A program made the position numbers and the translations under genes. The notes beneath the pieces are model-generated. The model searched no databases and was not told where the DNA came from. It saw only the letters and a program-made list of their open reading frames with translations. Of a stretch of 64,000 bases of DNA, positions 1 through 64,000 are shown piece by piece (the first letter of the stretch is position 1; each line of letters opens with the position of its first letter). Source of the DNA: Halobacterium hubeiense (GTDB lineage Archaea > Halobacteriota > Halobacteria > Halobacteriales > Halobacteriaceae); assembly GCF_001488575.1 (NCBI RefSeq), contig NZ_LN831302.1, positions 1,302,001-1,366,000 of the forward strand, given 5' to 3'.

Positions 1-53
1 AGCAGGTCGAACGGCTCACCGAGGCCAAAGAAGGGCCGTACGCCGGCCTGTAA
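1..53 (+). CDS. 3' end of an unidentified gene
   Basis: Only the last 16 codons and a TAA stop (51-53) lie in the window. The frame starting at base 3 reads QVERLTEAKEGPYAGL. Too little is present to assign a family. The following 220 bases have no convincing gene before the next start. Confidence 0.5.
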   Translation, partial: QVERLTEAKEGPYAGL

Positions 54-274
54 CGCCGTAGCTCGCCCCGCCCGCCGAACTGTTTTTCGCGCCGCCGCCG
101 AGCCGTCAGATATGTTTGGTTATTCATGGCGTAGCAAAGGCTATTGCGCACGCATATGTATCCCGATTTGCGAAATTGAGCTCGGTAAAGGACAACTATG
201 GAGAGAAATACTAAACGTACGTCCATTCGTATAGCCGGGCTCTCGCCGGGCGTGAACAGCGGGGGCGGTCGCCG

Positions 275-1033
275 GTGAAGCGCTCGCTGGACACGCCGCT
301 GCGCGCGGTCGTCCGCCGGCAACTCCTCCGCCAGCTACTGCGGCCGGTCGCGGCGTTCGCCGCGGCCGTCGCAATCGGCGTCGCCGGATTCGTCTCCATG
401 GGCGGCGTCGGCGTCGTCGACGCGCTGTTCTGGCTGCTGGACCCCACGAGCATCGAACTCCACTTCGAGGCCCACGAGGGGCCGGAAACGCTCGTGAAGG
501 CGTACGCGGTCGTGGTGCTCTCCGGGCTCGTCGTCGCCGGCCTCTGGATCGGCGAGACGGTGTTCTCGGCGGCGTTCGGCGGGCAGATCCAGACGGAACT
601 CAAACACATGCAAATCGAGCAAGCAGTCGCGGACCTCCGCGGCCACGTCATCATCTGCGGGTACGGCACGTTCGGGAAAACCATCGCGCGGGCGCTCAAG
701 CCGACCGACCGAGACGTCGTCGTCATCGAGTCCCAGGACGCCGAGTTCCAGCGGGCGCTCGACGACGACCTGCTCGCGATTCAGGGAAACGCCCGCCGCG
801 AGGAGACGCTGCGGGACGCCGGCGTCGAGCGCGCCGGCGTCGTCGTCGGCGCCATCGACGACTCGAACGCGAACATCCAAATCGCGATGAACGCCAGCCA
901 AATCGCGCCCAGCGTCCGGCTTGTCGTGCGCGTCGGCGACGAGACCTACGAGCAGCTCGCGCGCCGCGCCGGCGCCGACCGCGTCATCATCCCGGAGGTC
1001 GCCAGCGCCGAACAGGTCACGTCGATGCTCTAG
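275..1033 (+). CDS. TrkA-N (RCK) domain protein with two membrane segments, potassium-channel-like
   Basis: A 252-residue protein. Residues about 20-45 and 75-100 are hydrophobic and look like two membrane helices flanking a short loop, as in two-helix ion channels. From about residue 122 a Rossmann fold begins with HVIICGYGTFGKTIARAL, the nucleotide-binding motif of TrkA-N/RCK domains, followed by an acidic strand end (VVIES) and a second half (GVVVGAIDDSNANI). The likely role is a nucleotide-gated K+ channel or uptake regulator in the cell membrane. A clear TVGYG-type selectivity filter is not seen between the helices, so it may be a regulatory relative rather than a channel. The start used is GTG at 275. 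Confidence 0.75.
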   Translation: MKRSLDTPLRAVVRRQLLRQLLRPVAAFAAAVAIGVAGFVSMGGVGVVDALFWLLDPTSIELHFEAHEGPETLVKAYAVVVLSGLVVAGLWIGETVFSAAFGGQIQTELKHMQIEQAVADLRGHVIICGYGTFGKTIARALKPTDRDVVVIESQDAEFQRALDDDLLAIQGNARREETLRDAGVERAGVVVGAIDDSNANIQIAMNASQIAPSVRLVVRVGDETYEQLARRAGADRVIIPEVASAEQVTSML

Positions 1034-1668
1034 TAGCCGGTGCCGAGGTAGGTGTGGACGTGGTCGCCGGATTCGAGTTCGTCGGCGAACGCCACCGCGA
1101 AGTCCTCCATCGAAATGTAGCTGTCACCCTCTTCGTCGGCGACGAGTTCGCCCTCCGCGGTCCGGTACTCGCCGGTGCGCTCGCCGGGCTCGATGAGCGC
1201 CGCGGGTGCGACGTACGTCCAGTCGAGGTCGTCGGCGTCCTCGAACACCTCGTAGGCCTCGATGGCCGCGCGCGCCACGGGCTCCCAGTCCTCGGGGAAG
1301 TCCTCGGTCTCGATGAGGCGCGTGTCGGGGCCGACGTGGAGCCCGCCCGCGCCGCCCGTCCACACCAGCCGGTCGACGTCCGCGTCCCGCATCCCCTCGA
1401 CGACGGCTTCCGCCATCTCCACGAGCACGGTGACGTCCTCGTCCTCGCTGGGACCGAGGGCGGACGCGACCGCGTCGTGGCCCTCCGCGAGGTCCGCGAC
1501 GTCCACCGCGTTGGTGGCGTCGCCGGCGACCGCTTGGAAGTCGGGGTCGTCGATGCCCTCGACATCGCCGCTGCGGGAGACGCCCGTGACCGCGTGCCCG
1601 CGGTCGAGGAGTTCGTTCGCGATTCGGTGCCCGATACGGCCGCTCGCGCCGAGTAGAAGCACGTCCAT
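1030..1668 (-). CDS. NAD(P)-binding protein of the NmrA/atypical SDR type
   Basis: A 212-residue protein beginning MDVLLLGASGRIGHRIANEL, a glycine-rich GxxGxxG dinucleotide site at residues 7-13. VSRSGD follows at the end of strand 2, a place that often favours NADP. Residues 95-110 (VDRLVWTGGAGGL) match the core of NAD(P)H-binding atypical short-chain dehydrogenases. No YxxxK pair is obvious, so this may be a redox sensor or an epimerase-like enzyme of unknown substrate. It converges with the preceding gene and their ends overlap by 4 bases. Confidence 0.7.
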   Translation of the reverse strand: MDVLLLGASGRIGHRIANELLDRGHAVTGVSRSGDVEGIDDPDFQAVAGDATNAVDVADLAEGHDAVASALGPSEDEDVTVLVEMAEAVVEGMRDADVDRLVWTGGAGGLHVGPDTRLIETEDFPEDWEPVARAAIEAYEVFEDADDLDWTYVAPAALIEPGERTGEYRTAEGELVADEEGDSYISMEDFAVAFADELESGDHVHTYLGTGY

Positions 1669-1772
1669 GTCAGTCTCGACGTTAGTCGGTCAGCGGCATA
1701 TGGTTTTGCGAAGGGGCACTCCCCGGCGGAACCCCCGGACAGTCGGCGAGTTCGACCGCGAACCGGCGCGGG

Positions 1773-2120
1773 CTACCGGACGGCTTCGACGGCGGCCTCC
1801 ATCGCCGCGTCCTCGTCGCCGAGGTCGGCGTACGCGGTCACGTAGTGGGTCGCGAACGCCAGCGCGCGCTCGAACGCCTCGTCTTGGTCGTCGAACGTCG
1901 CTATCGGTTCCTCGCGGTCGAACTCGTCGCGGTTCCCGCGAATCGCGGCCGCGCGGTACTCCTCGGGGTCGTGCGGCGACGACGTGGAGACGGGAAGGAC
2001 GTGCGCGCCGACGTCGTGGTCCTCGCGCACGAACAGCGTCGGGTTCGTCGCGCGGTACTTCTCGGTGATGTAGTCGGGGTTCTCTACCTCGTGCCACTCC
2101 GACGGCAGGGACGGCGCCAT
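1773..2120 (-). CDS. Haloarchaeal hypothetical protein, 115 residues
   Basis: An acidic soluble protein starting MAPSLPSEWHEVENPDYITEKY. No membrane segment, cysteine cluster or known catalytic motif is visible. The second half is alanine/glutamate-rich and probably helical. The ATG at 2118-2120 is preferred over an upstream extension whose composition turns arginine-rich and unlike a halophile protein. It lies on the same strand downstream of the ParA gene pair but 41 bases away, so a shared transcript is possible. I do not recognise the family. Confidence 0.65.
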   Translation of the reverse strand: MAPSLPSEWHEVENPDYITEKYRATNPTLFVREDHDVGAHVLPVSTSSPHDPEEYRAAAIRGNRDEFDREEPIATFDDQDEAFERALAFATHYVTAYADLGDEDAAMEAAVEAVR

Positions 2121-2161
2121 ACGTCCGCTACCGAGCCACCCGGCTTGTGCTTTCTGGCGGC

Positions 2162-2575
2162 TCAGTCCTCGCGGCGCGCTTCCTGCACGGCCTCGGCGAT
2201 TTCGTCGGGGTGGTCCGCGGCGACCCGGAGGACGGCGTCGTGGAGTTCCCGCTTCTCCTCGTTGCGGACGCCCGCCTCCCGGAGCGTGCGCACGACGTCC
2301 AAGTCGAGCGCGTCTTCGAGCGCCGCCCACGCTTCCGGGCGCGCGTACAGCGGCGCCTGCTTGACGTCGTCGTACTCGAAGGCCGGCTCGTCGCTCGTCT
2401 CACTGCCCGACGAATCGGCCGCGCCGTCAACCGCCGGGTCACTGGCCGCATCGTCCGCGTCCGTCGATCGGGTGGCGTCCGGCTCGGTCTCCGGGGGTTC
2501 GACGTCACCGCCGCTGGATTCGTCGTCGCGGTCGGCCCGGGACTGCTCGGCAGCTTCGAGGTCGTCGAAGCCCAT
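2162..2575 (-). CDS. Acidic small protein coupled to ParA, possible partition partner
   Basis: A 137-residue protein. Residues 1-65 are a disordered, Asp/Glu/Ser-rich tail. Residues about 66-137 form a predicted helical domain starting FEYDDVKQAPLYARPEAW. Its ATG overlaps the TAA stop of the ParA gene (TAATG), so the two are almost certainly co-translated. ParA ATPases normally act with a small DNA-binding adaptor encoded directly downstream. By position this protein fills that slot, but no ParB-like or ribbon-helix-helix motif is evident. The adaptor role is inferred from context only. Confidence 0.65.
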   Translation of the reverse strand: MGFDDLEAAEQSRADRDDESSGGDVEPPETEPDATRSTDADDAASDPAVDGAADSSGSETSDEPAFEYDDVKQAPLYARPEAWAALEDALDLDVVRTLREAGVRNEEKRELHDAVLRVAADHPDEIAEAVQEARRED

Positions 2576-3450
2576 TACCGGACCACCTCCCCGCGCTCGA
2601 CGATTTGCGCGAGCTCGTCGTAGGCCGCGAGCTGGTCGCACTCGGCGTCGTAGTCGCGCAGCGGCACGCCCTCCTGGTGGGCGTCGTCGATGGACGCGCG
2701 ATACCGGATGCCCGGCAGGTCGCCGTCGTAGTCCCCGGCGTCGATGGCCGCCCAGTCTGACTCCGAGAGGTACGCGAAGTTCGGGACGAGGTGGTCGATG
2801 GCGTCCCGCGTCGTGATTTCGCGGAGGAGCTTGCGGTCTCGCGTGGACTGGTCGATGCGCTTGCGGAGGTCCGAGGGGACGACCGCGAGGATGTCCAACT
2901 CGAAGTACTCGCGAGCCTCCTCGACGAGCCGGTCGAGCGTGTTCGACAGCCCCGTCTCGTAGCCGTTCTCGGGTCGCAGCGGGATGATGAGGTTGCCGGT
3001 GGCGTACATCGCGTTGTCGTTGAGCTTCCCGCGGTTCGCCGGGCAGTCGATGACGACGTAGTCGTACTCCTCGCCGAGCAGCGGGTCCACGAGGTCCTTC
3101 TTCAGTCGTGTCGTCCCCATCGTCGCCTCCTTGAGCGCGGACTGCACGCTCTCCAAGTCCTCGTGTGCGGGGAAGAGGTCCAGACCTTCTGCGACGTTGA
3201 CGACGTACTCGCGCGGGTCTTCACCTTCGAGCAGGACGGCTTCCGCGTGGTTGCCGCCGTCCCCGTCGGTGCTGTTGTACCTGTCCTCGAACCCGAGATT
3301 GAGCGTCATGTGTCCGTTGTCGTCGAGGTCGACGACGAGCGCGCGCTCGTTGCGGTGCGCGAGCTCGCGCGCGAGGTTGAGCGCGGTAGTCGTCTTCGCG
3401 AATCCACCCTTCAGGATACCGACACTGACGGCGCGTGGTTCCGTTTGCAT
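2575..3450 (-). CDS. parA: ParA/Soj family chromosome- or plasmid-partition ATPase
   Basis: A 291-residue deviant Walker-type ATPase. The P-loop at about residues 11-20 reads KGGFAKTTTA, with the signature lysine of the ParA/MinD class. Walker A' (VVDLDDNGHMTLNLG) and Walker B (YDYVVIDCPANRG) follow in order. It should bind DNA non-specifically as an ATP dimer and drive DNA segregation. The start at 3448-3450 is chosen because the motif begins right after it; an upstream extension runs into the repeat-bearing AT-rich leader. That leader (3451-3640) holds inverted and direct repeats suited to an operator or centromere. Confidence 0.88.
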   Translation of the reverse strand: MQTEPRAVSVGILKGGFAKTTTALNLARELAHRNERALVVDLDDNGHMTLNLGFEDRYNSTDGDGGNHAEAVLLEGEDPREYVVNVAEGLDLFPAHEDLESVQSALKEATMGTTRLKKDLVDPLLGEEYDYVVIDCPANRGKLNDNAMYATGNLIIPLRPENGYETGLSNTLDRLVEEAREYFELDILAVVPSDLRKRIDQSTRDRKLLREITTRDAIDHLVPNFAYLSESDWAAIDAGDYDGDLPGIRYRASIDDAHQEGVPLRDYDAECDQLAAYDELAQIVERGEVVR

Positions 3451-3480
3451 TGTGTACCTCGTCAGAGATAGGCACCTATT

Positions 3481-3558
3481 GTAGACGAGGCGCCTACGCT
3501 GAATCAGGTGGGGATTCCGTGCCATCCGCCATAAAACAACGGGAATAGGTAGACGAGG
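3481..3558. repeat. Direct repeat GTAGACGAGG upstream of parA
   Basis: The 10-mer GTAGACGAGG occurs at 3481-3490 and again at 3549-3558, 68 bases apart. A related CCTCGTC in the opposite sense lies at 3457-3463. They sit in the AT-richer leader of the ParA gene. Confidence 0.55.
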
Positions 3559-3583
3559 TAGGTTCGTCAGGTAAAATAGATAC

Positions 3584-3630
3584 ACAACCTAAGATAGTTG
3601 CGATAGGTAGCTTAGGTTGTTGAGCTACCT
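3584..3630. repeat. Nested inverted repeats upstream of parA (candidate operator/centromere)
   Basis: ACAACCTAAG at 3584-3593 is matched perfectly by CTTAGGTTGT at 3611-3620. A second perfect pair, AGGTAGCT at 3605-3612 and AGCTACCT at 3623-3630, interlocks with it. The two pairs share bases, so only one hairpin could form at a time, or each could be a protein site. The location 130-180 bases before a ParA gene suggests autoregulation or a partition site. Confidence 0.5.
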
Positions 3631-4399
3631 CTGCTAGAATCCCCTGGGTTGCGCCAGCGCACAGATTCGGTCGCGACTCGGGACGAGGGTCGTAACTCGG
3701 TCGCGGCAGAGTGAGACCAGACGGTAGGAGCCAGCGATAGCGTTCGTCGAGCGCACCGAACAACGGTCCGTGCACAGTCAACGCGAACCCGAGGGTGAAA
3801 CGGTCTACGGACCGCTCGCAGGACATTCGCCGACTCGCCCCGAAACTGGGGTTGTATATTGCGAAATACAGTTTAACAGTGTAGGAATTGGTGCGGCGAA
3901 CCCGCCACGACCGGACCGTCACACGGGTAATACACCGCGGAGAGTTCACGAAGAAGAGCTGACCCCGATGGCGGAGTGAGATAGTTCCAGGAAGTAAGTG
4001 TTCTCCCACACCCGCAGACGACTCGGTGCGGACGAGTTCACCACGGTCGCTGGTACCGCGGTAGAGAGAAGGCCCCGCACGCGGGTGCACGCGCGAGCAG
4101 CCAATCACTGACTCCGACCGTGGACACTCAAACTGACTCCGACGCGGAGACAGCTGCCGTGTTCGTTCGTGACTCGGCGTCGTGGTTCCGCCACCCACCC
4201 TAACTGATTGTGAATCGAAACCGCAGACGGTCCGACAGGCACCGGTAGCGTTCGGAGACCGAGTGTCACAGCCGAGTGCTGCTCGCTCGCACGCCCGTTG
4301 AGCAACTCATAAATCTTATTCTGCGATATTGAAATTGTTTGCGCGCCGGGAGTGTACTCGCGCGTACCTTTATCTGAGCCGGCGCACAAACATCAGACG

Positions 4400-5890
4400 A
4401 TGTCACTCGAACTCTCTATCGAGGCGGATTGGAGCGCGCAGTACATCGACGGCGAGTGGGTACCCGCAGAGAGCGGGGAGACCATCGCCGTCGAGGACCC
4501 ATCGACGCGCGAGGTCGTCGCGGAGGTGCCGGAGGGAACGGAAGCGGACGTGAACCGAGCGTACGAGGCCGCTGCTGAGGCCCAGACGGAGTGGGCGCAG
4601 GCGCCGCCGGCGCGACGACAGGAAGTACTGCAGAACGTCTTCCACCTCCTCGAAGAACACGAGGACGAAATCGTGGGTCTGCTCGGACGGGAGGCGGGCG
4701 GCTCCGCAATCATGGGCGGGACGTCGGTCCACCTCGCGAGCGACCAGACGAGCGAGGCGGCGACGCTGCCGCGGCGGATGAAGGGCGAGCACGCCGACTC
4801 GAACATCCCCAGCAAGGAGAACATCGTCGAACGACAGCCGAAAGGCGTCGTCACCGTCATCTCACCGTGGAACTTCCCCCTGAATCTCTCGATGCGCGCG
4901 GTCGCGCCCGCCATCGCCGCTGGGAACAGCGTCGTCCTCAAGCCCGCCACGAACACGCCCATCGTGGGCGGTCTCCTCATCGCGAAGCTCTTCGAGGAAG
5001 CCGGGCTTCCCGAAGGCGTGCTGAACGTGGTGACGGGGCGGGGTTCGGAAATCGGTGACCGCGTCGCCAGCCACCCCGAGAGCGACGTGGTCGCGTTCAC
5101 CGGCTCGACGCCCGTCGGCCGCCACGTCGCGGGGCTCGCCGGCGAGAACCTCGCGGTACCCGCGATGGAACTCGGCGGCAACAACGCCCACATCGTGACC
5201 GCGGACGCGGACCTCGACCAAGCCGTCGACGCGGCAGCGTTCGGCTCGTTCGTCCATCAGGGCCAGGTCTGTATCTCCATCAACCGCCACCTCGTTCACG
5301 AGGACGTCTACGACGAGTACGTCCGGAAACTCACCGAGCGCGCGGAGTCGCTGCCCGTCGGCAGCGCGCACGACCCCGAGACGGTCGTCGGGCCCATCAT
5401 CGACGAGTCCCAGCGCGACGAGATGCTCGAGTACGTCGAGGAGACTATCGACGCGGGCGCGACGCTGGAGACCGGCGGTGAGACCGCCGACGTGGAGGGC
5501 GTCGAGGACTCGCTGGTCGTCAAGCCCACTGTCCTCTCGGGCGTGACAAACGACATGTCTGCGGCGTGCTTCGAGCACTTCGGTCCCATCGCGCCCGTCA
5601 TCCCGTTCTCGGACGTGGACGAAGCGGTCGAACTGGCCAACGACACCGAGTACGGCCTCTCCGGGAGCGTGCACGCGGGCGACCTCGGTACTGGTCGGGA
5701 GATCGCCAATCGGATGGATACCGGGATGGTCCACGTCAACGACCAGCCCATCAACGACGAGGCTCACGTCCCGTTCAGCGGGACGAACGCCTCCGGCGTC
5801 GGCGGCTACAACACCACGGACTTCCTCGAGGAGGTCACCGAGCAGAAGTGGATCAGCGTCCAGCACGAGCCCCGCGAGTACCCGTTCTGA
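4400..5890 (+). CDS. NAD(P)-dependent aldehyde dehydrogenase (aromatic aldehyde type possible)
   Basis: A 496-residue enzyme of the aldehyde dehydrogenase superfamily, oxidising an aldehyde to its acid. Landmarks: PWNFP at about 156-160, cofactor lysine in LKPA near 181, general-base Glu257 in MELGG and nucleophile Cys291 in GQVCIS, then the C-terminal bridging region with PFSGTNASG. The overall pattern recalls benzaldehyde/vanillin dehydrogenases, but substrate cannot be fixed from sequence. The ATG at 4400 is preferred over an upstream in-frame ATG because a TATA-like CCTTTATC (about 4367-4374) lies about 30 bases before it, giving a leaderless message. It could feed aromatic acids to the gentisate island. 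Confidence 0.88.
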   Translation: MSLELSIEADWSAQYIDGEWVPAESGETIAVEDPSTREVVAEVPEGTEADVNRAYEAAAEAQTEWAQAPPARRQEVLQNVFHLLEEHEDEIVGLLGREAGGSAIMGGTSVHLASDQTSEAATLPRRMKGEHADSNIPSKENIVERQPKGVVTVISPWNFPLNLSMRAVAPAIAAGNSVVLKPATNTPIVGGLLIAKLFEEAGLPEGVLNVVTGRGSEIGDRVASHPESDVVAFTGSTPVGRHVAGLAGENLAVPAMELGGNNAHIVTADADLDQAVDAAAFGSFVHQGQVCISINRHLVHEDVYDEYVRKLTERAESLPVGSAHDPETVVGPIIDESQRDEMLEYVEETIDAGATLETGGETADVEGVEDSLVVKPTVLSGVTNDMSAACFEHFGPIAPVIPFSDVDEAVELANDTEYGLSGSVHAGDLGTGREIANRMDTGMVHVNDQPINDEAHVPFSGTNASGVGGYNTTDFLEEVTEQKWISVQHEPREYPF

Positions 5891-5938
5891 GGGTCGCCAA
5901 CCAGTAGGAATTTCACGGGCGGCCTCGGACTCACGGGC

Positions 5939-6487
5939 ATGCCAGCGAACGGTGACGGGTCGGTCTCCCCCCGAAACATCGTCATTCTGAAGGTGCGCGT
6001 CGCCAATCCGACCGCGTCGACGCGCGAACTCAGCCGCATTCTCGCCGACGAGTACGGCATCGAGCTCTCGCACAACCGCATCAGCGAGATTCTCCGCGAG
6101 ATGGCCGAAGACGGCCTCTACCGGGAGACGGTCATCCCCGACCAGAGCATCTTCAACCACTACCTGTTCCGCGTGGCGTTCCACTACCCGAACTTCGCCG
6201 AGCAGTGGGAGGATTGCTACTGGGCGCTCCGGGACGACCCCCACGTGTTGATGTTCTTCAACGCGGACTCCGAATACCACTGGCAGTTCATCACGCAGTT
6301 CCGGGACAACGACCGGATGCAGCGCTGGATCCACGAGTTCTTCAAGGAGTTCGGCGAGTTCATCTCGGGGTTCCACAACACCGTCCTCCACCAGGTCCAC
6401 AAGTTCCAGACGGACGCGGCGGTGTTCGACGAGATGCTCCGCGAGACCGAGGAAGGCCGCCAGTACCTCGCCGAGAGCGAGGACTAG
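5939..6487 (+). CDS. Winged-helix (Lrp-like HTH) transcription regulator
   Basis: A 182-residue protein. Residues about 10-60 (PTASTRELSRILADEYGIELSHNRI in pieces) form a winged helix-turn-helix like the DNA-binding part of archaeal Lrp/AsnC or MarR-type factors. The rest is a Trp/Phe/His-rich domain (QWEDCYWALRDD, EYHWQFITQF) unlike a standard ligand-sensing RAM domain. It lies 48 bases downstream of the aldehyde dehydrogenase on the same strand and may regulate it. Its stop overlaps the stop of the convergent dehydrogenase gene. Confidence 0.65.
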   Translation: MPANGDGSVSPRNIVILKVRVANPTASTRELSRILADEYGIELSHNRISEILREMAEDGLYRETVIPDQSIFNHYLFRVAFHYPNFAEQWEDCYWALRDDPHVLMFFNADSEYHWQFITQFRDNDRMQRWIHEFFKEFGEFISGFHNTVLHQVHKFQTDAAVFDEMLRETEEGRQYLAESED

Positions 6488-9400
6488 AGGGCGGCGGCGA
6501 GCAGTTCCACCGGCGTCGGCGGGCTCTCGCGGTCCTCGGGGACGAGGTCCGCGGCGTCGCGAGCATCCTCGTCGAGCATGTCGCCGAGTTGCGTCCGACA
6601 GGACGCGCCGGGCGCGACCGCGAGGTCGCCGTCGCTGTCGTCGAGCTGGTCGACGAGGATGTCGCCGATGGCTTCGCTCATGGCGTGGTGCTCGGCCTCG
6701 TAGCCGAACGTCCCGGCCATCCCGCAACACGTCGAGTCAACGGGGTCGGTGGCGTAGCCCGCGCGCCGGAGCACGCCGACAGCGTGGTGGTCTTTCTTCG
6801 TGGCTTTCTGGTGGCAGTGGCCGTGGTAGGACAGCGACGCGTCGGGCGCGCTCCACTCGATTTCGTCGTCCAGCCGGAAGACGTCGAGGTACTCGCAGAC
6901 GCCGTACGTGTTCGCCGCGAGCGCTTCGACGGCGTCGCCCGACAGGAGGTCCAGATAGTCGGACTGGAACATCACGGCGTCCGACGGTTCGACGAGCACG
7001 ACGTCCCAGCCGTCGGCGACCCGCGGTTCGAGGGCCGCGACGTTCTTCCGAGCGGTCTCGCGGGACTTGTCGAGGAAGCCCTTCGAGTGGGCGGGCCGGC
7101 CGCTGTCGGTGCGCTCGGCGAGGTCCACGTGGACGCCCGCGGCCTCCAGCACGCGCACAGCGGCTTTCCCGATTTCGGGGTGCGCGTAGTTCGTGTAGGT
7201 GTCCGGGAACAGCACGGCCTTCCGGTCGGCATCGCTTGCGGGGACGGTCGTGCCGCCGCGCGCGTCGAACCAGTCCTTGAGGGTTTCGCGCTCGAACGTC
7301 GGGAGCGTGCGCTCGCTTGCGATGCCGACGGTCTTCTCCATCACCGTGCGAGCGCCCGGCACCTTCGAGACGAGGTTCGAGACGGGCGCGGTCGCGCTGC
7401 CGAGCGCGGCGAGCGCGTCCACGTTCGCGAACAGCTTGTCGCGGACGCTGGCGCCCTCGCGCTGGTGGCGCTCGTGGGAGACCTCGGCCTTCATCTTCGC
7501 CATGTCCACCTCGCTGGGGCAGTCTTTCGCACAGCCCTTGCAGCCCACGCAGAGGTCCAATACTTCCTCGGCGAACTCGTCGCCGGTCGGATCGTCCGGG
7601 AGGTCGCCGCTCATCGCCTGCCGGAGCATGTTCGCGCGGCCCCGCGTGGACGTGATTTCCTCGTCGGCGGCGCGGTAGGTCGGACACATCACGCCGCCCG
7701 CGGTGTCCTGTTCGGTGCGGCAGCCGCCGCAGCCGTGGCAGAGTTCGACCATCCCCCGGAGGCCGTTCTCGTTGTCCCAGTTCAGCTCCGCGTCGAAGCC
7801 GGCGTCGAAGTCGTAGTCGGGGCCGAACCGGAGGTTCTCGGTCATCGAGACGTCCCCGCAGACCTGCCCGGGGTTCAGCAGCCAGTCCGGGTCGAAGGCG
7901 GTCTTGAGGTCGCGGAACGCGCCCCAGAGCTGGTCGCCGTACAGTTTCCGGTTCCACTGGGTCCGCGCGCGGCCGTCGCCGTGCTCCCCGGAGACGCTCC
8001 CGCCGAACTCCACGACCATGTCGGTGACGCGGTCGGCGATGTCCTCCATCGCCGCCAGGTCGGGCTCGGACTTGGTGTTCACCAAGGGACGGACGTGCAG
8101 GACGCCCGGGCCGGCGTGCGCGTAGAAGGACGCGAACGTGTCGTTGTCTTCGAGAATCTGCTGGAAGCGCGTGACGAACTCCGGGAGGTGCTCGGGGGGA
8201 ATCGCGCAGTCCTCGATGAACGAAATGTGTTTCGCGTCGCTGGTGCGCCCCAGCAGAATCGGGAGCCCGGACTTGCGGAGCTTCCAGTAGGTCGCGCGCT
8301 CTTCCTCGTCGTGGGCTTCGAGGGCGTCGAACGCGAATCGGTCGTCGCCGGTTTCGACGCGGTCCTCGACGAGTCCTGCGGTCTTCTCGCGGCCGTCATC
8401 GTCGTCCGCGGCGTAGAACTCCACGAGGAGCGCGGCCCGCGTCCCCTCCGGGAGCAGCGCCACGACGTCCTCGAACTCCGCGGTGTCGCTGGCGAGGTCG
8501 ATGAGCGTGTCGTCGATGAGTTCGACCGCCGCGGGGTCGTGTTCGAGGACGTGCGTGACGTCGGAGACGGCGTCCACGACGCTGTCGTACGTGAGCAGGG
8601 CGACGGACTTCGTCTCCGGGACCGTTTCGAGGGAGACGGTGGCTTCCGTGATGACCGCGAGCGTGCCCTCGCTGCCCGCGAGCAGGCGCGCGAGGTTCAC
8701 GGTGCCGTCGCTGGCTTCGTCGACGAGCCGGTCGAGGTTGTAACCGGAGACGTTGCGCTTCATGTCCGGGAAGCGCGCTTCGACCTCGTCGGCGTGGTCG
8801 TCGAGGACGGCGACGACGCCCGCGTAGATTCGCGGCAGGAGGTCGTCGGCGTCCGCGTCGGCGCGCTCGCGGAGCTCCTCGACCCCGATTTCGCCGAGCG
8901 TCGCCGTCGAGCCGTCCGCGAGTACGACTTCGCAGGACTCGACGTAGGCGTCGGTCTTCCCGTACTTCAGGGAGTGGGCGCCCGTGGAGTTGTTGCCGAT
9001 AGCGCCGCCGATTGCGCTCCGGTCGCCCGCCGCGGGGTCGGGCGCGAACTTCAGGTCGTGAGGCGCGAGCCGCTGGTTCAGGTCTTCGAGGACGGCGCCG
9101 GCTTGCACGCGAGCTTCCTGACTCCCGGGGTCGATGTCTACGATGCCGTCCATGTACCGCGTGAAGTCGAGGACGATGGCCTCGTTGACCGTCTGCCCGG
9201 CGAGGCTCGTGCCGCCGCCGCGGGGCAGGACGGGAATCTCGCGGGTCGCGCAGTAGTCGACGACCACCGCGACGTCCGCGGTGTCGGTGGGGAAGACGAC
9301 GCCCACGGGCGTCACCTCGTAGGCGGATGCGTCGGTGGCGTACAGCTGGCGCGTGTACGAGTCGAAGCGCACGTCGCCGTCCACGCGGGCTTCGAGGTCG

Positions 9401-9513
9401 TCCACGAGCCCGGGTCGCTCGACGTCGCCGCTGACGTAGTCGTACTCCGACCGGTCGTCGGCCGCGGGAGGCGTCGCGTCGCGCCCCGGGACGCCGTGTT
9501 CGTTGGATGCCAT
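6484..9513 (-). CDS. FAD-linked 2-hydroxyacid dehydrogenase fused to Fe-S/CCG subunit (D-lactate/glycolate/D-2-hydroxyglutarate type)
   Basis: A 1009-residue three-part enzyme. Residues about 40-250 are an FAD_binding_4 domain (PVLPRGGGTSLAGQ). Residues about 270-530 are the FAD-oxidase C domain (SGEHGDGRAR). Residues about 600-700 carry two Fe-S motifs (CHGCGGC and CVGCKGCAKDCP). The C-terminal third holds CCG cysteine motifs (GHCHQKATKK and CCGMAGTFGYE) that bind a further cluster. This is GlcD plus GlcF in one chain, passing electrons from a D-2-hydroxyacid to the respiratory chain. Its promoter region is shared with the divergent IclR gene, which probably controls it. Confidence 0.88.
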   Translation of the reverse strand: MASNEHGVPGRDATPPAADDRSEYDYVSGDVERPGLVDDLEARVDGDVRFDSYTRQLYATDASAYEVTPVGVVFPTDTADVAVVVDYCATREIPVLPRGGGTSLAGQTVNEAIVLDFTRYMDGIVDIDPGSQEARVQAGAVLEDLNQRLAPHDLKFAPDPAAGDRSAIGGAIGNNSTGAHSLKYGKTDAYVESCEVVLADGSTATLGEIGVEELRERADADADDLLPRIYAGVVAVLDDHADEVEARFPDMKRNVSGYNLDRLVDEASDGTVNLARLLAGSEGTLAVITEATVSLETVPETKSVALLTYDSVVDAVSDVTHVLEHDPAAVELIDDTLIDLASDTAEFEDVVALLPEGTRAALLVEFYAADDDDGREKTAGLVEDRVETGDDRFAFDALEAHDEEERATYWKLRKSGLPILLGRTSDAKHISFIEDCAIPPEHLPEFVTRFQQILEDNDTFASFYAHAGPGVLHVRPLVNTKSEPDLAAMEDIADRVTDMVVEFGGSVSGEHGDGRARTQWNRKLYGDQLWGAFRDLKTAFDPDWLLNPGQVCGDVSMTENLRFGPDYDFDAGFDAELNWDNENGLRGMVELCHGCGGCRTEQDTAGGVMCPTYRAADEEITSTRGRANMLRQAMSGDLPDDPTGDEFAEEVLDLCVGCKGCAKDCPSEVDMAKMKAEVSHERHQREGASVRDKLFANVDALAALGSATAPVSNLVSKVPGARTVMEKTVGIASERTLPTFERETLKDWFDARGGTTVPASDADRKAVLFPDTYTNYAHPEIGKAAVRVLEAAGVHVDLAERTDSGRPAHSKGFLDKSRETARKNVAALEPRVADGWDVVLVEPSDAVMFQSDYLDLLSGDAVEALAANTYGVCEYLDVFRLDDEIEWSAPDASLSYHGHCHQKATKKDHHAVGVLRRAGYATDPVDSTCCGMAGTFGYEAEHHAMSEAIGDILVDQLDDSDGDLAVAPGASCRTQLGDMLDEDARDAADLVPEDRESPPTPVELLAAAL

Positions 9514-9611
9514 CTGTTTGCACGCACCTACGCGGGACGACCTCCTTGTGTTTTCGGATGCGTGGTGTGGCGTCGTGAAACAGTTTAGTGGCTCCGCGCG
9601 AACGGAGACGT

Positions 9612-10379
9612 ATGCCAAACGGGCCCACGACGCGAACGGGGGTGAAGTCCGACGAGACGCTGTTCGCGGTGTTAGCGGCGGTGCGAGAGTCAGATGGGGC
9701 GGGCGTCACGGAGCTCGCCGACCGCCTCGATGTCGCGAAGAGCACCGTCCACAACCACCTCGCGACGATGCGCGAGCACGGGTTCGTCGTGAAGCGCGAC
9801 GGGAAGTACCACCTCGGGCTGGAGCTGTTCAACTACGGGCAGGCGGTGCGCAACGACCGCGAGGTCTACCGGGCGGCCCGTCCGGTCGTCGACGACCTCG
9901 TGGCGGCGACCGGCGAGATGGTGTGGCTGTTCACGCCCGAGGACGGCCGCGTGATGTACCTCTACGGCGGCGCCGGGGAGACCGGCATCGACGTGGACAC
10001 GATTCTGGGGTCGTGGGACTACATGCACTGCACGTCCGGCGGGAAGGCGATTCTCGCGCACTACTCCGAGGAGGAAGTCGACGACGTGGTGGAGCGCCAC
10101 GGGCTGCCCGCGCGCACCCCGAACACGGTCACGGACCGCGAGGAACTGGACGCGGAGCTGGAGGCGGTCCGCGAGCGGGGGTACGCGCTGAACCTCGGGG
10201 AGGACCTCGAAGGCATCCACGCGCTGGCGGTACCGCTGCGCTACGAGGACGCCCTCGTGGGGTCGCTGGCGGTCGCGGGGCCGGCCCACCGCGTCAGCCG
10301 CGAGCGCTGCGAGACGGAACTGCTCGACCAGTTGCGCGCGTCCACGAACGACATCGAACTCAACCTCGCGTACTCGTAG
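9612..10379 (+). CDS. IclR-family transcription regulator
   Basis: A 255-residue protein. The N-terminal winged helix (about 15-75, with GVTELADRLDVAKSTVHNHL) is followed by the IclR effector domain (about 80-250, with GGKAILAHYSEEEVDDVV). IclR proteins bind small organic acids, often aromatic ones, and regulate catabolic operons. The ATG at 9612 is chosen over an in-frame GTG at 9588 because the latter overlaps the promoter. It is divergent from the 2-hydroxyacid dehydrogenase and sits at the edge of the gentisate island, so either could be its target. Confidence 0.88.
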   Translation: MPNGPTTRTGVKSDETLFAVLAAVRESDGAGVTELADRLDVAKSTVHNHLATMREHGFVVKRDGKYHLGLELFNYGQAVRNDREVYRAARPVVDDLVAATGEMVWLFTPEDGRVMYLYGGAGETGIDVDTILGSWDYMHCTSGGKAILAHYSEEEVDDVVERHGLPARTPNTVTDREELDAELEAVRERGYALNLGEDLEGIHALAVPLRYEDALVGSLAVAGPAHRVSRERCETELLDQLRASTNDIELNLAYS

Positions 10380-11237
10380 TCAGCCCGCCAGTCCCGCGGT
10401 TTCTGCGGCCACACAGCCCGCGCTCGCGCACTGCGCCGCGAGCAGCGCCGCCGTGAACGGGTACGCCAGCGCCATCTGCGCGCGGACCGACCATCGGGGC
10501 GCGACGGCGACCGCGAGCGCGGCGTCGGCGAGCGCGACCACACCGGCGACCAGCGCGAGCGGCGGGAGGACGGCCGCCGCGACGAACCCGACGACGAGCG
10601 CGGCGGCGAGCGCGTGAATGGCGGCGCCGACGCGCGTGCTCGCGCGGTCCCCGAGCAGCACGGGGAGCGTGCGCTTGCCGATGGTGCGGTCGAACTCCCG
10701 GTCGAGTCGGTCGATGGAGACTTTCAGCCCGGACAGCGAGACGACGAGGAGGGCGGCGACGGCGGCGACGCCGGGCGCGAGGCGGCCGGTCTGGGCGAGG
10801 TAGCCGCCGAGGAACGCGAGCGCGACGCCGACCGGGTAGTCGACGGTGACGGACAGCGGGTGCGTGTCGAGGACTGGCGCGTGGAGGACGGCGAGCGCCC
10901 ACAGCGGGAGCGTCGCGGCGACCGCTTCGCGAGCACCGGCGGCCCACAGGAGCGCGGCGAGCGCGCTGAACCCGAGCGAGGACGCGACCGCGGCGGCCGT
11001 CGCGGCGGTCGCCGAGAGCACCGGGTCGTGCTCGCCGCGCACGTGTGCGTCAACGTACTCGTCGACGACGTGCGCCGTGTAGAGGGCGGCGGCGACGGTG
11101 GCCGCGTGAGCGGCGGCCAGCGGGAGCGAGACGGTCGGCGCGAGCGCGCCGCCGGCGAGTGCGAGCCCGACCGCCGGGAGCATGAACGTCGGCTGGACGG
11201 TCGCGAGGACCCCGCGGGCGGTGTGCGTGCCGGTCAC
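10380..11237 (-). CDS. UbiA-family prenyltransferase
   Basis: A 285-residue integral membrane protein with about eight hydrophobic segments. Two aspartate-rich regions are present: DEYVDAHVRGEHD near 60 and DRLDREFD near 178, the usual diphosphate/Mg2+ sites of UbiA enzymes, although the first is a loose match to NDxxDxxxD. Members prenylate quinone head groups, chlorophyll/haem or archaeal lipid precursors; which one applies here is unknown. Its stop abuts the stop of the convergent IclR gene. Confidence 0.72.
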   Translation of the reverse strand: MTGTHTARGVLATVQPTFMLPAVGLALAGGALAPTVSLPLAAAHAATVAAALYTAHVVDEYVDAHVRGEHDPVLSATAATAAAVASSLGFSALAALLWAAGAREAVAATLPLWALAVLHAPVLDTHPLSVTVDYPVGVALAFLGGYLAQTGRLAPGVAAVAALLVVSLSGLKVSIDRLDREFDRTIGKRTLPVLLGDRASTRVGAAIHALAAALVVGFVAAAVLPPLALVAGVVALADAALAVAVAPRWSVRAQMALAYPFTAALLAAQCASAGCVAAETAGLAG

Positions 11238-11366
11238 GGCGGAAGTTCGGTGCTGGGCGGGAAAAGTCTGGTTCGTCGCGCCGCAAAACTCGCCGACGGC
11301 ATCCCGAATGATTAACCGACACTGTTAATAGCAGGTGTGGGCTTGGGTCACACAGCACAGCAACGC

Positions 11367-12914
11367 ATGCACTACTTGGAAGCATTCGAACGGAGCGTCC
11401 GCGTCCACGGCGACGACACCGCCATCCTCACCGACGACGGTCGGTCGTTCACGTACGACGAGTTCGACCGCCGGAGCACCGAACTCACGAACGCAGTCAC
11501 CGACGCGGTCGGTGACTCTCCGCTCGCAGTCCTCACGCTGAACGGGCCGGCCGCCGCCGAAGCGATGATTACCGGTCACAAGCGCGGCACGCCGACCGTC
11601 CAGCTGGCGTTCCGCGGGACCGCCGGCGAACTCGTGGACATGGTCGAGACGGCGGGCGCCGACGCCCTCCTCTTCGACGACGCCAACGCCGACACCGCCG
11701 TCGACGTCATCGACGGCGCGGACCTCTCGGTCGGCTTCCACGCCGGCTCGGCGGCCGTCGACCACCCCGACGTGGTCGACTACGAGGACGCGCTGGACGC
11801 CGCCGCGTTCACGCTCCCCGACCGCCTCCCGGCGGACGGCAAGACCAACATCTTCTACACGAGCGGCACCACCTCGGCGCCGAAGGCCCTCGCGTTCGAC
11901 GGCGAGCAGATGTGGACCGGCGCCTACCAGGGCGTGATGGAGCACGGTATCGACCAGACCGACCTCGCCATCGTGACGACGCCGTGGTACCACATGGTCA
12001 CGTCGGACGCGTGGCTGTACCCGCACTGGATGGCGGGCGCGACCGTCCTCCTGCACGAGGACTTCGACCCCGCCGAGGTGCTGGAACTGGTCGAGGACAA
12101 CGGCGCGACCGGGCTGCTGGCGGTGCCCACGCAGCTCTCGCTGCTCAACGACGTGCAGGAGAACGCGGCCGACCCCTACGACACGAGCACGCTGTCGTAC
12201 GTCCGCACCGGCGGGTCGGTCGTCACCGAGGAGCTGGTCGAGCGCACCTCGGAGTTCCTCTCGGAGCACCTCTACAACACGTACGGGATGACCGAGGGCG
12301 GCCCGAACTTCACGTTCGCCCACCCCTCGGTGCAGGACGACCACCCGGGTACCATCGGCAAGGAGTCGTTCTCGTGGGAGCTGCGCGTCGTGGAGACCGC
12401 GCCCGTCACCGAACACCCCGACCCGGAGGCGGAGGTCGGGCCGGGCGAGCAGGGCGAAATCATCGCGCGCGGGCCGGGCGTCCCGGACGGCTACATCGAC
12501 AACCCGGAGGCCGAGGAGAAGTCGTTCTTCGACGAGTGGCTGCGCACCCGCGACGTCGCCGAGGTCGACGAGGACGGCTTCCTCTACATCACCGACCGCG
12601 TGGACAACATGTTCATCAGCGGCGGGGAGAACATCTACCCCGCGGAGGTCGAGCGCGCCATCGACGGCCACCCCGCGGTCGCGGAGACGCTCGTGTTCGG
12701 CCGCGACGACCCCGAGTGGGGGAAGAAGGTCACGGCCATCGTCGTCGCGGAGGCCGACGTCGACGCCGAGGAACTGGACGACTTCTGCTGCAAGCACGAC
12801 GGGCTGGCGAACTACAAGCGCCCCCGCGAGTACGTCGTCCGCGAGGAGCCGCTGCCGCGCACGGACACCGGCACCGTCCAGCGCCAGCAGGCCATCGACC
12901 GCCACTTCGACTGA
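11367..12914 (+). CDS. AMP-forming acyl/aryl-CoA synthetase
   Basis: A 515-residue class I adenylate-forming enzyme making an acyl-CoA from acid, ATP and CoA. The P-loop near residues 163-174 reads YTSGTTSAPKA, so the usual TTGxPK glycine is replaced by Ser-Ala. The Thr/Glu motif (YGMTEGG), the hinge (YITDRVDNMFISGGENIYP) and a C-terminal lysine-like region (LPRTDTGTVQR) follow; the usual catalytic lysine position ends TGTVQR, so no lysine is seen there. Its position in the gentisate island suggests a benzoate- or salicylate-type substrate, but that is inferred. The ATG at 11367 (MHYLEAFERSV) is preferred to GTG at 11337. Confidence 0.82.
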   Translation: MHYLEAFERSVRVHGDDTAILTDDGRSFTYDEFDRRSTELTNAVTDAVGDSPLAVLTLNGPAAAEAMITGHKRGTPTVQLAFRGTAGELVDMVETAGADALLFDDANADTAVDVIDGADLSVGFHAGSAAVDHPDVVDYEDALDAAAFTLPDRLPADGKTNIFYTSGTTSAPKALAFDGEQMWTGAYQGVMEHGIDQTDLAIVTTPWYHMVTSDAWLYPHWMAGATVLLHEDFDPAEVLELVEDNGATGLLAVPTQLSLLNDVQENAADPYDTSTLSYVRTGGSVVTEELVERTSEFLSEHLYNTYGMTEGGPNFTFAHPSVQDDHPGTIGKESFSWELRVVETAPVTEHPDPEAEVGPGEQGEIIARGPGVPDGYIDNPEAEEKSFFDEWLRTRDVAEVDEDGFLYITDRVDNMFISGGENIYPAEVERAIDGHPAVAETLVFGRDDPEWGKKVTAIVVAEADVDAEELDDFCCKHDGLANYKRPREYVVREEPLPRTDTGTVQRQQAIDRHFD

Positions 12915-12942
12915 CCTGACTCCCTCCTCGAAGCGACCGCCG

Positions 12943-14355
12943 TCAGAACGCGAGCGCGAAGATGCCGATCTGTACCGGGAGCAGGACGAACAGCGTTGCT
13001 AGTGAGCACAGCGCCGCCATCTTGATGAGCTCCATCGAGTCCACGACGTCCAGCCCCAGAATCGCCACGAGGACCGCCGACTGGTAGGGGAAGAAGTAGG
13101 AGTTGAGCGCGACCGCTTCGGTCATCATCACCGGGTACAGCGGGAGGCCGGCGCTCTCGGCGAACGCGACGAGCACGGGCGTCAGCACGCTCGCGACCGC
13201 CAGCCCCTCCATGAGGAACGTCAGCGCCAGCGACGCGAGCGCGAGGAACGCGAGCGCGACCGACAGCGACGCGTCCTGCGGGAACGACGCGAGGATGGCG
13301 TCGGCGGCGACGTCGGTGAATCCGGTCTGCTGGAGGCCGGCGGCGATGGCGAAGATGGCGCCGAGGAAGAACACGATGGAGAAGTTGGCGTTCTCGACGG
13401 CGTCGGCGCCGACGACGCCGACGCGGGGCGTGAACGCGAGGACGGTGACGACGAGCGCGCCGTACAGCGGGTGGAGGCCGTGGACGGAGTCGGTCGCCCA
13501 GATGGCGACGCCGACCAGCAGGAACGCCATCATGCGCCGCGCCTCCGAGGCGGCCTCGGTCCCGTGCTCGGAGTTGTCGGACACGTCGATGGCGTCGGCG
13601 TCGGCCGGCCGGTAGAGCGCGTACGCGATGGCGGTGATGACGGCCGCACGCCCGACGCCCATCACGGGGCCGAGCCAGACCGCCCACTCCATCCAGCCGA
13701 TGGAGACGCCGGCGTTGGCCTCCAGCAGGCCGTTGATGATGATGTTCGCCAGCGACCCGGTGAGGATGCCGGTGCCCGCGTAGTAGGTGACGAACAGCGG
13801 CCCGAGGAACAGGCCGACGCGGGCGCTGCGGTCCGAGAAGCGCTTGCCGACGGAAATGAGGATGGGGCCGAGGATGAGCACGCGCACCAGCGACGAGGGC
13901 ACGAGCACGACGAACCCGAGCGCGGCCACGCACAGCACGACCAGCAGGTTCCGGTACGTGGTCTTCGCGTTCGTGGCGGCGTCCCCGGGGAGCACGCCGA
14001 GCGCGGCGCGTTCGACCGCGCTGGCGAGCCCGCTCTGCCGGGTGGCCTCCCCGAGCAGGATGCCGAGGACGACCAGCCACGTCGCGGCGGACTGGAAGCC
14101 GGTGAGCGCGAGGTCCGTCGAGAAGGCGGCGCCGACCAGCCCGACCGCGAGCAGGCCGGTGAGCCACGGGGCGACGGGCGCACCCACCCAGAGGCTGATG
14201 GAGAAGACGGTGATGGCGAGGATGCTCGCCATGTCGGCTTCGACGGGCGCGTACACGAGGACGGCGGCGGCCGCGGCGATACCGACCGGCAGCGAGAGCC
14301 ACGCCGGGTCGAACTGCCCGCGGAGCACGTCCGTCCACGTCGTTTCAGTCGTCAC
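12943..14355 (-). CDS. SLC13/DASS-family anion:Na+ symporter
   Basis: A 470-residue membrane protein with about 11-12 hydrophobic segments. The repeat-hairpin pattern (LTGSLANIIINGLL near 205 and a second at the C-terminal half with TEAVALNSYFFPYQS) matches the divalent-anion:sodium symporter superfamily. Members carry di- and tricarboxylates or sulphate into the cell with Na+. It converges with the CoA ligase and may import acidic catabolites or aromatic acids. Substrate is not readable from sequence. Confidence 0.8.
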   Translation of the reverse strand: MTTETTWTDVLRGQFDPAWLSLPVGIAAAAAVLVYAPVEADMASILAITVFSISLWVGAPVAPWLTGLLAVGLVGAAFSTDLALTGFQSAATWLVVLGILLGEATRQSGLASAVERAALGVLPGDAATNAKTTYRNLLVVLCVAALGFVVLVPSSLVRVLILGPILISVGKRFSDRSARVGLFLGPLFVTYYAGTGILTGSLANIIINGLLEANAGVSIGWMEWAVWLGPVMGVGRAAVITAIAYALYRPADADAIDVSDNSEHGTEAASEARRMMAFLLVGVAIWATDSVHGLHPLYGALVVTVLAFTPRVGVVGADAVENANFSIVFFLGAIFAIAAGLQQTGFTDVAADAILASFPQDASLSVALAFLALASLALTFLMEGLAVASVLTPVLVAFAESAGLPLYPVMMTEAVALNSYFFPYQSAVLVAILGLDVVDSMELIKMAALCSLATLFVLLPVQIGIFALAF

Positions 14356-14456
14356 GTTGGAACACCGTTTGCTCGCACGGACGGAAACTGGCTTAATCTG
14401 TCTTCCGAAACCGAGAGCGGGGAGGTTTTTGGGGCCGTGGGCCGTCCGTCGAGGCG

Positions 14457-15080
14457 ATGCTCACGGAGCCAGCCACCGACGTCTACGATGTGACGCTCGC
14501 GGAGTTCAACGGCGGCCGCTACCGGCTGTTCGTCTTCGACGGCGACGCGCCGACGCTCGTGGACGCCGGCCTCGAAGGCACGACCGACGCGGTCGCGGAC
14601 GCCCTCGCGGACCTCGGCATCGAACCGGAACGCCTCGTCGTCACGCACGGGGACGGCGACCACGTCGGCGGTCTCCCCGGGCTCGTGGAGCGCTACGACC
14701 TCGAAACGTGGCTCCCGGAGGGTCTCGATATCGACGGCCACGAGCCGGACCACCAGTTCGGGGACGGCGACGACGTGGGTCGGTTCACGGCCGTCCACAC
14801 GCCCGGGCACGCGTCCGAGCACCACTCGCTCGTGGACGAGGACAGCGGCGTCGCGGTCATCGGGGACGCGCTGTTCGGCGCGGACTCCCGCGGCCTCCCG
14901 GAGGGGCACTTCGTGCTGCCGCCGGCGTACTACTCCGAGGACCTCCACACAGCCGAGGAGTCCCTAGAGAAACTCGTCGAGTACGACTTCGACGTGGGGC
15001 TGGTCTACCACGGCGAGAGCGTCACCGAGGACGCCAGCGAGAAACTGGACGCGTTCGTGAACTTCGCGGGGAAGCCGTAG
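14457..15080 (+). CDS. Metallo-beta-lactamase-fold hydrolase
   Basis: A 207-residue protein. The metal motif near residues 62-68 reads THGDGDHVGG: the first His and the Asp-His pair of HxHxDH are kept, while the second His is Asp. Further metal ligands are plausible in VHTPGHASEHHSL near 118 and in LVYHGES near 182. Enzymes of this fold hydrolyse thioesters such as hydroxyacylglutathione, lactones or phosphoesters. In this island a CoA-thioester or lactone substrate is possible. It converges end-to-end with livG without a gap. Confidence 0.82.
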   Translation: MLTEPATDVYDVTLAEFNGGRYRLFVFDGDAPTLVDAGLEGTTDAVADALADLGIEPERLVVTHGDGDHVGGLPGLVERYDLETWLPEGLDIDGHEPDHQFGDGDDVGRFTAVHTPGHASEHHSLVDEDSGVAVIGDALFGADSRGLPEGHFVLPPAYYSEDLHTAEESLEKLVEYDFDVGLVYHGESVTEDASEKLDAFVNFAGKP

Positions 15081-15836
15081 TCAGTCGGCGCCGGCGTCGG
15101 CGGTGTCGCCCATCGCGTCGCCGGCGTTCTCCCCGAGGTAGGCTTCGATGACGCGGCGGTCGTTCTGAATCTCCTCGGGCGTCCCCGTGGCGATGAGGTT
15201 GGCGTTGTCGAGGACGAACACGCGCTCGCTGACGGACATCAGCGCGCGCATCACGTGGTCGATGAGGAAGACGGTCTTCCCGCGGTCGGCGATGTCCCGG
15301 ATGAGCTCGACGATGGCCTCCGTCTCGTCGGTGTCGAGGCCGCCCGCGACCTCGTCGAACAGCAGGACTTCGGGGTCGGTCGCGAGCGCGCGAGCGATTT
15401 CGAGGCGCTTGAGCGCGCCGACGCTGAGCTCGTCCGGCGTGGTGTGAGCCATGTCGTCGAGCCCGACGAACTCCAGGGCCTCGTGCGCGCGCTCCTCGGG
15501 GTCGCCGGAGTTCCGGCCGCCGAACTGCGCGCCGACGGCGGCGTTCTCCGCGAGCGTGAGGTTCTCGAAGGGGTGGACGATCTGGTGGGTGCGGACGAGT
15601 CCGCGGTGACAGATTTCGTGCGGCGTCATCCCCGTAATGTCCTCGCCGTCGAGGTAGACGGTGCCCTCAGTCGGCTCCTGGACCCCGGAGATGAGCCGGA
15701 ACAGCGTCGACTTCCCGGCGCCGTTCGGCCCGATGAGGCCCACGGTCTCCCCCTTGTCGATGGAGAAGGAGACGTCGTCGACGGCGACGATGCCGCCGAA
15801 GTTCTTCGTGAGGTGCTCGCCTTCGAGTACGGTCAT
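15081..15836 (-). CDS. livG: Branched-chain-type ABC transporter ATPase, LivG-like
   Basis: A 251-residue ABC ATPase. Walker A is GPNGAGKST near 36-44, the signature loop reads LSVGALKRLEIARA (LSGGQ variant), and Walker B is VLLFDEVAGGLD followed by the switch histidine in LIDHVM. The long insertion after Walker A and the C-terminal IATGTPEEIQND are typical of LivG. It should pair with LivF and the LivHM permeases, which lie 5-9 kb away in separate units. A TATA-like box at 15862-15869 sits 26 bases before the start, implying a leaderless transcript. Confidence 0.86.
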   Translation of the reverse strand: MTVLEGEHLTKNFGGIVAVDDVSFSIDKGETVGLIGPNGAGKSTLFRLISGVQEPTEGTVYLDGEDITGMTPHEICHRGLVRTHQIVHPFENLTLAENAAVGAQFGGRNSGDPEERAHEALEFVGLDDMAHTTPDELSVGALKRLEIARALATDPEVLLFDEVAGGLDTDETEAIVELIRDIADRGKTVFLIDHVMRALMSVSERVFVLDNANLIATGTPEEIQNDRRVIEAYLGENAGDAMGDTADAGAD

Positions 15837-15861
15837 CTTGGTAGCCGTTACCTACCCACCC

Positions 15862-15869
15862 GCATAAAT
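15862..15869 (-). promoter_or_regulatory. TATA box of livG
   Basis: On the minus strand the sequence reads CATTTATG, centred about 28 bases upstream of the livG ATG. This spacing fits an archaeal promoter with transcription starting at or next to the start codon. Confidence 0.5.
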
Positions 15870-15923
15870 GTAGTCCCTGTCGCGTCCCGAAAGTACGTAA
15901 TCGCGGGCCGCGACACTGTGGAT

Positions 15924-16445
15924 ATGCTCCGAGCGTACGACGGCGTGACGCCGACGGTCGCGGAGTCGGCGTACGTCGACGAGCGAGCGACCGTCATCGG
16001 GGACGTAGAGATTGGACCGGAAGCGAGCGTGTGGCCGGGCGCGGTGCTGCGCGGCGACCACGGCCGCATCGTGCTCGAGGAGCGCGCGAACGTCCAGGAC
16101 AACGCGACCCTCCACGAGCACGCGGTGCTGGAGGCGGGCGCGACCGTCGGCCACAACGCCGTCGTCCACGACGCGACGGTCGGCGAGCGCAGCGTCGTCG
16201 GCATCGGCGCGGTGGTCCTCGACGACGCCGAAGTCGGACCGGGCAGCGTCGTCGGCGCGAACAGCACGGTCACCGAGGACACCGAGATTCCCGGCGACGT
16301 ACTCGCCGTCGGGACGCCCGCGGAAGTCCGCCAAGAGTTGGAGGGAGACTTCTGGGCGGGCGCCGGCGACCGCTACGCCGAACTCGCGAAGGAGTACGCC
16401 GGGACGACGCGCGTCGTCGAGGACGGCCCCGTGCTGCCGGAGTGA
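15924..16445 (+). CDS. Gamma-class carbonic anhydrase-like hexapeptide-repeat protein
   Basis: A 173-residue left-handed beta-helix protein. Repeats of the [LIV]GxxxxV type run from about residue 20 to 125 (VIGDVEIGPEASVWPGAVL, GVVVLDDAEVGPG and similar). Metal-binding histidines occur in RGDHGRI, NATLHEH and TVGHNAVVH, the positions used by gamma carbonic anhydrases and the Cam/YrbE-like (PaaY) family. PaaY-type relatives are thioesterases in phenylacetate catabolism, so a role in releasing CoA from aromatic intermediates is possible. It diverges from livG. Confidence 0.8.
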   Translation: MLRAYDGVTPTVAESAYVDERATVIGDVEIGPEASVWPGAVLRGDHGRIVLEERANVQDNATLHEHAVLEAGATVGHNAVVHDATVGERSVVGIGAVVLDDAEVGPGSVVGANSTVTEDTEIPGDVLAVGTPAEVRQELEGDFWAGAGDRYAELAKEYAGTTRVVEDGPVLPE

Positions 16446-16523
16446 GGGGTCGGCGCGCCGGTCGCGGCGAGCGCGTTTGACGGAGGGAAAACCGTTTTAG
16501 TGGCATTCGGTGTAGTGTGGGGC

Positions 16524-17900
16524 GTGAACTTACAGCGCCTGTTCCGTCCCGAGCGCATCGCGGTCGTCGGGGCGTCCGACACCGAGGGGAAGCTCGGCTA
16601 CGAGGCGATGGCGAACGCCGTCGAGTTCGACGGTCGCGTCTACCCAGTGAACCCGTCCGGCGAGGGCGAGGTGTTCGGCGAGCCGTTCGTGGAGTCCGTC
16701 ACCGACATCGAGGAGACCGTCGACCTCGCGCTGCTGGCGGTGCCCGCGCACGTCGTCCCCGACGTCGTCGCGGAGTGCGGCGAGGCCGGCGTCGGCGGCG
16801 CGGTCATCTACGCCGGCGGCTTCGCGGAAGCCGGTGGCGAGGGCGAGGAACTCCAGGAGGCCGTGATTTCGGCCGCCGACGAACACGACGTCGCCCTGCT
16901 CGGCCCGAACACGAGCGGGTTCGTCGCGCCCGCGAGCAATCTGCTGGCGTCATTCGCCGGCGGCGTCGAGCGCCTGCGGCCGGGCGGCGTGACGATTCTC
17001 GCGCAGAGCGGCGGGGTCGCCCACCAGCTGGCGTTCAGCGCGCACCGCGAGGGCCGCGGCATCGCGACGATGGTGGGGCTCGGGAACCGCGCGAACGTCG
17101 GCTTCGAGGAGGCGATTCCGTACTTCGACTCGGACCCGAACACGGACGCCATCGTCCTCCACGTCGAGGGCACCGACGACGGCCGCGCGCTCCTCGAAGC
17201 GTGCCGCGACTCGGACACGCCCGTAATCGCGTACAAGGTCGGGCAGGCGGACGTTGGTGACTTCGCGGAGTCCCACACGGGCGCGCTCACGGGCGACCAC
17301 GCGCTCTACACCGCGGGGTTCGCGCAGTACGGCGTGCCCACCGTGGAGTCCACGACGGAGCTGTTCGACGCCGGGCAGGCGCTGGCGAACTCCCCGGAGC
17401 CCGAGGGCGCGAACGTCGGCGTCGTCACGGCGCAGGCCGGTCCGGGCATCATCATCGCGGACCGCCTGCAGCGAGCGGGCGCGACGCTCCCGGACCTCGC
17501 GGCGGACACCCAAGACGAGGTCGGCGAGATTCTCCCCGGTATCACGTACGCGGAGAACCCCGTGGACACGGGCCGTCCGATGCCGGAGTTCGGGGACGTG
17601 GTCGAAGCGGTCGCGGAGGACGAGCACGTGGACGTGGTGCTCGTCTACGAGCTGTTCGAGGAGGCGCTGGGCTTCCCGCAGGAGACGCTGGACGGCCTCG
17701 CCGAGCGCGTCGAGAAGCCCGTGCTGTTCGCGACCGAGGGGCCGGCCGAGTCGATGGCCGACGACCTCGACGCGCTCCGGGAGGCCGACGTACCCGTGTT
17801 CACGTCGCCCGAGCGCGGCGCTGACGCGGCCGCGGCGCTCGCGCGCTACGCGACACTAGACGACGCGGCCGCCGAGGAGGAGGTGAGCGCCGATGTCTGA
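16524..17900 (+). CDS. acdA: ADP-forming acetate/acyl-CoA ligase, alpha subunit
   Basis: About 458 residues. A CoA-binding Rossmann domain (RPERIAVVGASDTEGKLG) is followed by the succinyl-CoA-ligase-like domains; the phospho-histidine motif ESHTGALTGDHALY is near residue 250. ADP-forming CoA ligases convert acyl-CoA, ADP and Pi to acid, ATP and CoA, reversibly. The GTG at 16524 is chosen because TTTTAG (16494-16499) lies 25-30 bases before it; GTG at 16500 would put the start inside that box. The gene overlaps the beta-subunit gene by 8 bases. A separate alpha chain is more like hyperthermophile enzymes than the usual fused haloarchaeal form. Confidence 0.85.
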   Translation: MNLQRLFRPERIAVVGASDTEGKLGYEAMANAVEFDGRVYPVNPSGEGEVFGEPFVESVTDIEETVDLALLAVPAHVVPDVVAECGEAGVGGAVIYAGGFAEAGGEGEELQEAVISAADEHDVALLGPNTSGFVAPASNLLASFAGGVERLRPGGVTILAQSGGVAHQLAFSAHREGRGIATMVGLGNRANVGFEEAIPYFDSDPNTDAIVLHVEGTDDGRALLEACRDSDTPVIAYKVGQADVGDFAESHTGALTGDHALYTAGFAQYGVPTVESTTELFDAGQALANSPEPEGANVGVVTAQAGPGIIIADRLQRAGATLPDLAADTQDEVGEILPGITYAENPVDTGRPMPEFGDVVEAVAEDEHVDVVLVYELFEEALGFPQETLDGLAERVEKPVLFATEGPAESMADDLDALREADVPVFTSPERGADAAAALARYATLDDAAAEEEVSADV

Positions 17901-18594
17901 GGACCCCATCGCCGCCGCGCAGGCGGACGGCCGCACGACGCTGACGGAGGCGGAGGCGAAGTCGCTGCTCGCGGACGCGGGCATCGAGACGCCGGCGTTC
18001 TCCGTCGCCGCGGACGCCGAGGCGGCTGTGGAGGCCGCCGCGGACATCGGCTTCCCGGTGGTCGTGAAGGTCTCCTCGCCGGCGGTCACGCACAAGAGCG
18101 AGTGGGCCGACGGCGCGGGCGTCGCGGTCGGCTTGGATTCGCCGGACGCGGTGCGGGAGGCCGCTGAGGCAATCTTCGATGCGGCGGACGCGCGCGGCAT
18201 CGACGCGGACGTGCTCGTCGAGGAGGCGCGGGACGTGGACGCCGGCACCGAGGTCATCGTCGGCGGCCTCCGCGACCCGTCGTTCGGCCCGGTCGTGCTG
18301 ACGGGACTGGGTGGCATCTTCACGGAGGTCTACGAGGACACCAGCCACCGCATCGCGCCCATCGACGCCGCGGAGGCCCGCGAGGCCATCGAGGAGCTGA
18401 CCGCCATCGAGTTGCTGGAGGGCTACCGCGGCCGCGAGCCCGCGGACGTCGACGCGCTCGCGGAGGTCGTCGCAGCGGTCGGCAACCTCGTTGACGAGCA
18501 CGAGGCGATTTCGGAAGTGGACGTGAACCCCGTGCTGGCGACGGAGGGCGGCGCGGTGGCGCTGGACGCGCTCGTCGTGCTGGGGGGTGACTGA
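17893..18594 (+). CDS. acdB: ADP-forming acetate/acyl-CoA ligase, beta (ATP-grasp) subunit
   Basis: A 233-residue ATP-grasp subunit. GFPVVVKVSSPAVTHKSEWADG near 50-70 holds the nucleotide-binding lysine and the second active-site histidine (THKSE). The phosphate loop is LTGLGGIFTEVYED near 137-150, and EVDVNPVL gives the metal ligands near 205. It works with the alpha chain encoded just upstream with overlapping frames. The next gene, a thioesterase, starts 1 base after this stop, so all three form one operon. The preferred acyl group is unknown; an aromatic acid is plausible from context. Confidence 0.86.
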   Translation: MSEDPIAAAQADGRTTLTEAEAKSLLADAGIETPAFSVAADAEAAVEAAADIGFPVVVKVSSPAVTHKSEWADGAGVAVGLDSPDAVREAAEAIFDAADARGIDADVLVEEARDVDAGTEVIVGGLRDPSFGPVVLTGLGGIFTEVYEDTSHRIAPIDAAEAREAIEELTAIELLEGYRGREPADVDALAEVVAAVGNLVDEHEAISEVDVNPVLATEGGAVALDALVVLGGD

Positions 18595-18595
18595 G

Positions 18596-19003
18596 ATGGC
18601 GGGCTACGAGCGCGAGTGGACGGTGCGGTTCTCGGACACGGACCCGTTCGGCATCGCGCACTACCCCCGCATCGTGGACGCGCTCCACGAGACCTCCGAC
18701 ATGTTCATGGAGGAGTTGGGCTTCCCGTTCTGGGAAATCTCACAGGAGCACGGGTTCGGGCTGCCGCTCGTGGAGATGAACTTCGAGTTCGAGAACCCCG
18801 TGGAGGCCGGCGACGAGGTGACCATCGAACTCACGCCCGACCCGGGGACGCGGAGCGTGCGCTTCGAGTACGAGGCGCGCTGTGACGGCGACGTGGCGTT
18901 CTCGGGGCACGAGCAGCGCGTCTGCGCCCACCACGGGGGCGGCGGGTCGATGGAACTCCCCGAGGAGTTGCGCGCGGCGTTCGAGCAGTACGCCGAGGAC
19001 TGA
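18596..19003 (+). CDS. Hot-dog acyl-CoA thioesterase (4-hydroxybenzoyl-CoA thioesterase type)
   Basis: A 135-residue single hot-dog domain. The motif FSDTDPFGIAHYPRIVD at residues about 10-26 places the catalytic Asp and is diagnostic of the 4HBT class. These enzymes hydrolyse aryl- or acyl-CoA thioesters. Directly followed 300 bases later by gentisate dioxygenase and translationally linked to a CoA ligase, it is a good candidate for releasing hydroxybenzoate or gentisate from its CoA ester. The ATG at 18596 follows the upstream stop by one base. Confidence 0.84.
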   Translation: MAGYEREWTVRFSDTDPFGIAHYPRIVDALHETSDMFMEELGFPFWEISQEHGFGLPLVEMNFEFENPVEAGDEVTIELTPDPGTRSVRFEYEARCDGDVAFSGHEQRVCAHHGGGGSMELPEELRAAFEQYAED

Positions 19004-19057
19004 GCGGGCGCTTCCGCCGACGGTACGCTTTTGCTGTTCGGTGCGCGACGTACTGGC

Positions 19058-19240
19058 ATGGCCGAGTTCACGAACCCGTACGCGGAGGCCGACCCGTTCG
19101 TGGAAGCGCACTTCGACTGCCTGAACTGCGGCGGGAAGCTCTGGGAGTACGCGATTCAGCGGGCGATGGTCTGCGAGGACTGCCGGGCGCTGTTCCGCTC
19201 GGAGGACGTCTACGCCGACCAGGTCGCGGAGACGGCCTAA
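19058..19240 (+). CDS. Small zinc-ribbon protein, 60 residues
   Basis: A 60-residue protein with CLNCGG near residue 20 and CEDCRALF near 40, a two-CxxC zinc ribbon. It starts MAEFTNPYAEADPF. A TTTTGCTG element about 27 bases before the ATG could be its TATA region. Haloarchaea encode many such microproteins, mostly of unknown role. It sits between the thioesterase and the gentisate dioxygenase, so it may be an accessory or regulator, but nothing in the sequence shows that. Confidence 0.72.
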   Translation: MAEFTNPYAEADPFVEAHFDCLNCGGKLWEYAIQRAMVCEDCRALFRSEDVYADQVAETA

Positions 19241-19274
19241 CACGTTCGTCGCCGCTGGGCGCCGCGTCCAATAC

Positions 19275-19282
19275 ACTTATGA
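19275..19282 (+). promoter_or_regulatory. TATA-like box of the gentisate dioxygenase gene
   Basis: ACTTATGA is centred about 28 bases before the ATG at 19306, suggesting a leaderless transcript. Confidence 0.45.
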
Positions 19283-19293
19283 GATTTCTGTGC

Positions 19294-19306
19294 TAGTGTA
19301 ACACTA
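19294..19306. promoter_or_regulatory. 13-bp palindrome over the gentisate dioxygenase start (candidate operator)
   Basis: TAGTGT-A-ACACTA is a perfect odd palindrome whose last base is the A of the start codon. Its core TGTAACAC recurs at the identical place, one base before the ATG, in the aromatic hydroxylase gene (27573-27580). Since transcription should start here, a bound protein would block initiation. Confidence 0.5.
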
Positions 19307-20385
19307 TGGCAACGGAAGACCCGGAGGACCTCCTAGAGATGAGTGCGGACACGAGGGGCCTCCTCGACGAGCACGACCTCGTGCCGCTGTGGGAGGTCGA
19401 AGACGAGATGGGGAGCCTCGTGGACGACATCGGCGCGAACATCTGGAAGTGGGAGGACATCCAGGCCGCCATCGACGGCATCGAGGCGGACGTGCCCATC
19501 GAGGACCTGCCGCCGGGCTTCCAGCGGCGGGTCGCCGTCCCAATCAACGCGCCCCACGCGATTTCGAACACCATCTACGTGGGCGTCCAGACGGTCTCGC
19601 CCGGCGAGACGGCGCCCGCGCACCGGCACGCCTCCAGCGCGCTCCGGTTCACCATCGACGGCCACGAGGACATGAAGACGGTCGTGGCCGGCGAGGAGTT
19701 CCCGATGCGGGACCACGACCTCATCACGACGCCGCAGTGGGAGTGGCACGACCACGTCAACGACTCCGACGAGACGGCGGCGTGGCTGGACATCCTCGAC
19801 CTGCCGCTGTTCTTGGACACGCTGAACAACTCCCACGTCTTCGAGAACCACGAGCTGGAGCGCCAGCCGGTGACGAAGACGCAGGGCTACTGGGACTCCC
19901 AGTACGGCCGCGGCCGCCCGACCAACGGGGACGACGACGATTCCATCCCCGGTCCCTTCGAGGGCGACCGCGCGGCGACGCCGCCGTACCGCTTCGGCTG
20001 GGCGGAGATGGTGGAGGCGCTGCGCCAGCACGCGGACAACGACGACCCAGACCCCTACGACGGCCACAGCATGGCGTACGTCAACCCGGCGACGGGCGAG
20101 CCGCCGGTGACGCCGACGATGTCGTTCCGCGCGCAGTTGCTCCAGGAAGCGACCGACGACCACTTCCACAACTCCACGGAGGTGTACTTCGTCATCGAGG
20201 GCGAGGGCGTCACGCACGTCGGCGACGAGGCCCTGGAGTGGGGCGAGAAGGACATCTTCGTCGTGCCGCCGGACGAGATTCACCACCACGAGCCCGAGGG
20301 CGAGGAGGCCATCCTGCTGGGCATCACCGACGAGCCGGTGCTGCGCGCGCTGAACTTCTACGCGGAAGCCGAGCCCTCCTCGTAA
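19306..20385 (+). CDS. Gentisate 1,2-dioxygenase
   Basis: A 359-residue bicupin that opens the ring of gentisate (2,5-dihydroxybenzoate) to maleylpyruvate with O2 and Fe(II). The first cupin has the iron ligands His106 and His108 (APAHRHASSALRF) and a third at His148 or His150 (WEWHDH). A second cupin occupies about 265-345 (LQEATDDHFHNSTEVYFVIEGEG, IHHHEPEGEE). The length and motifs match the known bacterial and haloarchaeal enzymes. It anchors the function of the whole island. Confidence 0.93.
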   Translation: MATEDPEDLLEMSADTRGLLDEHDLVPLWEVEDEMGSLVDDIGANIWKWEDIQAAIDGIEADVPIEDLPPGFQRRVAVPINAPHAISNTIYVGVQTVSPGETAPAHRHASSALRFTIDGHEDMKTVVAGEEFPMRDHDLITTPQWEWHDHVNDSDETAAWLDILDLPLFLDTLNNSHVFENHELERQPVTKTQGYWDSQYGRGRPTNGDDDDSIPGPFEGDRAATPPYRFGWAEMVEALRQHADNDDPDPYDGHSMAYVNPATGEPPVTPTMSFRAQLLQEATDDHFHNSTEVYFVIEGEGVTHVGDEALEWGEKDIFVVPPDEIHHHEPEGEEAILLGITDEPVLRALNFYAEAEPSS

Positions 20386-20483
20386 CCGCAGCGGCAGTCG
20401 TATTCGTTTCCTTCCACGCTCCATCGTCGGGAAAGAGTGGCGTATCAGCCGACAAGTATCAGGACCTATAGGTTTACCGCATG

Positions 20484-20493
20484 TTTTATAATG
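20484..20493 (+). promoter_or_regulatory. TATA box of the Liv-type transporter operon
   Basis: TTTTATAATG is a strong archaeal TATA element about 30 bases before the ATG at 20519. Confidence 0.55.
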
Positions 20494-20518
20494 TAAGTGG
20501 TGTAGGTGTGCGTATAGC

Positions 20519-21775
20519 ATGGTGGATAGTGACAGGTCACACAGCAGGCGCACGTATCTCAAAACACTCGGTGCGGCGGGCACCGTCGGCATGTCCGGGC
20601 TCGCCGGCTGCACCCTCCTCGGCGGTGGCGGCGGGGGCGGCAGCGAGACGGTCACGATAGCGGCGACGGTGCCCGAGTCCGGGCAGTTCTCCTCGCTGGG
20701 CGAAGCCGTCAAGCGCGGCTACGAACTCGGCGTCGCCCGCATGGACGAGCAACTCGACGCGGACGTCGAGCTCATCATGCGGGACGACGAGAGCGACCCC
20801 GAACTCGTCCGGCAGAACCTCACCCAGATTACGAGCAACAACCAGGTGGACATGATCTGGGGGAGCTTCTCCAGCCTCCTCGTGACCGCGGGGTCGGCGT
20901 ACGCGGAGAGCCAGGGCATCCCGTTCGTCGGCGCGTTCTTCGCCTACGAGGGCCCACACCGCAGCGAGGGCTACGAGTGGACGTACTCGCCGTTCCCGAA
21001 GTCCCGGGACGTCGCGCGCTCGACGCGCGGGCTGCTCGAACTCATCCCCGAGGGCGAGCGCCCGACCAACGTCGGCCTCTGGGAGCCCAACAGCGGCTGG
21101 GGCGAAGAGCAGGCCGACTACTGGGAGGAGACGCTCACGGACGCCGGCTACGACGTCGTGATGCGGGAGACGTTCTCGCTGGGCAACCAGGACTTCTCGA
21201 CGCTCATCTCCCAGTCCGAGAGCGCGAACGTCGAGGCGCTGCTCTCGACGCCGACGCCGCCCGGCGGCATCACCGCCGTCAACCAGATGCGGGAGAACAA
21301 CTGGTCGCCGGACCTGCTGAAGTTCGTCCGCGCCGCGGACCCGACCGCGTGGTGGACCGGGCTCGAGGAGTCGGGCGCGTACGCCTGCATGTGTCCGGGC
21401 TGGGTGCCCGGCCTCACCGGCGGCGGCAACGAGGCGATGTGGTCGGCCTACGAGTCCGAGTACGGCCTCGACGACGGCGAACTCATCCGAACGCCCGTCG
21501 GCGGCGCGTACAACGTCGCCCAGACCGCGCTGCAGGCGATTCAGGGCGCCGAGTCCACGGACCCCGGGGCGCTCCAGGAGACGTTCCGCTCGGAGACGTT
21601 CGAGACCGTCATCGGGTCGTTCGGCTTCGAGGACAACGGGCTGCCCGCGGAGGGCGACCTCACCGCGCCGACCGGCCAGTGGTGGGAGGGCAACCAGCAC
21701 ACCGTCTACCCGGACACGGACGGGCGCGGCGCCATCGACTTCCAGTACCCGATTCCGGCGTGGAGCGAGCGGTAA
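20519..21775 (+). CDS. livK: ABC transporter substrate-binding lipoprotein (branched-chain amino acid/aromatic type)
   Basis: A 418-residue type I periplasmic-binding-fold protein. The N-terminus has a twin-arginine signal (RRTYLKT, residues 10-16) and a lipobox ending at Cys31 (GLAGC) followed by a glycine-rich linker, so it is exported folded by Tat and lipid-anchored outside the cell. The mature part (SETVTIAATVPESGQFSSLG onwards) matches the LivJ/urea/amide-binding family (Peripla_BP_6). It leads an operon with livH and livM. The position next to gentisate genes suggests it binds an aromatic acid. Confidence 0.85.
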   Translation: MVDSDRSHSRRTYLKTLGAAGTVGMSGLAGCTLLGGGGGGGSETVTIAATVPESGQFSSLGEAVKRGYELGVARMDEQLDADVELIMRDDESDPELVRQNLTQITSNNQVDMIWGSFSSLLVTAGSAYAESQGIPFVGAFFAYEGPHRSEGYEWTYSPFPKSRDVARSTRGLLELIPEGERPTNVGLWEPNSGWGEEQADYWEETLTDAGYDVVMRETFSLGNQDFSTLISQSESANVEALLSTPTPPGGITAVNQMRENNWSPDLLKFVRAADPTAWWTGLEESGAYACMCPGWVPGLTGGGNEAMWSAYESEYGLDDGELIRTPVGGAYNVAQTALQAIQGAESTDPGALQETFRSETFETVIGSFGFEDNGLPAEGDLTAPTGQWWEGNQHTVYPDTDGRGAIDFQYPIPAWSER

Positions 21776-21814
21776 TCGCCCAGTATCCCACTCTCCCCGT
21801 ACACACACTCACAC

Positions 21815-22696
21815 ATGGTAACGACCGATTTACTCGTTCAGTCGCTGCTCAACGGCCTCCTCCTCGGCGGAATCTACGCCGTCGCCGCGCTCGGGCTGTC
21901 GCTCGTGTTCGGCATCATGGACATCGTGAACCTCGCGCACGGCCACATGCTGATGGTCGGCGCGTACGTCGCCATCATCCTGTTCACGTCGCTGGGGCTC
22001 ACGCCAATCGTCGGCATGGTCGTCGCGTTCGTCGTGTTGTTCGTCCTCGGGATGGCGCTCCAGCGCGTCGTCCTCGAACGCGTCGTCGGGGAAGGCATGG
22101 AACAACCAATCATCGTCCTGTTCGGGCTCGCGTTGATGCTCCAGAGCATCGGCCGCATCGCGTTCGGCGGGAACGCCCAGTCGACGGACATCGGCATCCC
22201 CGGGGACGCAATCGCGGTCGGCGCGGCGACGCTGTCGTTCCCGCGCGTGGTCACCTTCGTCTTCTCCATCGTGCTCATCCTCGGCACGTGGGCGTTCCTG
22301 AAGTACACGACCACCGGGCTCGCCATCCGCGCGACCGCGCAGAACAGCTCCGCCGCCCAGTACATGGGCGTCGACACGGACAACATCTACGTGCTCACGC
22401 TCGGCATCGGCACCGGGCTGGCGGGCGCCGCGGGCGCGCTCCTCTCGATGCTGTTCCCGTTCACGCCGTTCGTCGGCTGGACGTACCTCCTGAAGGCGTT
22501 CGCCGTGGTCGTCCTCGGCGGCGTCGGCAGCGTCGCCGGCACGCTCGTCGGCGGCCTCGTGCTCGGCGTCTCCGAGAACGTCGGCGTCCTCTACTTGGGC
22601 GGCGGCTTCCGGGACATCATCAGCTTCGGCATCTTCGTGCTGGTGTTGCTCGTGCGGCCGCACGGCCTGTTCGGCAGCTCCGGGGGTGGTGAGTGA
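21815..22696 (+). CDS. livH: ABC transporter permease, LivH-like
   Basis: A 293-residue membrane protein with about eight hydrophobic segments. The sequences LNGLLLGGIYAVAALGLSLVF near the start and VVLGGVGSVAGTLVGGLVLG near 230-250 are typical of LivH, the latter containing the ATPase-coupling loop. It should form a heterodimer with LivM. Its stop overlaps the livM start (TGATG). Confidence 0.87.
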   Translation: MVTTDLLVQSLLNGLLLGGIYAVAALGLSLVFGIMDIVNLAHGHMLMVGAYVAIILFTSLGLTPIVGMVVAFVVLFVLGMALQRVVLERVVGEGMEQPIIVLFGLALMLQSIGRIAFGGNAQSTDIGIPGDAIAVGAATLSFPRVVTFVFSIVLILGTWAFLKYTTTGLAIRATAQNSSAAQYMGVDTDNIYVLTLGIGTGLAGAAGALLSMLFPFTPFVGWTYLLKAFAVVVLGGVGSVAGTLVGGLVLGVSENVGVLYLGGGFRDIISFGIFVLVLLVRPHGLFGSSGGGE

Positions 22697-23712
22697 TGGT
22701 GTCGCTCACGAACCCCTTCGAGGAGCTGTTCGCCGACCGCCGCAGGGTCGCCGTCGCCGTCGTCGGCGTGCTCGCGCTCGCCGCGGTCCCCTACTCGACG
22801 ACGGCCTTCGTCACGGACATCATCTTCACCGGGCTCGTCTTCGTGATGCTGGGCGTGTCGTGGAACCTCGTCGCGGGGTACGCCGGTCAGATTAGCCTCG
22901 GCCACCACGCGTTCTTCGGGCTGGGCGCGTTCGTCTCCGCGTGGCTGACCACGCCGACGCGCGCCGGCCTCCCCGAGTCCATTCAGTCCCCCGCGCTGTT
23001 GGCCATCCTCGTCGGCGCGCTCGTCGCGGGCCTGCTGGCGCTCGTGCTCGGGCCGCTGCTGTTCCGGCTGACCGGCCACTACTTCGCCATCGGCACGCTG
23101 GCGGTCGCCGCCATCATCCAACTGGTGTTGCTCGACCAGCGCCAGTTCAGCGGCGGGTCGTCGGGGTACCTGGTGGAGACCAGCCTCGAACCGGAGACGG
23201 TCTACCTGTTGATGCTGCTCGCGACCGTCGCGGCCATCCTCCTCACGTACGCCATCGTGAACAGCCGCTCCGGGCTCGGGATGCGCGCCGTCCACGACGA
23301 CGAGGACGCCGCCAGCAGCCTCGGCGTCAACCCCCTGCGGTACAAGCTCATGTCGTTCGCCGTCGCCTCCGGGATGGCGGGGCTCGCGGGCGGGTTCTTC
23401 GCGCAGTTCTCGGGGTACATCAACGCGGACTCGACGCTGGGCGTCACCTACATGGTAGACACGCTCGTCGTGGTCGTCCTCGGCGGCATGGGGACGATGG
23501 CGGGGCCGCTGCTCGGCGCCGGCCTGTTCCTGACGCTGGACACGGTACTGCGCCAGACGGCCGGCGAGTTCGCGACGACCATCGAGGGCGCGCTCATCAT
23601 CATCTTCGTCATCTTCGTGCCCGGCGGCCTCTACAAGCTCCTCACCGACCGCTCGGGCGGCGACGACGCCCGCGAATCAGACGACGGCGGCGCGGCCGAG
23701 CGAACTGAGTAG
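22696..23712 (+). CDS. livM: ABC transporter permease, LivM-like
   Basis: A 338-residue membrane protein with about nine to ten hydrophobic segments. LVAGYAGQISLGHHAFFGLGAF near 55-75 and VVVLGGMGTMAGPLLGAGLFL near 255-275 are LivM signatures. The C-terminus is a charged tail. The ATG at 22696 overlaps the livH stop, supporting translational coupling; an in-frame GTG lies one codon earlier. Confidence 0.87.
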   Translation: MVSLTNPFEELFADRRRVAVAVVGVLALAAVPYSTTAFVTDIIFTGLVFVMLGVSWNLVAGYAGQISLGHHAFFGLGAFVSAWLTTPTRAGLPESIQSPALLAILVGALVAGLLALVLGPLLFRLTGHYFAIGTLAVAAIIQLVLLDQRQFSGGSSGYLVETSLEPETVYLLMLLATVAAILLTYAIVNSRSGLGMRAVHDDEDAASSLGVNPLRYKLMSFAVASGMAGLAGGFFAQFSGYINADSTLGVTYMVDTLVVVVLGGMGTMAGPLLGAGLFLTLDTVLRQTAGEFATTIEGALIIIFVIFVPGGLYKLLTDRSGGDDARESDDGGAAERTE

Positions 23713-23799
23713 CGCCGCACCGCGCTGCTGTTCTCGTTCTCTGTACTCGCTTCGACGTCGCTCGTCCTCCGATATCGCGAGAAGTGTGTCGAGCCGCCG

Positions 23800-24504
23800 T
23801 CAGCCGCCGAGGTACGACGCCGCGACGCGGTCGTCGGTCGCCAGCTCCTCCGCGCTCCCCGAGAGATTCATCCGGCCGGATTCGAGGACGTAGCCGCGGT
23901 CGGCGATGCGGAGCGCGTTGTTCACGTCCTGTTCGACGAGCAGCACCGTCGTCCCCTCCTCGTTGATGCGCTCGATGGCGTCGAAGACGTCCTCCACGAG
24001 CACGGGCGCGAGCCCGAGGCTGGCCTCGTCGAGCAGGATGAGGTCGGGGTCGCTCATCAGCCCGCGGCCGATGGCGAGCATCTGCTGCTCGCCGCCCGAC
24101 AGCGTCCCCGCCTTCTGTCCCTTCCGCTCTTCGAGGCGCGGGAAAATCTCGTAGACGCGGTCGAGGCGCTCGCGCATCCCGTCGCGGTTCGTGTACGCGC
24201 CCAAGCGGAGGTTCTCGCGGACGGTGCTATCCGAGAAGATCTCGCGGCCCTCGGGGATGTGCGTGACGCCCTTGGGCACCACCTCGTCCTGCTGGAGGTG
24301 GCCGATGGACTCGCCGTTGAACGAGATGTCGCCCGCGCTGGGCGTGAGCGGGCCGCAGATGGTCTTCAGCACGGTCGTCTTCCCGGCGCCGTTCGCGCCC
24401 AGCAGCGCGACGGTCTCGCCCTCGGTCACGGAGAAGCTGACGTCCCAGACGACCTGCACGTCACCGTACGCGACGTCGATGCCGTCCACTTCGAGCAGGG
24501 TCAT
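23800..24504 (-). CDS. livF: Branched-chain-type ABC transporter ATPase, LivF-like
   Basis: A 234-residue ABC ATPase of LivF size. Walker A is GANGAGKTT near 35-43, the signature is LSGGEQQMLAIGRGLM near 135, Walker B is LILLDEASLGLAP near 158 and the switch region is LLVEQDVNNAL. It converges with livM rather than following it, so this transporter is built from three transcripts. A TATA box lies 25 bases upstream. Confidence 0.88.
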   Translation of the reverse strand: MTLLEVDGIDVAYGDVQVVWDVSFSVTEGETVALLGANGAGKTTVLKTICGPLTPSAGDISFNGESIGHLQQDEVVPKGVTHIPEGREIFSDSTVRENLRLGAYTNRDGMRERLDRVYEIFPRLEERKGQKAGTLSGGEQQMLAIGRGLMSDPDLILLDEASLGLAPVLVEDVFDAIERINEEGTTVLLVEQDVNNALRIADRGYVLESGRMNLSGSAEELATDDRVAASYLGG

Positions 24505-24526
24505 GCCCCACCGTACACGAGTCCTC

Positions 24527-24534
24527 CATAAAAG
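24527..24534 (-). promoter_or_regulatory. TATA box of livF
   Basis: On the minus strand CTTTTATGG covers this position, about 25-30 bases before the livF ATG, fitting a leaderless transcript. Confidence 0.5.
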
Positions 24535-24584
24535 ATTATCTCCGTCCGCGACCGGCCGTCGCGCGGCGGGCAGCGCCGCAGCGA

Positions 24585-25460
24585 CTACTCCTGGCCGCCC
24601 TTCGTGACGTGGACGTCCTCGAAGCGCACGTCGCGCTCGGTGACGTCGACGACCATCCGGCCGACGTCCTCGATTTCGGCGTCGATGGTGTCGCCGTCAG
24701 AGAGCTCGCTGACGCCCTCCGGGGTGCCCGTGGTGATGACGTCGCCGGCTTCGATGGTCGCGCCCAGCGACGCGTACTCGACGATGTCCGCGCACGTGTA
24801 CACCATGTCGCCGGTGTTCTCGTACTGCTTGCGGTCGCCGTTCAGCTCCAGCTCCATCTGGAGGTCCTGCGGGTCCTCGATTTCGTCGGCGGTGACGACG
24901 GCCGGCCCGATGACGGTGAACGTGTCGTAGGACTTCCGGTTCGAGCGGTCCTGGTCGCCGCGCACGGAGATGTCCAGCAGAATCGTGTACCCGAAGATGT
25001 GGTCCCACGCGTCCTCGGCGTCCACGTCCTTGACGTCGTCGCCCATCACGAACGCCAGCTCGATTTCGTGGTCGACGCGGCGGTCCGAGAACGGCAGTTC
25101 GACGCCGTGGTCGGGGCCGACGACGCTCGAGGGCGCCTTCAGGAAGTAGCCCTTGTCCTCGATGCTGAACCACTCCTCGGTGGTGATGTCGCGGTCCGCC
25201 AGCGCCTCCTCGATGTGGTTCTCGTAGTTCAGCGGCGCCGCGATGACCTTCCCGGGGCGCTCGACGGGGGAGCCGAGTTCGACCTCCTCGCGGTCGTAGT
25301 CCGGCTCGGCGTCGGCGTACTCGCTGGCGTCGTAGTCGCCGTCGATGTACTCGACGAGCGGGTCCTCGGCGTCGATGTCGAGGCGGTCCGTGAGGTCGAC
25401 GACGCCGTCGTCGTCGGTGAGCAAGCCCAGTCGGTCCTCGTTGAAGCGAACGAATCGCAT
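24585..25460 (-). CDS. Fumarylacetoacetate hydrolase-family enzyme (fumaryl-/maleylpyruvate hydrolase candidate)
   Basis: A 291-residue FAA-fold hydrolase. The metal ligands appear in RRVDHEIELAFVMG (Glu-x-Glu, near 125-138) and in the DISVRGDQDR region; GDVITTGTPEGVSEL near 245-258 is the family's C-terminal motif. Family members hydrolyse fumarylpyruvate to fumarate and pyruvate in the gentisate pathway, or maleylpyruvate directly. With gentisate dioxygenase in the same island that is the natural role. The ATG at 25458-25460 has a TATA box 25 bases upstream. Confidence 0.84.
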   Translation of the reverse strand: MRFVRFNEDRLGLLTDDDGVVDLTDRLDIDAEDPLVEYIDGDYDASEYADAEPDYDREEVELGSPVERPGKVIAAPLNYENHIEEALADRDITTEEWFSIEDKGYFLKAPSSVVGPDHGVELPFSDRRVDHEIELAFVMGDDVKDVDAEDAWDHIFGYTILLDISVRGDQDRSNRKSYDTFTVIGPAVVTADEIEDPQDLQMELELNGDRKQYENTGDMVYTCADIVEYASLGATIEAGDVITTGTPEGVSELSDGDTIDAEIEDVGRMVVDVTERDVRFEDVHVTKGGQE

Positions 25461-25483
25461 GTGTCCTGATGGGGCGACCACCC

Positions 25484-25493
25484 TCATAAATCA
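25484..25493 (-). promoter_or_regulatory. TATA box of the FAA-family hydrolase gene
   Basis: The minus strand reads TGATTTATGA, about 25-30 bases before the start codon, again fitting a leaderless transcript. Confidence 0.5.
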
Positions 25494-25589
25494 TCGCGTT
25501 CGCTCACGTCGCGGCGGGTGAGTGTCAGTTTCGCTGTCGATAATCGCGGTGAACGCTTATTACACATCATCACAGAGGAGTGACTAATC

Positions 25590-26945
25590 ATGGCCTCACG
25601 ACAGCGCGAACACGACGCGTCCGCCTCGCTGTACGACCCGCCGGACGACGCCAGCGAAGTCGAGCGGCTGCGCGACGAGCGGGACTTCTGGAAGCACCTC
25701 TTCGAGGACCTGACCGAGCGGTTCCCCGAGCCCGCGCTGGTCGTGGACGACGACGGCCGGGTCGCCCACTGGAACCGCGAGCAGGAGGACATCCAGAACA
25801 CGCCCGCCGACGAGGTCCTCGGGGAGGTCGCCCACGACGTCATCGGCACCGACGACGTCACCGACACGCTCGCCGAGGAGGTCGTGCGCACCGAGGAAAT
25901 CGTCAACGAGGACCGCGTGCGCTCCGGGACGAACGACGACGGCAGCCAGTGGCACGTCAGCGCCGCCGCGCTGCCGCTGTACGACCCTGCTGGCGAGGTC
26001 GTCGGCTCCTTCGAGATGGTGTCTCGCGTGACCGACCTCGTGGAACAGCGCCGCGCCGTCGAGGACGCCCAAGAGCGAATCACCTCGGAGGTCGATTCGA
26101 CGGTCGAGGAACTGCTGGACTCCTCGGAGGCGGTCGCACAGAACAGCCAGTTCATCGAGGAGACCGCCCGCGAGCAAGTGGAGTCGCTGGCGGAAGTGCG
26201 CAACGAGGTGGAGTCGCTGTCAGCGACCGTCGAGGAGATCGCCTCCCAGACGGACGAGGTCGACGAGCGCGCCGCAAACGTCGCGGAGAACGCGGCAGCC
26301 TCCGTGGACGCTACCGACGAGGCGCAGGCGCTCCTCGACGACGTCGAGGAGGCCGCGACGGACCTCGATGAGACGGCCGTCGAGTTGGACTCACAGGTCG
26401 AGGAAATCGAGTCCGTGGTGGACGTCATCAGCGACATCGTCTCCCAAATCAATCTGCTCGCGCTGAACGCGAACATCGAGGCCGCGCGCACGAGCGGGAA
26501 CAACGACGGGTTCGCGGTGGTCGCGGACGAAATCAAGGAGCTGGCCGACCAGTCGAAGGCTGAAGTGGACGCCATCGAGTCCACCATCGAGCGCGTGACC
26601 GACATCGTCGAGGAGACCACCGAGGGCGTCGAGCGCACGACGGAGGGCATCGAGGCGACCGTCGAGCGCGTGGAGACGATTCGCGAGCGACAGAGCGACA
26701 TCCACACCGCCGCCGAGGAGACCGCCACGGGGATGGCCGAAATCGCGGAGGCAACCGACGAGCAGGCGGTCAGCGCCGAGGAGGTCACGACGATGCTCAA
26801 CGACGCGCTGGACAGCCTCGGCGACGTCGTGGACGAAATCGGGGAGCTGGCCGACGAGAACGACGAGCAGACGCAGTTGGCGCGCAGCGTCCGCGAGCGC
26901 GTCCACGACGTAGAGGCCGAACTGGACGCGACAATCGAGGACTGA
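25590..26945 (+). CDS. Soluble PAS-domain methyl-accepting chemotaxis transducer
   Basis: A 451-residue protein with no membrane segment and no HAMP domain. Residues about 40-150 form a PAS sensor (PALVVDDDGRVAHWNREQEDI). The rest is a long coiled coil with the chemoreceptor hairpin tip near 285-315 (NLLALNANIEAARTSGNNDGFAVVADEIKELADQ), where CheA and CheW dock. Glu/Gln-rich stretches flank the tip and could be methylated. It is flanked by the FAA hydrolase, a flavin-type protein and the hydroxylase, so it may steer cells towards the aromatic substrate or sense redox or energy state. Confidence 0.88.
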   Translation: MASRQREHDASASLYDPPDDASEVERLRDERDFWKHLFEDLTERFPEPALVVDDDGRVAHWNREQEDIQNTPADEVLGEVAHDVIGTDDVTDTLAEEVVRTEEIVNEDRVRSGTNDDGSQWHVSAAALPLYDPAGEVVGSFEMVSRVTDLVEQRRAVEDAQERITSEVDSTVEELLDSSEAVAQNSQFIEETAREQVESLAEVRNEVESLSATVEEIASQTDEVDERAANVAENAAASVDATDEAQALLDDVEEAATDLDETAVELDSQVEEIESVVDVISDIVSQINLLALNANIEAARTSGNNDGFAVVADEIKELADQSKAEVDAIESTIERVTDIVEETTEGVERTTEGIEATVERVETIRERQSDIHTAAEETATGMAEIAEATDEQAVSAEEVTTMLNDALDSLGDVVDEIGELADENDEQTQLARSVRERVHDVEAELDATIED

Positions 26946-26972
26946 GCCGAACTGGACGCGAAAAATCGCGGG

Positions 26973-27437
26973 TCAGTCGTCGTGGCCCTGTCCCTTCTGT
27001 CCGGTCAGTTCCTCGGGGACGAGCCGGTAGCGCGGCTGGTCGGTAATCGGCTCGCCGTGGGGGAACAGGCTCGCGAACTGCGCGTTCTCGAACATCGTCT
27101 CCGTGACGTCGTCGGTGTCGTCGTCGGACACTTCCTCTAGAGGGCCGCGCGCGACGACGCTGCGCCAGTGGTGTTCGTCCTCGAAGTTGTACGTCGAGAA
27201 CGTCGCGCGCTCGGTGGTAGCGGCGTAGTCGAGCTTCTCGCTGTCCTCCCCGAACTGGAGGAGGATGAAGTAGAGGTCGTCGCCGTCCCACCCGAACGAG
27301 ACGGGCATCCCGTAAGCGACGTTCTCGTTGGCCAGCGAGAGCACGCCGATGCCGCGCTGGCGGAGGAACTCGTCTCGCTCTGTCTCGTCCATGGCGACGC
27401 CCCGCAGGGTTCGTTCGCCGGTATCTGGTGCCTCCAT
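26973..27437 (-). CDS. Pyridoxamine 5'-phosphate oxidase-fold flavin/haem-binding protein
   Basis: A 154-residue split-barrel protein. Residues about 25-110 (GIGVLSLANENVAYGMPVSFGWDGDDLYFIL) match the pyridoxamine-phosphate-oxidase-like family common in haloarchaea. Such proteins bind FMN or F420 and act as small reductases or sensors. An alternative start at 27392 (MDETERDEFLRQ) is possible and would drop 15 residues. It lies between the chemotransducer and the aromatic hydroxylase, divergent from the latter. It could supply or sense reduced flavin, which is inferred. Confidence 0.78.
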   Translation of the reverse strand: MEAPDTGERTLRGVAMDETERDEFLRQRGIGVLSLANENVAYGMPVSFGWDGDDLYFILLQFGEDSEKLDYAATTERATFSTYNFEDEHHWRSVVARGPLEEVSDDDTDDVTETMFENAQFASLFPHGEPITDQPRYRLVPEELTGQKGQGHDD

Positions 27438-27549
27438 GCGAACACGTTAGTCTACGGGCACAAAGAATCCCTGTGCGAATATGTTCGGTTTCTTCCCAGA
27501 GGGTCGATCGCTGTTCACTATTGATCTATTTTATCGAGCGGGGAAACAT

Positions 27550-27580
27550 CTATACGCCAGTTCCACGTGGGTTGTAACAC
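27550..27580 (+). promoter_or_regulatory. Promoter and TGTAACAC element of the aromatic hydroxylase gene
   Basis: CTATAC at 27550-27555 lies about 30 bases before the ATG at 27582. TGTAACAC at 27573-27580 ends one base before the ATG, exactly as in the gentisate dioxygenase gene, and the spacing from the TATA-like box is nearly the same (22-23 bases). Confidence 0.45.
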
Positions 27581-27581
27581 G

Positions 27582-28820
27582 ATGAGCGGCTCAGAAGCTC
27601 AAGCAGACGTGCCCGTCGTCGTCGCCGGTGCGGGGCCGACCGGCATGACGGCCGCGCTCGCGTTGCACGCCCGAGGCGTCGACGTCACCATCCTCGAAGC
27701 CGACCCGAAGGACCGAGAGCGGCCCGGTAGCCGGGCCATCTACGTCCACAAGGACACGCTCCGCACGCTGGAGAACGCGTCCCCCGGGCTCGGCCACCGG
27801 CTCGTCGACAACGGGATGATCTGGTCGACGCGGCGGACGCTGTTCCGCGGGACGGAAGTGTTCGAGCGGACGTACTCGACGCCCGGCGGCGACGGCGACC
27901 TCCCGCACTTCACCAGCCTCCCGCAGGTCTGGACGGAGGAGTACATGCTCGACGCCGTCGAGGACGCCGGCATCGACGTCCACTGGGGCGACGGCGTCGA
28001 GACCGTGGACGCCAGCGAGGACGTCGTGCGCGTGGAGACAAAGAGCGGCGAGGAGTATCACGCCGAGTACGTCGTCGGCGCGGACGGCGCCGGCTCGACG
28101 GTCCGCAAGGAGATCGGCGGCGAGTTCGACGGCACCGAGTCGGCGAACTCCTTCATCATCGCGGACATCGCGGAGTTCGAGGACGAGGACGAGCAGCTGT
28201 TCAAGGAGCGGGTGTTCCACTACGACCACCCGCGCGTGGACGGCCGGAACGTCCTGCTCGTGCCGTTCCAGGGCGGCTGGCGCGTGGACATCCAGTGCAA
28301 GGACAGCGACGACCCCCAGCGGCTCACCGAGGACGACGCCATCAGCGAGCTCGTCGCGGAGACGCTCGGGGAGGACTACCGCGACCGCGTGGAGTGGGTC
28401 TCCCAGTACAAGTTCAAGCAGGTCATCGCCGACCGGATGGTCGACGACCACGACCGCGTGCTGCTCGCGGGGGAGTCCGGCCACCTGTTCGCGCCGTTCG
28501 GCGCGCGCGGGATGAACTCCGGCGTCGCCGACGCCGAGGCCGCCGCCAGCGCCATCGCGGTCGCGCTGAACGCGGAGGTCGAGTCCGCGCGCGCCGCCGA
28601 GATCACGCAGTACGGCATCACGCGCCTCAAGGCCGCCGAGTACAACAAGAGCGCCGCCGGGCAGGCGCTGGAGTACCTGCAGGGCGACAGCTACGTCACG
28701 CGAGCGAAGAAGTACCTCGCGGCGAAGGCGGCGCCGTACTACGAGCCCGCCGGCGAGTGGCTCGACGACGCGCCGTACGGCCCCCACGGCGGGCCGCCGG
28801 TGACCATCGGGCAGTACTAG
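27582..28820 (+). CDS. FAD-dependent aromatic hydroxylase (gentisate-forming candidate)
   Basis: A 412-residue class A flavoprotein monooxygenase. GxGxxG is at residues 16-21 (GAGPTG), the NAD(P)H-contact DG motif is in VVGADGAGSTVRK near 165, and the flavin ribityl motif is RVLLAGESGHLFAPFGARGMNSG near 292-314, where the usual GD is GE. Such enzymes insert oxygen para or ortho to a phenol. Candidates are 3-hydroxybenzoate 6-hydroxylase or a salicyl-CoA 5-hydroxylase, both giving gentisate or its CoA ester. The shared start-site element with gentisate dioxygenase supports joint control. Confidence 0.84.
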   Translation: MSGSEAQADVPVVVAGAGPTGMTAALALHARGVDVTILEADPKDRERPGSRAIYVHKDTLRTLENASPGLGHRLVDNGMIWSTRRTLFRGTEVFERTYSTPGGDGDLPHFTSLPQVWTEEYMLDAVEDAGIDVHWGDGVETVDASEDVVRVETKSGEEYHAEYVVGADGAGSTVRKEIGGEFDGTESANSFIIADIAEFEDEDEQLFKERVFHYDHPRVDGRNVLLVPFQGGWRVDIQCKDSDDPQRLTEDDAISELVAETLGEDYRDRVEWVSQYKFKQVIADRMVDDHDRVLLAGESGHLFAPFGARGMNSGVADAEAAASAIAVALNAEVESARAAEITQYGITRLKAAEYNKSAAGQALEYLQGDSYVTRAKKYLAAKAAPYYEPAGEWLDDAPYGPHGGPPVTIGQY

Positions 28821-29069
28821 TCGAACCGACGCCGACGGCCACCACGCGCTCTCCCTCCGCGTAATCGCACTTCTGACGCCTTCTTCGTCGCTGTTCGCTG
28901 TAACTGAACGAATCTCGATTGTCGTGCCGGCGCCGGCCGGGCGACGAGACGGATACCCCAGCGGAATCGCCGTACTCGCCGAGAGCAATCGGCAGCGGCT
29001 CAGTGAGGGTCGAGCCGAGCGCTTCAGTCGCCGTTCGAGGTCGATAATCATTTATCAGTTGGTTCGTGG

Positions 29070-29088
29070 CGTTCGCTCACGGCGAACG
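29070..29088. repeat. Perfect 7-bp stem-loop
   Basis: CGTTCGC at 29070-29076 pairs with GCGAACG at 29082-29088 around a 5-base loop. No T-run follows on either strand, so it is not a simple terminator. Confidence 0.4.
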
Positions 29089-29518
29089 GAGTAGTAGCTG
29101 AATGTTTGTATCACGTGGTCAGATATAGCGGAATACTAGCTAACGAATTCAGCAGATTACCGTCCATTCGTGTACCAATTCTCCTGCTCCGTCGCCAAGC
29201 CCGGAACGCAGGGTGACTGCTCACCCGTGGGACCGAACAACCAAAGCCCCGGCCATCGCGTGTATGGGACTAACTACCGCGGAACAGCCTCGAAAGATAC
29301 GCTCCGGATGGAGTCGAATAGAAAGACGAACTCGGTTCGTAGTTGTTCGTTATAACCGAACGGAAGTGGCTGTAACGCGAGAGGGTGAATTCGCCGCACA
29401 GTCCCAACTGAGACGATACACTAAGCCCGGAGTGTAATTCGACCGGCGAGCTGACGCGTGACGGGCGAAGTTCTGGCCTCGACCCGAAGGGGATAGCGGA
29501 CGAGACAGCCGCGAGTGA

Positions 29519-29544
29519 AAATAACAACAGTAACAGTGTTATTT
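29519..29544 (-). terminator. Hairpin after the RdfA-like gene, terminator-like
   Basis: AAATAACA at 29519-29526 pairs perfectly with TGTTATTT at 29537-29544 around a 10-base loop, 2 bases past the stop of the minus-strand gene. On the minus strand the second arm ends in TTTT, as in T-rich archaeal terminators. Confidence 0.45.
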
Positions 29545-29546
29545 CT

Positions 29547-30164
29547 TCAGTCGTCGCAGTCACAGCCACCCGCGGTGAGCAGCTCCGAGACACCGTACTG
29601 GGACTGGCACTCGGTGCAGAGGATTTGGACGTCGACCATCACGCGGAACTCGCCGAGCGTCAAGCGGGACGTGTTCCGGAGGTCGTCGAGTTTCGTCTCG
29701 GTCACCGAAACCAGCCGCCCGCGGAGCTTCTGGACGGCGTCCGCGACGGTTTCCAGGCGGTCGCCGGTGTCGCGCTCGTACTCCGCGCCGCGGTAGTCCT
29801 GGAGGTAACTTCGCACCGCCTGATAGGTCACGAGGTCGCCGGCGAGGTCGTCGACGTCGATCCCCTCGCGTTCGAGGCGGCGCCGGAGCTGGGTCTGCTC
29901 GGCGGCACCGGTGTCGTCGCCAGTCAGCGAGCGAACGACGTCCGCCACCTCGCCCTCGGAGGGGCGCATGCCGGCGTCGTAGAGGCGTTCCCGGACGAGT
30001 TCGCGATTGAACGTCGTCGCGAGGTCCCGTAGACTCCAGTGGTCGTCGCCCGTCGCCGTCCAGCGCGCCTCCAGTTCGGCGCCGACCCCGTCGAGGTCGT
30101 ACTCGTCGAGGAGCCGCGCGACCTTGCTGCGGCGGCCCCCGGTGTCGTGCTCTGCGTCGCCCAT
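29547..30164 (-). CDS. rdfA: RdfA-like protein (rod-determining factor family)
   Basis: A 205-residue soluble protein. The N-terminal block KVARLLDEYDLDGVGAELEARW and the following LATTFNRELVRERLYDAGM are what I recall as the hallmark of haloarchaeal RdfA, a factor needed for rod-shaped cells. The C-terminus carries CTECQSQYGV and a final CDCDD, a possible zinc site. There is no membrane segment. The family match is from memory and should be tested by search; paralogues with other roles exist in haloarchaea. A T-rich hairpin follows the stop. Confidence 0.65.
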   Translation of the reverse strand: MGDAEHDTGGRRSKVARLLDEYDLDGVGAELEARWTATGDDHWSLRDLATTFNRELVRERLYDAGMRPSEGEVADVVRSLTGDDTGAAEQTQLRRRLEREGIDVDDLAGDLVTYQAVRSYLQDYRGAEYERDTGDRLETVADAVQKLRGRLVSVTETKLDDLRNTSRLTLGEFRVMVDVQILCTECQSQYGVSELLTAGGCDCDD

Positions 30165-30239
30165 ACCTGCGGTAGGAAACCGCGGACGGTTATACTTACG
30201 CCTGCGAGCCGGCTCTGACTGGTTCGGGCGCCGACTACC

Positions 30240-31028
30240 TCAGAGGTTCGAGCCCGTGGAGCCGCCGTCGATCGGCACCGCGGCGCCGTTGACGTAGCCG
30301 GACTTCGGCGAGCTCAGGAACGCGACCGTGTTGCCGAGCTCCATCGGGTCGCCGATGCGTTCGAGGGGGTTGTCCGCCCAGTCGGCCAGCCCTTCCTCGT
30401 AGCTGTCGTAGTCGCCGCGCTCGACCGCTTGGTCGACGAGTTTGCGGATGCGCGAGGTCTCGTGCGAGCCGGGGAGGACGGCGTTCGCGCGGACCTCCGG
30501 GGCGAACTCCTTCGAGAGCGTCTTTTCGAGGCCGATGACGCCCATGCGGACGGAGTTCGACAGCACGAGGTCGTCGATGGCCTCCTTGACGCTGCGGGAG
30601 GTGATGGTGACGATGGTGCCGCCGTCGCCCTCGGTCAGGTACGGTTCGGCCTCGCGGGCGAGCCGGACGACGCTCATCACGAGCAGCTCGTAGGCCTCGT
30701 ACCAGTCCTCGTCGTCGGTGTCGAGGAACGCGCCCGACGGCGGGCCGCCGGCGCTGGTCACGAGGTGGTCGATGGTGCCGAACTCCTCGACGGTTGTCTC
30801 CACGAGTGCCTCGATGTCGTCTGCGTCCGTGAGGTCGCCGGGCTGGGCGACGACGTCGCCCTCCGCAACATCGGCGATTTCGTCGCGCGCGTCCGCGAGT
30901 CGGTCCTCGTCGCGGCCGTTGACGACCACGTTCACGCCCTCGCGGGCGAGCGCCTTCGCGGAGGCCTTGCCGAGTCCACTCGAAGAGGCTGTCACGAGCG
31001 CCGCGTTGCCGTCGATTTCCAGGTCCAT
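30240..31028 (-). CDS. Short-chain dehydrogenase/reductase-fold protein lacking canonical YxxxK
   Basis: A 262-residue SDR-fold protein. The NAD(P) motif TASSSGLGKASA is at about 13-24 and SAGGPPSG near 90 replaces NNAG. After the serine in ITSRS the place of the Tyr-xxx-Lys pair reads SNSVR, so both catalytic residues are changed. The C-terminal VNGAAVPIDGGST is normal for the family. It resembles 3-oxoacyl reductases in length and layout, but the altered site suggests a different chemistry or a binding role. It is divergent from glutaryl-CoA dehydrogenase and may share its promoter region. Confidence 0.8.
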   Translation of the reverse strand: MDLEIDGNAALVTASSSGLGKASAKALAREGVNVVVNGRDEDRLADARDEIADVAEGDVVAQPGDLTDADDIEALVETTVEEFGTIDHLVTSAGGPPSGAFLDTDDEDWYEAYELLVMSVVRLAREAEPYLTEGDGGTIVTITSRSVKEAIDDLVLSNSVRMGVIGLEKTLSKEFAPEVRANAVLPGSHETSRIRKLVDQAVERGDYDSYEEGLADWADNPLERIGDPMELGNTVAFLSSPKSGYVNGAAVPIDGGSTGSNL

Positions 31029-31142
31029 ACGTCGTCCAACTGGAGCGGCGTCGGAAAGCGTTTTCCTACAGGCAAGCACCGACCCGGGACCGCCGGCGAC
31101 CCAGTGGGGGGTTATTTGTCGGTGGAGTCGGTACCCCGGCGT

Positions 31143-32315
31143 ATGCTGGACTACTTCGGCCTGGAAGCGGACCTCGGCGAGGAGGAGCGACTGCTCGTGG
31201 CGTCGGCGCGCGAGTTCGTCGACGGCGAAGTCGAGGACGTCGGCCAGCACTGGCTCGACGGCACCTTCCCGACCGACCTCGTCCCGAAGATGGGCGAGAT
31301 GGGGTTCTACGCGCCGAACCTCGACGGCTACGGCCTGCCGAACGTCAGCGAGAAGGCGTACGGCCTGCTGATGCAGGAGCTGGAGGCCTGCGACTCGGGA
31401 CTGCGCTCGATGGCGAGCGTGCAGGGCGCGCTCGTGATGTACCCGATTCACGCGTTCGGCAGCGACGAGCAGAAGGAGGAGTGGCTGCCGAAACTCGGCA
31501 CGGGCGAAGCCGTCGGCTGCTTCGGCCTCACCGAGCCCGAGCACGGCTCGAACCCCTCCGCGATGGAGACGCGAGCCGAACGTGCCGGCGGGCACGCAGG
31601 CGACGAGTACGTCCTGAACGGCTCGAAGACGTGGATTACGAACTCCCCGATTGCGGACGTCGCGGTCGTCTGGGCGAAAGACCACAGCGAAGACGGCGAC
31701 CCCGTCCGGGGGTTCCTCGTGGAGACCGACCGAGACGGCGTCACGACGAACGAGATAGACGACAAGCTCAGCCTCCGCGCGTCCGTCACGGGCGAAATCA
31801 GCCTCCAGAACGTCCGAATCCCGAAGGAGAACCGGCTCCCGGGCGTGGAGGGGATGAAGGGGCCGCTGTCGTGTCTCACGCAGGCGCGGTTCGGCATCGC
31901 GTGGGGGGCGGTCGGGGCGGCCCGGGACTGCTTCGAGACCGCCCGCGAGTACGCCACCGAGCGCGAGCAGTTCGGGAAGCCAATCGGCGGCTTCCAGCTC
32001 CAGCAGGAGAAGCTCGCGGAGATGGCGACCCAGATTACGCTCGCACAGCTGCTCGCGCACCGCCTCGCGGACCTCAAGGAGCGCGGCGAGATGCGTCCCC
32101 AGCACGTCTCGATGGCCAAGCGCAACAACGTCCGGATGGCCCGCGAGCAGTCCCGGGTCGCCCGCGAGATGCTCGGCGGCAACGGCATCACCACCGACTA
32201 CTCGCCGATGCGCCACCTGACCAACATGGAGACGGTCTACACGTACGAGGGCACCCACGACATCCACACGCTGATTCTCGGCGAAGACCTCACAGGCATC
32301 CCCGCGTACGAATGA
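31143..32315 (+). CDS. gcdH: Glutaryl-CoA dehydrogenase-like acyl-CoA dehydrogenase
   Basis: A 390-residue flavoprotein. SGLRSMASVQGALVMYPIHAFGS near 82-105 is close to the glutaryl-CoA dehydrogenase signature; its Arg binds the free carboxylate of glutaryl-CoA. CFGLTEPEHGSNPS and the catalytic glutamate in YEGTHDIHTL near 365 complete the pattern. It oxidises and decarboxylates glutaryl-CoA to crotonyl-CoA, feeding beta-oxidation, for example via the hydroxyacyl-CoA dehydrogenase fusion at 53 kb. Electrons go to ETF. The source of glutaryl-CoA (lysine, tryptophan or benzoyl-CoA-type routes) is not visible here. Confidence 0.86.
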   Translation: MLDYFGLEADLGEEERLLVASAREFVDGEVEDVGQHWLDGTFPTDLVPKMGEMGFYAPNLDGYGLPNVSEKAYGLLMQELEACDSGLRSMASVQGALVMYPIHAFGSDEQKEEWLPKLGTGEAVGCFGLTEPEHGSNPSAMETRAERAGGHAGDEYVLNGSKTWITNSPIADVAVVWAKDHSEDGDPVRGFLVETDRDGVTTNEIDDKLSLRASVTGEISLQNVRIPKENRLPGVEGMKGPLSCLTQARFGIAWGAVGAARDCFETAREYATEREQFGKPIGGFQLQQEKLAEMATQITLAQLLAHRLADLKERGEMRPQHVSMAKRNNVRMAREQSRVAREMLGGNGITTDYSPMRHLTNMETVYTYEGTHDIHTLILGEDLTGIPAYE

Positions 32316-32792
32316 CGTAATTCTGGTGTTCCTCCATTACTATATTTTATTCTATATATAGAAAGCGACGCGTTCCCGGGAGTTCATCGCGCCCGACGAG
32401 ACCGACAGCCACAGATTTGGCCGCAACAGTTCAGCCGCGCGAATTGTACAATAGGTACCTGAGAAAGCTATTGCACTAATAAATACCCTCTACACGCCAT
32501 TTCTATTTTCGGGAGCGTAGAAGTGAGCAGGTGCATTGGCGACGGGGACCAATGGGTGATAGCGGTAGCGAAGTGGAGTGGGATGAGAGAGTCTGCTATA
32601 CACATCGAATAACTACCATTTAGATAAGTAGTAAAGTAGAATGTTAATTCGTGCTGTGTGGTCGTGTTCCGTGAACGGACAGACAATCGGGTCCCTTGCT
32701 CCCTGCAATCCCAGTCTCGGCGTGAGAACTTCTATACCCCCGAGAACCAGCTATCGTTTTAATGAGGGTAGGTAGTGTGGCGGTCAGTAGGT
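32316..32792. other. AT-rich gene-free interval of about 475 bp
   Basis: GC content is strikingly low for this genome. CTATATATAG (32352-32361) is a perfect palindrome. The only candidate frame (minus strand) is hydrophobic and Ser/Thr-rich without acidic residues and is not credible. The end holds the promoter of the DoxX gene. Confidence 0.5.
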
Positions 32793-33341
32793 ATGTCCAC
32801 CCAAGAACACCGCCTCGAAAGTACCGTCGCCGGCTTCACCGCAGTCGGGAAACTCCACTCGCTGAGCGTCTGGTTCATCCTCGCGTTGCGCCTGATGATG
32901 GGCGTCGCGTTCCTCTGGAGCGGCGCCGACAAGGTACTGTCCGGCAGTTTCAGCGCCGCCGGCTACCTCGTGAACGTCACGCCAGCCAGCCCGGCCTCAG
33001 AGCTGTTCGTCACGATGGGCGAGACCGCGTGGTTCGTCGACTTCGTGAACGTCGCCGTCCCGTGGGGGGAGGTCCTCATCGGCCTCGGCCTGCTCGTCGG
33101 CTGTCTCACGCGCCTCGCGGCGTTCTGGGGCGCGTTCATGATGCTGCTGTTCTACCTCGGGAACTGGGAGGTCAGCCACGGCTACATCAACGGCGACTTC
33201 GCGTACATGCTCGTGTTCCTCTCCGTGGCGGCGTTCGGCGCCGGCCGCATCCTCGGGCTGGACTCGTACATCGAGCAGTACGACGTCGGCGGCGAAGCGC
33301 TCGTCGAGCGCTACCCGTGGACGCGGTACTTCCTCGGCTAG
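32793..33341 (+). CDS. DoxX-family membrane protein
   Basis: A 182-residue protein with four hydrophobic segments (about 25-45, 85-110, 112-130, 135-155). RLMMGVAFLWSGADKVLSG near 31-50 is the DoxX hallmark. Relatives include the large-subunit partner of thiosulfate:quinone oxidoreductase and quinone- or redox-linked membrane proteins. No partner oxidoreductase is adjacent. Strong promoter-like AT-rich sequence precedes it. Function here is unknown beyond a membrane redox association. Confidence 0.78.
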   Translation: MSTQEHRLESTVAGFTAVGKLHSLSVWFILALRLMMGVAFLWSGADKVLSGSFSAAGYLVNVTPASPASELFVTMGETAWFVDFVNVAVPWGEVLIGLGLLVGCLTRLAAFWGAFMMLLFYLGNWEVSHGYINGDFAYMLVFLSVAAFGAGRILGLDSYIEQYDVGGEALVERYPWTRYFLG

Positions 33342-33359
33342 AAGAGCGGTCCGAGACCG

Positions 33360-33575
33360 CTACTGCGACTCTCTTGCGTGCTGCAGCGAGAAGACGAACC
33401 CGTAGTAGGCGACGACGCCGCTCGCGAGCGCGCCGTAGTACACCAGCTGTGGCGCGCCGAGCGCCTCGAACAGCAGCGTGACGACGATGACCCACGCGAA
33501 CGCGAACGCGAGGTCGAACAGCATCCCGTCGTGGTGTTCGACGACGTGGTCGCGGACAGCGTCGAGCAGGCTCAC
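33360..33575 (-). CDS. Small two-helix membrane protein downstream of uspA
   Basis: A 71-residue protein with two membrane helices (about 18-36 and 42-62) after an amphipathic start, MSLLDAVRDHVVEHHDG. Its ATG overlaps the uspA stop by 4 bases, so it is the last gene of the symporter/uspA unit. Function unknown; it could modulate the symporter. Confidence 0.65.
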   Translation of the reverse strand: MSLLDAVRDHVVEHHDGMLFDLAFAFAWVIVVTLLFEALGAPQLVYYGALASGVVAYYGFVFSLQHARESQ

Positions 33576-34039
33576 GATTCGTCTTCCCCGTGGGCGTCGA
33601 CGACCAACACCGGCAGCCGGGTTCGCCGGAGGACTTTCTCGGCGACGCTGCCGAGCACAACTCGGGAGAGCCCGGAGCGGCCGTGGCTCCCCATCACGAC
33701 GAGGTCGATGTCGTTGTCCTCGACGAACTTCCGGATGGCGCGCGCGGGCTCGCCGGCGGTGACGTGCTCCTCGACGGAGACGCCGTGTTCGGCGGCGACC
33801 TCGGCGACGTAGCCGGTGGCGTCGTCGGCTTCGGCTTTCACTTCGGGCATCTCGTCGAGTTTCCCGCGACGGATGCGTTCGACCTGTTCGGTGCCCAGCG
33901 CGAGGTTCGTCGCGTCGACGTCGAAGACGAACAACGCGTGGACGGTGGCGTCGTACTTCGCCGCGAGGTCGACCGCCTGGTCGACCGCCGCGCGCGACGT
34001 TTCGCTGCCGTCGGTCGGGACGAGGATGTTGTCGTACAT
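33572..34039 (-). CDS. Universal stress protein, UspA family
   Basis: A 155-residue protein with the ATP-binding signature GSHGRSGLSRVVLGSVAEKVL near 122-142 and DGSETS near 10-15. It likely binds ATP or senses energy state. Its ATG directly abuts the symporter stop, and UspA proteins are often encoded with transporters in archaea, where they may gate them. Confidence 0.9.
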   Translation of the reverse strand: MYDNILVPTDGSETSRAAVDQAVDLAAKYDATVHALFVFDVDATNLALGTEQVERIRRGKLDEMPEVKAEADDATGYVAEVAAEHGVSVEEHVTAGEPARAIRKFVEDNDIDLVVMGSHGRSGLSRVVLGSVAEKVLRRTRLPVLVVDAHGEDES

Positions 34040-35734
34040 TTAGTCGTCAGAGCTCACGACGTCTTCTGCGCTCTCCTGTTGGCTCATCGGCTCGGGGCTG
34101 TGACACTGCCGGACGAGCTTCTTCGTTTCGAGGTCGGGCTCGGCGGTCACCATCGAGACGACGATGGTCACCGCGAACACGACCGGGACCGCGACGAGCG
34201 CGGAGCCGATGGCGGGCAGCCACTGCGCGAGCGTCGCGGAGACGATGCCGTCCGCGCCCGCGGCGCCGCTGAGGAGGCCGTAGTTCGGCCCGACTTCGTT
34301 TATCATCGGCACGGTCCAGATGACGAGACCGGTGGTCATGCCGGCAAGTGCGCCCTGACGGTTCGTGTTCTCCCACCAGAGCCCGAGGAAGAACATCGGG
34401 AACAGCACGGCGCCGGCCAGCGAGAACGCGTACGACACGAGCGCCGCGATGGGCGCGGCGGGGTCGAGTGCGGCCAGCGTCGTGATGACGCCGAGCGCGA
34501 CGATGCTCAGACGGCCGACCAGCACCTGCTGGCGCTGGGTCGCGTCCTCGTTGATGAGGTTCTTGTAGATGTCGTGGGAGATGGCCGACGACCCGGTGAT
34601 GAACAGGCCGGCGGTGGTCGCGATGGCGGCCGCGATGCCGCCCGCGGCGACCAGCCCGACGAACCACGTCGGGAGGTTCGACAGCTGCGCGGCGAGCACG
34701 ACGATGACGTCGCCCGCCGCGGTCGTCATGCCGGGGTCGCCGTAGACGGGACCGATGTTGTTCGCGTAGAGGTCGGTGCCGAACGCCGCGAACGCGGGCG
34801 ACGCGAGGTACAGCAGGAGGATGAAGCCCAGCCCCCAGACCGTCGACCAGCGCGCGGTGCGCTCGCTCTCGACGGTGTAGAACCGCACGAGCACGTGTGG
34901 TAGGCCACACGTTCCCACGACGAGCGAGAACGCGGTGGCGATCCAGAGGTAGAAGCTTTCGTGGACGAACGGTTCGCTGAACTCGTTGCCGATCGCCGTG
35001 AACAGCGCGCCGTACTCGACCTGCGGGAAGATCGTCGAGTAGCCGTTCGCGAACCCGACGACGTACAGGCCCGCGAGGAACGCGACGATGAGGATGACGT
35101 ACTGGACGGCCATGTTCTTCGTCGCGCCGAGCATCCCCGACAGCGTCAGGTAGCCGACCGTGATGGTCATCATCAGCACGACCATCGACTGGTAGCCGGT
35201 GAGCCCGAGAATGCCGATGTCGCCGAAGATGTAGAGGCCGACAAGCCCCATACCGCGGGCCTGCCCGATGGCGTACACGAACGCGATGAGGAACGTCGTG
35301 AGCGCGGCGATGGCGCGGGCGGTGTCGGAGTTGAATCGGTCGCCGACGAAGTCCGGCGCCGTGTACTTCCCGAACCGCCGCATCTGGGCGGCCATGAAGA
35401 TTAGCAGCACGAAGTAGCCAGTCGACCAGCCGACGATGAACGCCAGCCCGTAGAACCCGGAGACGGCGATGGTCGCCGCCATGCCAAGGTACGACGCGGC
35501 GGACATCCAGTTCGCGCCGATTGCCATGCCGTTCTCGACGTTCCCGATGGAGCGGCCGGCGACCCACATGCCCTCGGTGTCGGCGACCTTGAACACGAAG
35601 CCGATGACGAGGAACAACAGCAGCATCGCCGTCACGAGCACGGCGGGCAGCGCCTTGAACGAGACGTTCAGCCCCTCCGGGAGGAGCCCGGACTGGGCGA
35701 CGGCGCTGTTCACGTACGGGAGCAGGGCGCTCAT
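34040..35734 (-). CDS. Sodium:solute symporter (acetate/monocarboxylate type, VC_2705-like)
   Basis: A 564-residue SSF-family carrier with about 13 hydrophobic segments. GANWMSAASYLGMAATI and the preceding AGRSIGNVENGMAIG match the ActP/VC_2705 subgroup; LFPMFFLGLWWENTNRQGALAG marks the C-terminal half. It overlaps its DUF4212-like partner by 4 bases and lies two genes downstream of acetyl-CoA synthetase, so acetate or a related short acid is the likely cargo. Confidence 0.88.
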   Translation of the reverse strand: MSALLPYVNSAVAQSGLLPEGLNVSFKALPAVLVTAMLLLFLVIGFVFKVADTEGMWVAGRSIGNVENGMAIGANWMSAASYLGMAATIAVSGFYGLAFIVGWSTGYFVLLIFMAAQMRRFGKYTAPDFVGDRFNSDTARAIAALTTFLIAFVYAIGQARGMGLVGLYIFGDIGILGLTGYQSMVVLMMTITVGYLTLSGMLGATKNMAVQYVILIVAFLAGLYVVGFANGYSTIFPQVEYGALFTAIGNEFSEPFVHESFYLWIATAFSLVVGTCGLPHVLVRFYTVESERTARWSTVWGLGFILLLYLASPAFAAFGTDLYANNIGPVYGDPGMTTAAGDVIVVLAAQLSNLPTWFVGLVAAGGIAAAIATTAGLFITGSSAISHDIYKNLINEDATQRQQVLVGRLSIVALGVITTLAALDPAAPIAALVSYAFSLAGAVLFPMFFLGLWWENTNRQGALAGMTTGLVIWTVPMINEVGPNYGLLSGAAGADGIVSATLAQWLPAIGSALVAVPVVFAVTIVVSMVTAEPDLETKKLVRQCHSPEPMSQQESAEDVVSSDD

Positions 35735-36138
35735 TCCGAGACCCCTCCGTCAGTCGCGTGGTCGATGCCGTACTTGTCGTCTAGGGCGTCGCGCTTTCGC
35801 GCGTACCAGAACGCCAGAATCAGCGCGCCGCCGGGCGCGCCGATGGAGACGAGGAAGTAGTGCAGCGGGAAGCCGATGACGGGCATCGTCGTCGTCATCA
35901 CGTCCGGGGCGACCGCGGTCAGCGTCACCGGACCGAAGACGACGACCGCCCAGATGGCGAACCCCGTCCAGATGATGCGGAGGTGGTCCCGCATGAACGG
36001 CGTGCTCGGCCGCAGCAGGTTCACCTCCGAGGTGAGGTAGTCGGTGCTGTCCCCGGCTTGGGCGGCGCCGGCGACGGCGCCGCCGTCAGGTTCGGCGGGC
36101 GGTTCGTCCGTCGAATCGTGGGTGTCGTTGTCTGTCAT
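35731..36138 (-). CDS. DUF4212-like small subunit of the symporter
   Basis: A 135-residue protein. After an acidic disordered head (residues 1-45), LRPSTPFMRDHLRIIWTGFAIW and a second helix (about 90-112) give two membrane segments. Proteins of this type are encoded directly upstream of VC_2705-like sodium:solute symporters and are thought to be their partner. The stop overlaps the symporter start. Confidence 0.8.
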   Translation of the reverse strand: MTDNDTHDSTDEPPAEPDGGAVAGAAQAGDSTDYLTSEVNLLRPSTPFMRDHLRIIWTGFAIWAVVVFGPVTLTAVAPDVMTTTMPVIGFPLHYFLVSIGAPGGALILAFWYARKRDALDDKYGIDHATDGGVSE

Positions 36139-36198
36139 AGTTAGTGGTCTGTGGTGTCGTTCCGTGGTGTGGCTGTGAAAAATCGTGGCGTGATGTGG

Positions 36199-38202
36199 CT
36201 AGTCGTTCGAGACCTTCGATTGGATGTCCTCGACGACCTCCGGGTTCCGCAGCGTGGAGGTGTTGCCGAGGGTCTCGCCGTTGGCGATGTCTTCGAGGAG
36301 GCGGCGCATGATCTTCCCCGAGCGCGTCTTCGGGAGCTCGGTCGTGAACACGACTTCCTCCGGGCGCGCGATGGGGCCGATGGCGTCCTCGACACCGGCA
36401 ATGATGCGCTCGCGGAGGTCCTCGTCTCCGTCGTAGCCGTCCTCGGTGATGACGTACGCGTAGACAGCTTCGCCTTTCAGCTCGTGGTCGCCGCCGACGA
36501 CGGCGGCTTCCGCGACGCCCTCGACGCCGACGATTGCGGACTCGATCTCCATCGTACCGAGGCGGTGGCCGGAGACGTTGATGACGTCGTCCACGCGCCC
36601 GAGCACGGTGATGTAACCGTCCTCGTCCACGGTCGCGCCGTCCTCGGGGAAGTACACCCAGTCGTCGGCGTCGCTACTGTCGGTGTCCGAGTACTCCGTC
36701 CAGTACTCGTCGATGAAGCGCTCGTCGTTGTCGTACAGCGTCCGCAGCATCCCCGGCCACGGGTTGTTGACCGTGAGGTAGCCGGCTTCGCCGGCGCCGA
36801 CCTGCTCGCCCGTGGTATCGACGATGTTCGCGTCGATGCCCGGGAGCGGCGGACCCGCGGAGCCCGGCTTCATGTCGTTGACCGCGGGCAGCGTGGTGAC
36901 CATCATGCCGCCGGTCTCGGTCTGCCACCACGTGTCCACCACCGGGCAGTCCTCGTCACCGATGTGCGTGTAGTACCACTTCCACGCGCGCGGATTGATG
37001 GGTTCACCGACCGTCCCCAGCAGCCGCAGGCTGGAGAGGTCGTGCTGGTCGGGGTACTCCTTGCCCCACTTCATGAACGCGCGAATCGCGGTCGGCGCGG
37101 TGTAGAGCTGGTTGACGTCGTATTCCTCGACGATTTCCCAGAGGCGGTCCTTGTCCGGGTAGTCCGGCGTGCCCTCGTACATCACCGACGTGGTGCCGAG
37201 CGCGAGCGGTCCGTACACGATGTACGAGTGGCCGGTAATCCAGCCGATGTCCGCCGAGCACCAGTACGTGTCCTCGGGCTTGACGTCGAGGACCGCGTGG
37301 CTCGTCCACGCCGCGTACGACAGGTAGCCCCCCGTCGTGTGCTTGACGCCCTTCGGCTGGCCCGTGGTCCCCGACGTGTACATGAGGAACAGCATGTCCT
37401 CGGCGTCCCGGGGAACGGGCTCGACTTCCGCGCCCTCGAACTCCGCGACGAGGTCGTCGTAGTCGGTCTGGTTGGCCGCGAGGTCGTGGCCGAAGCCGTC
37501 GTCGCCGAGGCGGTCCACGACGACCACGTCGCTGACCTCGTGCTCGACGCCCTCCAGACCCTCGTTGGTCTTCTCGAGGTGGTCGAGGGGGTCGCCGCGG
37601 CGGTAGTAGCCGTCGCAGGTGACCAGGTACTCCGAGTCCGCGGAGTTCATCCGCGTGGCGAGGGCGTCCGCGGAGAAGCCCGCGAACACGACGGAGTGCG
37701 GTGCGCCGATGCGGGCGCACGCCAGCATCGCAATCGGCAGCTCCGGAATCATCGGCATGTAGAGGGTGACGATGTCGTCCTCCTCGACGCCGCGGTCCCG
37801 GAGCGCGGCCGCGAACTCCTCGACCTCGCGCTGGAGCTCCGAGTACGTGTACGTGCGCGTCTCGTCGGTCGGCTCGCCTACCCACTCGAGGGCTTCCTCG
37901 TCGCCGCGGCCGTCCTCTACGTGGCGGTCGATGCAGTTGTAGCTCGCGTTCAGCTCGCCGCCCGTGAACCACTCGTAGAACGGTGGGTTCGAGTCGTCGA
38001 GTACGGTGTCGTACTCCTCGTCCCACGAGAGGTGGTCGGCGGCGCGCTCCCAACACTCCGGCCAGTTCTGCTCGAACTCGTCGTAGATGTCGGGGTCCGA
38101 GACGTTCGCCTGCTCGACGAACGACTCCGGCGGCTCGAAGACCTCCCCCTCCGGGAGGCGGGCTTCGAGTTCCGGGTCAGCGTCTTGGTCTGGCATATCC
38201 AT
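36199..38202 (-). CDS. acs: AMP-forming acetyl-CoA synthetase (acetate-CoA ligase) 1
   Basis: About 667 residues, the usual Acs length. The P-loop is YTSGTTGQPKGVKHTTGG, the TWWQTETGGMMV motif near 440 binds acetyl-adenylate, and LPKTRSGKIMRRLL near the C-terminus carries the acetylatable lysine. It activates acetate for entry to the glyoxylate or methylaspartate route. ATG at 38202 or 38196 are both possible. The symporter pair lies 60 bases downstream on the same strand, forming an acetate-use unit. It is closely similar to the second copy at 40337-42325. Confidence 0.92.
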   Translation of the reverse strand: MDMPDQDADPELEARLPEGEVFEPPESFVEQANVSDPDIYDEFEQNWPECWERAADHLSWDEEYDTVLDDSNPPFYEWFTGGELNASYNCIDRHVEDGRGDEEALEWVGEPTDETRTYTYSELQREVEEFAAALRDRGVEEDDIVTLYMPMIPELPIAMLACARIGAPHSVVFAGFSADALATRMNSADSEYLVTCDGYYRRGDPLDHLEKTNEGLEGVEHEVSDVVVVDRLGDDGFGHDLAANQTDYDDLVAEFEGAEVEPVPRDAEDMLFLMYTSGTTGQPKGVKHTTGGYLSYAAWTSHAVLDVKPEDTYWCSADIGWITGHSYIVYGPLALGTTSVMYEGTPDYPDKDRLWEIVEEYDVNQLYTAPTAIRAFMKWGKEYPDQHDLSSLRLLGTVGEPINPRAWKWYYTHIGDEDCPVVDTWWQTETGGMMVTTLPAVNDMKPGSAGPPLPGIDANIVDTTGEQVGAGEAGYLTVNNPWPGMLRTLYDNDERFIDEYWTEYSDTDSSDADDWVYFPEDGATVDEDGYITVLGRVDDVINVSGHRLGTMEIESAIVGVEGVAEAAVVGGDHELKGEAVYAYVITEDGYDGDEDLRERIIAGVEDAIGPIARPEEVVFTTELPKTRSGKIMRRLLEDIANGETLGNTSTLRNPEVVEDIQSKVSND

Positions 38203-38407
38203 CACAATCGTTCACGACATCCGTGTTAAGTACCCCCGCTAATTATGCCAACACCCGCCGCGAGAGAAAGCAACGACTCAACCCGGCGCTGGGGCCGTAA
38301 TACCGGAGAATAGCCGTCTCCGCGTCGGAATGGGGAGGCCACAAAGCACTCAACCGCCAGCGGCGCCGCGACGCGACACTAAACAGTTAGCGACGCGGCG
38401 ACCCGGG

Positions 38408-40207
38408 TCAGTCGTCGGGCCACTCGACGCCGCCCCGGCCCACGTCGTCCTCTGCGAAGAACGCCGTGAGGAGCTTCTGCTGGGCGCGCCGCAAGTGGTT
38501 GTGCAGCGTCGGGGACGTGATGCCGATTGCGTCCGCCAGTTCCTCGGCGGTGCTGCCGCGGGGCCACTCGAAGTAGCCGGCGTGGTAGGCCGCGCGTAAC
38601 ACGGACGCCTGCTTGTCGGTCAGCGACTCGTGGAGGGACGCGCGGAACGCCGCGGCGGTCTCGTCGGGGCGGTCGCGCTCGCGCTTCGAGACCAGTTCCG
38701 TGTCCGGGAACGCGTCGGTGACGGCCGCGACCAGCGAGCGCACGTCCGTGTCCGTGGTGACGTCGACGACGACGCGCTGCTCGGCGGGCGTCGCCGTCAA
38801 CTCGCGGACGGACGCGCCGCGGTCGGTCAGCGTCTTCGCGACGTCCGCGCCCGAGACCGCGAGTTCGAGCAGCGACTCATCGCCGTAGTCCCGGACGAGG
38901 CGGCCGTCCGCGACCGCGGGGTGGTCGGCCGCCCACGACAGCACCGCCTCCGCGGACGCGCCCGACAGCCGCACGAAGTACAGGAGCGTCCCCGCTTCGC
39001 CGGGGACGACGCCGTCCAGCTCGAACGTGCAGCCGTGTTCGGCGGCCGCCGCGGCGAAAAACGACGCCTCGCCGGTCGTCTCGAACGCCAGCTCCAGCAC
39101 CGCGTCCGCCAGCAGGAGCTGGCGCTGCTGGACGACCGTGACGGTGCGGCCGACGCGCCGCCCGAGGTCCGCCAGCAGCGCGCGCTCGCGCTCGGAAATC
39201 TCGCCGTCGACGCCGACGACGAGCACGCCGTACCGCGTCTCGCGGTCGTCGACGGGCACCACCGCGGCCGCGCTGAACCCGGCCGCGTCGGCGGCCCCGC
39301 GCCAGTCCGCGAACGCCGCGTCGCCGCGAACGTCGTTCGTGACCCGCACCTCGCCGGACGCGAGCGCGTCGGCGACCGCGCCCCCGTCGCTGGAGACGTC
39401 CAGCGTCGCGTCGTCCGCGCTGGCGTGCGTCTCGTCGCGCAGCGTGCCGCCGCTGTACCGGGCGACCCACGCGAACGCGTAGGCGTCGCCCGCGACGAGC
39501 GCCTCGCAGGCGCGTCGTTCGAGTCCGTCCCGCGTGGACGCCTCGGCGAGCGCGTCGCCGACGGCGCGCACGCGGTCGAACGCGGCGTCGAACCGCGCGT
39601 CCACGGCCGCCGCGCCGTCGCCCGGCTGGTGGGCGGGTGCGAGGTCGGTGTCGGCGAACGCCGCAGCGACGTCGCCGCGGTCGGCGTCGTCCACGAACGG
39701 GTCGAGGCTGGCGAGGCGCTCCCAGCCGCCCGCCGCCGCGACCGCACGCGGGTCCACGCCCTCGTCGAGTCGCTGTCGGGCGAAGAACTGGCGGAGCGTC
39801 CGCGTGGAGACCTCGCGGAGCGCGTCGTCGCCGGTGCGGTCGGCGGCGCGGTCGCCGACGTCCGCGACGAGCATCTGGACGCGCCGCGGCGACACCGGGA
39901 CCACGCGCTCGTCGTCCCCGACGCCGACCGTGCGGGCGTACTGCCGGAGGTCGTGTTCGACGTCCGCGGGCAGGTAGGCGTCGCGAGCGGCCTCGCCGTC
40001 CTCGCCGCGCACGCGGAGGAAGTAGTGGGTGGCGTCGCCGTCGTCGTGCGTCGTGACGTCCGCGGGCCGGACGCGCGCGATTTCCGCGGGCCGCAGGCCG
40101 GCTTCGCCCGCGAGGCGGACGACCAGCTCCTCGCGGTGGGTCTCCGTGGCTCGGCGGAGCCGCTCGTAGGACGCCTCGGACAGCGCGGCCGCGACACCCT
40201 CGCTCAT
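38408..40207 (-). CDS. Bat-type HTH regulator with degenerate tyrosine-recombinase and GAF domains
   Basis: A 599-residue four-part regulator. Residues 1-175 resemble the catalytic domain of tyrosine recombinases (GLRPAEIARVRPADV, then TLRQFFARQRLDEGVDPRAVAAAGGW). The HxLR histidine is threonine and the nucleophile tyrosine appears to be phenylalanine (SLDPFVDD). Residues about 205-350 form a GAF sensor, about 355-530 the bacterio-opsin-activator domain and about 535-590 the HTH_10 (LTDKQASVLRAAYHAGYFEWPR, then AIGITSPTLHNHLRRAQQK). It sits between two acs genes and probably controls acetate metabolism. Confidence 0.82.
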   Translation of the reverse strand: MSEGVAAALSEASYERLRRATETHREELVVRLAGEAGLRPAEIARVRPADVTTHDDGDATHYFLRVRGEDGEAARDAYLPADVEHDLRQYARTVGVGDDERVVPVSPRRVQMLVADVGDRAADRTGDDALREVSTRTLRQFFARQRLDEGVDPRAVAAAGGWERLASLDPFVDDADRGDVAAAFADTDLAPAHQPGDGAAAVDARFDAAFDRVRAVGDALAEASTRDGLERRACEALVAGDAYAFAWVARYSGGTLRDETHASADDATLDVSSDGGAVADALASGEVRVTNDVRGDAAFADWRGAADAAGFSAAAVVPVDDRETRYGVLVVGVDGEISERERALLADLGRRVGRTVTVVQQRQLLLADAVLELAFETTGEASFFAAAAAEHGCTFELDGVVPGEAGTLLYFVRLSGASAEAVLSWAADHPAVADGRLVRDYGDESLLELAVSGADVAKTLTDRGASVRELTATPAEQRVVVDVTTDTDVRSLVAAVTDAFPDTELVSKRERDRPDETAAAFRASLHESLTDKQASVLRAAYHAGYFEWPRGSTAEELADAIGITSPTLHNHLRRAQQKLLTAFFAEDDVGRGGVEWPDD

Positions 40208-40336
40208 GTTTCGTGAATCATCTCACACGCGAACAATGAATCTTTCGAGGGAGTGGTCGAAAAGTAGCGATAGGTGGCTATCAAAGGAATTGTCGGGGAA
40301 TCGGTTTCGCTCTTCTACTGGGCCGCGAAACAGTAG

Positions 40337-42325
40337 TCAGTCGCGCTCGCCGAGCGCGGATTCGAGTTCGCCGACGACCTCGGGGTTGCGGAGCGCGCTG
40401 GTGTCCCCGAGGTCGTCGTCGTTGGCGATGTCTTCGAGGAGCCGCCGCATCACCTTCCCGGAGCGCGTCTTCGGGAGTTCGGGCGTGAACACGACCACGT
40501 CGGGGACCGCGATGGGGCCGATGGCGGCGTCGACCGCGTCGGTGACGCGCCCGCGGAGCGCGGCCTCGTCGCTGTCCTCAGCGGCGCTGACGTACGCGTA
40601 GACGGCTTGTCCCTTGAGGTCGTGGGGGCCGCTGACGACCGCGGCCTCGGCGACGCCCTCGACGTCGGCGATGGCGGACTCGATTTCCATCGTGCCGAAG
40701 CGGTGCCCGGAGACGTTGATGACGTCGTCCACGCGCCCCAGCAGCGTGACGTAGCCGTCCTCGTCGACGGTCGCGCCGTCCTCCGTGAAGTACGCCCACT
40801 CGTAGTCGGAGAGGTCCGGAAAGACGGGCGCGTGGTCGGCGAACCAGCCGTCGTCCTCGACCATCGACAGCGGCATCCCCGGCCACGGGCTCGTGACGAC
40901 GAGGTAGCCGGTCTCACCCGGTTCGACGGGCTCGCCGTCGCCGTCCACGACCTTCGCGTCGATGCCGGGCAGTGGGAGGCCCGCGGAGCCCGGCTTCATC
41001 TCGTCGACCCCTGGGAGCGTGGTGACCATCATGCCGCCGGTCTCGGTCTGCCACCACGTGTCCACCACCGGGCACTCGCCGTTCCCGATGTGCTCGTGGT
41101 ACCACTTCCACGCGCGCGGATTGATTGGCTCGCCGACCGTCCCCAGCAAGCGGAGGCTGGAGAGGTCGTGGCTCGCGGGGTGTTGTTCGCCCCACTTCAT
41201 GAACGCGCGAATCGCGGTCGGCGCGGTGTAGAAGACGTCGACGGCGTTGCGCTCGATGAGCTCCCAGACGCGGTCCTTCTCGGGGTGGTCGGGCGTCCCC
41301 TCGTAGAGCATCGTCGTCGAACCGAGCGCGAGCGGCCCGTAGACGGTGTAGGAGTGGCCGGTAATCCAGCCGATGTCCGCCGAGCACCAGTGGGTGTCCT
41401 CGGGCCGAATGTCCAGCACGGCGCGGCTCGTCCACGCCGCGTGCGCGAGGTAGCCCCCGGTCGTGTGGCGGACGCCGGTGGGTTCGCCCGTGGTGCCGGA
41501 CGTGTAGATGAGGAACAGCTGGTCGGTCGCGTCCCGCGGCACGGGCTCGACGGTCTCGCCGCGGTGGGCGGTGACGAGGTCGTCGTAGTCGTACTCGTCG
41601 GCGGCCAGCGGCGCGTCGTCGGCCGCGTCGGACGACTCGCCCCCGTCGCGGACGCCGAGGCGGTCCACGACGACGGTCGCCTCGATGCCGTCGTCGAGTG
41701 CGATGGCGGCGTTGTCGGCCTTGTTCTTCTGGTGGACGGGCGCGCCGCGGCGGTAGTAGCCGTCGCAGGTGACCAGATATTCGGAGTCGGCGTCGTCCAT
41801 GCGCATCGCGAGCGCGTCCGCGGAGAACCCCGCGAACACGACGGAGTGCGGTGCGCCGATGCGGGCGCACGCCAGCATCGCGATGGGGAGTTCGGGGACG
41901 ACGGGCATGTAGAGGGTGACGACGTCCTCCTCCTCGACGCCCAACTCCCGGAGCGCCGCGGCGAACTCGTTGACCTCCCGGTAGAGGTCCAGATACGAGT
42001 ACGACCGGGACTCGCCGAGCCGCCCCTCCCACGTCAACGCCACCTGGTTCTTGCGCTCGTCGAGGTGGCGGTCCACGCAGTTGTAGCTCGCGTTCAGCTC
42101 GCCGCCGTCGAACCACCGGAACGGCGGGCCGTCCCCGCCCAACACGGCGTCGTAGTCGTCGCTCCAGTCGAGGAGGTCGGCGGCACGCGACCAGCAGTCG
42201 GGCCACTCCCGCGCGGACTGCTCGCGGAGGTCGGGGTCGGTGACGTTCGCCTGCTCGGCGAACGACGCCGGCGGCTCGATGGCGTCACCGGTGACCGCGT
42301 GGTGCCACGACTCGTCGCCCGGCAT
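40337..42325 (-). CDS. acs: AMP-forming acetyl-CoA synthetase 2 (variant P-loop)
   Basis: A 662-residue paralogue of the enzyme at 36199-38202 with the same TWWQTETGGMMV and LPKTRSGKVMRRLL motifs. The ATP loop reads YTSGTTGEPTGVRHTTGG, so the invariant lysine of PKG is threonine. That could lower or change activity. The ATG at 42323-42325 gives MPGDESWHHAV. The gene follows a long open stretch upstream on the same strand that is antisense to the next regulator and is not coding. Acetate or propionate is the likely substrate. Confidence 0.87.
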   Translation of the reverse strand: MPGDESWHHAVTGDAIEPPASFAEQANVTDPDLREQSAREWPDCWSRAADLLDWSDDYDAVLGGDGPPFRWFDGGELNASYNCVDRHLDERKNQVALTWEGRLGESRSYSYLDLYREVNEFAAALRELGVEEEDVVTLYMPVVPELPIAMLACARIGAPHSVVFAGFSADALAMRMDDADSEYLVTCDGYYRRGAPVHQKNKADNAAIALDDGIEATVVVDRLGVRDGGESSDAADDAPLAADEYDYDDLVTAHRGETVEPVPRDATDQLFLIYTSGTTGEPTGVRHTTGGYLAHAAWTSRAVLDIRPEDTHWCSADIGWITGHSYTVYGPLALGSTTMLYEGTPDHPEKDRVWELIERNAVDVFYTAPTAIRAFMKWGEQHPASHDLSSLRLLGTVGEPINPRAWKWYHEHIGNGECPVVDTWWQTETGGMMVTTLPGVDEMKPGSAGLPLPGIDAKVVDGDGEPVEPGETGYLVVTSPWPGMPLSMVEDDGWFADHAPVFPDLSDYEWAYFTEDGATVDEDGYVTLLGRVDDVINVSGHRFGTMEIESAIADVEGVAEAAVVSGPHDLKGQAVYAYVSAAEDSDEAALRGRVTDAVDAAIGPIAVPDVVVFTPELPKTRSGKVMRRLLEDIANDDDLGDTSALRNPEVVGELESALGERD

Positions 42326-42424
42326 CGGTTGGAACCTACGGCCTAGCGCGAATAAACGTTCGCCCTGCAGCAAGCCCGCGGGAGCGGCCTGTACACTTAC
42401 CACGCCGGCGGCCGCAGGGCGCGT

Positions 42425-43102
42425 ATGAGCGTCGTCGCAGAAGTCACGGTGCCGGCTCGCTCCGTCGCGATGGCGGAGACCCTCGCCGCCGCCCCCGAGA
42501 CAGTCGTGGAGATCGAGCGCGTCGTCGCGCACCCGGACGGCCGACTCACGCCGTACTTCTGGGTGCACGGCGACCTCGACGCCTTCGAGGCGGCGCTCGG
42601 CGACGACCCGACCGTCGACGAGGCGACGCGGCTGGACACCCACGAGTCGGAGGCGCTGTACCGCGCCGAGTGGCCGGTCGGCGTCGAGTCGGTGGCGAAC
42701 GCGGTCGTCGAGACGGGCGGCACGCTCGTCTCCGCGACCGGCCAGCGGGGCAACTGGGAGCTCCGCATCCGGTTCGAGGACCCCGGCCAGCTCCCGTCGT
42801 TCTCGACGTACTGTGAGCGCCACGACGTCGATTACGGCGTCCAGCGCGTCTATCGGTCGGAGGAGGCGGGCGCGCCCGACCGCTTCGGCGTCACCGAGAA
42901 GCAACGCGAGGCGCTTGTCGCTGCCCGCGACGCGGGGTTCTACGAGGTCCCGCCGGCGGCGACGATGGCGGAGGTCGCCGACGACCTCGGCATCAGCCAG
43001 CAGGCGCTCTCGAAGCGCCTGCGCCGCGGCCACGGCAACCTCGTCGGCGACGTCTTCGACGCGCCGGAACCGACCGAGGGCGAACCGACGACGAACTCGT
43101 GA
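42425..43102 (+). CDS. Bat-type (HTH_10) transcription regulator
   Basis: A 225-residue protein. Residues about 1-150 are the bacterio-opsin-activator sensing fold (MSVVAEVTVPARSVAMAETL) and about 157-210 the HTH_10 (FGVTEKQREALVAARDAGFYEVPP, then ADDLGISQQALSKRLRRGH). It is divergent from acs2 with 99 bases between, the usual place for a regulator of its neighbour. Confidence 0.87.
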   Translation: MSVVAEVTVPARSVAMAETLAAAPETVVEIERVVAHPDGRLTPYFWVHGDLDAFEAALGDDPTVDEATRLDTHESEALYRAEWPVGVESVANAVVETGGTLVSATGQRGNWELRIRFEDPGQLPSFSTYCERHDVDYGVQRVYRSEEAGAPDRFGVTEKQREALVAARDAGFYEVPPAATMAEVADDLGISQQALSKRLRRGHGNLVGDVFDAPEPTEGEPTTNS

Positions 43103-43206
43103 CCGCGCCAAATCAGGGACGCGCGACGGCCGACGGTACTTGAGTGGGTTGTATATACTAGGCGAGCTCTCATCGGTGGGAGCCGACTGCGTTCGGGTAC
43201 GCGACG

Positions 43207-43374
43207 ATGGACGACGACAGCGACACCGGCGGGTCACCCGACGTCATCGTAGGTTGTACGGACTGCAACAGCACGTACCCCGCACAGCGGGCCGGCGACG
43301 GCTTCCGCCCCATCGGCACGGACGGCACCTGCGACTGCGGGAACGACGAGTTCGAGACTATCGACGCGGACTGA
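43207..43374 (+). CDS. Zinc-binding microprotein, 55 residues
   Basis: A short gene reading MDDDSDTGGSPDVIVGCTDCNST and ending at TGA 43372-43374. CTDC and a later CDC pair form a four-cysteine zinc site. A TATATAC element at about 43151-43157 precedes it and a 16-bp palindrome plus T-run follows, so it has its own transcription unit. The acidic composition is typical of real haloarchaeal microproteins. Function unknown. Confidence 0.7.
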   Translation: MDDDSDTGGSPDVIVGCTDCNSTYPAQRAGDGFRPIGTDGTCDCGNDEFETIDAD

Positions 43375-43377
43375 ACG

Positions 43378-43403
43378 GCTCCCAGCTGGGAGCGCTCTTT
43401 TAG
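43378..43403 (+). terminator. Palindromic hairpin plus T-tract
   Basis: GCTCCCAGCTGGGAGC (43378-43393) is a perfect 16-bp palindrome 3 bases after the microprotein stop, followed by GCTCTTTTAG. It fits a terminator for that gene and lies just before the convergent aminotransferase. Confidence 0.5.
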
Positions 43404-43426
43404 CGGCTCCCGAGAAACAGCTCAGC

Positions 43427-44539
43427 CTAGAGGCCGGCGACGTCCTCGATGGCGTCGGTCAGCGCCTCGATGCTCTCGACGGTGTGCTCGCCCATGTGGC
43501 CGATGCGGAACGTCTCCCCGCCGAGCGTCGAGCCGTAGCCGTTCGAGAACACCATGTCGTACTCCGCGGAGACCTCCTCGATGACCGCCGCGACGTCGAG
43601 GTTCTGGGTGTTCTCGATGCAGCTCACCGTCTGGGACTCGTAGCCCTCCTCGGGGAAGACGTCGAAGTGCTCGTAGGCCCACTCGCGGGTGTACTCGGCC
43701 ATCTCCCGGTGGCGCTGGTCGCGTGCGCGGTGGCCCTCGTCGAGCATGTGCTTCATCTGCTTGCGGTACGCGAGCATGACGGGAATCGCGGGCGTGGAAT
43801 GGGTCTGTCCCTTCCGGTCGTAGTAGTCCAGCGAGCGCTGGAAGCCGCCGTACCACGACGCCTCGTCTTTCTCCAGCTCGCGGTCGTAGGCGTCGTCGCT
43901 GACCACGCAGACCGCGAGTCCCGGCGGCATCGCGAACGCCTTCTGCGTGGACGCGAAGATGACGTCGATGCCGTGTTCGTCGATGTCCACGTAGTCGCCG
44001 CCCAGCGCGGAGACAGCGTCCACGACGAAGTACGTGTCCGGGTAGTCGGCGACGACGTCGCCGATTTCCTCGATGGGGTTGCGGACGCCCGTCGAACTCT
44101 CGTTCATCACGGTGGCGACGACGTCGTAGTGCTTGTCGCTGGACTCCAGCGCGTCCCGGATGTCGCCGGGCTTGACCGCCTCCCCCCAGTCGTACTCGAG
44201 GCGGTCGACGTCCTTCCCGAGCCGCTCGGCGACGTTCGCGTGGCGCTCGCTGAAGCTCCCGCAGGTCGGCACGAGGATGTTCTCGTCGACGAGGTTCAGC
44301 GTCGAGGCCTCCCAGAACTCCGTCCCGGAGGCGGTGAGGATGACGACGTCGTTGTCGGTGTCGAGGAACGTCTTCGTGTCCTCGACGATGGTCGTGTAGA
44401 GGTCGGTCATCCGGTCCATGCGGTGGCCGAACATCGGCTCGCACATCGCCTCCAGCACGTCGTCGCGGACTTCCGTCGGCCCCGGGATGTACAGCGTCTT
44501 GTCGTCGTAGTCGCCGGTGTACTCGCGTTTTTCGGTCAT
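43427..44539 (-). CDS. Class V aminotransferase (alanine-glyoxylate/serine-pyruvate type)
   Basis: A 370-residue PLP enzyme. The start YIPGPTEVRDDVLEAM and the PLP lysine Lys200 in FASTQKAFAMPPG are characteristic of alanine-glyoxylate/serine-pyruvate aminotransferases. Aspartate of the PLP ring contact is in VVDAVSALGG near 174. It transfers an amino group between alanine or serine and a 2-oxoacid such as glyoxylate, consistent with glyoxylate made during acetate growth. No partner gene is adjacent. Confidence 0.86.
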   Translation of the reverse strand: MTEKREYTGDYDDKTLYIPGPTEVRDDVLEAMCEPMFGHRMDRMTDLYTTIVEDTKTFLDTDNDVVILTASGTEFWEASTLNLVDENILVPTCGSFSERHANVAERLGKDVDRLEYDWGEAVKPGDIRDALESSDKHYDVVATVMNESSTGVRNPIEEIGDVVADYPDTYFVVDAVSALGGDYVDIDEHGIDVIFASTQKAFAMPPGLAVCVVSDDAYDRELEKDEASWYGGFQRSLDYYDRKGQTHSTPAIPVMLAYRKQMKHMLDEGHRARDQRHREMAEYTREWAYEHFDVFPEEGYESQTVSCIENTQNLDVAAVIEEVSAEYDMVFSNGYGSTLGGETFRIGHMGEHTVESIEALTDAIEDVAGL

Positions 44540-44750
44540 GGGAGCGGCTGAACAGCGACTCCTTCACAGCAACGCGGGATGTGTGTTTTGATAGAGTCCA
44601 CACTGGCCGGCGGTCGCGCCGGGAGCCACCGCAGTCCCGCGTTTCCCAGAAGGCTGGAATCGTACGCCCGTTTTCCGAGGGAGCCCGCCGTAGGGGGAAG
44701 TGAGGACGAACCACGCGAGACCACCCCGGACCCACCACGGACACCCCACT

Positions 44751-45311
44751 ATGCCACCCAACACGACGCAGACGGCCGACGCCCCCACCGGTAGCATCGG
44801 CACCGAGCACCCGCCGCAGTCCGACGACCGGTTCCCCGTGCCGCCGGTGGAGTTCCGCGACGACGAGGACCGCCGCGTCTCGATTCACTCCGTCGGCGCC
44901 AGCGACTTCGACGCCTTGGCCGCGATGTACGACGACTTCGGGCCGGAGAGCCGCGCCCAGCGCATCCCGCCGGCCGACGAGCGCCGCCGCCACGACTGGC
45001 TGGAGACGCTGCTCGCGGAGGGCTGGGACGTCGCCGCCTACCACGAGGGGCGGCCGGTCGGGCACGCGACGCTCGTCCCCATCGAGGAGTCGGCCGCCGA
45101 ACTCGCCATCTTCGTCGCGCCCGGCTACCAGCTCGCCGGCATCGGCTCGCGGCTGCTGCGGACGCTGCTGGGCTACGGGCGCGCGCACGGCGTCGAACGC
45201 GTCTGGCTGACCGTCGACCGCACGAACCGCGTCGCGCTGAACCTCTACCGGTCGGTCGGGTTCGAGGCCGTCGGCGGCGGCGCGGAGCGCGAGATGGAAA
45301 TCGAGCTCTAG
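44751..45311 (+). CDS. GNAT-family N-acetyltransferase
   Basis: A 186-residue protein. A disordered head of about 35 residues precedes a GNAT domain. The acetyl-CoA site QLAGIGSRLLRTLLGYGRAHG near 126-146 is a variant of Q/RxxGxG/A. LTVDRTNRVALNLYRSVGFEAVG closes the fold. Small amine or protein N-termini are typical substrates; the actual one is unknown. Confidence 0.84.
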   Translation: MPPNTTQTADAPTGSIGTEHPPQSDDRFPVPPVEFRDDEDRRVSIHSVGASDFDALAAMYDDFGPESRAQRIPPADERRRHDWLETLLAEGWDVAAYHEGRPVGHATLVPIEESAAELAIFVAPGYQLAGIGSRLLRTLLGYGRAHGVERVWLTVDRTNRVALNLYRSVGFEAVGGGAEREMEIEL

Positions 45312-45571
45312 GCGAGCTCGCGGACGACCAGCGAGATGCCGATGCCGGTCGCCAGCAGGACGAGCAGGTTGAACGCCGCGCGGAACAGCGAGCGGAACTC
45401 GGGGCCGATCCACTCGCCGATTGCGGCGTTCGCGCTCGTGTAGAACTGGAAGAGCGCGACGACCGCGAGCACGCTCAACACGAGCAGCGCGCCCCGGAGC
45501 AGGAGGTCGCGGACGTCGCGTCCGTCGGTGGCCGGTTCGTCGGTCGGCGCGGAGTCAGGTTCGTCGGTCAT
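45308..45571 (-). CDS. Small two-helix membrane protein, 87 residues
   Basis: An acidic head (1-22) is followed by two helices (about 24-45 and 63-83). Its ATG overlaps the stop of the PGF-CTERM-like protein gene by 4 bases, so the two are coupled. It may help anchor or process that surface protein. Family not recognised with confidence. Confidence 0.65.
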   Translation of the reverse strand: MTDEPDSAPTDEPATDGRDVRDLLLRGALLVLSVLAVVALFQFYTSANAAIGEWIGPEFRSLFRAAFNLLVLLATGIGISLVVRELA

Positions 45572-46569
45572 GAGCGTGTCCTCGAAGCGATGGCTGCGCC
45601 GATTGCGAGCGCGACGACAGCGAGCACGGGCCCGAACCCGGGGATGCCACCGCCGCTCGTCGCCCCGCCGTCGGCCGTCGGCTGTTGCTGGTCCCGTCCG
45701 CCCGTGCGCTCGAAGTCCTCGACGCGGAGGCCGACGTCGCGGACGGTCGTGTTGGCCTCGATGCGTTCCTGCGGGTCGAGGTTCGCCGCGCTGCGCGCCG
45801 CGTCCACGACGACGCCGCCCCGGCGCAGGACCGCGTCGAGGTAGTAGTTGTAGCCGGCCGGCACCGTGACCGTCGCGTTCGGGGCGACGGTCTCACCGGG
45901 CGCGAGTTCCGAGACCGAAATTGTCGTGCGCGCGGCGACGATGTTCGACTCGGCCTGCCGCACGATGAGTTCGATCGTGACCGGGCCGGTCGGCTCGGCG
46001 CCGCTGTTCGTGAGGTACGTCGAGACGTCCAGCGCCGTCCGGTTCGGGCCGGCGTCGGCGACCGCGTACTGAACCGACGGGAGCCCGGCGGCGAAGTCGT
46101 GGAACGCCGCGCGGCCGCCCGCCTGCACGGTGCCGACGCCGCGGACCGTCTTCGAGACCGTGCCGACCCGCTGGTCGTCGCTGTACAGCACCGTCTCGAT
46201 GCGGTAGCCGCCCTCGCGGGAGACCGAGACGTTCACCTCGACGGGGACCTCCCGGTCGCCGGAGATTTCGTCGACGCCGACCTCCCGGGTCGCTTCGACG
46301 AGCCCGGAGTCGAGGTCGACCGCGCGCACGAGGACGCTGACGTTCTCGGAGGTGCCGCCGCGGTGCTGGAGGTACGACGTCACCCCGAGCGTGACCGTGC
46401 CGCCGGAGACGCCGTTGGTGGCAATCGTCACTTCCTGCACGTCGGCGTAGCCGGGGCGCGCGTCCTCGGGTTCGCCGTCGGCGAACACGCCGGGGACGGC
46501 GACCATCGTCGCTGTGGAGGCGACGAGCAACAGGGCGATGCCGACGGCCAACACTCGCTCCCGACGCAT
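45568..46569 (-). CDS. Secreted surface protein with PGF-CTERM-like anchor
   Basis: A 333-residue protein. Residues 1-30 form a signal peptide (VLAVGIALLLVASTATMVAVPG). The middle has two beta-sandwich-like halves (about 42-155 and 156-270) with the repeated theme of conserved TVTLGV... and ADAGPNRTALDV strands and NxS/T sites. The end, SGGGIPGFGPVLAVVALAIGA then a basic tail, looks like the PGF-CTERM sorting signal cut by archaeosortase and attached to lipid. It would be displayed on the cell surface. Confidence 0.78.
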   Translation of the reverse strand: MRRERVLAVGIALLLVASTATMVAVPGVFADGEPEDARPGYADVQEVTIATNGVSGGTVTLGVTSYLQHRGGTSENVSVLVRAVDLDSGLVEATREVGVDEISGDREVPVEVNVSVSREGGYRIETVLYSDDQRVGTVSKTVRGVGTVQAGGRAAFHDFAAGLPSVQYAVADAGPNRTALDVSTYLTNSGAEPTGPVTIELIVRQAESNIVAARTTISVSELAPGETVAPNATVTVPAGYNYYLDAVLRRGGVVVDAARSAANLDPQERIEANTTVRDVGLRVEDFERTGGRDQQQPTADGGATSGGGIPGFGPVLAVVALAIGAAIASRTRS

Positions 46570-46612
46570 AGCTGACAGTTTCAGCCAACGCCGCCAAGGG
46601 CTTTGTGGTGGG

Positions 46613-46990
46613 TCAGGCCGTCGGCGCGAGCCCTTCGACAGCCTGCACGAGGTCGTCGTAGAGGGCCTCGGCCTGCTCGTCGTCGTAGTCGGTGTGGTAC
46701 TCCTTGGGGACGCCGCGCTCGGCGAGGTTGACGTGTCGGTCCGGGGTGACGTCGTGCTGTTCGAGGCTCTTGCGCGCGCACTCCAGCGGACAGCCGTCGA
46801 CGACGAGCATCGGCCGGCCGGAGGTGGCGGTGTTCACGAGCGGCGCGACGTCGCCGCCGACGCCCGCGATGCAGGACATCTCGGCGTGCTCTTCACGGTC
46901 GAGCCTGACTGCGAGGTCGTTGGCCATCTGCGCGGCGCTCGAACAGCCCGAACACGAGTACACCAGCGGGAGGTCGTCGTAGTCGGTCAT
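46613..46990 (-). CDS. DGC-domain putative zinc-binding protein
   Basis: A 125-residue protein with CSGCSSAAQMANDLA near 13-28, a cysteine at about 44 in EMSCIAG and VVDGCPLECARKSLE near 73-86, the Asp-Gly-Cys motif that names the family. The five or six cysteines suggest a zinc or Fe-S site. Relatives are small proteins of unknown function, some linked to metal or sulphur metabolism. The start MTDYDDLPL is chosen because upstream sequence is not acidic. Confidence 0.75.
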   Translation of the reverse strand: MTDYDDLPLVYSCSGCSSAAQMANDLAVRLDREEHAEMSCIAGVGGDVAPLVNTATSGRPMLVVDGCPLECARKSLEQHDVTPDRHVNLAERGVPKEYHTDYDDEQAEALYDDLVQAVEGLAPTA

Positions 46991-47162
46991 CACGCCTCCG
47001 TTGGCGGTTCCGCCCCGAAAGCCGTCCCCCGAAATTGTTCGCCTCCACCACCTCGGAGTGTGAGACGGCGAGACACACCGAGACAAAACTTATTGTACCG
47101 GCGCAAAATTGACGAATCGACAGCGGCTCGGAGCGACCGAGTCCACACCGGGTGACACACCG

Positions 47163-47285
47163 ATGATGACCACACTCCACGCACCGGACGCCCGCTCGAG
47201 TAGCGGGCCGTCCTGGGTCTCCGTGGGGTTCGTGGTCGCCGGCTACCGCCCGAACGCGCAGTCCGCGTCCACCCTCGCCGCGTGA
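47163..47285 (+). CDS. Possible 40-residue small protein
   Basis: The frame reads MMTTLHAPDARSSSGPSW and continues to LAA with a TGA stop at 47283-47285. GGGTGA about 10 bases before the first ATG could be a ribosome-binding site. Unlike most haloarchaeal proteins it has almost no acidic residues, so it is doubtful as a stable protein; a leader peptide remains possible. It spans the first hairpin. Confidence 0.25.
   Translation: MMTTLHAPDARSSSGPSWVSVGFVVAGYRPNAQSASTLAA
47190..47208 (+). repeat. Perfect 7-bp GC-rich stem-loop
   Basis: GCCCGCT (47190-47196) pairs with AGCGGGC (47202-47208) over a 5-base loop inside the small open frame. Confidence 0.45.
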
Positions 47286-47371
47286 AGCGGCACCGAACCC
47301 CCGGGGAGGACGCGGCTGCCGTGCCCGACTGCGACGGGACTGCGTCTTCTCCGCGGGTCGAGTGGTGAGCG

Positions 47372-47395
47372 CGGGCTGTCGCTCCCGACAGCCCG
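47372..47395 (+). repeat. Perfect 9-bp GC-rich stem-loop upstream of a gene
   Basis: CGGGCTGTC (47372-47380) pairs with GACAGCCCG (47387-47395) over a 6-base loop, 48 bases before the ATG at 47443. It could regulate that gene at the RNA level. Confidence 0.45.
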
Positions 47396-47442
47396 TGGAC
47401 GCCGGCCTCGCCGGCGCCGAGTTCGACTCTCGGCGGGAGCCT

Positions 47443-47784
47443 ATGGCTACTGCCAGCCAGCAGGTCCGCCTCGTCGCGGACCTCACGATGCACGTACCGC
47501 GCGACACCGCCGGCGACCTGGAGTGTGGCGCCGCGAGCGTCGTCGAAGGTGTCGATGCCGTCACCGGCGTCGAAGCGGTAGACGTCACCGACCTCCGGCC
47601 GCGCCTGAACGACCTCCAGATCGACGCGACGGTCACCGTCGCCGTGGAGACGCCCGCGGACGAGGACAGCGAAGCCGCGGCGCGAGCCGCGTTAGCAGAC
47701 GGCTTCGGCGTCGATGCGGTCGAGCGCGTCCGCCTCGACCGCGCACAGGGCGGCGCGGAGACGCCCGTCCTCGAACACGGCTAA
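47443..47784 (+). CDS. Hypothetical protein, 113 residues
   Basis: An acidic soluble protein, MATASQQVRLVADLTMHVPRD, with an alternating strand/helix pattern (LQIDATVTVAVETP, then ARAALADGFGVDAVERVRLDR) that suggests a small ferredoxin-like fold. No known motif is seen. It overlaps the end of the convergent large gene by 4 bases. Confidence 0.6.
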   Translation: MATASQQVRLVADLTMHVPRDTAGDLECGAASVVEGVDAVTGVEAVDVTDLRPRLNDLQIDATVTVAVETPADEDSEAAARAALADGFGVDAVERVRLDRAQGGAETPVLEHG

Positions 47785-49493
47785 CGGTAGCGCGGTTCGC
47801 TGTCCCGACCCGGCACGCCGGGGTCGTCGGCGAGCGCGTCCTCGCGTTCGTCCGGGAGGACGCCGGGGTCTGCGCTCCCGACCGCGCCCGGGTCCGTCTC
47901 CGTCAGCGAGTCGTGGAGCGTCGGGATGTCGTCGAGGCTCGGCCCCGCGTCAGGGTCCGGCCGAAGCACGGGCTGGGGGCGCGCGCCCCCCTCGCGGCTC
48001 TCCCCGCCGGTATCTTCGCCCGCGGCCTCGGCGTCGTCGAGTTTCGCCTCGATGCGGGCGACCGAGCGCTCGAACCCCACGGCCTCGTAGTGGTCGAGCG
48101 CGGCTTCGAGGTGCGCGAGGCGGTCGCCGTCGTCGTCAGCGACGATGGCGCGGCGCTCGTGGCGCTGGCCTTCGAGGTGGTCGCGCATCTCCGCGAACCG
48201 GTCGTCGGGCACGCCCTGCTCGCGGAGGTCGGCGAGCGCGTCGTCGAGGACTTCGACCGCGCGCTCGTGGTCGCCGGTCGTCGATAGCATATTCGACCGC
48301 ACGACGGCGTGGCTGTACGTCGGCTCCCACGGGTCGAGGAACGAGTGCGACTCGGCGACCCCGCGGGCCGTCTCGAAGTGTTCGAGCGCGAGCGCGTGGT
48401 TGCGCTTGCTCCGGTGGCGGTGGGCAGCCGCGCGGGCGCGCTCGTAGTCGGCGTGGCCCGCGACCCACTCCAGGTCGATGGTGCGGGCGGCCGCGGCGGC
48501 GCCCTCGTGGAGGAGTTCGTCCGCGCGGGAGTCCGAGCGGCCGACCTCGCCCGTCCAGTAGAGCGCGTTCGCCAGCACGTACGCGAACGTCGGGAGCGAC
48601 TCGCCGGCGGCGGGGAGGACGGCGTCGCGCCACGCCGCGCCGCGGTCCCAGTAGTCCGCGCGCTCGGCGGCTGCCTTCGCGTCCGCGAAGTCGGCGTGGT
48701 CGGTGTTAGCGCCGCGGCGTGCGGCGGCCTGTTTCGCGTCGCGGACGCCGGCGGTGCGCGCGACCTGCGCGAGGTAGTGCGCGAGGAAGCGGCCGTCGCC
48801 GCGCTCGGCGAGCAGCGGCAGCTCGTAGCCGAGGTCCGCGAGGAACCGCTTCGTCTCGGCGGGCGTGTCGTGAGCGACGAACGTGGTGTCCGCGAGCGCG
48901 TCCAACACGTCCACGTCGCCGACGGCGTCCACCCCGTCCAGTCCCTCGACCAGCGCCTCGAACTCGTCGGCCGTCCCGACCGGCGGGCCGGCACCGGTCG
49001 TCGCGGCGATGCGCACGAGGTCGTAGCGGGTCGCGTGGAGGTCGTCGGACGCTCCCTCACTCGCAGTGGCGAGTGTGTCCACGAGCGCGACGAACCCCTC
49101 GACGTCGAGGAACGGTCCACAGGCGAGCGCGAGCGCGACCGGGGAGTCAGCACCCGCGAGCAGGTCGTGGGCCGCCGCCTCGTCCCCGTCGATTGCGGCC
49201 GTGAGGGCGTCGTCGAACGTCGGGCCGGGGAGCCGGAAGGCCACGGTGGCGTCGTCGTTGCGAAGGCGGACTCGCGCGAGGCCAGCGCCGTCGGGGGCGG
49301 TGACCCACAGGGTTCCGTCCTCCCACGCGGTGTCGCAATCGGACGCGTGGACGGTGGCGTCCGAGGGTGCCGGAACGGAGAGCGTGTAGCGCCGCTGGGG
49401 GTCGCCGTCGGCGAGTTCGTGGTCGCCGGCGACGCGCGTGACGGTCACGGTGCCGCCCGGAGCGGGACGGGTCCAGCGGAAGCGCCGCGTCAT
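47781..49493 (-). CDS. Large helical (TPR-like) haloarchaeal protein of unknown function
   Basis: A 570-residue acidic protein. Residues 1-90 are beta-rich and mention no known fold; about 95-460 are an alpha-helical array with repeated Ala/Asp/Tyr-rich helices such as HALALEHFETARGVAESH and DHERAVEVLDDALADLREQG, resembling TPR repeats. The last 85 residues are Pro/Asp-rich and disordered. It may be a scaffold. No catalytic motif is visible and I do not recognise the family. Confidence 0.65.
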   Translation of the reverse strand: MTRRFRWTRPAPGGTVTVTRVAGDHELADGDPQRRYTLSVPAPSDATVHASDCDTAWEDGTLWVTAPDGAGLARVRLRNDDATVAFRLPGPTFDDALTAAIDGDEAAAHDLLAGADSPVALALACGPFLDVEGFVALVDTLATASEGASDDLHATRYDLVRIAATTGAGPPVGTADEFEALVEGLDGVDAVGDVDVLDALADTTFVAHDTPAETKRFLADLGYELPLLAERGDGRFLAHYLAQVARTAGVRDAKQAAARRGANTDHADFADAKAAAERADYWDRGAAWRDAVLPAAGESLPTFAYVLANALYWTGEVGRSDSRADELLHEGAAAAARTIDLEWVAGHADYERARAAAHRHRSKRNHALALEHFETARGVAESHSFLDPWEPTYSHAVVRSNMLSTTGDHERAVEVLDDALADLREQGVPDDRFAEMRDHLEGQRHERRAIVADDDGDRLAHLEAALDHYEAVGFERSVARIEAKLDDAEAAGEDTGGESREGGARPQPVLRPDPDAGPSLDDIPTLHDSLTETDPGAVGSADPGVLPDEREDALADDPGVPGRDSEPRYR

Positions 49494-49559
49494 TACGCCG
49501 CGGTAGGGGCCGGCGCGGCTTCAGGGCACGGATTCCACACCACACGTCCGCAATCCGAG

Positions 49560-50378
49560 TTACGCGTCCAGCAGTCGCCGGGCGCGGTCCGCGGCGGCCG
49601 ACTCGAACGCGTCGCGGTCGATTGGCACGTCGTCGCCGTAGAGGCGCGCGTACTCCTCGCGTGCCAGCAGTTCCAGCACGCGCTCGACAGTTTCGTCGGC
49701 GCCGCCGGACGGGCTAGCGGCCTCGCGCGCTCGCCGGACGCGCTCGTCGGTGACGAACTGCTCGGCGAGGGCCGCGGGGTCGGCGTCGAACGCCACCGGT
49801 TCGGGCGCCGTCAGCGAGTCGGCGCGGAGGAGCGCGCGGTCGCCGGTCTTGTTCCGGACGAGCACGCCCGCCGCGGTGCCGTCGCGCCACGACGACGCGG
49901 GGACGGCGTAGTCCTCGGGGTCGAAGTCCGCACCCCGGACCTCTTTCGCGACGGCGGGCAGCGGCGTCAGTCCGAGGCGGTCGTAGAGTGTCTCTACCGC
50001 GTCCGGCGGCAGGAGTCGGTCGTCGCCGGCGTGGTAGACGTCGAAGCCGAGGAACCTCGGGAGCGACGCCCAGTCGTAGTCAAGGGGCTGTTGGCGGGTA
50101 GCGGTGCCATAGAAGACGGCCGATTCGACGTCGTCGAGCGCCGCGCGGAGCGCGTCCCGGTCGAAGCGCTCGCGGACGTGCCGGACGGCGTGGCGGTAGC
50201 CCGGGGGCACGTCGTCGTGGTCGAAGACGCGGTCGGCGTCCCCGAAGCGGAGGAGGCCCGACTCGCGGAGCTGCACGCGGAGCGGACCGCCACACGCCCA
50301 CTCCTGAATCCAGAGGTGGCCGTCGAGCAGCGAGGGCGGAGCGTCCGCGGCGGTCGGGAGCGACGGGAACGCGCGCAT
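49560..50378 (-). CDS. RNA/DNA ligase-fold protein lacking motif I lysine
   Basis: A 272-residue protein. The order of blocks fits the nucleotidyltransferase fold of RNA ligases: a motif I-like stretch HLWIQEWACGGPLRVQL near 21-37, a motif III-like FLGFDVYHAGDD near 118 and a motif IV/V-like AAGVLVRNKTGDRALLR near 170-190. The KxDG nucleotidyl lysine is replaced (EWACGG) and the EGxVxR glutamate is alanine. It may be an inactive or repurposed ligase. The start MRAFPSLPTAADAP at 50376-50378 is chosen as upstream codons are not acidic. Confidence 0.55.
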   Translation of the reverse strand: MRAFPSLPTAADAPPSLLDGHLWIQEWACGGPLRVQLRESGLLRFGDADRVFDHDDVPPGYRHAVRHVRERFDRDALRAALDDVESAVFYGTATRQQPLDYDWASLPRFLGFDVYHAGDDRLLPPDAVETLYDRLGLTPLPAVAKEVRGADFDPEDYAVPASSWRDGTAAGVLVRNKTGDRALLRADSLTAPEPVAFDADPAALAEQFVTDERVRRAREAASPSGGADETVERVLELLAREEYARLYGDDVPIDRDAFESAAADRARRLLDA

Positions 50379-50532
50379 CTCGTGACGGTAGCGACTCCGC
50401 TGGCGTAAGCGTTCGGTCGGCGGCGTAGTATTCGTGGGGGACGTTTGCACGACGCACGTCCACGGCCACCTAATCACTTAGGCATACATCCGAAGGGCGT
50501 ACGGTAGCATTGTTGAGATGAGGTCTGGTCCG

Positions 50533-50733
50533 ATGGCAAGCAAGAACGTCCAATCCGACGGCATCGTCGAACAGTGCGCCGAGTGCGGTCGCGAACAGCC
50601 ACACGAGGTGTCCATCGACATCCTCACGGAGAGCGACGACGACCAGAACGCGGAGTTCTCCCGCGAGCCGTACCGGGTCGCGGAGTGCAAGGCCTGCGGG
50701 GCCACCAGCAAGACCCGGATGAACAACGCGTAA
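50533..50733 (+). CDS. Zinc-ribbon microprotein, 66 residues
   Basis: Starts MASKNVQSDGIVEQCAECGRE with CAEC near 16 and CKACGATSKTRMNN at the end, a two-CxxC zinc ribbon. An in-frame ATG at 50518 would add five residues. A TTAGGCATA element at 50479-50487 is a likely TATA box. This is a widespread haloarchaeal zinc microprotein type of unknown function. Confidence 0.75.
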   Translation: MASKNVQSDGIVEQCAECGREQPHEVSIDILTESDDDQNAEFSREPYRVAECKACGATSKTRMNNA

Positions 50734-50803
50734 CCGTGGCGTGCGCGACGCGATCGGGGGCCGCCGCCCCGTCAGCCCGACTACTTTCGCCCGTCGGTGA
50801 CCG

Positions 50804-51430
50804 TCACTGGCCGTAGGACCGGAACTTCTCCTCGACAGTCGCTAGCTGGTCCTCACTCAGTTCCGCGGGCGTCCCGTGCTGGCGCGCCTGCAAGTACACC
50901 CGGCAGAGGTTCTCCACGACGAACGTGTTCTCGACGGCCGACGCGAGGTCGTCGCCGGTGACGACGAGGCCGTGATGGGCCAAGATGCAGGCCTTCGAGT
51001 CCGCGGCCTCCATCTCTTCGACGACCAGTTCCGCGAGGTCGTCCGTGCCGTACGGCGCGTAGTCCGCGACCGGCACTTTCCGCCCGACCGCCGTAATCAT
51101 GTAGTGAACCGGCGGGAGCTCCTCGCCGAGCACCGCGAGCGTCGTCGCCCACGTCGAGTGCGTGTGGACGATGGCGCCCGCGTCCAGCCGCCGGTAGATG
51201 CCGGTGTGCATCGGCACCTCGCTGGTCGGCTTCATGTCGCCGGCGACGACCTCGCCGTCCAGCGACACCACCGGGACGTCCGCGGGGTCGAACTCGTCGT
51301 AGGGGACGCCGGTCGGCGTCGCGGCGAACCGGTCGCCGCGGCGCACGCTCAGGTTCCCCGTGCGTCCGGGGGTCAGTTCCGCCAGCGTCGGTGCGTGGTC
51401 GACGACCGCGACGCGTTCGCGAGCGAGCAT
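50804..51430 (-). CDS. Class II aldolase/adducin-family sugar-phosphate aldolase
   Basis: A 208-residue protein. [12 protein letters not shown] near 20-30, the zinc histidines in [14 protein letters not shown] near 90 and [13 protein letters not shown] near 148 are those of L-fuculose/ribulose-phosphate aldolases. It cleaves a sugar phosphate such as fuculose-1-phosphate or a related compound in a Zn2+-dependent way. Its start overlaps the stop of the HAD phosphatase gene (TAATG), so aldolase and phosphatase probably act on the same or linked sugar phosphates. Confidence 0.86.
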
Positions 51431-52128
51431 TACAGTACCACCTCTAAGACCTCGGCGAAGCCATCAATCTGGTGGTCGGGCCGGCAGTGACCGGTCTCGT
51501 CGTCGGCCGTCTCGTTGAACAACACCGTCGTCAGCCCCACCGCGTTCCCGCCCTCCACGTCGGCTTCCACGTCGTCCCCAACCATCACGGTCTCGCTGGG
51601 CCGCCGGTCGAGCTTCGCGAGCGGCAGCGTGAACATGTCGCTGGCTGGCTTCTCGCGGCCCGTCTCCTCGGAGGTCAACACGAGGTCCACGTGCTCCTCG
51701 ATGCCCAGCGCGTCGATTTTCTCCATCTGGATGCGCGTCGTGAGGTTGCTCACGATGGCGACGTCTACGCCCGCCGCCTGCAGTTCCGCGAGCGTCTCCC
51801 GCACGCCCTCGAACAGTTTCATCTCCTCGACGTACGTCTCCCAGTACGCCTCCCCGAGCGCGAGCGCGTCCCGCGAGCGGTGCGTGCCGGTGTGAATCTC
51901 CAGCGCGCGCTTGAAGTAGAGGAACCGCTCGTGGGCCGACGCCGTCCCCGCGAGTTCGCGTTTCACCTCGCGTCGCCCCTCCATGTAGAGGTCGTCGAAC
52001 GCCGCCCGCGAGAGGTCGTACCCCCGGTCGTTGGCGGCCTCCCACGCCGCCGCCTTCCCCGCCTCGTTGCACTCCGGGTACGAGTACAGCGTGTCGTCGA
52101 GGTCGAAGAACACCGCCTCGTAGCTCAT
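51430..52128 (-). CDS. HAD-superfamily hydrolase
   Basis: A 232-residue phosphatase-like protein. Motif I is [10 protein letters not shown] with Asp9 and Asp11, motif II is VSNLTTR near 120 and motifs III/IV are [10 protein letters not shown] and [13 protein letters not shown] near 185. The large helical cap (residues about 20-95) places it with HAD-IA phosphatases. Translational coupling to the aldolase suggests a sugar-phosphate or nucleotide-sugar waste role. Confidence 0.87.
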
Positions 52129-52235
52129 ACCACCGCGTTCGCCCGAACCCGTGTTAGCAGTCACGGTCGCGGGGCCGCCAGCCGACAGCGAGAACGCGGC
52201 GGCCTTTTTGTGTCCACGGGCGGAACCGACTCTTG

Positions 52236-52859
52236 ATGAGCACGACTCGCGCGCCCGCCGACCGCCTCCGGTCGTTCGTCGGCGTGCTCGGGGACCGACG
52301 CACCTACCGGCGAGTGCTCTACCTGCTCGCCGCGATGCCGCTCGGCTTCCTCTACTACCTCCTGCTCACGTTCGGGTTCGTGTTCGGCGTCGCGCTCGCC
52401 GTGTTCGTCGTCGGCGTCCCCGTCCTGCTGGCGACGCTGCTGGTCGCGCGCGTCCTCGCCGACTGGGAGCGCCGCCTCGCGAACGCGCTCCTCGACACCG
52501 ACATCGCGCCCCGCGACGGCCTCCCGTCGCTCTCCGAGGACGGCGTGCTCGCCGCCGTCAGTGCGCTCGTCCGCTCGAACACCACGTGGCGCAGCGTCGC
52601 CTTCCTCGTCGTGAAGTCGCTGGTCGGCTTCCTCGCGTGGCTGTTCGTCCTCCTCGCCGGTGTCGGCGCGCTCGTTCTCCTCCTCGCCCCGCTCGGCGGT
52701 ATCGCCACCGTCCTCGGGTGGACCATCGACACCCTCCCCGAACGACTGCTCGCGCTCCCGCTCGGCGTGTTACTCGCGCTCACCACCGTCCACGTGCTCG
52801 TCGCCGCAGCCGACCAGACCGGGGACATCGCAACTGCGTTGCTCGGGAGCGAAGAGTAG
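52236..52859 (+). CDS. Sensor-domain membrane protein (putative sensor, DUF-like)
   Basis: A 207-residue protein with four membrane helices: about 28-62 (LYLLAAMPLGFLYYLLL, then VFVVGVPVLLATLLV) and about 122-195. The layout of two helical pairs separated by a soluble stretch of about 55 residues matches the putative sensor domain often found alone or fused to regulators. A TTTTTG element about 30 bases upstream may be its TATA box. Ligand unknown. Confidence 0.72.
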   Translation: MSTTRAPADRLRSFVGVLGDRRTYRRVLYLLAAMPLGFLYYLLLTFGFVFGVALAVFVVGVPVLLATLLVARVLADWERRLANALLDTDIAPRDGLPSLSEDGVLAAVSALVRSNTTWRSVAFLVVKSLVGFLAWLFVLLAGVGALVLLLAPLGGIATVLGWTIDTLPERLLALPLGVLLALTTVHVLVAAADQTGDIATALLGSEE

Positions 52860-52875
52860 AGTTTGGCGGGTGCGG

Positions 52876-52895
52876 TCGGTCAGGGATTTGAACCC
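52876..52895. repeat. Displaced copy of the tRNA-Glu 3' part
   Basis: The 20 bases at 52876-52895 are identical to 53026-53045, which include the T-arm and acceptor 3' strand of the tRNA-Glu. The copy is in the same orientation, 150 bp from the intact gene. This is what is left when an element integrates at a tRNA 3' end and is later lost. Confidence 0.5.
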
Positions 52896-53022
52896 GATGC
52901 CAGACCTCGCTGACTCACGGTTCCACCGTTCATCTTTCCGAGGTTGCTTCGCAACCTCGCACCGCTCGGTCTGCCGTGGTTCGAACCCTTCGCTGCGCGC
53001 TTTTCTCACTTCGTTCGAAAAG

Positions 53023-53097
53023 TGCTCGGTCAGGGATTTGAACCCTGGTCGTCGGCTCGAAAGGCCAACATGATTGGCCGGACTACACCAACCGAGC
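53023..53097 (-). tRNA. tRNA-Glu (anticodon UUC)
   Basis: On the minus strand the gene begins GCTCGGT and ends ACCGAGC plus discriminator A; these ends pair as the acceptor stem. The D-arm begins TGGTGTAGTCCGGCC. The anticodon stem TTGGC/GCCGA encloses the loop CTTTCGA with anticodon TTC. The T-arm is CCAGGGTTCAAATCCCTG. No intron is seen and CCA is not encoded. About 75 bases. Confidence 0.9.
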
Positions 53098-53153
53098 GAC
53101 ACTCGTTGGTACCCGGGAGAATTGTTTAAACGTGTCGTTCTGCCGTGGCCGTG

Positions 53154-55121
53154 TCAGTGGCCCTCGAAGTCGGGGTCGCGGTCGCCGGTGAACGCCGCGA
53201 TGCCCTCCATGAGGTCCTGGGTGTTCATCAGCTGGCCGAACGCCTGCGCCTCGGCTTCGAGGCCGGCGTCCGTGGAGTCGCGGCCGGCGAGCATCGCGCG
53301 CTTCGTGTACTTCTGGGCGATGGGCGGGCCGGCGGCGAGGTCGCGGGCGAGCTCCCACGCGCGGTCGTCGAGTTCGTCGTTCGGGACGACCTCGTTGATG
53401 AACCCGTAGTCCTCCAGCTCAGCGGCCTCGTAGCGGTCCGCGGTGAAGATGATTTCCTTCGCGCGGCCCTCGCCGACGATGTTCTTGAGGCGCTGGGTGC
53501 CGCCCCAGCCCGGCAGGAGGCCGAGGTTGTGCTCGGGCTGGCCGAGTTCGGAGCGCTCGCTGGCGACGCGGAGGTCCGCGCACGTCGCCAGTTCCATCCC
53601 GCCGCCGAGACAGTAGCCGTCGATGCCCGCGACGACGGGCACGTCGGCGGCTTCGAGTTTGCCGAACGTCTGCTGGCCCTTCCGGGAGAGCTCCACGGCG
53701 TCGATGGGGTCCGCGCTGCCCGCCATCGAGGTGACGTCCGCGCCCGCGGAGAACGCCTTCTCGCCGGCGCCCGTGAGGAGGATGGCGCGCACGTCGTCGT
53801 CGCCGTCGAGGTCGTCGACGGCGTTCGCGAGGTCGTCGAGGAGGTCCTCGCTAATGGTGTTCATGCGGTGCGGGCGGTCGAGTTCCACGTGCGCGACGTT
53901 GTCCTCGACGGTCACGACGAGGTTCTCGTAGGACGCCGCTTCGTCCTCCGTTTCGGCGCCGTAGAACCCCTCACCGGCGTCCGCGAGCCGCTGGAGTTCG
54001 TCGGCGGGCCCGTAGCGCGGTGCGCCGGTGTCCTCGTAGGCCGCTTCGAGCGCCTCGTGGAGGTGCGCGAGGCCGGCGTCGTCGGCCATCTTCGCGGGGC
54101 CCTCGGGGTAGCCGGCGCCGAGCTGGACGGCCTCGTCGATTTCCGCGGGGTCGGCGACGTCGTTGCCGACGAGCTTCGCGACCTCGTTGGCCATCACGGC
54201 GAGCAGGCGGTCCGCGACGTCCTCGCGAATCTGGTCGGTCGGAACGTCGGCACCACCTTCCTCGTAGACGTAGAAGCCACGGCCGGTCTTCTTCCCGAGG
54301 TCCTCAGCGTCTACCTTCTCGACGAGCAGCGGGCACGGCTCGTAGGCCTCGCCGAGCACGCCCTGCATGTAGTCGAGGACGTCGTAGGAGACGTCGACGC
54401 CGACCTGGTCGGCGAGCTCGAACGCGCCCATCGGCAGACCGAGGTCGTACTTCGTCGTGGAGTCGACTTCCTCGATGGTGGCGACGTCGTCGTGGACGAG
54501 CCACGCGGCCTCGTTCAGCAGCGGGACGAGCACGCGGTTGACGATGAACCCCGGGGAGTCCTTGCGGACGCGAACCGGCGTCTTCCCCATCTCCTCGGCG
54601 AGATCCTCGGTGAGGTCGAGCACGTCGTCGTCGCTGTGCTCGCCCGCGATGACCTCCACGAGCTGCATCCGCACGGGCGGATTGAAGAAGTGCATCCCGC
54701 AGAACCGCTCGGGGCGGTCGGTGACCTCCGACAGCTCCGTGATCGAGAGGCTGGAGGTGTTCGTCGCGAACACCGCGTGGTCGGGCGCGTGCTGTTCGAG
54801 CTCCCGGTAGACGTTCTGCTTGATGTCCATCTTCTCCGGGACGGCCTCGACGACGAAGTCGGCGTCCTCGACGGCCGCCTCCAGGTCCACGATGGGAGTG
54901 ACGCGGTCGAGGGCGGCGTCGGCCTCGTCGTCGCCGATCTGGTCGTTCTCCGCGAGCTTCCCCAGCGACCACTCGATCTGGTCGTAGCCGTTCTGCACGA
55001 ACTCCTCTTTGATGTCGCGGAGGTTCACGTCGAAGCCCGCCAGCGCCGCCACTTCCGCGATGCCGTGGCCCATGTTTCCGGCGCCCAGCACCGCGATGGT
55101 CTCGATGTCATCAACGTCCAT
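53154..55121 (-). CDS. 3-hydroxyacyl-CoA dehydrogenase/enoyl-CoA hydratase fusion
   Basis: A 655-residue bifunctional beta-oxidation enzyme. Residues 1-185 are the NAD-binding domain (VLGAGNMGHGIAEVAALAG), 186-390 hold the dimerisation domains (RDSPGFIVNRVLVPLLNEA with KDSPG), and about 400-655 are enoyl-CoA hydratase (IDGYCLGGGMELATCADLRVAS; LGLLPGWGGTQRL). The dehydrogenase-first order is the archaeal arrangement, opposite to bacterial FadB. It can hydrate crotonyl-CoA and oxidise 3-hydroxybutyryl-CoA, so it may complete glutaryl-CoA breakdown. Confidence 0.93.
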   Translation of the reverse strand: MDVDDIETIAVLGAGNMGHGIAEVAALAGFDVNLRDIKEEFVQNGYDQIEWSLGKLAENDQIGDDEADAALDRVTPIVDLEAAVEDADFVVEAVPEKMDIKQNVYRELEQHAPDHAVFATNTSSLSITELSEVTDRPERFCGMHFFNPPVRMQLVEVIAGEHSDDDVLDLTEDLAEEMGKTPVRVRKDSPGFIVNRVLVPLLNEAAWLVHDDVATIEEVDSTTKYDLGLPMGAFELADQVGVDVSYDVLDYMQGVLGEAYEPCPLLVEKVDAEDLGKKTGRGFYVYEEGGADVPTDQIREDVADRLLAVMANEVAKLVGNDVADPAEIDEAVQLGAGYPEGPAKMADDAGLAHLHEALEAAYEDTGAPRYGPADELQRLADAGEGFYGAETEDEAASYENLVVTVEDNVAHVELDRPHRMNTISEDLLDDLANAVDDLDGDDDVRAILLTGAGEKAFSAGADVTSMAGSADPIDAVELSRKGQQTFGKLEAADVPVVAGIDGYCLGGGMELATCADLRVASERSELGQPEHNLGLLPGWGGTQRLKNIVGEGRAKEIIFTADRYEAAELEDYGFINEVVPNDELDDRAWELARDLAAGPPIAQKYTKRAMLAGRDSTDAGLEAEAQAFGQLMNTQDLMEGIAAFTGDRDPDFEGH

Positions 55122-55274
55122 GGTAGTACACCCGCCGGGAGCCCCGTTGAAGCTTTCCCTCTCCGCGAGTGTGAACGTCTCACGGGTTTACACGCGTGGA
55201 AACTGACGGCTCTGAGTCTGGGTGCCGGCGGCGAGACGCAACGCACTTGTCGGCGTCCCGAAAACCGCTCCGGC

Positions 55275-55700
55275 GTGAACACCCAGCAACGCGCCGCCGC
55301 CCTCGGTCTCGTCGCCGGCGTCGTCCACACGCTGGTCGTACTGGTCGCCCTCGAATCGCTCACCGGCGGGTTCACCACCTCGACTGGACGGCTGTTCCTC
55401 CAGTCGTTGGCCTCAACGCTCGTGTCGCTGGCCGTGATTCCCGGCGTCCCGCTGTACGGCGCGTGGCGGATGCGCGTCCGCGAGTCGCCGACCCGACACG
55501 CCGCGCTCGTCGGCGTCGGCGCGGGCGTCGCGGTCGCCGTCAGCTATCCGCTGGTCACCGCGGCGAGCGTCGGCGCGCCGTTCGGCGAGGCGCTCGGGAT
55601 TCGGCTCGTCGGCCCCTACCTCGTGAACGGGCTCTCGCCCGCGGTGTACAGCGGCGTCGCTGCGCTGGCGGGGTTCCTGCTCGCGGGTCGAAACGCGTAG
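55275..55700 (+). CDS. Small membrane protein, four hydrophobic segments
   Basis: A 141-residue protein from GTG at 55275 (MNTQQRAAALGLVAGVVHTL). Hydrophobic segments lie at about 8-28, 40-62, 76-98 and 115-138. No charged active-site motif is visible. It is 25 bases upstream of the DNA glycosylase gene on the same strand. Family not recognised. Confidence 0.6.
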   Translation: MNTQQRAAALGLVAGVVHTLVVLVALESLTGGFTTSTGRLFLQSLASTLVSLAVIPGVPLYGAWRMRVRESPTRHAALVGVGAGVAVAVSYPLVTAASVGAPFGEALGIRLVGPYLVNGLSPAVYSGVAALAGFLLAGRNA

Positions 55701-55725
55701 ATTCCCGCAGCGACTTCCCCCCGAC

Positions 55726-56301
55726 ATGACCGACCCGCACGACGTACTCCGCGACGACCCCGAGTTGGAACCGCTCGTCGACGAGCACGGCAAACTCGAA
55801 CTCGACCCCGCCGACGACCCGTTCGAGCGCCTCGTCGTCTCCATCGTCCGCCAGCAGGTGTCGATGGACGCCGCCGCGGCCATCCGCGAGCGGCTCTTCG
55901 ACGCCGTCGAGGTGACGCCCGAAGGCGTCGCCGGCGCCGACCCCGAGGTGCTTCGGGACGCCGGCCTCTCCAGTCAGAAGACCGACTACGTGCGGAACGT
56001 CGCCGACGCGTTCATCGAACGCGACTGGGAGCGCGAATCCTTCGCGGACCTCGGCGACGACGAGGTGCGCGCACAACTCACGTCGATTACGGGCGTCGGC
56101 GACTGGACCGCGGAGATGTTCCTGATGTTCGGACTCGGGCGCGAGGACGTCTTCCCGGTCGGCGACCTCGGCATCCGGAAGGGGATGCAGGCGCTGTACG
56201 GCGAGGAGACGACGCGCGCGGAGATGCGCGAGGTCGCACAGCGCTGGCGGCCGTACCGGTCGTACGCGTCGCTGTACGTCTGGCGGGCCTACGAGGGGTA
56301 G
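55726..56301 (+). CDS. alkA: DNA-3-methyladenine glycosylase (AlkA/HhH-GPD)
   Basis: A 191-residue base-excision repair glycosylase. The helix-hairpin-helix LTSITGVGDWTAEMFLMF near 118-135 is followed by the catalytic aspartate Asp147 in VFPVGDLGIRKG. It removes alkylated purines from DNA. It ends where the convergent transporter gene ends (no gap). Confidence 0.9.
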   Translation: MTDPHDVLRDDPELEPLVDEHGKLELDPADDPFERLVVSIVRQQVSMDAAAAIRERLFDAVEVTPEGVAGADPEVLRDAGLSSQKTDYVRNVADAFIERDWERESFADLGDDEVRAQLTSITGVGDWTAEMFLMFGLGREDVFPVGDLGIRKGMQALYGEETTRAEMREVAQRWRPYRSYASLYVWRAYEG

Positions 56302-57390
56302 CTACGCGAGCCGGCGGTACGCGTGGTCGGCGAGCAGGCCGCCGACGAACGCGACGCCGACGCCCGCGAGGAGGCCGACGACGCCGACGCCGAGCGTGAG
56401 GGCGTACTGGTCGGTGTCGAGGCTGGTGTGCGCGAGCTGGGCGGCGACGGCGGCGAGCACGACGCCGAGCATCGCGACCGGGAACGCCGAGACGACGCCG
56501 ACCGCGAACACCGCCGCGAGCACGTAGAGCGCGCCGAGGACGACGTTCGCGGCGGCGGTGCGCGCGCCGAACGCGTACTTGCCGGCGACGCCGCCGCTCC
56601 CGTGGCACATCGGAATCGCGCCCAGCGGCACCGCGAGGAGGTTCATCACGCCCATGCTGGTCGCGAGGTCGTCGGCCGTAGCGTCCGAGTCGAAGTACTC
56701 GCCGAGCAACAGCGCGGTGGCGACCGCGGCGTTCCCGACGGACATCGCGAGCTGTCCGACAGCGGCCTGTACGGTCCCGACGTCGAGGAGGACGGCGGGC
56801 GACGGGAGCGCGAGCGCGAACGCGGGCACCGCGGGGGAGACGCCCCCATTTTCGACGAGCGCGAGCGCGGCGCCAACGCCGACGACGGCGAGCGCGCTGG
56901 CGCGCACCGAGACGACCGCGACGACAGCGGCGACCGCGACCGCCGCGCCGGCGAGCGCGAGGTCCGTCGCGGCGAGGTCGAAGGCGGTCTCGAAGAGCAC
57001 GAGCGCGACCGCGAGCTGGACGCCGCGGACGACCGGCTGGCCGACGAACCGGCTGACGCGCCCGAGCAGTCCGGTGGCGCCCGCGACCAGTAACGTCCCG
57101 CCCGCGAGCAGGCCGGCGGCCGCGAGCCCGCCGGCGGACAGCGACCCCGCGATTGCCAGCGCCGCCAGCGCCTTCATCGGCTCGACGGAGACCGGGACGC
57201 CGTACCGCGCGCCCCACGCGACTTGGAAGACGCCGAACCAGACGAGCACGGGCGCCAGCGACACCTCCGAGAGCGCAGCGAGCGCGACGACGACCGGGAC
57301 GACCGTAACCGAATCCCCTACCGCGCCCGTGAGGTCGCCGGGGAGCTCGACTGCGGCCGTCCGGGCGGCGAATCGCTCCGAGAATGCCAT
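56302..57390 (-). CDS. MOT1-like molybdate (or sulphate) transporter
   Basis: A 362-residue membrane protein with about 10 helices. YGVPVSVEPMKALAALAIAG near 63-82 and IPMCHGSGGVAGKYAFGARTA near 253-273 are signatures of the MOT1 branch of the SulP superfamily, which carries molybdate. The C-terminal STAS domain of classic SulP carriers is absent, also as in MOT1. It would supply molybdenum to molybdopterin enzymes. Confidence 0.8.
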   Translation of the reverse strand: MAFSERFAARTAAVELPGDLTGAVGDSVTVVPVVVALAALSEVSLAPVLVWFGVFQVAWGARYGVPVSVEPMKALAALAIAGSLSAGGLAAAGLLAGGTLLVAGATGLLGRVSRFVGQPVVRGVQLAVALVLFETAFDLAATDLALAGAAVAVAAVVAVVSVRASALAVVGVGAALALVENGGVSPAVPAFALALPSPAVLLDVGTVQAAVGQLAMSVGNAAVATALLLGEYFDSDATADDLATSMGVMNLLAVPLGAIPMCHGSGGVAGKYAFGARTAAANVVLGALYVLAAVFAVGVVSAFPVAMLGVVLAAVAAQLAHTSLDTDQYALTLGVGVVGLLAGVGVAFVGGLLADHAYRRLA

Positions 57391-57475
57391 CGTGCACCGG
57401 GACGGTTGCCGCGGGCAAGAGTCTGACGCGTGTTCGAAACAGGTTTTCTCGGCGGACGTGAGTGAGTGGTTTTAG

Positions 57476-58795
57476 TTACTCCTCGTCGTCGGGGGCGTCG
57501 ACGCGGCGCTTGACGTCGACCTGGTACTCCTGGAGGATGTCCCGGCCGAGCAACAGCGGGTAGTCCATGTGGCCGCGGTCCTCCAGCGACGCGGCGACGG
57601 TGTGGCGGTCGCCACCGACGCCGACGACGATGTCCACGACCGGCCGCGACTTCCCGGCCTTCACGCTCCCGGAGCGGACTTTCGTCATCGACTTGATGGG
57701 GCCGGCGCCGATTTGGGCGGCGAGCCGGGTGTCGATGCTCGTGCGCGCGGCGCCGGTGTCGGCCTTCGCGACGACGCGCTCGGTGCCGCTCGTCCCGGAG
57801 ACCAGCACGTCCTCGGTGTAGCCGATGGTCGCGGACGCCTCGCCGGCGGGCCGGGGCTCGGTCGCCACCGAATCGGGCTTGGAGTCGTCGAGCGTCTGCG
57901 CGAGCTCGGCGACCCGGTCGTCGTCGACGTCGCCGCCCGCCGTCTCGATGGCGAGCTTCGCGACGTACGGCGCGGGGCTGACACCGGTCGCCTCGAACAG
58001 CCCCTTGAACCCGGCCGTGGGGTTGATTTCGAGGAGGTACCAGCCGTCGGTGCCCTCCACGAGGTCGACGCCGGCGTAGTCGAGGCCGATGGCGTCAGCG
58101 GCTGTCAGCGCCATCTCGGCGGCCTCCTCGGGCACGTCGTCGACGCCCTCGACGGAGCCGCCGAGCGCGACGTTCGTCCGCCAGTCGTTGTCGGGCGCGT
58201 ACCGCCGCATCGTCGCGACGATGTCGCCGTCCACGACGTACACGCGGAGGTCGCGGTGGCGGTCGCTGTCCCGCTCGACGAGCTCCTGGAGGAACGCGTA
58301 CCGGTCGCCCACCCGGGGGTTGACGCGCTCGTCCGCGCTGATTTTCCACGTGCCGCCGCCGTGTGTGCCGATGGCGGTCTTGTAGACGACCTCGTCGCCG
58401 TACTTCGCCTTCTCGTCGTTGAGCCGGTCGGCGTCCAGCGCGAGCGTCGCGTCCGGCAGTCGGACGTCGCCGTTCGCGAGCGTGGTCGCAGTCGCGAACT
58501 TGTGGAACGCCGTCAGGACGTTCCGCGGGCGGTTCAGCATCGGCCGGAGCTGGCTCAGCGACAGCGCCAGCCCCAGCAGTTCCGCGGGCTGTTCGGTCTT
58601 CGAGAGGAGCAGGCGGTTGGCGATGACGTCGACGTACGGGTCGAGCGTCGAGTCGTCGTCCGCGATGTCCACGCAGAGGTTGTCCTCGCGGAGCCACACG
58701 CCCGAGTGGCCGAGCGCTTCCACCGCGTTCAGTATCGCCTTCGTCTCCTTGCTGTTGTGGAGGCTGAGTACGCCGACAGAGACAGAGTCGTCCAT
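57476..58795 (-). CDS. RimK-type ATP-grasp ligase fused to retropepsin-like protease domain
   Basis: A 439-residue fusion. Residues 1-95 are the RimK N-domain (VGVLSLHNSKETKAILNAVEALG), about 100-285 the ATP-grasp core (VYKTAIGTHGGGTWKI; WYLLEINPTAGFKGL with metal Glu/Asn). Residues about 330-430 match the RimK-linked 'ATP-dependent zinc protease' family, with KADTGAARTSIDT (Asp-Thr-Gly) and LLLGRDIL. RimK enzymes join amino acids to proteins or small molecules; the added aspartic-protease-like domain could remove them. Divergent from an aspartoacylase-family gene. Confidence 0.85.
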   Translation of the reverse strand: MDDSVSVGVLSLHNSKETKAILNAVEALGHSGVWLREDNLCVDIADDDSTLDPYVDVIANRLLLSKTEQPAELLGLALSLSQLRPMLNRPRNVLTAFHKFATATTLANGDVRLPDATLALDADRLNDEKAKYGDEVVYKTAIGTHGGGTWKISADERVNPRVGDRYAFLQELVERDSDRHRDLRVYVVDGDIVATMRRYAPDNDWRTNVALGGSVEGVDDVPEEAAEMALTAADAIGLDYAGVDLVEGTDGWYLLEINPTAGFKGLFEATGVSPAPYVAKLAIETAGGDVDDDRVAELAQTLDDSKPDSVATEPRPAGEASATIGYTEDVLVSGTSGTERVVAKADTGAARTSIDTRLAAQIGAGPIKSMTKVRSGSVKAGKSRPVVDIVVGVGGDRHTVAASLEDRGHMDYPLLLGRDILQEYQVDVKRRVDAPDDEE

Positions 58796-58880
58796 CCCGT
58801 GAACTGACGGCGGGCAGCGACTAAACGGTGCCGACGGTTCGGACGGCCCTGTTTTACGTGTCGCTCGCGAACCTTGGTCC

Positions 58881-59900
58881 ATGACCGACGGGGCGTTCAC
58901 GTACGACGGCGGCCGGGTGGACCCCGGGGAGCGCGCGGACATCCGGTACACCATCAGCGAGACGTACCTCGGGGACCCGGTCCGCATCCCCGTCTCCATC
59001 GTGAACGGCGAACAGCCCGGTCCCACCGTCTTCCTCTCAGCGGCCTCCCACGGCGACGAACTCAACGGCATCGAAGTGGTGCGGGAGGTCTCCCACGAGT
59101 GGTCGCACGCCAACCTCCACGGGACGCTGGTGTGTCTGCCCGTGCTGAACGTCCCGGGGTTCGTCACCCAGCAGCGCTACCTCCCCGTCTACGACCGCGA
59201 CCTGAACCGCTCGTTCCCCGGCAACGACGCCTCGACGAGCGCCAAGCGGATGGCCGACCAGATTTTCCGGAACTTCCTCGCGCCCTGCGACTTCGGGCTG
59301 GACTTCCACACCTCGACCCGGGGCCGCACGAACATGCTCCACGTCCGCGCGGACATGACCGACGACGACGTGGTTCGGCTCGCGCGGTCGTTCGGCTCGA
59401 ACGTCGTCATCGACAGCGAGGGGTCGTCGGGGACGCTCCGCCGCGAGGCGACCGAGGCCGGCGTCCCGACCGTCACCGTGGAGATGGGGGAAGCCCACCG
59501 GTTCCAGCGCGGGCTCATCGACCGCGCGCTCGACGGCGTCCACAGCGTGCTCGCGGGGTACGGCATCTATCCGACGGAGGCCGTGGACCTGCCGGCGTGG
59601 TGGACCGTCGTCACGACCGACCAGAAGACGTGGATTCGCGCGGACGACGGCGGCCTCGTGGACATGCACTACGAGCGCGGCGACCTCGTCCGCGAGGGCG
59701 ACGCCATCTGCAGCATCTCGAACCCGTTCAAGACCGACGTCGCGGACGTGGAGGCGCCGTTCACGGGACTGCTCGTCGGGAAACTGGAGAACCCCGTCGT
59801 CTACCCGGGGAACCCGCTGGTCCACCTCGTGGAACTCGACGCCGCGACCCAGCGCGCCTACGAGCGGGCCCGCGAGGCGGGGTCCGGGCCGCCGGCCTGA
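58881..59900 (+). CDS. Succinylglutamate desuccinylase/aspartoacylase-family zinc hydrolase
   Basis: A 339-residue zinc deacylase. The metal motif HGDE at residues 57-60 (SAASHGDELNGIEVV) and the third ligand His near 145 in DFHTSTRGRTN are intact; the Glu base is in TVEMGEAHRF near 198. It hydrolyses an N-acyl amino acid or small peptide bond. The start lies 86 bases from the divergent RimK-fusion gene. That pairing occurs in other prokaryotes and suggests one makes, and one cleaves, the same acylated or aminoacylated product. Confidence 0.85.
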   Translation: MTDGAFTYDGGRVDPGERADIRYTISETYLGDPVRIPVSIVNGEQPGPTVFLSAASHGDELNGIEVVREVSHEWSHANLHGTLVCLPVLNVPGFVTQQRYLPVYDRDLNRSFPGNDASTSAKRMADQIFRNFLAPCDFGLDFHTSTRGRTNMLHVRADMTDDDVVRLARSFGSNVVIDSEGSSGTLRREATEAGVPTVTVEMGEAHRFQRGLIDRALDGVHSVLAGYGIYPTEAVDLPAWWTVVTTDQKTWIRADDGGLVDMHYERGDLVREGDAICSISNPFKTDVADVEAPFTGLLVGKLENPVVYPGNPLVHLVELDAATQRAYERAREAGSGPPA

Positions 59901-60066
59901 CGCCGCGCACGGCGAACGTGTTCGTTTCCGGCCCGAGAGGCATAATATCCTCTAACTATTTACGGAAATAAAATGCTAGAAACCTCGATAAAGAGTCTGA
60001 AAGCATCTTAATCCGCGTTAACTGTTCGGAGTTTTTTACTACCCGGGGACGGACGTACGAACTGCG

Positions 60067-61029
60067 ATGTCGGACCACTCGACTCACACCAGACGCAGCA
60101 TCGTGAAGGCAGTCGGCGCGACCGCCGCGGCCGGCCTGTTCACCGGCGCGGCGAGCGCGGCGACAAGCGACGAGGGCGGACTCGAAGTCGTCGAGTCCCC
60201 CACCGCGAGCACGCTCTACGACGTCGAATCCACGACCGCGGGCGCGTTCGCGGTCGGCAGCGGCGGCGTGGTACTCGAACGCACCGCGAACGGCTGGGAG
60301 AAGCTCCTCGACGGCGGCCCGACGGGGAACGGAAACAGCGTCTACGGCGCTGACGTGACCGACGACGGGAAGCGGCTGTGGTTCGTCGGCTCCTCCGGCG
60401 CCATCGGCGAGTACGACGTCGAAGCCGGCGTCCTCAACGACCACTCCGCGCCCATGGACGTCACGAACAACTTCAACGACGTCTCCGTCACCGGCGAGGC
60501 CGGCGAGGCGAACGTCTACGTCGCCGGCGACTCCGGGAAGATGTACTTCTCCTACGAGAACGGCGAGACCGGCTCGTGGGACTACACGACGCCCGGCTCG
60601 GGTGCCGCAATCAACGCCGTGGACTTCTTCGACGACCGCAGCGGCCACATCGTCGACGGCAACACCAGCGTGTTCTACACGCGCGACGGCGGCACGTGGG
60701 ACAAGCTCGGCATCGCGAACGCCAACCACAACTTCTACGGTGTCGACTCGGACGGCTTCGACGACGTCTGGATCTCGGGCGGCGGCGGCACCGTCTACCA
60801 CTGGAACGGCAGCGAGTGGGTGCGCTCGGACACCGGCGACGCCACCCTCCGCGACGTCGAAGTCGCCGACGGTAGCGGCGCCACGGTCGGCGGCGGCGGG
60901 AAGTTCTACGCCTACGACGGCAGCAAGTGGGCGGCCCAGAGCACGCCGACCGGCCAGAACCTGAAGGCGGTGCTGCGCGGCGACACCACCATCGCGGTCG
61001 GTGCCGGCGGCACCATCCTCGAAGGCTGA
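60067..61029 (+). CDS. Tat-exported beta-propeller protein (BNR/YCF48-like repeats)
   Basis: A 320-residue protein. TRRSIVKAVGATAAAGLFTG near 8-27 is a twin-arginine signal ending at about Ala32. The mature part has regular strand blocks with GAFAVGSGGVVLERTANGWEKLL and VWISGGGGTVYHWNGSEWVRSD, a WxxL/W pattern typical of photosynthesis-type (YCF48/BNR) beta-propellers, six or seven blades. It acts outside the cell. No catalytic motif is evident. Upstream 165 bases (59901-60066) are AT-richer. Confidence 0.78.
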   Translation: MSDHSTHTRRSIVKAVGATAAAGLFTGAASAATSDEGGLEVVESPTASTLYDVESTTAGAFAVGSGGVVLERTANGWEKLLDGGPTGNGNSVYGADVTDDGKRLWFVGSSGAIGEYDVEAGVLNDHSAPMDVTNNFNDVSVTGEAGEANVYVAGDSGKMYFSYENGETGSWDYTTPGSGAAINAVDFFDDRSGHIVDGNTSVFYTRDGGTWDKLGIANANHNFYGVDSDGFDDVWISGGGGTVYHWNGSEWVRSDTGDATLRDVEVADGSGATVGGGGKFYAYDGSKWAAQSTPTGQNLKAVLRGDTTIAVGAGGTILEG

Positions 61030-61177
61030 CGCCCCGCAGGCGTCCCCGTCGAACGGCCCTCGACCGAACATATTCTCCCGCCGGGGTCGCGGGCGACGCG
61101 CGCCCGCCGCCCGCGGTTCGTGCGGCGCGCTCGTGTAGTAACTTCTATGTGCGGAGGGACCACACGCTCCGAATGGT

Positions 61178-61570
61178 ATGAGTCAGTCGTACGACCGAGG
61201 CCTCATCGAGGACTTCGGCCGGTGGCGGGAGTTCACGGCCGGGATGTGGGCCTGGGTATTTCACAAGTTCACAGGGTGGGTGCTCATCGGCTACCTGTTC
61301 ACCCACATCGCCGTCCTGAGCACGTCCATGCAGGGCGCCGAGACGTACAACCAGACGCTGTCCGGGCTGGAGGGGCTGGCGCTGGTCCGGCTGTTGGAGG
61401 TCGGCCTGCTGGCGGTCGCCGTCTTCCACATCCTCAACGGCATCCGCCTGCTGTTCGTCGACCTCGGCGTGGGACTGGAATCGCAAGACAAGAGCTTCTA
61501 CGCGTCGCTCGTGCTGACCGGCGTCATCGTCGTCGCGAGCGTGCCGACGTTCGTCTCGGGGGCGTTCTAA
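61178..61570 (+). CDS. sdhC: Succinate dehydrogenase cytochrome b556-type subunit C
   Basis: A 130-residue membrane subunit with three hydrophobic segments (about 28-48, 68-88, 105-125). [20 protein letters not shown] near 30-48 carries the haem-ligand histidines of the SdhC fold and [16 protein letters not shown] near 85-100 is the second histidine helix. It anchors the complex and holds a haem and the quinone site with SdhD. First gene of the sdhCDBA operon. Confidence 0.87.
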
Positions 61571-61572
61571 CA

Positions 61573-61935
61573 ATGGCACAACGCTACTCCTCGTTCAGTT
61601 CGGGTTCGACCGCGTGGCTACTCCAGCGCATCACGGCGGCGTTCCTCGTCGTCGTGCTGGCGTTCCACTTCTTCAACCTCCACTTCGTCACGCACGCCTA
61701 CGAGATCGAGTTCGCGGGCAGTCAGGCGCGCATGCAGAACGTCGGCTACTTCGTGACGATGATACTGTTCCTGCTGACCGCGACGTTCCACGGCGTCAAC
61801 GGCGTCTACAACGCGCTGGTCAACCAGGGCATCGACGGCGTCCAGAAGCGCATCGCGCAGGTCGTCCTCGGTGCCGCCGCGCTGTTGCTGGTCGTGCAGG
61901 GGATTCGCGTCGCAAACACGCTCGCGGGATTCTAA
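61573..61935 (+). CDS. sdhD: Succinate dehydrogenase membrane subunit D
   Basis: A 120-residue subunit with three helices (about 18-38, 50-72 and 95-115). LLQRITAAFLVVVLAFHFFNLHFV has the Gln-Arg-Ile motif and conserved histidines; the TATFHGVNGVYNALV block places another histidine near haem. It starts 2 bases after sdhC ends. Confidence 0.86.
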   Translation: MAQRYSSFSSGSTAWLLQRITAAFLVVVLAFHFFNLHFVTHAYEIEFAGSQARMQNVGYFVTMILFLLTATFHGVNGVYNALVNQGIDGVQKRIAQVVLGAAALLLVVQGIRVANTLAGF

Positions 61936-61936
61936 C

Positions 61937-62806
61937 ATGAGTACGCAGACACCCGACACCGACTCCGAGACGGAACAGCCCTCGTCCACGTCGCCGCAGG
62001 AGCGGCGGATGGCCGAGAAACAGGCGCGCAAGGAGCAACGCGAGGCCGACGAGGCCGCCGCCGCAAACGAGATTCAGGGCGAGACGGTGGAGCTGAAAGT
62101 GTTCCGCTACGACCCCGAGATCGAGGGCAAGGAGGAGCCGCGCTTCGACTCCTTTACCGTGCCCTTCGAGAAGGGGATGACCGTCCTCGACGCGCTCATC
62201 TACGCGCGCGACGAGTACGACTCCAGTCTCACCTTCCGGCACTCCTGCCGGCAGGCGGTTTGCGGGTCGGACGCGTTCTTCGTGAACGGCCGCCAGCGGC
62301 TCGGCTGTCAGACCCAGATTGCGGACCTCGACGGCCCCGTCCGGGTCGAACCGCTCCCCCACCAGGAGGTCGTCAAGGACCTCGTGGTGGAGATGGACCA
62401 CTTCTACGACCAGATGGAGTCCGTCGATCCGTTCTTCGACCCCGACGAGACGCCCGACGACGAACTCGAAGAGCAGCGCCAGGACCGCGAGAACCGCGAG
62501 AAGGTCAAGCTCTCGACGCGCTGCATCTGGTGTGGCGCGTGCATGTCCTCGTGTAATATCGCCGCGGGCGACAACAAGTACCTCGGCCCGGCGGCCATCA
62601 ACAAGGCCTACCGCTTCTACATGGACGAGCGCGAGGGCGAGAACAAGCGGCAGGAGCGCCTCGAAATCATCGAGGCCGAACACGGCGTCTGGCGGTGTCA
62701 GACCCAGTTCTCGTGTACGAACGTCTGTCCGAAGGACATCCCGCTCACCGAGCACATCCAAGAGCTGAAGCGCGAAGCGGTCAAGCAGAACCTCAAATTC
62801 TGGTAA
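61937..62806 (+). CDS. sdhB: Succinate dehydrogenase iron-sulphur subunit B
   Basis: A 289-residue subunit. An acidic head of about 50 residues, common in haloarchaea, precedes the 2Fe-2S domain, whose ligand motif is SCRQAVCGSD (third Cys is Asp as in E. coli SdhB) and GCQTQI. The second domain has the CIWCGACMSSCN and CQTQFSCTNVCP clusters for the 4Fe-4S and 3Fe-4S centres. It carries electrons from FAD to quinone. The ATG is 1 base after sdhD. Confidence 0.93.
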   Translation: MSTQTPDTDSETEQPSSTSPQERRMAEKQARKEQREADEAAAANEIQGETVELKVFRYDPEIEGKEEPRFDSFTVPFEKGMTVLDALIYARDEYDSSLTFRHSCRQAVCGSDAFFVNGRQRLGCQTQIADLDGPVRVEPLPHQEVVKDLVVEMDHFYDQMESVDPFFDPDETPDDELEEQRQDRENREKVKLSTRCIWCGACMSSCNIAAGDNKYLGPAAINKAYRFYMDEREGENKRQERLEIIEAEHGVWRCQTQFSCTNVCPKDIPLTEHIQELKREAVKQNLKFW

Positions 62807-62807
62807 C

Positions 62808-64000
62808 ATGTACGAGCACGACGTAATCGTAGTCGGCGGCGGCGGCGCGGGGCTCCGAGCCGCAATCGCCGCCCACGAGGAAGGCGCAGACGTAGCAATC
62901 GTCACGAAACTCCACCCGGTGCGCTCGCACACGGGCGCCGCGGAGGGCGGCATCAACGCCGCCCTGCAGGACGGCGACTCCTGGGAGGACCACGCGTACG
63001 ACACGATGAAGGGGTCGGACTACCTCGGCGACGCCCCCGCAGTCGACACGTTCGCGCAGGACGCCCCCGAGGAGGTCATCCAGCTGGAACACTGGGGGAT
63101 GCCGTTCTCCCGCGAGGAGGACGGCACGGTCAGCCAGCGGCCGTTCGGCGGCCTCTCCTTCCCGCGGACGACGTACGCGGGCGCCGAGACCGGCCACCAC
63201 ATGCTCCACACGCTGTACGAGCAGGTGGTCAAGCGAGGCATCGAGGTGTACGACGAGTGGTACGTCAGCCAGGTCGCGGTCACGGACGAGGACGACCCCA
63301 ACGAGCGCGACTGCCACGGCGTCGTCGCGTGGGACGTCCAGAGCGGCGAAATCGCGGGCTTCCGCGCCCGCGACGGCGTGATTCTGGCGACCGGCGGCCT
63401 CGGGCAGGCGTTCGACCACACGACGAACGCCGTCGCCAACACCGGTGACGGCGTCGCCATCGCGTACCGCGCTGGCGTCCCGATGGAGGACATGGAGATG
63501 ATTCAGTTCCACCCGACGACGCTCCCCTCGACGGGCGTCCTCATCAGCGAGGGCGTTCGCGGGGAGGGCGGCATCCTCTACAACTCCGAGGGCGAGCGCT
63601 TCATGTTCGAGTACGGGTACGCGACCAACGACGGCGAGCTCGCGTCCCGCGACGTGGTGGCGCGCGCGGAACTCACGGAAGTGCAGGAGGGCCGCGGCGT
63701 CGAGGACGAGTACGTCTACCTCGACATGCGCCACCTCGGCGAGGAGCGCATCACCGACCGGCTGGAGAACATCCTCCACCTCGCGCGCGACTTCGAGGGC
63801 GTGGACGGCTTGGAGGAGCCGATGCCGGTCAAGCCCGGCCAGCACTACGCGATGGGCGGCATCGAGGTCAACGAGCACGGCGAGACGTGCATCGACGGCC
63901 TCTACGCGGCCGGCGAGTGCGCGTGCGTGAGCCTCCACGGCGGCAACCGCCTCGGCGGGAACGCGCTCCCTGAGCTGCTCGTGTTCGGCGCTCGCGCGGG
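62808..64000 (+). CDS. sdhA: Succinate dehydrogenase flavoprotein subunit A (3' end beyond window)
   Basis: The first 397 codons are present. MYEHDVIVVGGGGAGLRAAIAA is the FAD Rossmann motif; RSHTGAAEGGINAAL includes the histidine that binds FAD covalently. PTTLPSTGVLISEGVRGEGGIL and the later VKPGQHYAMGGIEVNEHGE and LYAAGECACVSLHGGNRLGGN are the substrate/FAD blocks of the family. It oxidises succinate to fumarate, one of the products expected from gentisate degradation. The gene is cut by the window edge. Confidence 0.94.
   Translation, partial: MYEHDVIVVGGGGAGLRAAIAAHEEGADVAIVTKLHPVRSHTGAAEGGINAALQDGDSWEDHAYDTMKGSDYLGDAPAVDTFAQDAPEEVIQLEHWGMPFSREEDGTVSQRPFGGLSFPRTTYAGAETGHHMLHTLYEQVVKRGIEVYDEWYVSQVAVTDEDDPNERDCHGVVAWDVQSGEIAGFRARDGVILATGGLGQAFDHTTNAVANTGDGVAIAYRAGVPMEDMEMIQFHPTTLPSTGVLISEGVRGEGGILYNSEGERFMFEYGYATNDGELASRDVVARAELTEVQEGRGVEDEYVYLDMRHLGEERITDRLENILHLARDFEGVDGLEEPMPVKPGQHYAMGGIEVNEHGETCIDGLYAAGECACVSLHGGNRLGGNALPELLVFGARA

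Follow-up and report, generated by a model that had tools for sequence, protein, structure and literature searches.

The locus raises the question of what a predicted amino-acid ligase, fused to a predicted protease and encoded back to back with a predicted zinc hydrolase, would do in a haloarchaeon. We analyzed a stretch of 64,000 nucleotides from Halobacterium hubeiense (contig NZ_LN831302.1, positions 1,302,001 to 1,366,000; hereafter the window), in which the following features were located.

57476..58795, minus strand: RimK-RimB fusion gene (ATP-grasp ligase, then C-terminal retropepsin), 439 aa from ATG
57980..58504, minus strand: RimK ATP-grasp domain of the fusion, residues 98-272 (Pfam PF08443; alignment of 33 fusions)
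57500..57838, minus strand: RimB-type retropepsin domain of the fusion, about residues 320-432 (Pfam PF05618, profile comparison, model plus fold search)
57752-57760, minus strand: DTG of the retropepsin, residues 346-348
Residues 415-419 of the fusion: LLGRD of the retropepsin
58796..58880, no strand: intergenic region, 85 bp
Centre 58823, minus strand: TATA-like TTTAG, 28 bp before the fusion ATG (read from the sequence)
Centre 58854, plus strand: TATA-like TTTTA, 27 bp before the hydrolase ATG (read from the sequence)
58881..59900, plus strand: AstE/AspA-type zinc hydrolase, 339 aa
61178..61570, plus strand: sdhC, first gene of the succinate dehydrogenase operon (context only)

The ligase-protease fusion and the zinc hydrolase

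The fusion was taken to start at the ATG giving the 439-aa form, from which homologues align at residues 1-6, while the mechanical open reading frame reaches an upstream GTG. In Pfam, the RimK domain (PF08443) covered residues 98-272 with 81 bits against a cut-off of 21. The alignment of 33 fusions showed that the RimK active-site residues and the DTG motif were retained in the main copies; K139, R184, R206, and N208 were conserved in the RimK half, and the ExNPTAGFKG region of the metal/ATP site was present in nearly all copies. By its domain and active-site residues, the fusion would be a member of the RimK family of ATP-grasp amino-acid ligases. Its RimK domain is divergent: the NCBIfam RimK-family model TIGR00768 gave 130 bits, below its cut-off of 143, and PRK10446, the equivalog for bS6-glutamate ligase of the E. 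coli RimK type, gave 55 bits against 331. The MptN and LysX models outscored the bacterial RimK model and were the best after the general RimK model. Identity as a coenzyme or lysine ligase was rejected, as the NCBIfam equivalog cut-offs were not reached by MptN (112 of 350 bits), CofF (60 of 300), or LysX (93 of 276), and a separate LysX is encoded elsewhere in the genome. A third RimK-like protein, 283 aa long, is also encoded in the genome (L213:3966-4814; G000:C1, near 289000) and scored below every curated model cut-off.

The C-terminal half matched Zn_protease/RimB (PF05618) at residues 367-431 with 35.5 bits against a Pfam cut-off of 27. Profile comparison of the haloarchaeal C-terminal domains with bacterial RimB aligned the DTGA and LLGR motifs and gave 96% probability and an E-value of 2e-9. 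Furthermore, an AlphaFold model of this domain alone (pLDDT 79, the central loop being of low confidence) showed fold matches to Lpg0085 (2pma), RloA, Ddi1, and HIV protease. Bacterial RimB is longer than this domain; the DTG motif of the domain and modelled retropepsin fold are those expected of the RimB/retropepsin group, in which we place it as a predicted member. A stand-alone frame of 127 aa (G025:C59:67023-67355) was 49% identical to the fusion's retropepsin half. Among second-copy fusions, L085 (G029:C1, about 1704178-1705371) lacks RimK residues 232-268, which comprise the metal/ATP-site region, with the frame open, and is probably a ligase-dead paralogue; L092 (G045:C1:3490850-3492136) carries EPVA in place of the DTG motif and is probably protease-dead.

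The divergently encoded protein matched AstE_AspA_cat (PF24827) with 167 bits against a Pfam cut-off of 25. Residues H57, E60, and H143, which are the zinc ligands by motif, are invariant, as are E201, R99, N109, and R110. With the H-x-x-E plus H ligands, the RDLNR motif, and the catalytic Glu, the protein is predicted to be a zinc hydrolase of the AstE/AspA type, and it retains, as mapped by motif, the zinc- and carboxylate-binding residues described for aspartoacylase-type enzymes (PMC10998430). The NCBIfam equivalog cut-offs for DoeB (105 of 403 bits), aspartoacylase (37 of 180), and AstE (26 of 306) were not reached. In the model (pLDDT 86), the best fold matches were DoeB and its relatives, CphZ and aspartoacylase being less close. 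Profile alignments further revealed four extra invariant arginines, R149, R156, R187, and R207, which were absent from two Vibrio relatives and from DoeB; a binding pocket that accepts acidic substrates with several charges would be expected to have such residues. The hydrolase also has an ASPA-type C-terminal domain, which may restrict it to small substrates. The genome encodes another hydrolase of this family immediately 3' of korAB (L212:4350-5420; G000:C1:505849-506919). This paralogue occurs in a minority of genomes, and a general link between AstE paralogues and TCA genes was dropped, since korAB was its neighbor only in the window's own genus.

These assignments leave room for a small-molecule pathway, in which the ligase would make a short amino-acyl or acyl-glutamyl metabolite (a coenzyme tail, an NAAG-like dipeptide, or an osmolyte) and the hydrolase would recycle an N-acyl acidic amino acid to succinate or acetate plus glutamate. 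Such a pathway fits the rank of the MptN and LysX models and the resemblance of the hydrolase to DoeB and ASPA, which are enzymes of small N-acyl amino acids. However, the MptN, LysX, and CofF cut-offs are far off, LysX is separately encoded, and the fused polyglutamate-type protease is left unexplained; we regard this pathway as rather unlikely.

Occurrence and arrangement of the pair

The fusion and a close hydrolase were both present in 132 of the 146 haloarchaeal genomes and both missing from 13, in which only a distant member of the hydrolase family was kept; one genome, G110, was the exception. The pairing is not due to chance. Together with the Pfam domains, the profile comparison, and the models, these counts bear out the preliminary description of a RimK/retropepsin fusion divergent from an aspartoacylase-like hydrolase. 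In G110, the hydrolase was intact and the adjoining fusion remnant spanned residues 3-68 only, whereas in G114 the fusion was gone and a hydrolase stump of residues 260-329 was left. In G018, the pair was absent and the flanking genes had closed up. The losses in G018, G014, G052, G114, and G110 occurred within genera whose other members retain the pair, which indicates several separate losses. The co-loss of adjacent genes can stem from one deletion; however, this is not the whole explanation, because genomes with unlinked copies (e.g., G093, G064, G029, G136, G124, and G131) retain both.

We listed 150 fusion copies, of which 90 were divergent neighbors of the hydrolase under a 400-bp limit, with a gap of 80-277 bp (median 149). 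A further 35, under a 5-kb limit, were divergent with 1.1-4.7 kb between the genes, 2 were tandem, and 23, many of them second copies, were unlinked or on other contigs. In the window, the gap is 85 bp rather than the 86 bp first reported, and the proposal that it forms a shared promoter region under joint control was not sustained, given the spread of adjacent gaps, the widely spaced and unlinked pairs, and the two TATA-like boxes. These boxes would mark a separate promoter for each gene, placed back to back, and not a shared control region. Bacterial-type promoters and terminators were not found in the region, nor are they expected in an archaeon. At the two family f3 loci examined, the insert between the pair was a polysaccharide flippase and/or GNAT gene (L063 8952-10418 and L064 9516-10280, flippase and/or GNAT acetyltransferase with DUF5816). 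Three second pairs were found as divergent units in two genomes (G023:C2, G063:C10, and G063:C13). For a small protein beside second pairs, a LysW-like carrier role was rejected, its best Pfam match being the HVO_A0261 N-terminal domain, just under the cut-off.

Downstream of the hydrolase, sdhC was located on the same strand in 103 of 133 genomes at a median gap of 166 bp, a position that favors the small-molecule pathway described above. Between the hydrolase and sdhC, the window has an inserted gene (60067-61029) for a putatively secreted protein that weakly resembles YCF48 and starts with a twin-arginine-like sequence. The search for conserved neighborhoods that the preliminary description had suggested found one in haloarchaea, so that the lack of any, which it had named as counting against it, did not come about. 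The flanking genes, in the order glycosylase, fusion, hydrolase, and sdh, were likewise conserved across many haloarchaea, and the fusion and hydrolase might be neighbors by history only, held in a class-level gene order with no joint function and removed together by single deletions. Nevertheless, the two co-occur even where unlinked, second pairs travel as units, and bacteria and methanogens encode these three activities in operons (see below). This historical reading is already largely refuted, and we consider it highly improbable.

Three-gene operons and a proposed function

The proteins nearest to the window hydrolase were hydrolases encoded in three-gene operons (Salinivibrio, 37% identity, 4e-73), and its nearest relatives came mostly from marine or halophilic gammaproteobacteria. 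In 46 of the 80 nearest relatives of the bacterial operon hydrolase, whether bacterial or methanogen, rimK and rimB were both found within 4 kb. The order rimB-rimK-hydrolase on one strand was observed in 44 of the 80, rimK only in 4, and neither gene in 30; the sample was picked by likeness to the Salinivibrio protein, and these fractions are therefore not general frequencies. In several Marinobacter the operon had MscS genes next to it, and in Pseudoalteromonas it had CorA genes; in a Vibrio and on a Salinivibrio plasmid, magnesium transporter and mechanosensitive channel genes surrounded it. Within the window's phylum, one further family, to which Methanolobus belongs, had the hydrolase in 16 genomes, and 14 of these carried the full operon. 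Two loci from methanogen-family genomes (L198 and L199) showed rimK and the hydrolase, with rimB absent from the short stretch covered and another RimK-like gene on the other strand. The link of the operon with salty habitats is suggestive.

A quick tree placed the haloarchaeal hydrolases beside the bacterial and methanogen ones, with a long branch between. In the RimK tree, the RimK domain of the fusion fell outside the operon RimK group, although long branches make this placement unsure. The haloarchaeal fusion thus does not seem to have arisen simply by joining rimB and rimK of the operon.

Taken together, we propose that the fusion and the hydrolase are, on balance, probably a module that builds and dismantles a glutamate-type chain. 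In an ATP-driven reaction, the RimK half would extend either an acceptor or a growing free chain with an acidic amino acid, most probably L-glutamate in alpha linkage. The retropepsin half, as a dimer, would make internal cuts in the chain and may stimulate the ligase, like bacterial RimB. The hydrolase would then finish the short acidic products, either a dipeptide or an N-acyl amino acid, so that glutamate would re-enter central metabolism. We infer glutamate as the substrate, the order of the steps, the role of the hydrolase, and any link with salt or ion balance. This proposal draws on the cyanophycin parallel, in which a synthetase and a peptidase are followed by CphZ, on the cutting of polyglutamate by RimB and RloA, and on the residues of the hydrolase, as well as on the conserved pairing and the three-gene operons. 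Bacterial RimB and RimK jointly make free poly-alpha-L-glutamate, which RimB cuts (PMC11957791), and RloA, a relative of RimB, cleaves polyglutamate and plays a part under hypoosmotic stress (PMC12239564). Furthermore, fusions exist in two opposite orders, in bacteria and in haloarchaea, which suggests that the ligase and protease domains work as a unit. Against the proposal stand the divergence of the RimK domain, the failure of a published RimBK hybrid to glutamylate RpsF (PMC11957791), the ASPA-type C-terminal domain of the hydrolase, the fact that one deletion can account for a co-loss, and the haloarchaeal neighbors, which indicate the TCA cycle (sdh) as much as polymer metabolism.

The make-and-remove system of the preliminary description accordingly gains partial support from the pairing, the co-loss, the second-copy pairs, and the three-gene operons; its mention of comparable gene sets in some marine bacteria agrees with the operons above. 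A more specific form, in which the single synthase-protease polypeptide makes free poly-alpha-L-glutamate or glutamylates a non-ribosomal protein, with the retropepsin and the hydrolase setting its level in ion or osmotic balance, a trait that would be shared with marine bacteria and with methanogens from saline environments, is put forward only tentatively.

Alternatively, the fusion may add and trim a C-terminal glutamate tail on a specific haloarchaeal protein, and the hydrolase would be an M14-type exo-deglutamylase removing the last residues. TTLL and CCP enzymes add and trim glutamate tails on tubulin, in parallel to RimK and RimB on bS6. A writer fused to an eraser suits the dynamic control of such a tail, a protein tail is the substrate of RimK and RimB in Pseudomonas (PMC11957791), and the AstE/AspA enzymes are members of the M14 carboxypeptidase family (PMC3187862). 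However, bS6 (PF01250), the known target, was absent from this genome (G000) in a search whose control was positive in 10 bacterial genomes. Thus, bS6 was rejected as the target, and any target in these archaea would have to be new. Moreover, the genes beside the pair included no candidate for a target, and the C-terminal domain of the hydrolase is of the kind thought to confine ASPA to small substrates. Tail editing is therefore a doubtful alternative, though one to be kept in view; both it and the small-molecule pathway overlap the chain-building module in their common ligase and protease steps.

If true, the chain-building module would place RimK/RimB chemistry in archaea without bS6 and add a conserved third partner to a system so far known as two proteins. 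The pair is present in most of the sampled haloarchaeal genomes and bears on the role of RimK and RimB where their substrate is something other than bS6.

Comparison with known systems

RimK, RimB, bacterial RimBK hybrids, and the AstE/AspA enzymes are already described. The RimB-RimK system of Pseudomonas fluorescens (rim operon) shares with the haloarchaeal fusion a RimK-type ligase, a RimB-type retropepsin, and the DTG motif. In contrast, its genes are separate and occur with bS6, its RimK is not of the divergent haloarchaeal kind, the haloarchaeal retropepsin is shorter, and an AstE-type hydrolase is not described in PMC11957791. The RimBK hybrids of Desulfotalea, Flavobacteriales, and Rhodobacterales, like the haloarchaeal fusion, combine ligase and retropepsin in one polypeptide, and their protease cuts polyglutamate tails (Little et al. 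2025). However, RimB is N-terminal in these hybrids, an order also seen in Thioclava RimBK, whereas it is C-terminal in the haloarchaeal fusion (RimK 98-272, retropepsin about 320-432). That survey covered bacteria only, with archaea unmentioned (Little et al. 2025). The rloABC genes of Pseudomonas (RloA retropepsin, RloC ATP-grasp, and RloB) also bring together a retropepsin and an ATP-grasp protein, but RloA is secreted, a transglutaminase-like membrane protein is involved, and there is no AstE-type hydrolase. DoeB/EutE, aspartoacylase, and AstE have in common with the hydrolase the fold and the zinc and carboxylate motifs; the hydrolase differs in its sub-cut-off equivalog scores and in the four arginines, which the compared DoeB sequences lack.

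The PADLOC anti-phage defense models gave no match for the pair, and identity as a defense system was rejected. No published account of the archaeal RimK-retropepsin fusion, the hydrolase pairing, or the methanogen operon was found in our search. The work of Iyer and colleagues (2009) on ATP-grasp amidoligases, which stood outside that search, reportedly discusses RimK neighborhoods with peptidases, and the three-gene set may have been described before.

The rimB-rimK-AstE operons of marine gammaproteobacteria and Methanosarcinaceae contain the same three activities, with a related hydrolase carrying the same invariant residues. They differ in having three genes on one strand, another RimK lineage, and, in several bacteria, MscS, CorA, or MgtE nearby. 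The cyanophycin system CphA/CphB/CphZ offers the parallel in the order of steps: an ATP-grasp-type synthetase builds the polymer, a peptidase cuts it, and a dipeptide hydrolase of the AstE family acts last. CphZ is termed an isoaspartyl dipeptidase (PMC12661447), and its PDB entry name and fold match identify it as an AstE-type hydrolase. Nevertheless, cyanophycin is an Asp-Arg polymer, CphB is an unrelated peptidase, and CphZ is only distantly similar to the haloarchaeal hydrolase.
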